Source: a virus
DNA: 21,747 bases
Reading direction: 5' to 3' (one strand)
Virus record (IMG/VR): IMGVR_UViG_3300020473_000141
Location: 1-21,747 of that record
Shown here: one piece after another, positions 1 to 21,747 of the stretch
Layout: each line of letters opens with the position of its first letter
Position numbering within the stretch: the first letter of the stretch is position 1
Program-made: the position numbers and the translations under genes
The notes under the pieces: model-generated
Told to the model about the DNA's origin: nothing
The model's input: only the letters and a program-made list of their open reading frames with translations
The model's database searches: none

Positions 1-336
1 GCACATCATTATACAAGATACATTGGTGATCTTTCAGGTGGTCAGATTCTTAAAGGTATAGCAGAGAATGCATTACAACCACCTGACGGTGAAGGATTAA
101 GATTCTATGACTTTCCTAGAATAGATAATGCTAAAGAATGGAAAGTGAAATATCGCTCAACACTAGATACATTAGAGTTAGATCAATCACAAGTTGATGC
201 ATTGATAGCAGAAGCTAATAATGCCTTTAGATTAAATATGCTTTTGTTTGATGAACTCAAAGGAAATGCAAGTAAATCATTGTTCAAAGTTATCGTTGGA
301 TTTGTTAAGTCTAAACTATCTGGAGGAAACAAATGA
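1..336 (+). CDS. ho1: Heme oxygenase, C-terminal part (cut by window start)
   Basis: The reading frame is open from base 1 and ends in 111 residues. It holds the heme oxygenase signature RYIGDLSGGQ near residues 6-15, where the distal helix lies over the heme. The proximal heme-ligand histidine and the start lie outside the window. The family opens heme to biliverdin IXa using ferredoxin. In cyanophages it is an auxiliary metabolic gene that feeds phage bilin reductases (PebS, PcyA). The C-terminal tail is helical and lysine-rich. The stop overlaps the next start (ATGA), which suggests translational coupling. The family call is firm; the physiological role is inferred from cyanophage biology, since no bilin reductase is visible here. 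Confidence 0.93.
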   Translation, partial: AHHYTRYIGDLSGGQILKGIAENALQPPDGEGLRFYDFPRIDNAKEWKVKYRSTLDTLELDQSQVDALIAEANNAFRLNMLLFDELKGNASKSLFKVIVGFVKSKLSGGNK

Positions 337-497
337 ATAGTCTAATCGGTCAACTGGTTACTGTCAGAGATAACCACTGTACTATTGCTCCCAGTAGAGT
401 CCTTAGTGGCGATGGGACAAAGTTCACGGTAATAAATCTTGACGGATTCAAGAGAGAGTGCTATTATAATGATATACTATATGTCTGGAAACCTTGA
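333..497 (+). CDS. Small hypothetical protein, 54 aa
   Basis: A short frame starts at an ATG overlapping the heme oxygenase stop and ends MSNLI-type with a final WKP. TGGAGGAAAC just upstream gives a good ribosome binding site. The protein begins MNSLIGQLVTVRDNHC and looks like a small beta-rich domain (alternating hydrophobics, VTVRD, FTVINLDG). I do not recognise the family. Tight overlap on both sides, together with the ribosome binding site, supports it as a real gene. Confidence 0.68.
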   Translation: MNSLIGQLVTVRDNHCTIAPSRVLSGDGTKFTVINLDGFKRECYYNDILYVWKP

Positions 498-805
498 AAT
501 ATAATGAAAACGAGATCCTCAAAGAGATCTCAGATTATATCAGTAGTACCTACAGTGCTCACTACAGTAAGAATGGGATTCAAACATTAGATCTCATTGA
601 TTCTGTTGGTGATGCTGAAGCATTCTGTAGGTCTAACATTTTGAAATATGCTTCACGTTATGATAGGAAGGGTACAGCACGTAAGGACATCATAAAGATT
701 GCTCATTACGCTATTCTCCTTTGTCACTTTAGTGATAAGCAAGCTAAAGCAGACCAGATTAACGCTAACAACCCTACATCCTTTTCAGTAGATTATGACA
801 AGTAA
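494..805 (+). CDS. DUF3310-like (SaV-like) protein
   Basis: 103 residues. The core has HYSKNGIQTLDLID, then FCRSNILKYASRY and KDIIKIAHYAILL. This matches the DUF3310 pattern found in many phages (HY..gIe.iD.I....F...N.iKY..R...K....DL.KA..Y). That family is sometimes annotated as nucleotide-kinase related, but its function is not established. The start is probably TTG at 494: its TTGA overlaps the upstream stop, no in-frame ATG lies before the conserved core, and the frame is closed by a TGA at 470-472. The gene sits directly upstream of the sliding clamp, overlaps it by 11 nt and is probably co-transcribed. Confidence 0.8.
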   Translation: MKYNENEILKEISDYISSTYSAHYSKNGIQTLDLIDSVGDAEAFCRSNILKYASRYDRKGTARKDIIKIAHYAILLCHFSDKQAKADQINANNPTSFSVDYDK

Positions 806-1505
806 AGTTAAGTTAACAAAAGAAACGATTGGTGTATTAACCAACTTCGTAGATATCAATCAGTCTATTGTATTTCGTAAAGGTAATACAATTAAGACTA
901 TTAGTAATGCAGAGAATATCTTAGCAGAATATACATGCGAGGAAGATTTTCCGATAGATTTTGCTATCTATGATCTTGGTCAATTCTTAAAGAGTCTTGC
1001 ACTTTTTGAGAATCCTTATCTTGAGTTTGACTCTGATGATTATGTTACTATCAGAGATAGACATAGATCAGTTCGTTATTATTTTTCAGATCCAGAGATT
1101 ACATTGAAGTCAGCACCCGATAAGAGTGTTAACTTCCCAGATCCTGATTTGGAATTTACCATCACAAACGATGATATGGTTAGTCTCAGGAAAGCATCTA
1201 TGGATGTTCTTCGTGTTCCTGATCTTACATTTGAATGTGCTAATGGTGATATCAGATTGGTTGTTCGAGATAGAGAGAATGATACTAGTAACAACTATAA
1301 GCAGAAGGTTCAAGGATCCTGTGAAGGAAACTTACAACTTGATGTTAAGGTAGAGAATCTTAGAATCATTGATCTCAATCGTGTTCTCAATAAAGATGAA
1401 CCAGATGATAGTTATGTGTTTACAACTAGAGTATCTAACAAGCTTATCTCTGAGTGGACTAATGAGAAATTAAATCTTAAGTACTACATTGCATTGGAAC
1501 CCTAA
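795..1505 (+). CDS. 45: Sliding clamp, DNA polymerase accessory protein gp45
   Basis: 236 residues, close to the 228 of T4 gp45. The N-terminus (LTKETIGVLTNFVDINQSIVF) and the repeated beta/alpha pattern with DFAIYDLGQFLKSLALF match gp45 of T4-like cyanophages. The protein forms a trimeric ring that tethers gp43 to DNA, and in T4 it also activates late transcription with gp33 and gp55. It is loaded by gp44/gp62, both encoded downstream. It overlaps DUF3310-like upstream by 11 nt and the oxygenase downstream by 1 nt (TAATG). Nothing essential appears missing. The identification rests on recognising the sequence, not on an alignment. Confidence 0.93.
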   Translation: MTSKVKLTKETIGVLTNFVDINQSIVFRKGNTIKTISNAENILAEYTCEEDFPIDFAIYDLGQFLKSLALFENPYLEFDSDDYVTIRDRHRSVRYYFSDPEITLKSAPDKSVNFPDPDLEFTITNDDMVSLRKASMDVLRVPDLTFECANGDIRLVVRDRENDTSNNYKQKVQGSCEGNLQLDVKVENLRIIDLNRVLNKDEPDDSYVFTTRVSNKLISEWTNEKLNLKYYIALEP

Positions 1506-2101
1506 TGCTATTACATCAAGTTTTCTTTTGCCCTATATTCACATTCAAATTTGAGAATCATAGTAACTATGATTTTCCTATGGTTGAGAAGATGGATAGG
1601 AAACCTGATGGATGGATTGAATCTGTCAATTCTACTTTTCCTAGAATATCAGATGATGATCCTGTAGTCTTTCGTGATGAAAGAAACAATCTCATGAGAG
1701 ATTTGGGAGAGCAAATGAAAGATCTCTTTCAACAATATCAGTTACCAGATAAATTTAGTTTTGATCAGTTCTGGTATAACATCTATCATGAGTATCAAGG
1801 ACAAGAACCACATACACATTTGAATGGATGCTTTAAGAGAACTCCTTACTGGTGTGGTATTTACTATTACAGAGGAGCAACTCCAACAACATTCTTCCGT
1901 CCAGATTGTAACAATCGAGTACATAAGTTTCCACATGCAAGTCCTATATTTCAAGAGTACTTTGCTGATAAGTTGAAACCTGATCTCAAGGATGGTGATG
2001 TGATACTTTTCCCACCGTACATACAGCATTGCGTAGAACCATGTAATAGTGCTACAATGCGTATGACCTTTTCATTTAACCTAGTATTAGATAATGAGTA
2101 A
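1505..2101 (+). CDS. 2OG-Fe(II) oxygenase family protein
   Basis: 198 residues with the double-stranded beta-helix iron pattern of the small phage 2OG-Fe(II) oxygenases (PF13759-like). HTHLN at 103-107 supplies the first histidine, LFPPYIQHCV supplies the distal H175, and R186 in RMTFSFN is the expected 2-oxoglutarate-binding arginine. The canonical HxD reads H-L-N here. Related phage members also often carry HPN at this place, so this alone does not predict loss of activity. T4-like cyanophages encode several such enzymes with unknown targets (protein, nucleotide or DNA hydroxylation are all possible). It lies between clamp and clamp loader, where T4 has no such gene. Class is likely; substrate unknown. 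Confidence 0.85.
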   Translation: MLLHQVFFCPIFTFKFENHSNYDFPMVEKMDRKPDGWIESVNSTFPRISDDDPVVFRDERNNLMRDLGEQMKDLFQQYQLPDKFSFDQFWYNIYHEYQGQEPHTHLNGCFKRTPYWCGIYYYRGATPTTFFRPDCNNRVHKFPHASPIFQEYFADKLKPDLKDGDVILFPPYIQHCVEPCNSATMRMTFSFNLVLDNE

Positions 2102-3038
2102 AGACTTTTTATGGGTCGAGAAATACCGTCCTTCTACAGTTAAGGATTGTATTTTACCTGATAGCATCAAGAATGTTTTTCAGGGTTTTGTAGAGCAGCG
2201 TGAGATCCCCAATCTTTTGTTGTCTGGATCTGCTGGTGTAGGTAAGACAACCATTGCTAAAGCTCTATGTGATGAGATAGGAGCATCTTACATTTTGATC
2301 AATGGATCAGATGAGGGTAGGTTCCTTGATACTGCTAGGAATAAGATAAGACAGTTTGCTACAACGGTCTCACTGACCTCTGGAACGTCCCACAAGGTCG
2401 TTATAATAGATGAGGCAGATAACACGACCAACGATGTTCAACTGTGTCTGAGGTCTGCTATAGAGGAGTATCATAATAATTGTAGATTTATTCTTACTTG
2501 TAACTTTGTCAATAAGATAATAGAACCTCTTCATTCACGTTGCACCGTGATAGATTTTCGTGTGAAGAATGGTCAGTCTGTACAATTACAAGGACAGTTT
2601 TTTGATCGTCTTAGAGGTATATTAAAAAAAGAAGATGTTACATTTGAAGATAAAGTTCTGGCTAAACTTATTACTAGGTATTATCCTGACTGGCGTAGGG
2701 TTATCAATGAGTGTCAACGCTATTCTGCTAGTGGAGCCATTGATGCAGCTATTCTTGCTGACGTTGCTGATATTAATTTTGATAGTTTGCTTTCGGCATT
2801 AAAGCAGAAAGATTTTAAGACTGTTAAGGGGTGGGTAGTTCAACATATGGACACTGATCCTACTACTATATTCCGTAAGATATATGACAGTACATATACT
2901 GTTTTAAAACCTGCTTCTATTCCAGAGGCAGTTCTTATAATAGCAAGATACATGAAAGATGCTACTATCGTTGCTGATCATGAGATTAATCTATTAGCAT
3001 GTCTTACAGAAATTATGATGAGTTGTGAATTCAAATGA
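2094..3038 (+). CDS. 44: Clamp loader large subunit gp44 (AAA+ ATPase)
   Basis: 314 residues, near the 319 of T4 gp44. The N-terminal WVEKYRPSTV is the RFC-box signature. Walker A is GSAGVGKT at 45-52, Walker B is VVIIDEAD at 102-109, and the arginine finger motif SRC is at 148-150. Four gp44 subunits with one gp62 open and load the gp45 clamp with ATP. The start overlaps the oxygenase stop by 8 nt. In T4 gene 62 follows directly; here it appears about 2.8 kb later, after an island of other genes. All ATPase motifs look intact. Confidence 0.96.
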   Translation: MSKDFLWVEKYRPSTVKDCILPDSIKNVFQGFVEQREIPNLLLSGSAGVGKTTIAKALCDEIGASYILINGSDEGRFLDTARNKIRQFATTVSLTSGTSHKVVIIDEADNTTNDVQLCLRSAIEEYHNNCRFILTCNFVNKIIEPLHSRCTVIDFRVKNGQSVQLQGQFFDRLRGILKKEDVTFEDKVLAKLITRYYPDWRRVINECQRYSASGAIDAAILADVADINFDSLLSALKQKDFKTVKGWVVQHMDTDPTTIFRKIYDSTYTVLKPASIPEAVLIIARYMKDATIVADHEINLLACLTEIMMSCEFK

Positions 3039-3223
3039 AAATTAGCAAAGAAGAATTAATGCATTGCCGTTTACAGGCATGGTTAAGAGAAAACAAATCT
3101 GATGATGTAGAATATCTTGGATATTATCCTGATATTTTATGTCAAGATCATCATTGGTATCGTATAGGAGAACATGAAGTTACTGCTGATGCCATTGAAG
3201 ATATATCTTTAGTTGAAGAATAA
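3035..3223 (+). CDS. Small hypothetical protein, 62 aa
   Basis: Begins with an ATG overlapping the gp44 stop (ATGA), so it is probably translationally coupled. The protein is acidic, with a central DHHWYRIGEHEV and no signal or membrane segment. I do not recognise the family. It occupies the place where T4 has gp62, but it is too short and shows none of the gp62 pattern found at 5836-6228. Confidence 0.7.
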   Translation: MKISKEELMHCRLQAWLRENKSDDVEYLGYYPDILCQDHHWYRIGEHEVTADAIEDISLVEE

Positions 3224-3225
3224 CT

Positions 3226-3429
3226 ATGACTATTATGAAAAAATTAAAAAAAGAAAAATTAAGAAACCAAGTTAAGTCTAGATTTTATTATTTGTTTTGG
3301 GGTCTTGCAACTGTATCAGTATTTGTTGGTCAGTTATATGTCGGATCTGGATATAGATCTTACGCAGAATCTCTTAATAGAATATTTGATACAATTGAAG
3401 TAGAAGTTAATCGTCCTAGATTTTATTAA
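3226..3429 (+). CDS. Small single-span membrane protein, 67 aa
   Basis: A lysine/arginine-rich N-terminus (MKKLKKEKLRNQVKSRF) is followed by a hydrophobic helix at about 21-40 (YYLFWGLATVSVFVGQLYV) and a short soluble tail. The positive-inside rule predicts a cytoplasmic N-terminus. It resembles short membrane proteins that recur in T4-like cyanophages, with the GQLYVGSGYR turn after the helix. Function unknown. The start could be ATG 3226 or 3235. The stop overlaps the methylase start (TAATG). Confidence 0.75.
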   Translation: MTIMKKLKKEKLRNQVKSRFYYLFWGLATVSVFVGQLYVGSGYRSYAESLNRIFDTIEVEVNRPRFY

Positions 3430-4274
3430 TGAAAACTCTAAAGTCATTAAAGACACCACTCAGGTATCCTGGTGGTAAGTCAAGAGCTGTAGTAAAGATA
3501 TTACAGTTTCTTCCAAATCTTAATGAATATAAAGAATATCGCGAACCATTTATAGGTGGTGGATCAGTAGCATTAGAAGTTACTAAACGGTATCCTCATA
3601 TACAGGTTTGGGTTAATGATCTTTATGAACCACTCTGGAATTTTTGGAAAGAACTACAGCATAATGGAGAAGAACTTCAGAATATGTTGTTGGATATAAA
3701 ATCTACATTTCCAGATAGGGATACTGCTAGAGATCTTTTTATAGAATCAAAAACTAAAATCAATGACAAAGAAAAAACTGACTTTGATAGGGCCTGCTCT
3801 TTTTATATCGTTAATAAGTGTTCCTTTAGTGGTCTTACTGAATCTTCATCATTCAGTCCACAAGCGTCGGAATCCAATTTTTCCGTCGCAGGAATTGAAA
3901 GACTTAACGAGTACTCCAAACTTATTGAAAACTGGATAATAACAAATCATTCTTATGAAAGATTGTTAGTTCATGACTGGGATAAGAAGGGTCATTTTGT
4001 ATACATGGATCCACCATATGATATTAAAGATAATCTATATGGTAAGAAGGGTGGTATGCATAAAGGATTTGATCATGATAAGTTTGCTACTGATTGTGAT
4101 GAGTACACTTCTAGAATGCTGATATCTTACAATTCAAGTCAACTTGTTAAGAATCGTTTCAAGGAGTGGACAGTTAAAGAATTTGCACATACTTATACCA
4201 TGAGGAGCGTGGGGTGCTATAATAGAGATCAAGCAAAGAGGAAGGAACTAGTCCTATTAAATTATGAAGTGTGA
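3429..4274 (+). CDS. dam: Dam-type DNA adenine-N6 methyltransferase (D12 class)
   Basis: 281 residues, usual for the alpha-class D12 methyltransferases. Motif X is LRYPGGK at 11-17, the AdoMet motif I is EPFIGGGSV at 39-47, and the catalytic motif IV is DPPY at 184-187 inside VYMDPPYD. The family methylates N6 of adenine, most often in GATC. No restriction endonuclease is visible next to it, so it is an orphan enzyme. Likely roles are protection from host restriction or marking of phage DNA. GATC is plentiful in the window (for example at 28, 181, 514 and 526), so the virus does not appear to avoid that site. The GATC specificity itself is inferred. Confidence 0.92.
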   Translation: MKTLKSLKTPLRYPGGKSRAVVKILQFLPNLNEYKEYREPFIGGGSVALEVTKRYPHIQVWVNDLYEPLWNFWKELQHNGEELQNMLLDIKSTFPDRDTARDLFIESKTKINDKEKTDFDRACSFYIVNKCSFSGLTESSSFSPQASESNFSVAGIERLNEYSKLIENWIITNHSYERLLVHDWDKKGHFVYMDPPYDIKDNLYGKKGGMHKGFDHDKFATDCDEYTSRMLISYNSSQLVKNRFKEWTVKEFAHTYTMRSVGCYNRDQAKRKELVLLNYEV

Positions 4275-4407
4275 AGTAAAACTATTTGTGGCAGGACAAG
4301 TCTTTAAGGAGGTTGTTCATGCACGTAACTACGATGAAGCAAGACAAGTTGCACTTGCTCGTAACCCAAATGCTAGAGTAGTATCTGTTAACGCATTATT
4401 CTCATGA
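4264..4407 (+). CDS. Small conserved-looking protein, 47 aa
   Basis: The ATG lies 11 nt inside the methylase end, in another frame. The protein reads as one compact alpha/beta unit: MKCEVKLFVAGQVF, then ARNYDEARQVALARNPNA, then a hydrophobic strand. The helix DEARQVALARNPNARVVSV gives the look of a small folded domain that I associate with short T4-like cyanophage proteins. Its function is unknown. It overlaps the next start by ATGA. Confidence 0.72.
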   Translation: MKCEVKLFVAGQVFKEVVHARNYDEARQVALARNPNARVVSVNALFS

Positions 4408-4517
4408 AATCTTTAGAAGAAAAAATTAAAAATGCAGAGGATAGGATCAAAGAGTTGGAACTCTTGATCGAAGCTTGGAAAAAGAAATTAGAGGAGGATT
4501 TTAATGAGCAAAATTGA
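4404..4517 (+). CDS. Very small coiled-coil peptide, 37 aa
   Basis: Starts in the ATGA overlap with the previous gene and runs into the next one by 14 nt. The whole product is a charged amphipathic helix (SLEEKIKNAEDRIKELELL, then IEAWKKKLEED) with heptad-spaced hydrophobics, hence a likely coiled coil. Its tail also contains the ribosome binding site (GAGGAGG) of the next gene. It may be a genuine small gene or mainly a translational bridge. No family recognised. Confidence 0.55.
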   Translation: MKSLEEKIKNAEDRIKELELLIEAWKKKLEEDFNEQN

Positions 4518-4764
4518 CACTCAAGGGATGAGTGGTCCTGCCATTGAGGGTGGTAAGGATAACATATATCCACGTGATGAAAATGGTGAACCAATCTATC
4601 CACCGTTTAACCCTACACCATTACCTTTACTTGAACCTAAACTTAGAGAAGAACTCAAGGAGTTGATTAATGAAGTCCTTGATGAAAGAGAACTTCAGAA
4701 AAAACTTAATGGTCCTTATGATGTACCTGAATACACTTATCGTTTAGACGAGATACAAGAATGA
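4504..4764 (+). CDS. Hypothetical protein, 86 aa, proline-rich middle
   Basis: Strong ribosome binding site (TTAGAGGAGGATTTTA) before the ATG. Residues 17-46 are rich in proline, asparagine and acidic side chains (GEPIYPPFNPTPLPLLEP), followed by a charged helix at about 47-67 (LREELKELINEVLDERELQ). It looks partly disordered. I do not recognise the family. The stop overlaps the next start (ATGA). Confidence 0.72.
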   Translation: MSKIDTQGMSGPAIEGGKDNIYPRDENGEPIYPPFNPTPLPLLEPKLREELKELINEVLDERELQKKLNGPYDVPEYTYRLDEIQE

Positions 4765-4913
4765 GAACACAAAACAAGGAAAATTATTACTACATTTTCT
4801 GGGTTGTAGCAATGATTGCTTTCATAGTACCTCAAGTCTTTACTGCTATAGCATATCATAGGCTTGCAGATTTATTAACCAAACCCATACAAGTTGAGCA
4901 CGTAAATGAATAG
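4761..4913 (+). CDS. Small single-span membrane protein, 50 aa
   Basis: Begins in an ATGA overlap. After a short polar start (MRTQNKENYYY) there is one hydrophobic helix at about 11-32 (IFWVVAMIAFIVPQVFTAIA) and a soluble tail. No signal peptidase site is evident. It is one of a run of tiny membrane proteins between the methylase and gp62, function unknown. It overlaps the next start by 8 nt. Confidence 0.7.
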   Translation: MRTQNKENYYYIFWVVAMIAFIVPQVFTAIAYHRLADLLTKPIQVEHVNE

Positions 4914-4989
4914 TATAGGATTAGAAATAGTATTCTGGACAACATTAACAATTTACTTGTTAGCTAAATTCGGAGTCTTTAAAAAATGA
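4906..4989 (+). CDS. Micro-protein, single membrane helix, 27 aa
   Basis: The product is almost entirely one hydrophobic helix (GLEIVFWTTLTIYLLAKFGV) ending in KK. It starts inside the preceding gene and its stop overlaps the purN start (ATGA). It would also place ribosomes at the purN start. The size makes the call uncertain, but the membrane profile and perfect gene packing favour a real micro-protein. Confidence 0.5.
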   Translation: MNSIGLEIVFWTTLTIYLLAKFGVFKK

Positions 4990-5507
4990 GACTAGGAGTT
5001 ATGTGTTCTGGTGAAGGAACTAACTTCGAGAACATAGTTCACTCGTGTCCTAAACACGATGTTGTTTTGATGGTATATAATAAGAAGAACTGTGGTGCTG
5101 CAAAGAGAGCAGACAGATTGGATATTCCATCTGTTCGTATTGCTAGTAAGCATGAGGATGACATCATTAAAATATTTGAAGCATACAATGTTGATATAAT
5201 TGTTATGGCAGGATGGATGAGAGTCATGACCAAGAAATTCTGTGATGCATTTCCTGGTAGAATAATTAATTTACATCCATCATTGTTACCTAAGTATAAG
5301 GGACTTCATGCTATTGAACAAGCAATCAAAGCAGGTGAAGAAACTACAGGATGTACTGTACATTTTGTTAACGAACACCTTGACTCAGGTGCTATAATAA
5401 AACAGCAGGAAGTACCAATTCTTCCTGGTGATGATGTTAAGTCTGTCACTAGGGCAGTACAACAATGTGAACATCAACTTTTACCTTTAGTACTAAACGC
5501 ATTATGA
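4986..5507 (+). CDS. purN: Phosphoribosylglycinamide formyltransferase PurN
   Basis: 173 residues. GART transfers a formyl group from 10-formyl-THF to GAR in purine synthesis. The phosphate-binding N-terminus is LGVMCSGEGTNFENI. The catalytic region is INLHPSLLPKYKG with N95 and H97, and the third catalytic residue is D133 in HLDSGAII; all three match E. coli N106/H108/D144. It is about 40 residues shorter than the bacterial enzyme, mainly at the C-terminus, as in other phage forms. Cyanophage purine genes are thought to support nucleotide supply during infection. It lies in the small-gene island between gp44 and gp62, with ATGA overlaps on both sides. Confidence 0.95.
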   Translation: MRLGVMCSGEGTNFENIVHSCPKHDVVLMVYNKKNCGAAKRADRLDIPSVRIASKHEDDIIKIFEAYNVDIIVMAGWMRVMTKKFCDAFPGRIINLHPSLLPKYKGLHAIEQAIKAGEETTGCTVHFVNEHLDSGAIIKQQEVPILPGDDVKSVTRAVQQCEHQLLPLVLNAL

Positions 5508-5680
5508 AACCAAAAAAAGTATTACGTGCTATGCTAGAACAACCATGGCTGTATAATGAAGAAGAACTGAAAAAGATTCAGGATAAATTAGATGAACTTG
5601 AAGACGAAGGTGTTCAGGAATTGTGGCATCGTCGTACCACTATGGGATTCTCTAATAAACCTGAACAACTGAATGGATAA
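5504..5680 (+). CDS. Small hypothetical protein, 58 aa
   Basis: ATGA overlap with purN. An acidic helix (NEEELKKIQDKLDELEDEG, residues 18-36) dominates the middle, followed by a tail with WHRRTTMGFSNKP. No membrane segment. I do not recognise a family. Its last 8 nt overlap the next gene. Confidence 0.68.
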   Translation: MKPKKVLRAMLEQPWLYNEEELKKIQDKLDELEDEGVQELWHRRTTMGFSNKPEQLNG

Positions 5681-5897
5681 AGTGTGGAGGATATGGAAAT
5701 ACGCATTAGGAAGTTTTTCTGATGACAAGACAGAAAAATATGACAATTACGTGGTTGTGGTACGGACTATTATATTCATTTCTTATCTTGTTACTAACTG
5801 TTTTATTATTAGCGGAGTGATCCGTCACTGGAATAATGTACCAACTGAAAGATTACCTATACAGTCTGAACCAATCCAAAAAGAATATATTGGATGA
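5673..5897 (+). CDS. Small conserved cyanophage membrane protein, 74 aa
   Basis: The N-terminus KVWRIWKYALGSFSDDKTEKYDN is an amphipathic, tryptophan-rich start. It precedes a hydrophobic helix at about 27-48 (VVVVRTIIFISYLVTNCFII) and the motif GVIRHWNN. This layout recurs just upstream of gp62 in other T4-like cyanophages as I remember them; its function is not known. The last 62 nt overlap the gp62 reading frame, unusually long for this genome, so the C-terminal 20 residues are read in two frames. Confidence 0.78.
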   Translation: MDKVWRIWKYALGSFSDDKTEKYDNYVVVVRTIIFISYLVTNCFIISGVIRHWNNVPTERLPIQSEPIQKEYIG

Positions 5898-6228
5898 TGA
5901 TTCTGTTGCTGTAAAAAAGTATCAACCTTATATTATTAATAAATGTTTATCATCATTTACTGATACTATTCTGTTAGTAAATGAAATGAATAAAGCGTGG
6001 CATCTACCTAAGAAGTTACAGTATGACTTTTTACTAAATAGTGTGAAACCAAGAAAGAGATTCTCTCCTTGGTCGAAAAAGGATTCTACTGAATACCTTG
6101 ATGTAGTGAAAGAGTATTATGGTTATAATGATGATAAAGCTCTTCAAGCATTAAGAATTCTTACTAAGGATCAACTCGATAAGATTTCATATTCATTACG
6201 GAAAGGTGGCAATGAGCGTAGATCATGA
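5836..6228 (+). CDS. 62: Clamp loader small subunit gp62
   Basis: 130 residues, shorter than the 187 of T4 gp62 but usual for cyanophages. The family pattern is visible: YLYSLNQSKKNIL, then LVNEMNKAWHLPKKLQYDFLL, then the basic turn NSVKPRKRFSPWSKK and LQALRILTKDQLDKI. gp62 is the fifth, non-ATPase subunit of the clamp loader with four gp44. It begins inside the upstream membrane-protein gene and its end overlaps the start of regA, keeping the T4 order 62-regA. Its separation from gene 44 by about 2.8 kb is the odd point. Confidence 0.9.
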   Translation: MYQLKDYLYSLNQSKKNILDDDSVAVKKYQPYIINKCLSSFTDTILLVNEMNKAWHLPKKLQYDFLLNSVKPRKRFSPWSKKDSTEYLDVVKEYYGYNDDKALQALRILTKDQLDKISYSLRKGGNERRS

Positions 6229-6643
6229 TATACAATGGAAACAAACTGATATGGTTGAGGTTTCCTTATCCGAACCAGATGACTTTTTAAAAGTCCGAGA
6301 AACATTAACAAGAATTGGAGTAGCATCCAGAAAAGAGAAGAAGATATATCAATCTTGTCATATACTACACAAGCAAGGTAAGTATTATATCGTACACTTC
6401 AAAGAATTATTTGCACTGGATGGTAAGAAGACTAACCTATCATCTAATGATGTACAACGTAGGAATCGTATAGTACAGTTACTTGTTGATTGGGGATTGA
6501 TTAAAATTAATCCAATAAGTGAAGACAAGATTAAAGATCTTGCTCCATTGAATCAAATTAAAGTTCTTTCATTTAAAGAGAAGGGTGACTGGACTCTTGA
6601 ATCCAAATATAATATTGGTAGAAAGAAACAAGAAGTAGAATAA
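6212..6643 (+). CDS. regA: Translational repressor RegA
   Basis: Closely matches T4 RegA: DDFLKVRETLTRIGVA, YQSCHILHKQGKYYIVHFKE, and VDWGLIKI are nearly identical blocks. RegA binds mRNA near initiation codons of replication genes and represses translation. Starts are ambiguous. ATG 6212 has a good ribosome binding site (GAAAGG, 5 nt spacer), and a GTG two codons earlier is also possible. T4 RegA aligns from ATG 6251 (MVEVSLSEPDDF), which would remove 13 residues. I prefer 6212 on the binding site. Likely targets here are the neighbouring gp44, gp62 and gp43 messages, by analogy only. Confidence 0.94.
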   Translation: MSVDHDIQWKQTDMVEVSLSEPDDFLKVRETLTRIGVASRKEKKIYQSCHILHKQGKYYIVHFKELFALDGKKTNLSSNDVQRRNRIVQLLVDWGLIKINPISEDKIKDLAPLNQIKVLSFKEKGDWTLESKYNIGRKKQEVE

Positions 6644-6668
6644 ACCGTATTCTAGTTTCATAGCAATG

Positions 6669-6677
6669 TGTTATAAT
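6669..6677 (+). promoter_or_regulatory. Extended -10 sigma70-type promoter upstream of hsp20
   Basis: TGTTATAAT is a perfect extended -10 element (TGn plus TATAAT at 6672-6677) in the only sizeable spacer of the window, 96 nt. No convincing -35 (TTGACA) is seen at the right distance, which fits an extended -10 promoter. Transcription would start near 6684, at the base of the hairpin below. It would be read by the host primary-sigma polymerase. Confidence 0.7.
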
Positions 6678-6684
6678 TAGTTAT

Positions 6685-6701
6685 GGATGCCTTCGGGATC
6701 C
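6685..6701 (+). ncRNA. 5' leader hairpin with UUCG tetraloop
   Basis: GGAT-G-CC-TTCG-GG-ATCC folds into a six-base-pair stem (GGAT/ATCC and CC/GG) with one bulged G at 6689, capped by a C(UUCG)G tetraloop. It is placed at or within a few bases of the predicted transcript 5' end. It is more likely an mRNA-stabilising leader structure than a terminator, because no U-tract follows and the strong AAGGAG site for hsp20 lies at 6725-6730. Whether it belongs to a known phage RNA family could not be judged by eye. Confidence 0.6.
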
Positions 6702-6739
6702 GCACAACACAAACTCGCTTATAAAAGGAGCTAAGAATC

Positions 6740-7192
6740 ATGGGTAACAAAGACCTATCCCATTTCGTATGGGATCATTACACACCATTTTCTATTGGTT
6801 TTGATGAAACATTTCAGAGACTTGAGTCTATCGCAACAGCAGGAAGTAACTATCCACCTTACAACGTCATTAATGGACCTGATGGTAGAACCAGTTTGGA
6901 AATCGCTCTTGCTGGATTTTCAGGAGATGATATCGAAGTCTCAACAGAAAGGAATGTTCTAAACGTTTCAGCATATCCAAAGAAAGAGAAAGAACAGAAT
7001 TATAAACATAGAGGTATAGCATCTAGATCATTCCAAAGGCAATGGCAGATGGGAGCAGACGTAGAAGTTAAGGAAGTAACATTCCAAGACGGTTTGCTTA
7101 CTGTTGTACTAGAGAAGTATATACCTGAAGCACAGAAGAAAAAGCTTTGGTTCGGAAAAGAACTTAAGAAGCTTGACTCTTCTGTTTCTTAA
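6740..7192 (+). CDS. hsp20: Small heat-shock protein, Hsp20 family
   Basis: 150 residues. The alpha-crystallin domain covers about 40-130: YNVINGPDGRTSLEIALAGF, the ERNVLNV strand, a GIASRSFQRQW segment, and VTFQDGLLTVVLEK with its GLL core. sHsps are ATP-independent holdases; in T4-like cyanophages a single hsp20 gene is nearly universal. They may protect virion or photosynthetic proteins during infection, which is inference. The tail (KKKLWFGKEL) lacks the usual IxI/V motif. It has the strongest ribosome binding site and the only clear promoter in the window, so it heads its own transcript and may also serve the downstream polymerase genes. Confidence 0.93.
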   Translation: MGNKDLSHFVWDHYTPFSIGFDETFQRLESIATAGSNYPPYNVINGPDGRTSLEIALAGFSGDDIEVSTERNVLNVSAYPKKEKEQNYKHRGIASRSFQRQWQMGADVEVKEVTFQDGLLTVVLEKYIPEAQKKKLWFGKELKKLDSSVS

Positions 7193-7221
7193 TGCTATAG
7201 TGTACACAGCGTGAATAAGAT

Positions 7222-7596
7222 ATGGCCTGTCAAGTAATAACCCTTAGAACTGGGGAACGTGTTATAACGGAACTCAAGGAAATATATGATGGAGAAGGGG
7301 ATGATAAGAAGGGTGTATGTCTTCTTATGGAAGATCCATACGTCCTACACTTAGATACTCAAGAACCACAGTATCTCACTGAACAACTAGGTGCAGAATA
7401 TAAGGTACGCTTTAGCAAGTGGAATCCTTATTCATCTGACTGGCAATTTAAGATGCCTTATGATGCAGTTATGACTATTAGCAATCCTGAACCAGGATTA
7501 CAAACGTCATACGAACAAAAGATCAAAGAAAAACGTGAAGTTGAATTAGAAAGTTCATTAAAACTAACAAAGGAGATACATGACGGAACAAATTGA
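7222..7596 (+). CDS. Sm-like phage protein, paralogue 1
   Basis: 124 residues. The first ~90 look like a beta-barrel Sm-like unit: VITLRTGERVITELKEI, then CLLMEDPYVLHL, then VRFSKWNPYSS, and a last strand AVMTISNPEPG, followed by a charged helical tail. The same blocks recur in the next gene (VVTLDTSERVLTIFGEI, LLYPYALSL, IRYERWCPYSP), so the two are paralogues. Sm-like proteins of cyanophage origin have been reported. By analogy with Hfq/Lsm they may bind RNA, but no function is shown. It follows hsp20 after 29 nt without an obvious terminator and overlaps paralogue 2 by 17 nt. Confidence 0.75.
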   Translation: MACQVITLRTGERVITELKEIYDGEGDDKKGVCLLMEDPYVLHLDTQEPQYLTEQLGAEYKVRFSKWNPYSSDWQFKMPYDAVMTISNPEPGLQTSYEQKIKEKREVELESSLKLTKEIHDGTN

Positions 7597-8008
7597 ACTA
7601 AGGACTAATCATAATGTACGAGTAGTCACTCTCGACACCTCTGAGAGGGTTCTAACTATCTTTGGTGAAATACGCACTGAGGATGAAGAACAAAGGGTTA
7701 TTGGTTACAGGCTTCTCTATCCTTATGCCTTATCGTTAGGTGAGGTTAATGATGATGGAACAATTCCTATTCGTTATGAGAGGTGGTGTCCATATAGTCC
7801 TGTGGAAGAACACAAAATCGGTGGAGAACATATCATTAGTGTTGTCCTACCCGATAATGGTATACTAGATAATTATGTAAATAGACTGAAACAAGTAGGT
7901 CTAACAGAAGAACAAATCTTTTTTGAGGTAAATAATGGAGGAGAATCAAGTCCTGAAGATGATGCTACTGAAGAACCAGTGGATACTGGCGAAGGTGGAG
8001 GAGATTGA
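7580..8008 (+). CDS. Sm-like phage protein, paralogue 2, acidic tail
   Basis: 142 residues. It shares with paralogue 1 the T-ER(V)-T first strands, a central LLYPYALSL, and the WCPYS block at about 69-73. The C-terminal ~35 residues diverge into a low-complexity acidic/glycine tail (NNGGESSPEDDATEEPVDTG and on). The ATG has GGAG upstream (AAAGGAGATACATG). The acidic tail overlaps the third member in another frame for 74 nt. A C-terminal acidic tail on an RNA-binding-type barrel is reminiscent of Hfq, but this is only an analogy. Confidence 0.75.
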   Translation: MTEQIELRTNHNVRVVTLDTSERVLTIFGEIRTEDEEQRVIGYRLLYPYALSLGEVNDDGTIPIRYERWCPYSPVEEHKIGGEHIISVVLPDNGILDNYVNRLKQVGLTEEQIFFEVNNGGESSPEDDATEEPVDTGEGGGD

Positions 8009-8207
8009 AGGAGCACAATTTGGTGATCCTGATTGCATTCTAGTAGAACCAATGTTATGGGATGGTGGACAGTTAAAAGACTGGCTACCATTTGCGGATG
8101 AAAAGGAGACAATTGTCCGTTCTTCTGATATAATAACATTTGTAGAACCTGGTAAGGAGACCCTTTCCAAGTACTACAGTTACACACCAGAAGTGTTGAG
8201 TGAATGA
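7935..8207 (+). CDS. Sm-like phage protein, paralogue 3 (divergent)
   Basis: 90 residues. MLLKNQWILAKVEEIE begins the barrel, then DPDCILVEPMLW, LKDWLPFAD, and IVRSSDIITFVEPGKETLSKYY. These line up with the strand order of the two upstream paralogues, though with low identity. ATG 7935 has a good site (GAGG at 7925-7928, 6 nt spacer). The in-frame ATG at 7962 would start at the conserved domain. The first 74 nt overlap the acidic tail of paralogue 2, so that tail is under double coding. The stop overlaps the polymerase start (ATGA). Confidence 0.7.
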   Translation: MEENQVLKMMLLKNQWILAKVEEIEGAQFGDPDCILVEPMLWDGGQLKDWLPFADEKETIVRSSDIITFVEPGKETLSKYYSYTPEVLSE

Positions 8208-10690
8208 AGTTCTACACAAGCGTTGAACAAGCTGGCAATCGTTTGCTAGTGCGTGGTTATGATAATGGTAACAGATATAGCGTGAGGGTTCCTTTCAACC
8301 CCACGCTATATTTGCCTTCTAAGAATTATTCTGAGTGGAGGACATTAGATAATAAACCAGTAGAACCACATCAGTTTGGTTCTATAACTGAAGCAAGAGA
8401 ATTTGTAAAACAGTATAAGGAAGTTCCTAATTTTGAGATACATGGAAACACAAGGTTCCTGTATCAGTATATGGCAACGGAACATCCAGAGGAGCATATT
8501 AAGTTTGATACCTCAAAGATTCGTGTCTTTACAATTGACATTGAGACAGCAGCAGAGAATGGATTTCCTGATATAGAATCAGCAGACCAAGAGATATTAG
8601 CGATCAGTATTAAGGATTCCTTTACTGGTCGCATTACTGTCTGGGGTGCTAGACCTTTTGACAATAAAGATTCTGAAGTTGATTACATGCACTTCAGATC
8701 AGAAGAAGGAATGCTTAATGCCTTTCTAGGTTATTGGCAGGACAATTATCCTGACGTAGTTACAGGATGGAATGTACAGTTATTCGATATGCCGTACATT
8801 GCTAATCGTGTAGAAAGAATATTGGGAGAGAAGGCAGTTAAACTTCTTTCTCCATGGAGATTAGTATCTAAGAGAGAGATCTTTATTAAAGGTCGTAAGC
8901 AATGGGCGGTAGATACACTTGGTATATCTACATTAGATTATCTTGATTTGTATAGGAAGTTTACTTATCAGAATCAAGAGAGTTATAGACTTGATCACAT
9001 TTGTATGGTTGAACTTGGAGCGAGAAAGTTAGATCACTCTGAGTTTGATACATTCAAAGAGTTCTATGAGAATGACTGGCAGAAATTTATTGAGTACAAC
9101 ATCCATGACGTTAGGTTGGTGGATAAACTTGATGATAAGATGAAGTTACTTGACCTAGCATTTACTATGGCATATGATGCTAAGGTTAATTATGAAGATG
9201 TGTTTAGTCAGGTTCGTATGTGGGATAACTACATATACCACGAACTAACTAAACGTAAGATAGCAATTCCTCCTAAGAAGGAAGCAACGAAAGACTCACA
9301 GTATGCAGGAGCTTATGTCAAGGAACCGAAACCAGGACGCTATGATTGGGTTGTTAATTTTGATCTCAATAGCCTCTATCCTCATCTTATTATGCAATAC
9401 AATATCTCACCAGAGACCCTCTGGGAGACTAGACACAGTAGTGCCAATGTTGAAGGGATCTTAAAGAAAGAGGTAGAGATTGATGGGACTTATGCAGTTT
9501 GTGCGAATGGAGCTCAATATCGGAAGGATGTACGAGGATTCCTTCCTGAACTTATGGATAAGATGTATGAAGAGAGGGTCATCTTTAAGAAGAAGATGCT
9601 TAAAGCAAAGCAGGATTACGAAAAGAAACCTTCTAATGAACTCATTAAAGAGATCGCTAGATGTAACAACATCCAAATGGCAAAGAAGATATCTCTTAAT
9701 AGTGCTTATGGTGCTATCGGTAATGAGCACTTCAGGTATTATAGGTTAGCAAATGCTGAGGCTATTACGTTATCAGGTCAAGTCTCAATTAGATGGATTG
9801 AGAACAAGATGAATGGTTATCTAAATAGATTGCTATCTACAGATAAGGTAGATTATGTCATTGCATCTGACACTGACTCAATATATCTTAATCTCGGACC
9901 TGTTGTTGATAAATTTTTTGGTAATAAGTCTAGTGATAAGATTCGGATCGTGGAGCTACTTGACAAGATCTGCAAAGATAAGTTGGAACCGTTCATTGAT
10001 GCCTCGTATCAGGAGCTTGCAACGTATGTATCGGCGTATGATCAAAAAATGATCATGAAGCGAGAGAACATTGCTGATCGTGGAATATGGACTGCCAAGA
10101 AGAGATACATATTAAATGTATGGGACTCAGAAGGAGTCAGGTATAAAGAACCCAAGATGAAAATTATGGGGTTGGAAACAGCGAGGTCATCAACACCTCA
10201 ATACTTTAGGGATAAATTATATGCAGCTTTCAAGATCATTATCGGCAAAACAAATGATGAACTTATCTCTTTTATCAATGATGTCAGAACAGAAACCAGA
10301 GAACGACCTTATGAGGAAGTCGCATTCCCACGAGGCGTTAACAACCTTGAAAAGTATCGCCACAGAACTAACATCTATACAGAAAGGACACCGATCCATG
10401 TAAGAGGTGCTTTACTATACAACCATTATGTTAAAAAACATAAGATAGAAAATAAACATCCCCTGATACAGGAGGGTGAGAAGATTAAGTTTATGTACCT
10501 TAAGACACCTAATCCAATACATGAAGATGTAATTAGTTTCTTTGGGGATCTCCCTGAAGAGTTTGGTCTTGAGAAGTATGTTGACTATAAAACACAATTT
10601 GAGAAGAGTTTCTTGAATCCATTAATAAATGTGCTAGACTGTGTAGGTTGGACGCACGAGAAAAAAATCACACTAGGGAGTTTCTTTTAA
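8204..10690 (+). CDS. 43: DNA polymerase gp43 (family B)
   Basis: 828 residues versus 898 in T4. The 3'-5' exonuclease has Exo I DIE at 112-114, Exo II WN..LFD at 189-195, and Exo III YNIHD at 298-302. The polymerase has motif A DLNSLYP at 387-393, motif B KKISLNSAYG at 494-503, and motif C DTDS at 556-559. The C-terminus LGSFF fits the short clamp-binding peptide that docks on gp45. All catalytic aspartates are present, so proofreading and synthesis should both work. The start overlaps the Sm-like paralogue by 4 nt and the stop overlaps the next ATG by 1 nt. Confidence 0.97.
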   Translation: MKFYTSVEQAGNRLLVRGYDNGNRYSVRVPFNPTLYLPSKNYSEWRTLDNKPVEPHQFGSITEAREFVKQYKEVPNFEIHGNTRFLYQYMATEHPEEHIKFDTSKIRVFTIDIETAAENGFPDIESADQEILAISIKDSFTGRITVWGARPFDNKDSEVDYMHFRSEEGMLNAFLGYWQDNYPDVVTGWNVQLFDMPYIANRVERILGEKAVKLLSPWRLVSKREIFIKGRKQWAVDTLGISTLDYLDLYRKFTYQNQESYRLDHICMVELGARKLDHSEFDTFKEFYENDWQKFIEYNIHDVRLVDKLDDKMKLLDLAFTMAYDAKVNYEDVFSQVRMWDNYIYHELTKRKIAIPPKKEATKDSQYAGAYVKEPKPGRYDWVVNFDLNSLYPHLIMQYNISPETLWETRHSSANVEGILKKEVEIDGTYAVCANGAQYRKDVRGFLPELMDKMYEERVIFKKKMLKAKQDYEKKPSNELIKEIARCNNIQMAKKISLNSAYGAIGNEHFRYYRLANAEAITLSGQVSIRWIENKMNGYLNRLLSTDKVDYVIASDTDSIYLNLGPVVDKFFGNKSSDKIRIVELLDKICKDKLEPFIDASYQELATYVSAYDQKMIMKRENIADRGIWTAKKRYILNVWDSEGVRYKEPKMKIMGLETARSSTPQYFRDKLYAAFKIIIGKTNDELISFINDVRTETRERPYEEVAFPRGVNNLEKYRHRTNIYTERTPIHVRGALLYNHYVKKHKIENKHPLIQEGEKIKFMYLKTPNPIHEDVISFFGDLPEEFGLEKYVDYKTQFEKSFLNPLINVLDCVGWTHEKKITLGSFF

Positions 10691-10869
10691 TGAGTAAAAC
10701 AGTTTGGACTGTCACTTATCAAGATGCTCAAGTTGAAGCACTTGAAGCAGAACAGATAAGGGTTTTTGAAGAAAAGATAACAGCAGAAGCTTATGCTAAG
10801 CTCTTGTCGAAAGACCATGACTATGTTAGAATGTACGAAAGTGAGGTAAATGAATGGCGACGTTCTTAG
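10690..10869 (+). CDS. Small hypothetical protein between gp43 and UvsX, 59 aa
   Basis: Starts at ATG 10690 in a TAATG overlap with gp43. An upstream in-frame ATG at 10648 lies within gp43 and is less likely. The product is one largely helical charged chain ([20 protein letters not shown], then [18 protein letters not shown]), without a membrane segment. Similar small genes commonly sit between 43 and uvsX in cyanophages. No function is known. It overlaps uvsX by 16 nt. Confidence 0.75.
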
Positions 10870-11870
10870 ATAATGTAATTAAAGATAGTGGAAATGAATT
10901 TGCTAGCCTCGTCAGCGATGGAGTCGCTGCTGGAGATACATCCAGTTTTGTTGATACTGGTAGCTATATTTTCAACGCTGTCGTTAGTGGTTCTCTATTC
11001 GGGGGAATCCCTTCTAATAAAGTCACAGCACTCGCAGGAGAATCCTCAACAGGAAAGACTTTCTTTGCACTCAGTGTTGTACGTAACTTTCTTGATAACC
11101 ATAGCAACGGTGGGGTTATTTATTTTGAGTCTGAATCTGCTCTCAGCAAGGACATCATTGAGTCTAGGGGAATTGATTCCAGTCGTATGGTAATTTTCCC
11201 TGTTGCTACGATAGAAGAGTTCAGGACTCAAGCAACGAGGATCGTTGACAAATATATGAAAGAACCAAAGGAGCAGCGTCAACCATTGATGTTTGTTCTT
11301 GACAGTCTTGGTATGTTGAGTACATCAAAGGAGATGGAAGACATCTCTAATGATAAACAGGTCAGAGATATGACCAAATCACAGTTGATCAAGGGTGCTT
11401 TTAGAGTACTGACCTTGAAACTAGGACAGGCAGGGATACCCATGCTTGTCACTAATCACACATATGATGTGATTGGAAGCTATGTGCCAGCTAAAGAAAT
11501 GGGCGGTGGTAGTGGACTAAAGTATGCTGCATCGACTATAATATACCTATCCAAATCGAAAGAGAAGGATGGTACTGAACTGGTGGGTAACATCATTAAG
11601 TGCGAAGCAAAAAAATCTAGATTTACACAGGAGGGTTCTAAAGTTGCTACCAGATTATACTTTGACGAACGTGGACTTGACCGCTATTATGGACTCTTGG
11701 AGCTTGGTGAGAAGTACGGAGTATTCAATAGGGTGGGCAACCGTATCAAAATTGGTGGTGCTAATGTTTACCCTAAATCTATACTCTCTGATCCTACAAA
11801 ATACTTCACAGAGGAAGTGATGGCAAAACTAGAAGAAGCAGCACGAACGGAATATAGTTATGGCAACTGA
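10854..11870 (+). CDS. uvsX: RecA-like recombinase UvsX
   Basis: 338 residues (T4: 391). Walker A is GESSTGKT at 62-69, the residue pair after the first strand is YFESESAL, and the second nucleotide motif is [11 protein letters not shown]. The last shows the RecA-fold Walker B, and LVTNHTYDV is the DNA-binding-side segment. UvsX forms filaments on ssDNA and performs strand exchange for recombination-dependent replication and repair. The ATG has GAGG with a 7-nt spacer. No UvsY is encoded next to it. It overlaps the helicase gene by 11 nt, keeping the T4 order uvsX-41 with no uvsW or endonuclease between. Confidence 0.96.
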
Positions 11871-13236
11871 ACGTATTGAACTAACAATACTAAGAAACTT
11901 ATTATTCACAGAGGAGTACTACCGTAAAGTAGTACCCTTTCTTAAAGCTGATTACTTTCAAGAACATGATGAAAAAATAATCTTTGAAGAGATTCAAGAT
12001 TTTTCTGGAAAGTATGACAAGGTTCCAACACAAGAAGTTCTTTTAATAAATCTACAAAATCGTACAGATCTTACAGAAGAATCCTTCAACAACGCTGTTG
12101 CAACTGTAAAGAGTTTAACTGATGAATGGGTTGACTTTGATTGGGTCTTAGATGCCACAGAAAAGTGGTGTCAGGATCGTGCTATATACTTGGCGTTGAT
12201 GCAATCAATAAAGATTGCTGACGGTGGAGACAGCAAGTTGGACAAGGGTGCTATTCCTAGCATCCTTCAGGATGCTTTGGCTGTCTCTTTTGATGAACAC
12301 ATCGGACATGATTACATTGAACAATCAAAAGATAGATATGAATTTTACCACAAGGTCGAGGAAAAAATTCCGTTTGATCTGGAAAAGTTTAACTATATTA
12401 CGAAAGGTGGGATCCCTAACAAGACTCTTAATATCGCTCTTGCTGGTACAGGTGTCGGGAAAAGTTTATTCATGTGCCATATGGCTAGCTCCGTCTTGTT
12501 GCAAGGACGGAACGTATTATACATTACATGCGAAATGGCAGAGGAGAAAATTGCAGAGCGAATTGATGCAAATCTTCTCAATGTAAATATAAGGGACATT
12601 CCAGAACTTCCAGAAGTTATATACAACTCCAAAGTCCAAGAGATTACTCGTAAGACTCAGGGTAAGTTGATTATAAAAGAGTACCCTACAGCATCTGCAC
12701 ATGCAGGTCATTTTAAGGCACTCTTATCTGATCTATCTTTAAAGAAAAGTTTCAAACCCGATATAATCTTTGTAGATTACTTAAATATATGTGCAAGCGT
12801 GAGGTATAAAGGTGCTATTGTTAACTCGTATACGTATGTTAAGGCGATTGCGGAGGAGCTTCGCGGTCTTGCTGTGGAACACAACTTACCTATTGTTTCA
12901 GCTACTCAAACTACTAGGAGTGGTTATGGCAATAGTGATCCTGACCTTACCGATACTTCTGAGTCTTTTGGTCTCCCTGCCACTGCTGATCTTATGTTTG
13001 CCCTTATCAGTACTGAGGAACTTGAACAACAAGGTAGGATTATGGTTAAACAACTCAAAAACAGGTACAACGACCCGACCTCATCTAGAAAGTTTATGGT
13101 AGGTATTGACAGATCTAAGATGAGGTTGTATGATGTTGCTGATAGTACATCTGTTATTGATGTAGAAGAAGAGGAGATGCCTCAGTTCTCTGAGACACAA
13201 AACCGATTATCTAAATTTGCTGAATGGAACGTATAA
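11860..13236 (+). CDS. 41: Replicative DNA helicase gp41 (DnaB-like)
   Basis: 458 residues (T4: 475). The C-terminal RecA-like core has Walker A AGTGVGKS at 195-202 and Walker [13 protein letters not shown] glutamine/threonine sensor [10 protein letters not shown] follows, then the arginine-finger region [11 protein letters not shown]. The N-terminal ~150 residues form the helical collar that binds primase. gp41 is the hexameric 5'-3' helicase of the primosome with gp61. In T4 gene 61 is close by; here the primase gene is at the other end of a 7.8-kb insert. The tail ([15 protein letters not shown]) is acidic. Confidence 0.95.
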
Positions 13237-13239
13237 ACT

Positions 13240-13650
13240 ATGACTAATAATGTTGACTTTGATAAGTACTCTCATTTCGTGGATGCTGTCACAAGCGATA
13301 GTTCTAAGGATTTTGTCAGTCTTGCTGACCGTCTGGGTGAACTTGACAGACAAGGTGCAAATATTGAACGTCTTACCACTGCTGGCGTTGGGCTTGCTGC
13401 TGAGTCTGGAGAGTTTCTGGAGATCGTTAAAAAAATGGTATTTCAGGGAAAGCCTTGGAACAACGATAACAGAGAGCATCTTATTATTGAGTTGGGTGAT
13501 GTTATGTGGTATGTGGCACAAGCTTGTATGGCTTTGGACGTATCTTTCGACGACGTTGTGCGAGGTAATGTTAAGAAACTAGAGAAGAGATATCCTGGTG
13601 GAAAATTTAGTGTAGAGAAATCTGAAGTAAGAGCAAAGGGGGATCGTTGA
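13240..13650 (+). CDS. mazG: MazG-like nucleotide pyrophosphohydrolase
   Basis: 136 residues, one all-alpha NTP-PPase domain. The Mg-binding helices are ESGEFLEIVKK (E55, E58, E61) and ELGDVMWY (E84, D87), the expected ExxE...ExxD pattern. MazG-like enzymes hydrolyse NTPs or dNTPs to monophosphates. In cyanophages it has been proposed to act on the host stringent response or on nucleotide pools, and the true substrate is debated. It starts 3 nt after gp41 and overlaps the next start (TGATG). The 136-aa length is that of single-domain phage MazG, not the double-domain bacterial one. Confidence 0.9.
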   Translation: MTNNVDFDKYSHFVDAVTSDSSKDFVSLADRLGELDRQGANIERLTTAGVGLAAESGEFLEIVKKMVFQGKPWNNDNREHLIIELGDVMWYVAQACMALDVSFDDVVRGNVKKLEKRYPGGKFSVEKSEVRAKGDR

Positions 13651-13844
13651 TGCCATTAACAGGTCAAGTAGAAGAGTCTCTTAGAGAGGCTCAAGCATGT
13701 TTAAAGAATGCACTTGCATTTGCAGCACGTAATGAGAAACCATATATTAGTAAGCATATTGCTTCGTACTTATTTGATATAGATAATCTTATAGCAGTAA
13801 ATGATATGCTAGAAGTATTAGATGAGGAGTTAGAATCTAAATAG
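13650..13844 (+). CDS. Small hypothetical helical protein, 64 aa
   Basis: ATG 13650 overlaps the mazG stop; a TTG one codon earlier is less likely. The chain is predicted helical throughout (VEESLREAQACLKNALAFAA, then SYLFDIDNLIAVNDMLEVLD), probably a helical hairpin. No family recognised. It ends directly at the hairpin that precedes the next large gene. Confidence 0.72.
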   Translation: MPLTGQVEESLREAQACLKNALAFAARNEKPYISKHIASYLFDIDNLIAVNDMLEVLDEELESK

Positions 13845-13863
13845 TCAAAGGATATACCTTTGA
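13845..13863 (+). promoter_or_regulatory. Perfect 7-bp hairpin filling the gene boundary
   Basis: TCAAAGG and CCTTTGA form a perfect seven-base stem around the five-base loop ATATA. It starts one base after the upstream stop and ends 3 nt before ATG 13867, so it fills nearly the whole spacer. No T-run follows, so it is not a classic terminator. The AAAGG in the left arm would be the natural ribosome binding site for the next gene (spacing otherwise 15 nt). In the folded RNA that site is sequestered, which suggests translational control or an RNA-processing site. Confidence 0.55.
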
Positions 13864-13866
13864 TTG

Positions 13867-15573
13867 ATGGCTTTTAATAACATCCATACAAATCAACAAA
13901 TTAAAAATGGATTCCCTGCTGGTAGGGGAGGGAAATTTTCTAGAGATAGGTGGACTAGAATTGCTCAGATGACTGGTAATTATAACCAGTGGTTCTTGGA
14001 AGAAAATTTTAGGACTCCTAATTTTGCTGGCAAACAAAATAAAATAAAGATGATAAAGATAAAATGTCCTCAACATATTGTGGATTCTATAAATCTTCTT
14101 TATAATAAGGATGTTAGATGGAAAAAGTTTTTGCCTGGTGGCACTAGTCAAAATACCAATACTAAATTTGAAGCATATAAAGGTGCAGCAAAACCTCCTT
14201 CTGAGGGTGATTTATATGTTGATACAATGTGGCCATGGACTAGTGAGTGGCAACCAAGTGACAATACTAGAAGAGATGTAAAGGAAAGATATCAGATAAT
14301 AAGATTTATAGCAAGCGGTAAGACAGAAGGTAGTGCAAAAGTTTCTGCTGCTGCTATGACAAAATTACAAGAGACTGGTTCTGCTATTGTTTTTAGACAT
14401 GTTATTATAGGCAATCTTAAAAATCCTAAGAATGCAATAGACATTGCAAATCATAAACCATGTAGGGAAGAGTTAGATCGTGAATGGCAATCAGTAGCAG
14501 GAGTTCCATGTGACATGGGATGGATAGAGAACTTCTTTAAACAACAGAAAGCATTGTTGGCAGCTCTTGCTTCATGCTCAGGTAGTAATCAATTTGAAGA
14601 GTTTCAACGTGATGGTGATTTCATGAAGTTTATCACCGATGAATGGATAGGTTCCAAAAATCCTTCAGGAATTAAAGGAAAAGATAATTGGAACCCTGCT
14701 GATATATGGTTGATAAAAAATCAGAATCAACATATCAGAACTCTTAGATCTCTAATGAGTTCACCTGCTACTGGAAGTACAAGTTTTAGAAAGAGATTGT
14801 TTGCATCAAAGATAGATCAGTTTAATGCTAAGATGAGACAGTTGTTTAAGGACAAAGAGATCTGGGGAGTATCTTTGAAGTTGGTTACTCAGAAAGAAGC
14901 GAAGTGGGAATTTGTAAACGTTGATGATGCTTACTTTGCATCACTAGAGAGTAAACAATTTAAGTTAGGTACTGGATCTTATAAACCAGTATGCAAATTA
15001 TCTACAGAAACTAAAGAAGGTGCTGAGATATTTACTACTCAGGATAGTATTCTTTGGGTTGTTGATGGTGACGCACAGTATAAGTTTCAGGTTAAAGCAA
15101 ACACTAGTACTAAGAGAGATAATTTAAAATATGAAGCAACTCAAAAAGGATTTGGTGCTGCTAGATTAGGTAAGGCAACAGCAGAATATGTTGAAGGACT
15201 TATTACAGCATATAGATCTAGACATTTTAATCCAAAATACAAAGATTTTGAGAAATCAAACTCAGAATATCCTTATACTGGTGATGAATTTTTAGAATGG
15301 AAAGATAAGATTACTGAAATGGCAACGTTCCTTGACAAACAAGGAGTTGATTTAGATGGAGTTAAACCAGAAGATGCTTACAATAGAATAATGGGAGCAC
15401 AAGTAAATACTCCTCATGTTGCCAATAGTAAAGTCATGCAAATGGCATGGTTATGTACTATACTTTCTATTCATAAGGATGGTGATGATAATATTAATGA
15501 GTTTCTTACTGACTTAGTGTTTATGTCTAAGAAAGAAGGTAAACAATATGGTCCTTTTTTAAAGTTGTACTGA
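13867..15573 (+). CDS. Hypothetical protein, 568 aa, possible PD-(D/E)xK-like nuclease
   Basis: Starts at ATG 13867 (a TTG one codon earlier is also open). The N-terminus is basic (PAGRGGKFSRDRWTR). Around 159-181 there is SAAAMTKLQETGSAIVFRHV, a segment type I have seen in other large phage proteins. The interesting part is NWNPADIWLIK (D279) followed 57 residues later by IWGVSLK (S336-L-K338). This fits the layout of some restriction-like folds, where an aspartate is followed by a D/E/S-x-K. The C-terminal third is alpha/beta with YKFQVKANTSTKRDNLKYE. No signal or membrane segment. Function is not established; nuclease is a hypothesis only. It is followed by the KxDG protein with a 1-nt overlap. 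Confidence 0.72.
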   Translation: MAFNNIHTNQQIKNGFPAGRGGKFSRDRWTRIAQMTGNYNQWFLEENFRTPNFAGKQNKIKMIKIKCPQHIVDSINLLYNKDVRWKKFLPGGTSQNTNTKFEAYKGAAKPPSEGDLYVDTMWPWTSEWQPSDNTRRDVKERYQIIRFIASGKTEGSAKVSAAAMTKLQETGSAIVFRHVIIGNLKNPKNAIDIANHKPCREELDREWQSVAGVPCDMGWIENFFKQQKALLAALASCSGSNQFEEFQRDGDFMKFITDEWIGSKNPSGIKGKDNWNPADIWLIKNQNQHIRTLRSLMSSPATGSTSFRKRLFASKIDQFNAKMRQLFKDKEIWGVSLKLVTQKEAKWEFVNVDDAYFASLESKQFKLGTGSYKPVCKLSTETKEGAEIFTTQDSILWVVDGDAQYKFQVKANTSTKRDNLKYEATQKGFGAARLGKATAEYVEGLITAYRSRHFNPKYKDFEKSNSEYPYTGDEFLEWKDKITEMATFLDKQGVDLDGVKPEDAYNRIMGAQVNTPHVANSKVMQMAWLCTILSIHKDGDDNINEFLTDLVFMSKKEGKQYGPFLKLY

Positions 15574-16802
15574 TGTCTAAGAATACTCACCTAGAACACT
15601 TAGAAGATAGCATCTTAATTGATGGTACAGCAGGTGCTAAGGATGCTTTTGTATTCTTAGATGATCTTGCACGATCATTTAGTGGTAATACTAGCAGTAA
15701 CTTTACTGTTACTACAAAATGGGATGGTGCTCCTGCTATATTCTGTGGATTATATCCAGGAACAAATTCTTTTTTTGTTGGTACTAAGTCAGTCTTTAAT
15801 AAGGATGCAAAGATTAACTATACTAATGAAGATATTGAACGTAATCATGGACATGCTCCAGGACTAGTAAAGAAATTAAAAGATGCTTTAAAGTATCTAC
15901 CTAAACTAGGTATTACTGGTGTTGCACAGGGAGATTTGTTATTCACTGATGATAAGGGAACAGATATAATAAATGGTGTCAGTAATATAACTTTCAAACC
16001 TAATACTATTACATATTCTGTTGCTAAAGGAGATGCTTTATACAACAAAGTTAAGGCAGCAAAGATAGGAGTAGTATTTCATACATTTTATGAAGGACGT
16101 AGTATTGAATTTTTAAGTGCTAAGTTTGGATTTGATATATCTAAATTAAAAGAGCATGATGATATATTAGTTCTCAGTGCAGAGACAGGAGAACTTGGTA
16201 ACGATACTTTATTAACACAAGGAGAGAAGAATATTTTAATTGGGTTAAAGCAAAAGAGTACTAGACTTGTTAATAGTGCTTCTCCATTTTTAGATATTGT
16301 TTCTGAACAGATTAAAGCAAACGATCAATTAACTGTTGGACCTAAGTTGAAGGTATTTTTTAATAAGTATATTAGAGATGCAGTTGCTGTTCCTGCTGGT
16401 AATTTATTTGTAAAACAATTTACAACTTATTGGGAGGGAGAACTAGGTAAGGCAGTTGGTAAACTAAAGACACCTAAAGCAAAGGCAGCAAAGCTTCAGA
16501 AGATGTACGATGGACTTGATATAATTGAAAAGAATAAATCATCCTTAGCTAGTGCTGTTGATCTTTATAAAATCATACAAAATTCTAAGTCAATTTTTAT
16601 TAAGAAATTAGAGAAAGGAGAAAGATTTGGTACGTATCTCAGAACTGAGGATGGACTTGAGATGACATCTCCAGAAGGATATGTTATAATAAGGGACGGT
16701 ACACACGCTCGTAAATTAGTAGAACGTGCTAGATTTAGTGCTGCTAACTTCAAGAAGGATACTCTTCCAACTAAGAAATGGGTGGAAGGTGATGCAAAGT
16801 AA
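15573..16802 (+). CDS. KxDG nucleotidyltransferase-like (RNA/DNA ligase-like) protein, 409 aa
   Basis: The N-terminal domain shows the covalent nucleotidyltransferase signature. Motif I is TTKWDGAPAIF (K49-W-D-G52, the lysine that would take AMP). A motif III-like strand is GVAQGDLLF near 116-124 and a IIIa-like one is GVVFHTFYEG near 166-175. At the C-terminus a motif IV/V pair appears as SPEGYVIIRDG (E368-G369) and THARKLVERARF (K381). Between IIIa and IV lie about 190 residues, mostly helical, far more than in most ligases. Cyanophage homologues are annotated only as conserved hypothetical (DUF6267-like, from memory). The overlaps (1 nt before, 11 nt after) tie it to both neighbours. Activity and substrate are unproven. 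Confidence 0.8.
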   Translation: MSKNTHLEHLEDSILIDGTAGAKDAFVFLDDLARSFSGNTSSNFTVTTKWDGAPAIFCGLYPGTNSFFVGTKSVFNKDAKINYTNEDIERNHGHAPGLVKKLKDALKYLPKLGITGVAQGDLLFTDDKGTDIINGVSNITFKPNTITYSVAKGDALYNKVKAAKIGVVFHTFYEGRSIEFLSAKFGFDISKLKEHDDILVLSAETGELGNDTLLTQGEKNILIGLKQKSTRLVNSASPFLDIVSEQIKANDQLTVGPKLKVFFNKYIRDAVAVPAGNLFVKQFTTYWEGELGKAVGKLKTPKAKAAKLQKMYDGLDIIEKNKSSLASAVDLYKIIQNSKSIFIKKLEKGERFGTYLRTEDGLEMTSPEGYVIIRDGTHARKLVERARFSAANFKKDTLPTKKWVEGDAK

Positions 16803-17388
16803 ACGAATAGTGTTTACATTTGGTAGATTTAATCCACCAACTACAGGACACTTGAAACTTATAGAAGCAGTGGCTAAAGAGGCAGGACAAAAAGATGATT
16901 ATCGTATTGTTCCTAGCAGATCATTCAAAGCTGATAAGAACCCATTGAAAATTGATATTAAACTTGCATGGATGAAGAAGATGTTTCCTAAACATGCAGA
17001 TAATATTATAAGTACTCCAGATCTTAATGTTATTATTAAGGTCATGCAATCTTTTCAGGGAATACCTCCTGATGGTTATACTGATGTGTGTATGATTGTT
17101 GGATCTGATAGAGTTCAGGACTTTACTACCTTATTAAACAAGTATAATAGAGATCCTAATGATCCAGATAAGACAGTAGAATATGCTTTTAAAAGTATAG
17201 AGGTTAAGTCAGCAGGAGAACGAGATCCTGATAATGATAATGATGTTTCTGGTATGTCTGCTAGTAAAATGAGAGGATATGCTAAAGCTGGTAAGTGGGG
17301 AGAATTTCAAAATGCTCTTACTGGATTACTAAGTGCAGATGATGCAGCAAAACTTATGAGAGATGTTCGTAAAGGTCAAGGTTTATGA
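16792..17388 (+). CDS. Cytidylyltransferase-fold (NMNAT-like) adenylyltransferase
   Basis: 198 residues. The nucleotide-binding start is VFTFGRFNPPTTGHLKLI, where TTGH (17-20) replaces the usual HxGH. The middle carries IVGSDR (102-107), and GMSASKMR (154-161) matches the ISSTxIR-type motif that binds the triphosphate. These are hallmarks of NMN/nicotinate-mononucleotide, FMN and pantetheine-phosphate adenylyltransferases. Similar cyanophage proteins are labelled cytidylyltransferase or nicotinamide-nucleotide adenylyltransferase. NAD-type synthesis is possible; the exact substrate cannot be read off. ATG 16792 has GGTGGA 5 nt upstream; an in-frame ATG at 16726 lies inside the previous gene and is unlikely. 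Confidence 0.85.
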   Translation: MQSKRIVFTFGRFNPPTTGHLKLIEAVAKEAGQKDDYRIVPSRSFKADKNPLKIDIKLAWMKKMFPKHADNIISTPDLNVIIKVMQSFQGIPPDGYTDVCMIVGSDRVQDFTTLLNKYNRDPNDPDKTVEYAFKSIEVKSAGERDPDNDNDVSGMSASKMRGYAKAGKWGEFQNALTGLLSADDAAKLMRDVRKGQGL

Positions 17389-17597
17389 AAGACTTTAAGA
17401 AACTACGTGAACAAGCACTACGACAGCACTACCGTAAGAAGGAAGTGTTTGTTGAGGGTGACTATGTAATGAATGCCAACACAGGACAGAAAGGTAAGAT
17501 TCATAGGTCAGGTGTGAACTATGTTATCTGTGTCACTGAGAGTGGTGAGATGTTTCGTGCATGGGTAAAGGATATTAGAGCTATAAATAGAAATTGA
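17385..17597 (+). CDS. Small KOW-like beta protein, 70 aa
   Basis: ATGA overlap with the adenylyltransferase. A basic N-terminal helix (FKKLREQALRQHYRKKE) precedes a compact beta unit: VEGDYVMNANTGQKGKIHRSGVNYVICVTESG (in pieces: GDYV, TGQKGKI, NYVICV), then MFRAWVKDI. The GDYV..TGQ.GKI arrangement resembles KOW/SH3-like barrels, which often bind RNA or ribosomal proteins. Similar small domains occur in T4-like cyanophages; the role is unknown. A T4-late-type box sits in its last codons. Confidence 0.72.
   Translation: MKDFKKLREQALRQHYRKKEVFVEGDYVMNANTGQKGKIHRSGVNYVICVTESGEMFRAWVKDIRAINRN
17582..17589 (+). promoter_or_regulatory. Possible late promoter box TATAAATA
   Basis: Exact match to the T4 late -10 element TATAAATA, inside the end of the upstream gene. 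Transcription would begin near 17595, almost at the ATG 17597, leaving no ribosome binding site for it unless a later in-frame ATG (17609 or 17615) is used. This makes it weaker than the two boxes downstream. Confidence 0.35.
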
Positions 17598-18007
17598 TGA
17601 GTATAAAAATGACAATGAAGTACCAAGATCCTGTTAATACTGTCCAGTTTGAGGATGAGTATGCAAAGAATCTCATGAAGATGTATGAAAATTGGATGGA
17701 TGGAGACACTTTTCAAGGAACTGAAATGCCATCTGCTGATCAATTAGCAGAAGAACCTTTCTCTGGAATGGATCCTCAGTCTAATGGTGCAGAAATAGAA
17801 GATACTACAAAGAAAAAGAAAAAAATAGAGAAAGGAACTTATCTTGGTAAGAATGAAACTGCCCCTAGTTATGATTCAGATGGATATGCAGAGGAAGTTG
17901 AAGAAAGAGAAGAGTATGAATTAAATGGTGAGACATATGTTATAGAAAAGATTAAAGGAAAAGGTTGGCAGAAAGGATATAAAAAGAGTAAGAGTAAGGG
18001 TTATTAG
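17597..18007 (+). CDS. Hypothetical protein, 136 aa, acidic core and lysine-rich tail
   Basis: ATG 17597 overlaps the previous stop (TGATG). The N-terminal half is helical (DEYAKNLMKMYENWMDGDTF). A lysine run (TTKKKKKIEKGTYL) lies near 70-83, an acidic stretch (EEVEEREEYELNGETYVIE) at about 99-117, and the tail is strongly basic (GKGWQKGYKKSKSKGY). Low-complexity charged blocks suggest a disordered or DNA-binding-type protein, possibly packaged in the head. I do not recognise the family. Confidence 0.72.
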   Translation: MSIKMTMKYQDPVNTVQFEDEYAKNLMKMYENWMDGDTFQGTEMPSADQLAEEPFSGMDPQSNGAEIEDTTKKKKKIEKGTYLGKNETAPSYDSDGYAEEVEEREEYELNGETYVIEKIKGKGWQKGYKKSKSKGY

Positions 18008-18008
18008 A

Positions 18009-18137
18009 ATGAAATCCTACTCTCAATTCCTAGAAGAATCTAAAAAGAAGAAAGAGAAACGTAAACCTACGGTTGAAGTTATGCCTACCATTAAAGATGG
18101 AGAGAAAGGTATGACTACTAAACCAGATAATAGCTAA
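18009..18137 (+). CDS. 42-aa peptide with capsid-targeting-like N-terminus
   Basis: Starts MKSYSQFLEES, close to the N-terminal capsid-targeting sequence of T4 internal proteins (MKTYQEFIAEA). There, the prohead protease gp21 cuts after a hydrophobic-x-E. Here LEE/S would be the site at residues 8-11. The rest is basic and polar (KKKKEKRKPTVEV, then GEKGMTTKPDNS). It could be a small internal head protein or a leftover of one. It lies 1 nt after the preceding stop and overlaps the next gene by 1 nt (TAATG). Confidence 0.6.
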   Translation: MKSYSQFLEESKKKKEKRKPTVEVMPTIKDGEKGMTTKPDNS

Positions 18138-18433
18138 TGAAGGAACCGTTACACAGATTACCACTTGATGAGTGGTTTGACGATGTACCACACCCTTACG
18201 ATGAATGGCCTATGGCAACAGATAAAACCCCAGTTGAAAGACTACACGATGATATGAGAAAAGAATACGAAAATCCTAGACCAGAAGAAGATATAGCAGA
18301 TGATATAACCATGCATGAGAAGATGTATCGGATTGCAACATCAAGATATAATCCCTTTTCAGTAGGAGGATCAGAGAATTGTCACTCGGATGTTGAGTGT
18401 AATATTGGAGGGTCTGAGAACTTACATAAATAA
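18137..18433 (+). CDS. Hypothetical acidic protein, 98 aa
   Basis: TAATG overlap at the start. The sequence is rich in D, E, P and W (LPLDEWFDDVPHPYDEW), then has a charged stretch, DITMHEKMYRIATSRYNPF, and a tail with two copies of GGSEN (the second followed by LHK). No membrane segment or known motif. Family not recognised. The end overlaps the direct repeats described separately, and a late box sits across its last codons. Confidence 0.68.
   Translation: MKEPLHRLPLDEWFDDVPHPYDEWPMATDKTPVERLHDDMRKEYENPRPEEDIADDITMHEKMYRIATSRYNPFSVGGSENCHSDVECNIGGSENLHK
18365..18420 (+). repeat. Two 14-nt direct repeats flanking a small hairpin
   Basis: GGAGGATCAGAGAA (18365-18378) and GGAGGGTCTGAGAA (18407-18420) are identical at 12 of 14 bases and lie exactly 42 nt apart, so both encode GGSEN in frame. 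Between them CACTC (18383-18387) and GAGTG (18395-18399) can pair around a seven-base loop. The block ends four bases before the late box at 18425. It may be a local duplication in the coding sequence or a binding site. Confidence 0.5.
18425..18432 (+). promoter_or_regulatory. Likely late promoter box CATAAATA
   Basis: CATAAATA differs from the T4 late consensus TATAAATA only at the first base, a position that is variable in cyanophages. Transcription would start near 18438, ahead of the ATG at 18455. No clear Shine-Dalgarno is seen in that leader. The position across a gene end, before a gene of a probable late cluster, supports it. Confidence 0.5.
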
Positions 18434-18454
18434 ACTTACTTACATCATATCATC

Positions 18455-18643
18455 ATGATTAATTTTTTAATGCCTATCGCGATCAGTATCATCAACAAAG
18501 CAGTTGATAAGATACCTGATGACTTAGACTCAGTAATAAAAGATTTTGTAATTAAGTTGCTTAAGAAAGCAGCTGCTAAAACAGAGAATAAACTAGATGA
18601 TGAACTAGTTGCTGCTGTAGCAAAGGCGTTACTAGAGTCTTAA
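18455..18643 (+). CDS. Small hypothetical helical protein, 62 aa
   Basis: Begins with a hydrophobic stretch (MINFLMPIAISIINKAV) and continues as an alternating amphipathic chain (SVIKDFVIKLLKKAAAK, then LVAAVAKALLES). The N-terminus could insert in or lie on a membrane. Short proteins of this type occur among late genes of T4-like cyanophages. No function known. The ATG lacks a clear ribosome binding site, so expression may depend on the late promoter upstream. Confidence 0.68.
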   Translation: MINFLMPIAISIINKAVDKIPDDLDSVIKDFVIKLLKKAAAKTENKLDDELVAAVAKALLES

Positions 18644-18646
18644 GAT

Positions 18647-18654
18647 TATAAATA
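18647..18654 (+). promoter_or_regulatory. Late promoter TATAAATA for the structural gene
   Basis: Exact T4 late -10 consensus in a true intergenic gap (18644-18688). Transcription would start near 18660, leaving a ~28-nt leader with AGGA at 18678-18681 and a 7-nt spacer to ATG 18689. T4-like viruses read such promoters with gp55 sigma and gp33 together with the gp45 clamp. Best supported of the late boxes here. Confidence 0.75.
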
Positions 18655-18688
18655 AACCTTAGAACTATACCTTGACCAGGAAAAAAAG

Positions 18689-19516
18689 ATGGCTGTTTTT
18701 GGAACTACGGATGCTGCTGCATTCTCAAACACAGTTGCTGTCACTCAAAACGACGCAACAGTAACAAAGAACGCTGCCGACACAGTAGTTGGTGGTGATG
18801 TACTTGAAATTGATGGTGTTAATTACATCGTTAAGACTATAACAAGTACAACAAGTATTGAATTACACAAAGTATATGCAGGAGCTACTAATAATACTCT
18901 TGCTGCTGCTAAAGTAATCAAGCGTACACCTCCAAGAGCAGTTGCGGAATTCGTTATACTGGGTGGTGATAGTAACAGTTATGACCTTGTGTTTGCTGAC
19001 GCAACAGAAGGTTCTCTTGCTGAGAACAAATCACGTGGTATAAACGGACCTGGTTGGTGGCAGTATCGTTCCTTTACGGATCATGCTGGTAACACACGCC
19101 ATAAAGCTGAATGTATAGCAGCAGTCACAGTTGCATCTAGTGTATCTGGTGACCTTGCTGATGATACTATCGCTGCTGATGTTGCATCTGCTGTAACTAT
19201 CACTGGACAACCTGGTAATTCTTCTTCTAGTTCTGGTGCTGGAACATTCGCAGTTACTACAAGTACAACTGGTACACCTGGAACACTTGCTTATGTTTGG
19301 CAACGTCAGAAGGCAGGTACTAAGCGTTGGGTTAACATCACTGCTAACCTTGACACAGGTATCACATACGCTGATTTCGCTACTGCAACTCTTGCATACA
19401 GTGGACTTGCTAATGATACATTAGATGGTCAAAACTATAGAGTTAAGATCACATCTGCTAATGGTACAGAAGAAGTTATCTCTAATGGAGCAGGAACCTT
19501 AACATTCTCATCATAA
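18689..19516 (+). CDS. Probable virion structural protein with Ig-like C-terminal domain
   Basis: 275 residues, rich in Ala, Thr, Gly and Ser, low in Lys. N-terminal ~90 residues are a beta domain (VTQNDATVTKNAADTVVGG, ILGGDSNSYDLVFADATEG at 91-109). Residues about 113-143 hold the compact GPGWWQYRSFTDHAG. A Ser/Gly linker (GNSSSSSGAG) near 181 leads to a domain ending in LAYVWQRQKAGTKRWVNI and QNYRVKITSANG with ISNGAG, an Ig-like fold with its W and Y core. Ig-like domains are common on phage surfaces (T4 Hoc, tail fibres). With its own late promoter it is likely a virion or surface protein; the specific role is unknown. Confidence 0.82.
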   Translation: MAVFGTTDAAAFSNTVAVTQNDATVTKNAADTVVGGDVLEIDGVNYIVKTITSTTSIELHKVYAGATNNTLAAAKVIKRTPPRAVAEFVILGGDSNSYDLVFADATEGSLAENKSRGINGPGWWQYRSFTDHAGNTRHKAECIAAVTVASSVSGDLADDTIAADVASAVTITGQPGNSSSSSGAGTFAVTTSTTGTPGTLAYVWQRQKAGTKRWVNITANLDTGITYADFATATLAYSGLANDTLDGQNYRVKITSANGTEEVISNGAGTLTFSS

Positions 19517-19521
19517 TGTAA

Positions 19522-19878
19522 ATGAACATTCGTGAACTGGACCATGAAAATTGGTTATTCTTTGCTATTCAAAATTATAACAACCCATCATCAGTAACAT
19601 ACTCAGACTTTGAAGAGGACTTAAAGAGATTTAAGTACATCAAAAGACTCTTGAGACGTTACAAGATGACGAATGAGTTAAAAACTCATCTTATACTAAA
19701 TCATGTTATAGTTCTATATAATGTGTTTGGTGACGCAGCAACTCCGTTGTTGTTTTATAAAGTAGAAGCAACTTATTGGTCTATAATCAAGGCTTTCATG
19801 TTGTTTCTCGATAGATTACCACCTGAACTTAATGAGGAAGTTGATACAGAATGTCTAAAGCAATTGAATCTAATATAG
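19522..19878 (+). CDS. Conserved-looking hypothetical protein, 118 aa
   Basis: The pattern includes LDHENWLFFAIQNYNNPSSV, then DLKRFKYIKRLLRRYKM, LILNHVIVLYNVFG, and IIKAFMLFLDRLPPELNEE. It is mainly helical, with a basic RFKYIKRLLRRY helix and two hydrophobic helices. It looks like a DUF7207-type protein that I recall among T4-like cyanophages. I cannot assign a function. It follows the structural gene by 5 nt and overlaps the next gene by 28 nt. Confidence 0.75.
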   Translation: MNIRELDHENWLFFAIQNYNNPSSVTYSDFEEDLKRFKYIKRLLRRYKMTNELKTHLILNHVIVLYNVFGDAATPLLFYKVEATYWSIIKAFMLFLDRLPPELNEEVDTECLKQLNLI

Positions 19879-20567
19879 ATGAAGAAATTAACTCTGCTGG
19901 TGACGGCAGTGGTGTTGCTTTGCCTCCTGCTTTTGTAATTGTCCAACCCAGAGTTCATCGTCGCATGAAGAAGAACAATGGTGATAAGGTAGATGGTCGT
20001 ACATCAGGTGCAAAAGCTCTCTTTACACGTATACAAAAAAGAAAAATGAAAGAACAAGTTGAAGAAAAAATAATTCCTGAGGCTGTTTCGTCTGAGACTG
20101 AGAGAGCACAGAAACAAATTGCCCAGAAGAAAAAGTTGGGTCGTTCTAAGGAGCTTCAAAAGAAACGTAAGGAAGCAAAAGAAAAAATGCAGAGTAAGAC
20201 TAAGGAAATGGATATCCTTATGAAGGCTCGCATGTCAGATTTTAAAAAGAAAGCACAAGATCAAACAAAAAAATTGAAGAGAGATCATGTAGAACCTACA
20301 GGTAATAATATTATGGAAAATCATAATGATGTTGTTCAAGTTGCTTTAGATGTTGCAACTAGTGAACTATCAAATGCACCAGAGTCATTTGCTAAGATTC
20401 AATTTAGCGATGGTGGAGTACAGAATTTAGATAACTTCTCTGCCAAGAGAATTGCTGCTGTATATGGACAGTTAGATGACACTCACAAGCAACAGTTTCA
20501 GTATATGCTGAACAAAGATGCTGCTACTTATCAGAGTGCTTTGGATTTTGCTATACGCCACGTTTAA
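19851..20567 (+). CDS. Lysine-rich coiled-coil protein, 238 aa
   Basis: Residues ~1-60 are mixed (SAGDGSGVALPPAFVIVQ), then about 60-150 form a very basic helix (RIQKRKMKEQVEEKIIPEAV, KKKLGRSKELQKKRKEAKEK and on), a likely long coiled coil. The C-terminal ~80 residues (VVQVALDVATSELSNAPESF to the end) are a compact domain rather different in composition. T4-like phages contain similar charged, uncharacterised proteins in late regions, such as scaffold or internal head proteins. No specific homology is recognised. Confidence 0.72.
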   Translation: MSKAIESNIDEEINSAGDGSGVALPPAFVIVQPRVHRRMKKNNGDKVDGRTSGAKALFTRIQKRKMKEQVEEKIIPEAVSSETERAQKQIAQKKKLGRSKELQKKRKEAKEKMQSKTKEMDILMKARMSDFKKKAQDQTKKLKRDHVEPTGNNIMENHNDVVQVALDVATSELSNAPESFAKIQFSDGGVQNLDNFSAKRIAAVYGQLDDTHKQQFQYMLNKDAATYQSALDFAIRHV

Positions 20568-20579
20568 GTAGAGGGTAGT

Positions 20580-20990
20580 ATGGCTGAGGGTATTAACACC
20601 GCTATTCTTGAGCGGCTGGAGAAAGTAGTTAATACTCTCCAAGAAAATTCTATAAAGATGGGGCAGCTTCTTGCTGTCCACAATGAGAAATTAGATAAAC
20701 AAGATCAAATTGATGGTGTTTTGTTCGAGAAGATTGATAGTCTTCATAGAGCACTTGATAGAGAAACAGAGTTAATTAAAAAGGGGTGTGAGCGTGACAT
20801 CAGAAAAGTCGATGACCGTCTTAGAGTCATGGAAAAGAAAATGTGGTCTATTTTTGGTGCTCTTTCTATTATATCTTTCCTCGTTAGTCCAGTCGGACAA
20901 AAAATCATTAGACCGATATTTGAATCGTCACAAGCAGGATTGACAAATCCACAAAAAACTACTATGATATACCCATCACAAGTCTCGTAG
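20580..20990 (+). CDS. Coiled-coil protein with C-terminal membrane helix, 136 aa
   Basis: The first ~85 residues are an amphipathic helix of heptad type (ILERLEKVVNTLQENSIKM, then HNEKLDKQDQIDGVLFEKID and the RETELIKKG segment). A single hydrophobic helix follows at about 91-108 (WSIFGALSIISFLVSPVGQ), then a short polar tail. This architecture resembles XhlA-type hemolysin or holin-associated phage proteins, but could equally be an envelope-anchored structural or lysis-linked protein. The ribosome binding site GAGGG has a 5-nt spacer. It ends 6 nt before the primase start. Confidence 0.75.
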   Translation: MAEGINTAILERLEKVVNTLQENSIKMGQLLAVHNEKLDKQDQIDGVLFEKIDSLHRALDRETELIKKGCERDIRKVDDRLRVMEKKMWSIFGALSIISFLVSPVGQKIIRPIFESSQAGLTNPQKTTMIYPSQVS

Positions 20991-20996
20991 GGGTGA

Positions 20997-21747
20997 ATGT
21001 CCTATATTGATGGGAATTACATAAACAGAATATCTTCGCGTTTGACTCTTTTTAAACAAAAGAAGTCGAACCTTTTTAATTTTAGGTGTCCTTACTGTGG
21101 AGACTCGCAGAAGCATAAGAATAAGGCACGAGGATATCTGTTTGAGATGAAGAGTGGATATGTATTCAAGTGTCACAACTGTGGTCTTGGTAGAACATTC
21201 TCAAACTTCTTAAAAGACCAAGATCGTATTCTCTATGATCAATATATCATGGAGAAATTTTCTCATGGACAGACAGGTAAGGGTACAACTACAAAAAATC
21301 CAGACTTTAAATTTACTCCTCCAGTTTTTAAAAAATCTGACATAGATCTAGAAAAAATCTCAGATCTAAATAAAGAACATCCAGCAAGAAAATATCTTGA
21401 AGACAGAAAAATCAAAGACTTAGACTACTTCTATTATTGTCCCAAATTTAAAGCATGGACTAACAAACAGAAGAAAACCTTTGACAATCTGAGACAAGAC
21501 GGTCCTCGAATTATAATACCTTTCAGGGATAAAGACGGTAACCTCTTCGGATATCAAGGCAGATCGCTAGCCCCTACGGCAAAGATGAGATACATTACGA
21601 TCATGCTTGATGAAGACAAACCTAAAATCTTTGGACAGGATAGAATAAATTATGAAGAACCGATTTACATTGTTGAAGGACCGTTTGACAGTACCTTCAT
21701 TCAGAATTCCGTTGCGATGGCTGGGTCTGATGTTGATATTCGGACGT
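20997..21747 (+). CDS. 61: DNA primase gp61, N-terminal part (cut by window end)
   Basis: Reads through to the last base, 250 residues so far. The zinc-binding domain has CPYC (C31, C34) and CHNC (C59, C62), and KARGYLFEMK between them matches T4 gp61. The TOPRIM start is YIVEGPFDST (E227-G228). The rest of the catalytic region lies outside. gp61 makes short RNA primers with helicase gp41. The ATG has AGGGG close upstream (3-nt spacer). The gene is separated from 41 by the whole block 13240-20990. Confidence 0.94.
   Translation, partial: MSYIDGNYINRISSRLTLFKQKKSNLFNFRCPYCGDSQKHKNKARGYLFEMKSGYVFKCHNCGLGRTFSNFLKDQDRILYDQYIMEKFSHGQTGKGTTTKNPDFKFTPPVFKKSDIDLEKISDLNKEHPARKYLEDRKIKDLDYFYYCPKFKAWTNKQKKTFDNLRQDGPRIIIPFRDKDGNLFGYQGRSLAPTAKMRYITIMLDEDKPKIFGQDRINYEEPIYIVEGPFDSTFIQNSVAMAGSDVDIRT

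Follow-up and report, generated by a model that had tools for sequence, protein, structure and literature searches.

Gene layout between hsp20 and gp43

The window, that is, the whole stretch of DNA analyzed here, is a 21,747-base IMG/VR virus record and represents a genome fragment of a T4-like cyanophage. Its genes run in the order gp62, regA, hsp20, A, B, C and gp43, and the same order around A-B-C was seen in S-RSM4 and other cyanomyoviruses. The location of these genes directly in front of that for the polymerase is conserved. The features of this region are as follows.

6740-7192, upstream of A: hsp20 (phrog_432, E=3e-47)
7173..7201, + strand: promoter-like site, TTGACT-17-TATAGT, its -10 box preceded by TG, ending 20 nt before A
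7222..7596, + strand: gene A (P0001), 124 aa, predicted Sm-fold paralogue 1 (phrog_431, 2.5e-35)
7580..8008, + strand: gene B (P0002), 142 aa, predicted Sm-fold paralogue 2 (phrog_431, 7e-31), with a disordered acidic/glycine tail
7935..8008, + strand: B/C overlap by ORF coordinates, 74 nt shared by the coding sequences of B's acidic tail and C's N-terminus
7935..8207, + strand: gene C (P0003), 90 aa, predicted Sm-fold paralogue 3 (phrog_483, 1.2e-19; DUF6561)
8204..10690, + strand: gp43 DNA polymerase, overlapping C by 4 nt, with orthologous order in S-RSM4, Sf-CH1b and S-PM2

The regA gene (PF01818, E=7.5e-46) lies upstream of hsp20 and A-B-C. A and B overlap by 17 nt, and B and C are each preceded by a recognizable ribosome-binding site (AAGGAG and GAGG, respectively). 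An earlier note on this DNA had read three tandem Sm-like paralogues between hsp20 and the polymerase, and the reading held: the three ORFs are in place, they are homologous, and a Sm-like fold is predicted for B and C, with A joined to them by sequence. The acidic/glycine tail that it gave to B is indeed present at the end of the protein, with the qualification that the tail is predicted to be disordered (pLDDT ~43-67) and that the last 24 residues of B, which make up most of it, are encoded by DNA common to the N-terminus of C in another frame. Its statement that T4 has no equivalent at this place was also confirmed, as T4 carries 62-regA-43 with nothing between, and none of the four family profiles had a match in T4.

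A, B and C are paralogues

A and B were connected by BLASTP at E=2e-9 in a single comparison, and both carry the WxPYS block that had been noticed in them (WNPYS in A, WCPYS in B). The third paralogue is divergent, as had been proposed, with a looser WLPFA in place of this block, and its link to A was undetectable by BLASTP (E=0.76). This lack of significance would favor the view that C resembles A and B by chance and that paralogy is limited to A and B, but profile comparisons connect all three, class by class (A-B 2e-21, A-C 1e-13, B-C 3e-6) and with larger alignments (E=2e-11). In addition, the solved structure 3by7 was found by both sequence profiles of the family, and the predicted folds of B and C have it as the same top solved match. 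A chance resemblance of C is thus scarcely credible, and we regard a C unrelated to A and B as ruled out by the profiles and the predicted fold. Iterated searches seeded by A, B or C each converged on a 96-member set. Failure of the three to align by profile methods had been named in the earlier note as grounds for giving up its claim; they do align, and on these sequence comparisons A, B and C are paralogues beyond chance.

In a phylogenetic tree, the type A genes from relatives of the window, those of type B and those of type C each formed a supported clade of their own, with window B grouped with five orthologues (support 99/97) and the C clade supported at 96/88; several branches of the tree are long, and its deep branching order is unsure. 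The separation of the clades indicates that the duplications predate the compared phages and are not recent tandem copies. All three genes are under purifying selection, with dN/dS of about 0.1-0.3 against near relatives.

Predicted fold and family identity

The family is already known as Pfam DUF6561, as phrog_431, 471, 483 and 527, and through 3by7 (JCVI_PEP_1096686650277, from a marine metagenome). Against the DUF6561 cut-off of 27, C scored 77.5 bits, while A (26.9) and B (12.8) both fell below it; C thus belongs to the DUF6561/3by7 family by score, and A and B belong via their profile linkage to C. Gene A matched the designed cage TIP60 at 2e-4 and gene C matched 3by7 at 4e-5, and two sequence profiles of the family reached 3by7 independently (E=2e-8 and 7e-8). 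The title of the 3by7 entry reads "structurally similar to Sm/LSm-like RNA-binding proteins", and one phage record labels a family member "Sm-like domain-containing protein". A search of NCBIfam gave no family for these proteins, and DUF6561 is named in no paper of the part of the literature that was searched.

AlphaFold2 models of B and C, built from the window and IMG/VR sequences, had mean pLDDT values of 87.9 and 87.2, and each consists of a small barrel followed by a helix. With 3by7, the B model gave Z 13.4 and rmsd 2.1 over 86 aligned residues, and the C model Z 12.3 and rmsd 1.4 over 75. The next matches of both were the TIP60 cages, which are built on 3by7, and then nearly all were Sm/LSm chains at Z 5-6. 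With Z values so well above those of the following matches, B and C are predicted to have the fold of 3by7, and A was placed by sequence. The absence of a Sm-like barrel had been another stated ground for rejection, and the models contain one. The Sm-like reading of A, B and C is therefore right, with the fold being a model prediction for B and C.

The likeness to 3by7 and TIP60 extends over fold and sequence profile, whereas identity to 3by7 is 15-24%, the closest type to 3by7 is type D (phrog_527, E=8e-11) rather than A, B or C, and B has an additional acidic tail. Archaeal and eukaryotic Sm/LSm proteins share the barrel with the B and C models (Z ~5-6); the phage proteins differ from them in being acidic, in the near absence of the Sm2 signature (1/417) and in the position of the helix, which in the models comes after the barrel with none before it. 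Bacterial Hfq probably has the superfold and the ring principle in common with A, B and C, but these are acidic and lack its K-H-A/S motif (0/417).

A larger paralogue set in cyanophages, with the triple as one of its forms

Strong matches to A-type (phrog_431), C-type (phrog_483) and type E (phrog_471) proteins were found in all 17 whole cyanomyovirus genomes, a count that leans upward as 14 of the 17 were picked via matches to A or C; P-SSM2, P-SSM4 and Syn9 were picked independently of such matches. Type D gave a strong match in 4/17 of these genomes, and an extra A/B-type copy stands beside A in 5/17. Where inspected, e.g., in S-PM2, type E occupies the interval from uvsW to gene 55, which is also the place of the only family copy in the pelagiphage HTVC008M. 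Type D sits in the gene 44-62 interval of ACG-2014f and of many IMG/VR contigs. A scan of bacterial genomes for type D hit one contig, from a gammaproteobacterial MAG, and gave no cellular source at that sensitivity; the collection scans were run with single-protein queries, the families being too divergent for alignments.

Across 220 hsp20-gp43 loci, the interval contained A-C in 118, A-B-C in 48, A-A-C in 33, B-C in 20 and C alone in 1, so that an A- or B-type gene adjoins one C-type in 219/220. These counts are descriptive, as some contigs contributed more than one locus and every locus was retrieved through A/B/C genes or D. The triple, whose conservation across cyanophages the earlier note had named as a check, recurs, but A-C is the commonest form and the triple is not a universal state. 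It is also unlikely to be the full complement of this phage, of which the window is only a fragment, since type E occurs in every cyanomyovirus genome tested. By sequence matching, the A-B-C triple is one form of a larger paralogue set. In the part of the literature searched, the separate clusters were not described as one paralogue set at several positions.

A, C and E have direct orthologues in T4-like GC 176, GC 177 and GC 139, respectively, in matching genomic positions in S-PM2 and other phages; compared with these, the window has the extra paralogue B, which is also present in S-RSM4, Sf-CH1b and S-WAM2.

Several members or neighbors of the set deserve mention in their own right. S-PM2 p116 (L342 3507-3905; phrog_471, T4-like GC 139), annotated as "methylamine utilization", is a member of the Sm-fold family, and the annotation looks wrong. 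S-RSM4 carries a further Sm-fold copy on the minus strand (153627-153962; L344 2128-2463), which is remote from the replication genes and neighbors those for 2OG-Fe(II) oxygenase and short tail fibre. The gp43 of ACG-2014f (L016 3279-6267) is annotated as two genes separated by two small ORFs, which gives it the look of a split or interrupted gene. In S-SSM7, the hsp20-A interval contains a manA RNA (L008 2708-2908; Rfam RF01745, 123.6 bits) and, after it, a tRNA, in a region partly annotated as a small hypothetical gene.

A putative promoter and transcription unit

The number of promoter-like sites in the region is at chance level, and the position of the site before A is recurrent: among 148 unique sequences taken from ahead of the first Sm gene, 46% had a 10/12 site, compared with 2.3% in shuffles, and these upstream sites cluster 20-29 nt before its start codon. 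No promoter-like site was found before B or C. The site before A suggests that the Sm genes are grouped with gp43 and not with regA. A-B-C-gp43 may accordingly form one transcription unit apart from regA and hsp20, with gp43 as its likely last gene. The hsp20-A intergenic region of several other phages (e.g., L012 2584-2684) holds a terminator-like hairpin with a T run, which precedes the promoter and overlaps its -35 box.

The hsp20 leader as a candidate RNA thermometer

Upstream of hsp20, the leader at 6682-6738 of the window contains two conserved hairpins. In hairpin I, the four pairs adjoining an unpaired G are formed in 97-98 of the 98 unique sequences, counted with the loop as anchor, and three of the four covary above every shuffle. 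In hairpin II, an invariant UCGCU pairs with the Shine-Dalgarno sequence (AGGA) in almost every one of 50 unique arm pairs, and a flanking pair switches between C-G and G-C. ROSE-like thermometers are defined by U(U/C)GCU paired to the Shine-Dalgarno sequence within the 3' hairpin, upstream of a small heat shock gene (PMC3669281), and the leader has this pairing; the signature together with the two-hairpin layout resembles short ROSE-like RNA thermometers (PMC3669281; PMC9450479). ROSE_2 and ROSE_3 were the two highest-scoring Rfam families on the leader, both below their gathering scores (20.0 bits vs 43 and 19.8 vs 65, respectively), and ROSE_3 appeared, again sub-threshold, in 1/8 other phage loci. 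The hairpin-plus-UCGCU pattern is present at 225/260 hsp20 loci. A model of the leader matched 16/17 cyanomyovirus genomes, once in nearly all of them and at the hsp20 start in 13 annotated ones, while a match in T4 gene 43 (E=0.006) was weak and was treated as chance. The folding model showed no sharp melt between 20 and 42 °C. No paper joining cyanophages with a ROSE-like element was found in the literature searched. From pairing and covariation, we rank the hsp20 leader as a strong candidate ROSE-like RNA thermometer.

Ring state, RNA contact and possible function

The chain counts of 5 in 3by7, all of one sequence, and 60 in TIP60 agree with a pentamer. 3by7 is reported by Das and co-workers (2009, Proteins 75:296) to be a homopentamer, probably from a cyanophage and possibly able to bind nucleic acid. 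A review (PMC10374429) describes the LSm portion of TIP60 as pentameric. The calculated pI values of A, B and C are 4.78, 4.29 and 4.29, the medians of types A, B, C and D lie at 4.3-4.7, and a pI above 7 occurs in about 1 of the 417 unique A/B/C sequences; this acidity argues mildly against RNA binding by A, B and C. In the same 417 sequences, a loose pattern of the Sm2 RNA-contact signature (R-G-x-N type) was found only once, and the Hfq Sm2 motif (Y/F-K-H-A/S) not at all.

In our view, the best explanation, to which we give a probability of about 0.6, is that A, B and C are old Sm/LSm-fold paralogues whose pentamer-type rings, mostly of one kind, serve the replication and late-expression machinery. 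Each protein would make a ring like that of 3by7, largely with its own kind, with some mixing possible, and the three would be translated from overlapping frames of one mRNA running from the promoter before A into gp43. Their role would then be that of adaptors, or of proteins associated with nucleic acid, within this machinery of the phage. This function is read from gene position only: family genes stand next to gp43, in the interval from uvsW to the late sigma gene 55 and, in some phages, between the clamp-loader genes 44 and 62.

The earlier note had proposed instead that the three form one mixed Sm-like ring that binds RNA and, with RegA, controls the translation of replication genes. The co-encoding of three paralogues in overlapping frames, the pairing of an A- or B-type gene with one C-type at nearly every locus and the position of regA two genes upstream are consistent with such a ring, and eukaryotic Sm rings are mixed. 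However, the number and kind of members vary between phages, which leaves no fixed composition, and the solved relative 3by7 is reported to be a homo-oligomer. The proteins are acidic and without the Sm2 or Hfq motif, and the promoter separates the Sm unit from regA. We therefore consider this mixed ring unlikely.

The same acidity (pI 4.3-4.8 in A, B and C, with similar medians across the four types) would suit protein-binding adaptors or inhibitors, i.e., acidic rings or barrels docking onto the polymerase, the clamp loader, the late sigma factor or a host factor, and the family genes adjoin those of gp43, gp44/62 and gp55. Sm-fold proteins usually contact RNA, though, and gene position is weak evidence for physical contact, so purely protein-binding rings seem to us a doubtful reading, on a par with the mixed ring. 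Rings built mostly of one kind and serving replication and late expression remain our preferred explanation.

Significance for cyanophage biology

Cyanomyoviruses are abundant ocean viruses in which many core genes are unexplained; 16 hypothetical genes were counted in the cyanophage core (PMC3037559). The fold and the family described here were already known, and the triple of the window adds members to them. With T4-like GC 139, 176 and 177 tied to one Sm-fold family, three orphan entries become one testable question, that of what the rings bind and whether they mix. Speculatively, and in our view improbably, T4-like cyanophages could possess a core Sm-ring system of several paralogues (A, C and E in all, B or D in some), with distinct or mixed pentamers serving the replisome and late transcription; if true, such a system, absent from T4, would parallel in phages the eukaryotic Sm rings built of paralogues. 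If the Sm rings bind RNA or the replisome, they would add a level of regulation missing from the model phage T4.

What the first reader, a model, noticed from the sequence alone, without database searches (positions are those of the whole stretch)
13867..17388. Unexplained nucleotidyl-transfer module inside the replication cluster
Three larger genes overlap end to end: a 568-aa unknown with a nuclease-like residue pair, a KxDG ligase-like protein, and an NMNAT-like adenylyltransferase. Overlaps of 1 and 11 nt suggest joint translation. A possible joint task is RNA or DNA end repair, a nucleic-acid modification, or an NAD-linked counter-defence (an adenylyltransferase could rebuild NAD or a cofactor, and a ligase-like enzyme could seal nicked RNA). 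The set lies between mazG and a late region and has no T4 counterpart that I know of. This is the best candidate for an undescribed system.
Basis: partly seen in the sequence, partly recalled or inferred. Interest (0 to 1): 0.8.

Follow-up and report, generated by a model that had tools for sequence, protein, structure and literature searches.

The report
Phage nuclease, ligase-like, adenylyltransferase gene trio
This marine T4-like phage carries three overlapping genes, a nuclease-like protein, an unrecognised member of the DNA/RNA-ligase superfamily and an NAD-type adenylyltransferase, that are kept together across marine phages and in many relatives carry an N-terminal tag resembling the one that sends proteins into the phage head, so they probably form a nucleic-acid end-processing kit that stands in for the DNA ligase these phages lack.

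Summary
In detail: A 13867-15573 (568 aa), B 15573-16802 (409 aa) and C 16792-17388 (198 aa), overlapping by 1 and 11 nt. In IMG/VR loci found by B, C follows B in 100/100. An A-family protein precedes B in 69/99; nearly all the others hold a second family with similar residues.

B is Pfam DUF6267. Its AlphaFold model (pLDDT 87) and 163 distinct homologues show the ordered motifs of covalent nucleotidyltransferases (KxDG, EGxV, K). 27 of its top 50 PDB fold matches are ligases or capping enzymes, though none is individually significant. Ten of ten tested Kyanoviridae genomes carry DUF6267 and lack canonical DNA ligase. C keeps the NMNAT-type catalytic residues. A carries an invariant E...PxD...SLK set, but its fold matches only its own family; other proteins found in its position match Type II restriction-enzyme models.

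New here: many B and C relatives begin with a T4-type capsid-targeting-like sequence (B 15/33, C 12/18, other genes 8/390). All three Kyanoviridae C proteins reported in virions carry it. The window copies do not.

Best reading: a nucleic-acid end-processing module with an unrecognised ligase-superfamily enzyme, delivered in the head in relatives. Substrate and joint task are inferred. The NAD-salvage reading is weak.

The parts
13867..15573 (+). Gene A, 568 aa: PD-(D/E)XK-like nuclease candidate (phrog_1462). Invariant residues E169, P277-x-D279, S336-L337-K338.
   Evidence: E169 117/117, D279 121/121, SLK 121/121; AlphaFold pLDDT 83. No PDB or BFVD match outside its own family, so the fold is unconfirmed.
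15573..16802 (+). Gene B, 409 aa: DUF6267, predicted covalent KxDG nucleotidyltransferase (ligase/capping superfamily) with a helical insertion (about 205-347) and no C-terminal OB domain.
   Evidence: Pfam PF19782 E=4e-114; model pLDDT 87; 27 of the top 50 PDB matches are DNA/RNA ligases or mRNA guanylyltransferase, best E 0.25; K49, D51, G52, Q119, D121, E368, K381 invariant in all distinct homologues with a residue there.
15714..15734 (+). Motif I of B (TKWDGAP; nucleotide-accepting lysine K49 inferred)
   Evidence: K49, D51, G52 in 160/160; K49 at the end of strand 44-49.
16674..16685 (+). Motif IV of B (E368-G-Y-V)
   Evidence: E368, G369, V371 in 158/158; start of strand 369-374.
16713..16718 (+). 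Motif V lysine of B (K381-L)
   Evidence: K381 in 158/158; strand 378-382.
16792..17388 (+). Gene C, 198 aa: HxGH-type nucleotidyltransferase, nearest to NMN adenylyltransferases; short form without tag or C-terminal domain.
   Evidence: PF01467 E=1.2e-7; TIGR00482 5e-7, below its cut-off; G11, H20, S156, R161 invariant in 135-136 distinct homologues; profile matches to NadR and MJ0541 NMNAT structures at E 0.008-0.009.
17385..17597 (+). Gene D, 70 aa: stand-alone version of the C-terminal domain fused to C in long-form relatives (phrog_4808, labelled 'ribonucleotide reductase' in PHROGs).
   Evidence: phrog_4808 1e-35 and phrog_395 (cytidyltransferase family, positions 208-270) 1e-14; fused in L185, L188, L189.
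17597..18007 (+). Next ORF of the overlapping chain (phrog_4359, unknown function)

Best explanation
The three genes form a nucleic-acid end-processing module of marine T4-like phages. Gene B (DUF6267) is an unrecognised member of the covalent nucleotidyltransferase superfamily and most likely a minimal polynucleotide ligase: lysine 49 takes AMP, passes it to a 5'-phosphate end and seals a nick or break in DNA or RNA. It would fill the place of the gp30-type DNA ligase that these phages lack. Gene A occupies a variable nuclease position and would cut or trim the ends. Gene C is an NMNAT-like adenylyltransferase that supplies or recycles a nucleotide cofactor; its substrate is unknown. In many relatives B, C and sometimes the gene in position A carry an N-terminal capsid-targeting-like tag, which suggests the module is packed in the head and enters with the DNA. 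In the window's phage the tag is absent and the enzymes should act in the infected cell. Shown by computation: gene order, B's motif set and fold resemblance, C's family, the tag enrichment. From literature: presence of C homologues in virions. Inferred: catalysis, substrate, joint action, packaging of B and A.
For: B: Pfam DUF6267; confident model with motifs I, III, IIIa, IV and V on the expected strands; 27 of the top 50 PDB matches are ligases or capping enzymes; catalytic residues invariant in about 160 distinct homologues. Absence of canonical ligase: PF01068 absent from 10/10 Kyanoviridae records and from 9 further IMG/VR contigs, several of them fragments; PF01653 and PF09414 absent from 9/9; DUF6267 present in 10/10; gp30 listed in a gene group many of whose members are missing from cyanophages (PMC2993671). 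Linkage: B-C 100/100 and A-B 69/99 in loci found by B; S-PM2 fuses the C-terminal half of B to C; an A'-type protein is fused to B in L041; phrog_455 spans both B and C. Position A: other occupants match Type II restriction-enzyme models, E 3e-11, 2e-10 and 1e-9. Neighbours in relatives: adenylate kinase beside B (L255, L256), HAD phosphatase (L174), SNase (L278). Tag: B 15/33, C 12/18, others 8/390; C proteins of S-SZBM1, S-CREM2 and S-SCSM1, all reported in virions, carry it.
Against: No single fold match of B reaches E 1e-3, and profile-profile comparison with viral DNA and RNA ligases finds no relation. B has no OB domain or motif VI, so it may not be a stand-alone DNA ligase. XaC1 has both B and a canonical DNA ligase. 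Host ligase could serve these phages. A's nuclease fold is unconfirmed. B and A were not reported in the S-SZBM1 virion, where C was. The modules are split in several isolates. S-CREM2 carries a gene labelled 'DNA ligase', but it is a 167-aa DUF6433 protein without KxDG.
Confidence: 0.45

Rival explanations
1. RNA repair or RNA-end modification: B is an RNA ligase or RNA-adenylylating enzyme that mends tRNA or mRNA cut by host defence nucleases, with A trimming ends and C supplying a cofactor.
For: B lacks an OB domain, as RNA ligases can; T4 Rnl1, Rnl2 and Naegleria RNA ligase and mRNA guanylyltransferase are among its fold matches. T4 internal proteins carried by capsid-targeting sequences are described as counter-defence proteins (PMC3012670).
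Against: No polynucleotide kinase was found as a standard neighbour; no profile relation to the RNA_ligase sequences tested; B sits next to the DNA replication cluster.
Confidence: 0.22
2. NAD-linked function: C is an NMN adenylyltransferase that rebuilds NAD+, either against NAD-depleting defence or to feed an NAD-using B.
For: C is nearest to NMNATs. Earlier authors called homologues NMNAT and proposed a role in NAD levels. Delivery in the virion would suit an early counter-defence.
Against: NAMPT-type PF04095, of the family used by both the Namat and the Nampt route, is absent from 9/9 Kyanoviridae records. C has T in place of the first His of HxGH in 124/136. No PADLOC match. Profile scores are far below NMNAT cut-offs.
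Confidence: 0.13
3. A is an independent nuclease that degrades host or rival DNA; B and C are unrelated core functions, and the overlaps reflect compact late-operon packing only.
For: Position A is occupied by several different families while B-C stay the same; B and C lie apart in some isolates.
Against: B-C adjacency in 100/100 loci with short overlaps; two different fusions; shared tag enrichment.
Confidence: 0.15
4. C (and the 70-aa D domain) is mainly a head component, so the block is the start of a head-assembly operon with retained enzyme folds.
For: C homologues are in virions; D-type domain fused to tagged C; phrog_613 head protein follows.
Against: Catalytic residues of B and C are invariant, which argues for enzyme activity.
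Confidence: 0.08

Closest known systems
ATP/NAD-dependent DNA ligases and RNA ligases (T4 gp30, T4 Rnl1/Rnl2, LigA; covalent nucleotidyltransferase superfamily)
   Same: KxDG motif I, D/E-containing motif III, EGxV motif IV and motif V lysine in the same order and strand context; these structures dominate the fold matches of B.
   Different: No detectable sequence-profile relation; no OB domain or motif VI; helical insertion of about 140 residues between motifs IIIa and IV; N-terminal HxxHxED motif.
Pfam PF19782 (DUF6267), family of unknown function
   Same: B is a full-length member.
   Different: The family carries no function; the ligase-superfamily assignment, the tagged forms and the gene context are added here. 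No paper in the library mentions the family.
Cyanophage virion-associated NMNAT/cytidylyltransferase (S-SZBM1_140, S-SCSM1 ORF91, S-CREM2 gp154)
   Same: Same nucleotidyltransferase domain as C.
   Different: Those proteins are long (about 285-409 aa), with a capsid-targeting-like N-terminus and a D-type C-terminal domain; the window C is short and untagged.
T4 internal proteins with capsid targeting sequence (IPI-IPIII)
   Same: N-terminal M-x-[FY]xx[FL][LI]xE-like tag in many relatives of B, C and position-A genes; phages with a gp21-type prohead protease (S-SZBM1_178).
   Different: Cargo are predicted enzymes; cleavage and packaging of B and A are not shown; the window copies have no tag.
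PD-(D/E)XK nucleases / Type II restriction enzymes
   Same: A has E, PxD and xxK invariant; other occupants of the same position match REase_II models.
   Different: A has S instead of D/E in the xxK motif, a 59-residue gap between D and K with helices in it, and no fold match to known nucleases.
Phage NAD+ reconstitution pathways (NARP1 with Namat; Nampt plus NMNAT salvage)
   Same: C resembles NMNAT.
   Different: No NAMPT-family partner in 9/9 Kyanoviridae tested.

Membership tests
Covalent nucleotidyltransferase (ligase/capping) superfamily - gene B | Motif I KxDG | tested here: met
   K49, D51, G52 in 160/160 distinct homologues with a residue there
Covalent nucleotidyltransferase (ligase/capping) superfamily - gene B | Motifs III, IV (EGxV) and V (K) in order on beta strands | tested here: met
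   D121, E368-G369-x-V371, K381 invariant; strands 117-124, 369-374, 378-382
Covalent nucleotidyltransferase (ligase/capping) superfamily - gene B | Nucleotidyltransferase fold | tested here: inconclusive
   27 of the top 50 PDB fold matches are of this superfamily, but best E 0.25, probability at most 0.38
Covalent nucleotidyltransferase (ligase/capping) superfamily - gene B | Lysine-NMP adduct | not testable with these tools
   Needs biochemistry
DNA ligase (PF01068 / gp30 type) | Sequence-family match | tested here: not met
   No Pfam DNA ligase match for B; hhalign with 26 viral ligases shows none
DNA ligase (PF01068 / gp30 type) | C-terminal OB domain with motif VI | tested here: not met
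   Only about 28 residues follow motif V
PD-(D/E)XK nuclease - gene A | D and (D/E)xK catalytic residues plus helix E | tested here: inconclusive
   E169, PxD279 and SLK338 invariant, but S replaces D/E
PD-(D/E)XK nuclease - gene A | Fold | tested here: inconclusive
   No match to a solved nuclease; only its own family in BFVD
HxGH nucleotidyltransferase (CTP_transf_like) - gene C | (H/T)xGH and SxSxxR motifs, PF01467 above cut-off | tested here: met
   PF01467 32.5 bits against cut-off 21; H20, S156, R161 136/136
NMN adenylyltransferase proper - gene C | NCBIfam equivalog cut-off | tested here: not met
   TIGR00482 30 bits against cut-off 112
NAD+ reconstitution (NARP1 / Nampt salvage) | NAMPT-family partner in the genome | tested here: not met
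   PF04095 absent from 9/9 Kyanoviridae records; the window's own phage is only held as a 21.7-kb fragment
T4-type capsid-targeted internal protein | N-terminal capsid-targeting-like sequence in the window copies | tested here: not met
   A starts MAFNNIHT, B MSKNTHLEHLED, C MQSKRIVF
T4-type capsid-targeted internal protein | Same in relatives | tested here: met
   B 15/33, C 12/18 against 8/390 for other genes
T4-type capsid-targeted internal protein | Presence in virion and cleavage after the tag | not tested
   C in virions from literature; cleavage not examined; B and A not listed for S-SZBM1

The most novel reading that the evidence does not exclude
T4-like marine phages pack a DNA/RNA repair kit (exchangeable nuclease, DUF6267 ligase, NMNAT-like enzyme, at times adenylate kinase or phosphatase) into the head by a removable targeting tag and deliver it with the genome, so that incoming DNA or host RNA is trimmed and sealed before any phage gene is expressed. 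The cyanophage lineage of the window has shed the tag and uses the same enzymes inside the cell as its replacement for gp30.
Probability: 0.2. Interest if true: 0.88.

Novelty: new variant of a known kind. Interest (0 to 1): 0.62.

Why it matters
DUF6267 is found in nearly all sequenced T4-like cyanophages, an abundant group of ocean viruses, yet has no assigned function. If it is a ligase-superfamily enzyme, it would explain how these phages manage without the gp30 ligase and gives a direct enzyme assay. The capsid-targeting-like tags link a set of 'hypothetical' genes to the virion, offer a simple explanation for why NMNAT-like proteins turn up in cyanophage virion proteomes, and predict which further proteins should be found there.

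Tried and rejected
Sequence and profile searches of A and B against PDB: nothing significant. Foldseek of A against PDB: nothing; against BFVD: only its own family. hhalign of A against the second position-A family A': no relation, so these may be unrelated families sharing a residue pattern. hhalign of B against viral DNA and RNA ligases: no relation; motifs III and IIIa line up, but the score is at chance level. NAD reconstitution: partner missing. Defence systems: PADLOC finds nothing for A, B or C. Idea that the S-CREM2 'DNA ligase' gp190 undermines the ligase-replacement reading: it is a 167-aa DUF6433 protein without KxDG. Idea that DUF6433 is a detached ligase N-terminal domain: not significant, and Cr30 has both DUF6433 and a ligase. 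S-CBWM1's reported NMNAT is a different, untagged protein outside Kyanoviridae and does not count for the tag rule. Literature searches for DUF6267 and for 'cytitidyltransferase' in cyanophages: none.
Full report
Observation. The three ORFs lie as described: A 13867-15573, B 15573-16802, C 16792-17388, with 1-nt and 11-nt overlaps. They follow gp43, uvsX, gp41 and mazG. The overlapping chain continues past C into a 70-aa ORF (D) and a 136-aa ORF, and a phrog_613 head protein lies at 18689.

Conservation. tblastn in 50,697 phage records finds B in 471, A in 99 and C in 538; A evolves fast, so 99 is a lower bound. In IMG/VR loci found by B, C follows in 100/100 and A-family proteins precede in 69/99; counting each distinct B once, 77/77 and 59/80. 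Twenty-seven of the 31 remaining upstream genes in the pooled set form one second family (A'), with its own invariant E103, D248 and SLK278. These counts are biased towards close relatives because the loci were fetched with the window proteins. Exceptions among isolates: ACG-2014f (B at 43 kb, C at 139 kb), S-CREM2 (58.9 and 124.6 kb) and S-SCSM1 (221 and 88.8 kb). In S-SCSM1 a protein with the same PAD...GVSLKK pattern as A precedes C directly.

Fusions. S-PM2 has B split, with its C-terminal half fused to C. L041 has an A'-type protein fused to B in one 869-aa ORF. phrog_455 covers a B-like and a C-like segment. In long-form C proteins a C-terminal domain related to ORF D is fused.

Gene B. 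Pfam DUF6267, E 4e-114. The AlphaFold model from 47 sequences has mean pLDDT 87. Motif I K49-W-D-G ends strand 44-49; motif III (Q119-G-D121) lies in strand 117-124; a FHTFY segment with H170 and Y173 in strand 165-174 corresponds to motif IIIa; E368-G-Y-V starts strand 369-374 and K381 lies in strand 378-382. Residues 216-347 form a helical insertion, which shorter homologues lack or reduce. Across 163 distinct homologues K49, D51, G52, K72, Q119, D121, Y148, H170, Y173, E368, G369, V371 and K381 are invariant wherever a residue is aligned. Foldseek against PDB gives no match below E 1e-3, but by my count 27 of the top 50 are NAD+ or ATP DNA ligases, RNA ligases or mRNA guanylyltransferase; most of the others (CorA, condensin, long-helix proteins) match the helices. 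Sequence-profile comparison with ligases is negative. I therefore place B in the superfamily by motifs plus fold, and do not call it a member of a known ligase family.

Missing ligase. DNA_ligase_A_M (PF01068) is absent from 10/10 Kyanoviridae records and from nine IMG/VR contigs, several of which are fragments. NAD-dependent ligase (PF01653) and RNA_ligase (PF09414) are absent from 9/9 Kyanoviridae. DUF6267 is present in all ten Kyanoviridae. The PF01068 search does find ligases in XaC1, Munch and Cr30, so it works. XaC1 has both, so B is not strictly exclusive with a canonical ligase.

Gene C. PF01467 above cut-off; nearest curated families are NMN adenylyltransferases, far below their cut-offs. 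Catalytic H20, S156 and R161 are invariant in 136 distinct homologues, while the first His of HxGH is Thr in 124. Homologues have been reported in virions of S-SZBM1 (with downstream genes 139 and 136; A 142 and B 141 are not in the table), S-SCSM1 and S-CREM2.

Gene A. No family match beyond phrog_1462 and two weak PHROG matches of unknown function. Residues E169, P277, D279 and S336-L337-K338 are invariant in 117-121 distinct homologues, which resembles a PD-(D/E)XK set with S in place of the acidic residue. Fold searches do not confirm it. Independent support that the position holds nucleases: the S-CAM3, L279 and L281 occupants match Type II restriction-enzyme models (E 3e-11, 2e-10, 1e-9), with a weaker match for L118 (5e-4).

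Capsid-targeting-like tags. While aligning C I saw that long-form relatives begin with sequences such as MKKFSTFISEA, resembling the capsid targeting sequence of T4 internal proteins (propeptides of 10-20 residues in T4 head proteins and IPs; PMC5694885; PMC3012670; the T4 consensus itself is from my own knowledge). A pattern written from these examples was then applied, in slightly simplified form, to 36 loci fetched afterwards from genome assemblies: B 15/33, C 12/18, genes directly upstream of B 6/21, directly downstream 5/16, all other genes 8/390; Fisher p 2e-13, 6e-14, 2e-5 and 5e-5; shuffled expectation 0.2 of 33 for B and 0.06 of 18 for C. The loci are partly related, so the p values overstate independence. 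Tagged B typically reads M..F..(L/I)xE(S/A)KNTHLEHLED, and the window B begins MSKNTHLEHLED: the same sequence with the tag gone. After seeing the tag in S-SZBM1 and S-CREM2 I looked up S-SCSM1, whose virion-detected protein proved to start MKSFLQFLKEA. Packaging of B and A remains a prediction.

Neighbours in relatives. A tagged adenylate kinase lies directly downstream of B in L255 and L256; a tagged HAD phosphatase lies between A and B in L174; a staphylococcal-nuclease-like protein follows B in L278. An AMP-recycling kinase would fit an enzyme that releases AMP, but this is inference.

Function. The content (nuclease position, ligase-superfamily enzyme, adenylyltransferase, occasional kinase or phosphatase) points to nucleic-acid end processing. 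I favour nick or end sealing by B as replacement for gp30, with RNA repair as the main rival. NAD salvage is weakened by the missing NAMPT-type partner.

Novelty. C and its virion association are known. DUF6267 as a ligase-superfamily enzyme, the conserved A-B-C module with an exchangeable nuclease position, and the tagged forms were not found in the literature searched. The library covers open-licence papers only.

Noticed in passing
window 17385-17597: The 70-aa ORF D is in a family labelled 'ribonucleotide reductase alpha subunit' or NrdB (phrog_4808; S-PM2, S-CAM3). It is far too short and is homologous to the C-terminal domain of long-form C proteins, so the label is probably wrong.
   Followed up: partly
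L294:18930-19433 (S-CREM2 gp190): Annotated 'DNA ligase' but is a 167-aa DUF6433 protein without KxDG; tblastn finds relatives in 483 phage records. A weak likeness to the N-terminal domain of viral DNA ligases is not significant.
   Followed up: partly
window 18009-18137: 42-aa ORF starting MKSYSQFLEESKKKK, a capsid-targeting-like N-terminus, shortly before the head-protein gene at 18689.
   Followed up: no
L255:1239-1826, L256:9194-9772: Adenylate kinase (PF00406, E about 1e-37) with a capsid-targeting-like N-terminus directly downstream of B: a phage adenylate kinase apparently addressed to the head.
   Followed up: partly
L279:2395-3384, L281:2320-3324: Proteins matching Type II restriction-enzyme models with capsid-targeting-like N-termini directly upstream of B.
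   Followed up: partly
L174:3549-4256: HAD-type phosphatase with capsid-targeting-like N-terminus between A and B.
   Followed up: no
L178:3942-6884 (981 aa), L256:10735-13596 (953 aa), L277:4044-6830 (928 aa): C occurs as one domain of very long proteins, some tagged at the N-terminus; the remaining 700-800 residues were not analysed (in Melnitz-2 they include DUF5824).
   Followed up: no
L155, L156: A is followed directly by tagged C with no B between them, as in S-SCSM1.
   Followed up: no

Follow-up and report, generated by a model that had tools for sequence, protein, structure and literature searches.

The window, the whole 21,747-nucleotide stretch of DNA analysed here, is a 21.7-kb virus record from a T4-like cyanophage, with its best relatives among the Synechococcus myoviruses of the Kyanoviridae. 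Among its genes is one for a 42-aa peptide, matched by phrog_12887 (E 2.4e-11), that consists only of a leader, a linker, and a core, the minimal form of the VEVMP family (Table 1). The peptide has no Pfam match, DUF3008 included. AlphaFold predicts a single helix over residues 4-11 and an unstructured remainder with modest confidence (mean pLDDT 67.6; 78 over leader residues 1-10). The gene begins 2 bases 3' of the stop codon that ends the 137-aa ORF before it, and its TAA shares sequence with the ATG of the next ORF; overlaps of start and preceding stop occur in many relatives of the peptide gene.

Table 1. Features of the peptide gene and its neighbourhood in the window.
Feature	Position	Strand	Basis or remark
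Cytidylyltransferase/NMNAT-like	16792..17388	+	Leader-bearing virion homologues in S-CREM2, S-SZBM1, S-SCSM1
70-aa KOW-like ORF, start MKDFKKLREQ	17385..17597	+	KOW by eye; fused to cytidylyltransferase in the proteome phages
T4-type late promoter TATAAATA, 5' of the two-gene unit	17582..17589	+	Motif; in 52/53 distinct orthologues
Upstream 137-aa ORF, phrog_4359	17594..18007	+	Segments homologous to virion proteins S-SZBM1 gp139 and S-SCSM1 ORF92
42-aa leader peptide gene, minimal VEVMP family member	18009..18137	+	ATG start; MKSYSQFLEESKKKKEKRKPTVEVMPTIKDGEKGMTTKPDNS
Codons 1-10, capsid-targeting-like leader MKSYSQFLEE	18009..18038	+	T4 comparison; AlphaFold helix
Predicted gp21-type cut Glu10/Ser11 (L-E-E/S)	18036..18041	+	Motif match to L/I-x-E; putative
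Lys-rich linker SKKKKEKRKPT	18039..18071	+	Sequence
Conserved core VEVMPTIKDGEKGMTTKPDN	18072..18131	+	Alignment; pN/pS 0.25-0.26
98-aa ORF	18137..18433	+	ATG overlaps the TAA of the peptide gene
Second late promoter TATAAATA, before the head-protein gene	18647..18654	+	Motif
Head protein, phrog_613	18689..19516	+	Virion-protein homologue: S-SZBM1 gp136

The 137-aa ORF at 17594 and the peptide gene likely share one late transcript. The sole orthologue without the late promoter motif has 193 bp stored upstream. Across the orthologue loci, TATAAATA occurs at a density of 0.211 per kb on the coding strand versus 0.002 per kb on the other strand, and NATAAATA has been described as a cyanophage late promoter (PMC2984593). 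Late expression of the peptide gene is predicted from this motif. In addition to the virion-protein homologues listed in Table 1, the gene at 13864 (phrog_1462) has a homologue, S-SCSM1 ORF90, that is a virion protein. Packaging of the window peptide into the head is supported indirectly, as a prediction from the late promoter and from this syntenic block of virion-protein homologues.

Upstream, a DUF6267 protein (PF19782; 15573-16802) adjoins the cytidylyltransferase, and phrog_455 is one profile that includes DUF6267, the cytidylyltransferase, and the KOW-like domain. The KOW-like ORF (17385-17597) has no Pfam match, and its relatives are annotated as “ribonucleotide reductase alpha subunit” or NrdB, a name that looks wrong because in phage cytidylyltransferases it is the C-terminal domain that the ORF matches. 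Downstream, the 98-aa ORF has few relatives, which are found in uncultured marine single-virus records and in Prochlorococcus phage P-SSM7, there among tail genes.

Conservation of the VEVMP family

The open reading frame at 18009-18137 is a genuine gene, conserved among T4-like cyanophages (Kyanoviridae). A family gene is present at 79 of 88 loci (the window, 7 named phages, and 80 IMG/VR loci); a script specifying a K/R2 start and the VEVMP core identified 78, and L041 was added on inspection. The nine loci without the gene (L004, L009, L010, L024, L029, L038, L039, L046, and L080) end before its slot, as they extend less than about 1.5 kb 5' of the anchor gene. The leader is conserved at these 79 loci, so the objection from non-conservation raised in the preliminary description fails. 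Searches by tblastn with the peptide matched only its C-terminal or core half, in 24 phage records; the whole gene is revealed by synteny.

The 53 distinct family proteins are 42 to 188 aa long. Their constant parts are a leader of the form MK(S/T)(F/Y)xx(F/L)xx(E/D), a Lys-rich linker, and a core, VEVMPTxxDGxKGM, while the C-terminal modules are variable. A DUF3008 module (PF11450) lies behind the core in orthologues such as L030, L048, and L059; the domain scores above cut-off in L048, L030, and S-SCSM1 ORF93, and below it in L050. ORF93 (L159:29627-29836), a 69-aa virion protein that is a DUF3008 module, occupies the peptide’s slot in S-SCSM1. It shares this domain with the C-termini of several orthologues, but it differs from the family in having neither the N-terminal leader nor the VEVMP core, and in carrying a leader-like TFKEFLEYIE at its C-terminus. 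Equal scores are reached at 2 of 862 S-SCSM1 C-termini, ORF93 itself being one, a frequency at which chance is possible. A C-terminal leader-like motif, [TSN]FK[QDE]FM (e.g., LLTFKQFMSKL), is found in 22 of the 53 family proteins, as if it were a second targeting copy.

Over the 53 proteins, pN/pS is 0.31 for the leader and 0.25-0.26 for the core, values that indicate purifying selection. Such conservation of the core is more in keeping with a constant role than with that of an arms-race inhibitor. Selection on the core (pN/pS 0.25) and the fixed slot would also suit a prohead-core assembly factor, which the leader would bring to the scaffold, and which would aid head assembly or protease regulation before being degraded and expelled, never injected. 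Such a factor is somewhat unlikely: the C-terminal modules vary freely, unlike those of a dedicated assembly part, and S-SCSM1 ORF93, with one such module, stays in mature virions.

The leader and the T4 capsid-targeting sequence

In the T4 capsid-targeting sequence (CTS), ten residues suffice; as described in PMC9026906, residues 4 and 7 serve targeting and residues 8 and 10 processing, Asp at position 10 stops processing but not targeting, and the gp21 cleavage motif is L/I-x-E. The window leader (Y4, F7, L8, E10) is identical to MKTYQEFIAE of T4 IPII and IPIII at positions 1, 2, 4, 7, and 10 and has Leu instead of Ile at position 8. Across the 53 family proteins, position 4 is F in 40, Y in 12, and L in 1; position 7 is F in 40 and L in 13; position 8 is R in 30, K in 8, L in 6, C in 5, and I in 4; and position 10 is E in 39, D in 12, G in 1, and Q in 1. 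The T4 targeting positions are thus kept in all 53, and the processing positions mainly in the window’s own clade.

A motif this short could resemble a targeting sequence by coincidence, in which case the product would be a small late protein of the ordinary kind, active in the cell, with another use for its amphipathic N-terminus. The strict leader pattern is rare at internal Met codons (4 of 5,647 over seven cyanophage genomes), which suggests more than chance, but it also occurs at just 4 of 2,406 early ATGs, with no significant enrichment at gene starts genome-wide (Fisher p 0.25), so the pattern alone proves little; a looser pattern at gene starts gives p 0.014. Simple-pattern surveys, in which gene-start counts hardly exceed internal methionines, were set aside as evidence and replaced by a matrix and a hidden Markov model (HMM) with controls. 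The KOW-like ORF was rejected as a second tagged protein: it scores well, yet by eye its leader aligns with the linker that precedes the KOW-like domain in the fused cytidylyltransferases and may not be a tag, and such sequences can arise untagged, which favours coincidence. In four close relatives scanned whole (ACG-2014e, S-RSM4, S-H9-1, and S-WAM2), a credible leader occurs only on the VEVMP and KOW-like genes; the leader is therefore no broadly used tag in these four phages.

The matrix and HMM tests speak against coincidence. Among 236 ATG starts of the window, that of the peptide scores highest with the leader matrix (24.7; 23.5 leave-one-out). A matrix trained on 30 distinct cyanophage leaders only, and scanned over 1,740 T4 ATG starts, ranks gp61.1 first, IPIII second, IPII third, and IPI fifth; T4 Alt, a CTS protein, ranks only 134, a point against head targeting. 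A matrix of the 22 leaders with R, K, or C at position 8 ranks gp61.1, IPI, IPII, and IPIII first to fourth. Of 2,000 column-permuted matrices, 2 do as well as the actual one by rank sum; with position 2 fixed, 10 of 2,000 do. The family HMM, run over all T4 ORFs, places IPII, IPIII, and IPI as its top three, with weak E values (0.24, 0.56, and 2.5), and an HMM of the core without the leader retrieves no T4 internal protein. Codons 4 and 7, moreover, retain F/Y or F/L despite synonymous change, which also tells against chance resemblance. Coincidence is improbable overall, and the leader is best described as a T4-type capsid-targeting-like sequence, for which head targeting is well supported. 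The likeness to the T4 capsid-targeting leader proposed in the preliminary description is borne out, in that cyanophage leaders retrieve the T4 internal proteins blind and occur on virion proteins in S-CREM2.

The first-ranked T4 start belongs to gp61.1, a 54-aa protein (phrog_1823; L158:4967-5131, T4 NC_000866 18966-19130). Like the window peptide, it is tiny, begins with this type of leader (MKTFKEFIKE), has a Lys-rich tail, and is encoded between genes 41 and 61. It differs in its middle, which copies the cleavage region of gp23 (46% over 37 aa); the cyanophage core does not. T4 gp61.1 in effect joins a leader to a duplicate of the cleavage-site region of the major capsid protein (gp23). 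Capsid-protein copies near the primase gene, both in virions, are also found in S-SCSM1 (ORF97, 60% over 30 aa) and S-CREM2 (gp160, 75% over 24 aa). The VEVMP core was considered as a capsid-protein copy of the same kind and rejected, as the core-only HMM gave no convincing match in the nine sequence sets scanned, the window and eight genomes. Two points about gp61.1 count in favour of a prohead assembly factor: this best-scoring T4 start falls in the gp41-gp61 interval equivalent to the slot of the peptide gene, and the copied capsid-protein cleavage region suggests a part in assembly more than one in the host.

Leaders in published virion proteomes

Leader scores were compared with the virion proteomes of three cyanophages. 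Mass spectrometry detected 52 virion proteins in S-CREM2 (PMC10665884, Table 3). Scores were obtained for 218 of its 219 CDS (gp85 was left out; the record’s 221 features include 2 tRNAs), and the best six are all virion proteins (hypergeometric 1.3e-4): gp6 SAM hydrolase, gp154 cytidylyltransferase, gp14 kinase, gp13, gp155, and gp136. This result weighs against chance resemblance. Between virion and non-virion CDS of S-CREM2 there is no overall shift in leader score (Mann-Whitney p 0.67). At L095:3837-5081, 10579-12846, and 7704-10313, S-CREM2 encodes a virion SAM lyase and a virion kinase with the leader, and the virion Cas9 (gp12), which falls outside the 15 best scores.

For S-SZBM1, Table 1 of PMC9146016 gives 30 virion proteins. 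The two best leader scores, gp191 and gp192, are absent from the detected proteins of that table; the third-best, the prohead protease, was detected. In S-SCSM1, whose virion proteins are labelled in the sequence record (PMC9602691), two starts stand out of 5,107, those of ORF91, an NMNAT that is a virion protein, and ORF30, a leader gene with no virion label in the record. These three leader genes undetected in virions (gp191, gp192, and ORF30) count against head targeting and in favour of coincidence; the leader on the virion cytidylyltransferases of all three phages argues against coincidence. The latter begin MKNFSSFLTEA in S-CREM2, MRFRQFIIEA in S-SZBM1 (gp140, one residue shorter), and MKSFLQFLKEA in S-SCSM1, and the cytidylyltransferase cluster T4-GC190 has also been reported in S-SM1 virions (PMC3037559). 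Pooled over the three phages, 5 of 8 high-scoring genes encode virion proteins (expected 1.5-1.6; p about 0.009), with a threshold chosen post hoc, S-SZBM1 gp140 excluded, and an assumed gene total for S-SCSM1 (240, 260, and 286 were tried). The leader thus predicts virion proteins well in one proteome, and the picture is mixed in the other two.

The leader-bearing virion enzymes (cytidylyltransferase/NMNAT, SAM lyase, and APH-like kinase) share the N-terminal leader of the window peptide; in contrast to the peptide, they are large and folded, and they are not homologous to it beyond the leader. The cyanophage virion papers leave undecided whether enzymes such as cytidylyltransferase are truly carried or are contamination (PMC10665884, PMC9602691), and the leader on them favours true packaging. 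A further family, phrog_1742 (135 phage records), comprises proteins of about 105 aa that are encoded beside tail or terminase genes and begin with a near-perfect leader, MK(S/T)FK(S/Q)F(L/M)SES; its members at L089:32312-32629 (S-SZBM1 gp191) and S-SCSM1 44215-44535 are undetected in the two virion proteomes.

Proposed packaging, cleavage, and fate of the peptide

The 42-aa product is probably a late-expressed, head-targeted small internal peptide. In its first ten residues it resembles T4 IPI, IPII, and IPIII in K2, an aromatic residue at 4, F7, a hydrophobic residue at 8, and E10 (IPII and IPIII). It further resembles them in being small and basic and, by prediction, late, with an adjacent L/I-x-E site. 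Unlike the T4 genes, the cyanophage gene occupies one conserved gp41-gp61 slot rather than the ip loci, and its family has modular C-termini. The core-only HMM found no homology between the mature part and that of IPI, IPII, or IPIII, an absence that weighs little because the T-even internal proteins are highly diverse apart from their shared CTS (as reviewed in PMC3012670). At the level of predicted features, the peptide qualifies as a T4-type CTS-tagged internal protein with a mature part unrelated to IPI-III.

In the proposed working, the leader helix would bring the nascent peptide to the prohead scaffold core and dock through residues 4 and 7. In the window’s clade, the prohead protease may then clip after Glu10. 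Leader cleavage by this protease is plausible: the hydrophobic-x-E site named in the preliminary description stands in the window, where L-E-E/S fits the gp21 motif, but does not extend to the family at large, in which position 8 is R, K, or C in 43 of 53 proteins and position 10 is Asp in 12 of 53. The residue at position 8 makes processing doubtful in most relatives. At the equivalent cleavage place, the relatives’ major capsid proteins read M-I/M-N-E/A-S, the last slash marking the cut. Retention of positions 4 and 7 with variation at 8 and 10 would be what the T4 work predicts for leaders that are targeted and not always clipped.

The 32-aa remainder SKKKKEKRKPTVEVMPTIKDGEKGMTTKPDNS, basic (10 K/R versus 5 D/E) and predicted to be unstructured, would be packed with the DNA, its lysines neutralising charge. 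By solid-state NMR of T4, as reviewed in PMC3012670, lysines of the internal proteins touch DNA phosphates, a picture that the Lys-rich peptide fits. The 32-aa peptide may leave with the genome, and it might then act as an injected host-takeover or anti-defence effector, like T4 IPI against GmrSD. The IPI precedent is real (PMC3012670), and the S-CREM2 leader is found on a virion SAM lyase/hydrolase and a kinase, enzymes of the type that an effector set would include. Nevertheless, an effector role is very improbable: the mature form, predicted to be unstructured, contains no domain, and its core is conserved across the examined loci, whereas the T-even internal proteins are highly diverse outside the CTS (PMC3012670). 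The suggestion that the peptide blocks host defences found no backing, as no target, similarity, context, or defence link emerged. On the preferred reading, that of a packaged internal peptide, leader and core would together form a packaging cassette, with C-terminal modules gained or lost in many relatives.

T4-type head-targeting leaders have been described for T-even phages, and listings of open-licence PMC papers showed no prior application of them to cyanophages. It is conceivable, and tentatively proposed here, that the T4 CTS is an old, portable import signal common to T4 and the Kyanoviridae, with separable targeting (4/7) and processing (8/10) positions, and that the VEVMP gene is a packaging cassette with swappable end modules. 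If so, cyanophage cargo would be partly readable from N-termini, including the SAM lyase, the kinase, the cytidylyltransferase, and the peptide described here. For T4 itself, the clearest new prediction is gp61.1, with the best leader score in that phage and its gp23-like middle. The relatives of T4 may share the leader as a portable tag, one from which small cargo of the virion would become predictable at the sequence level.
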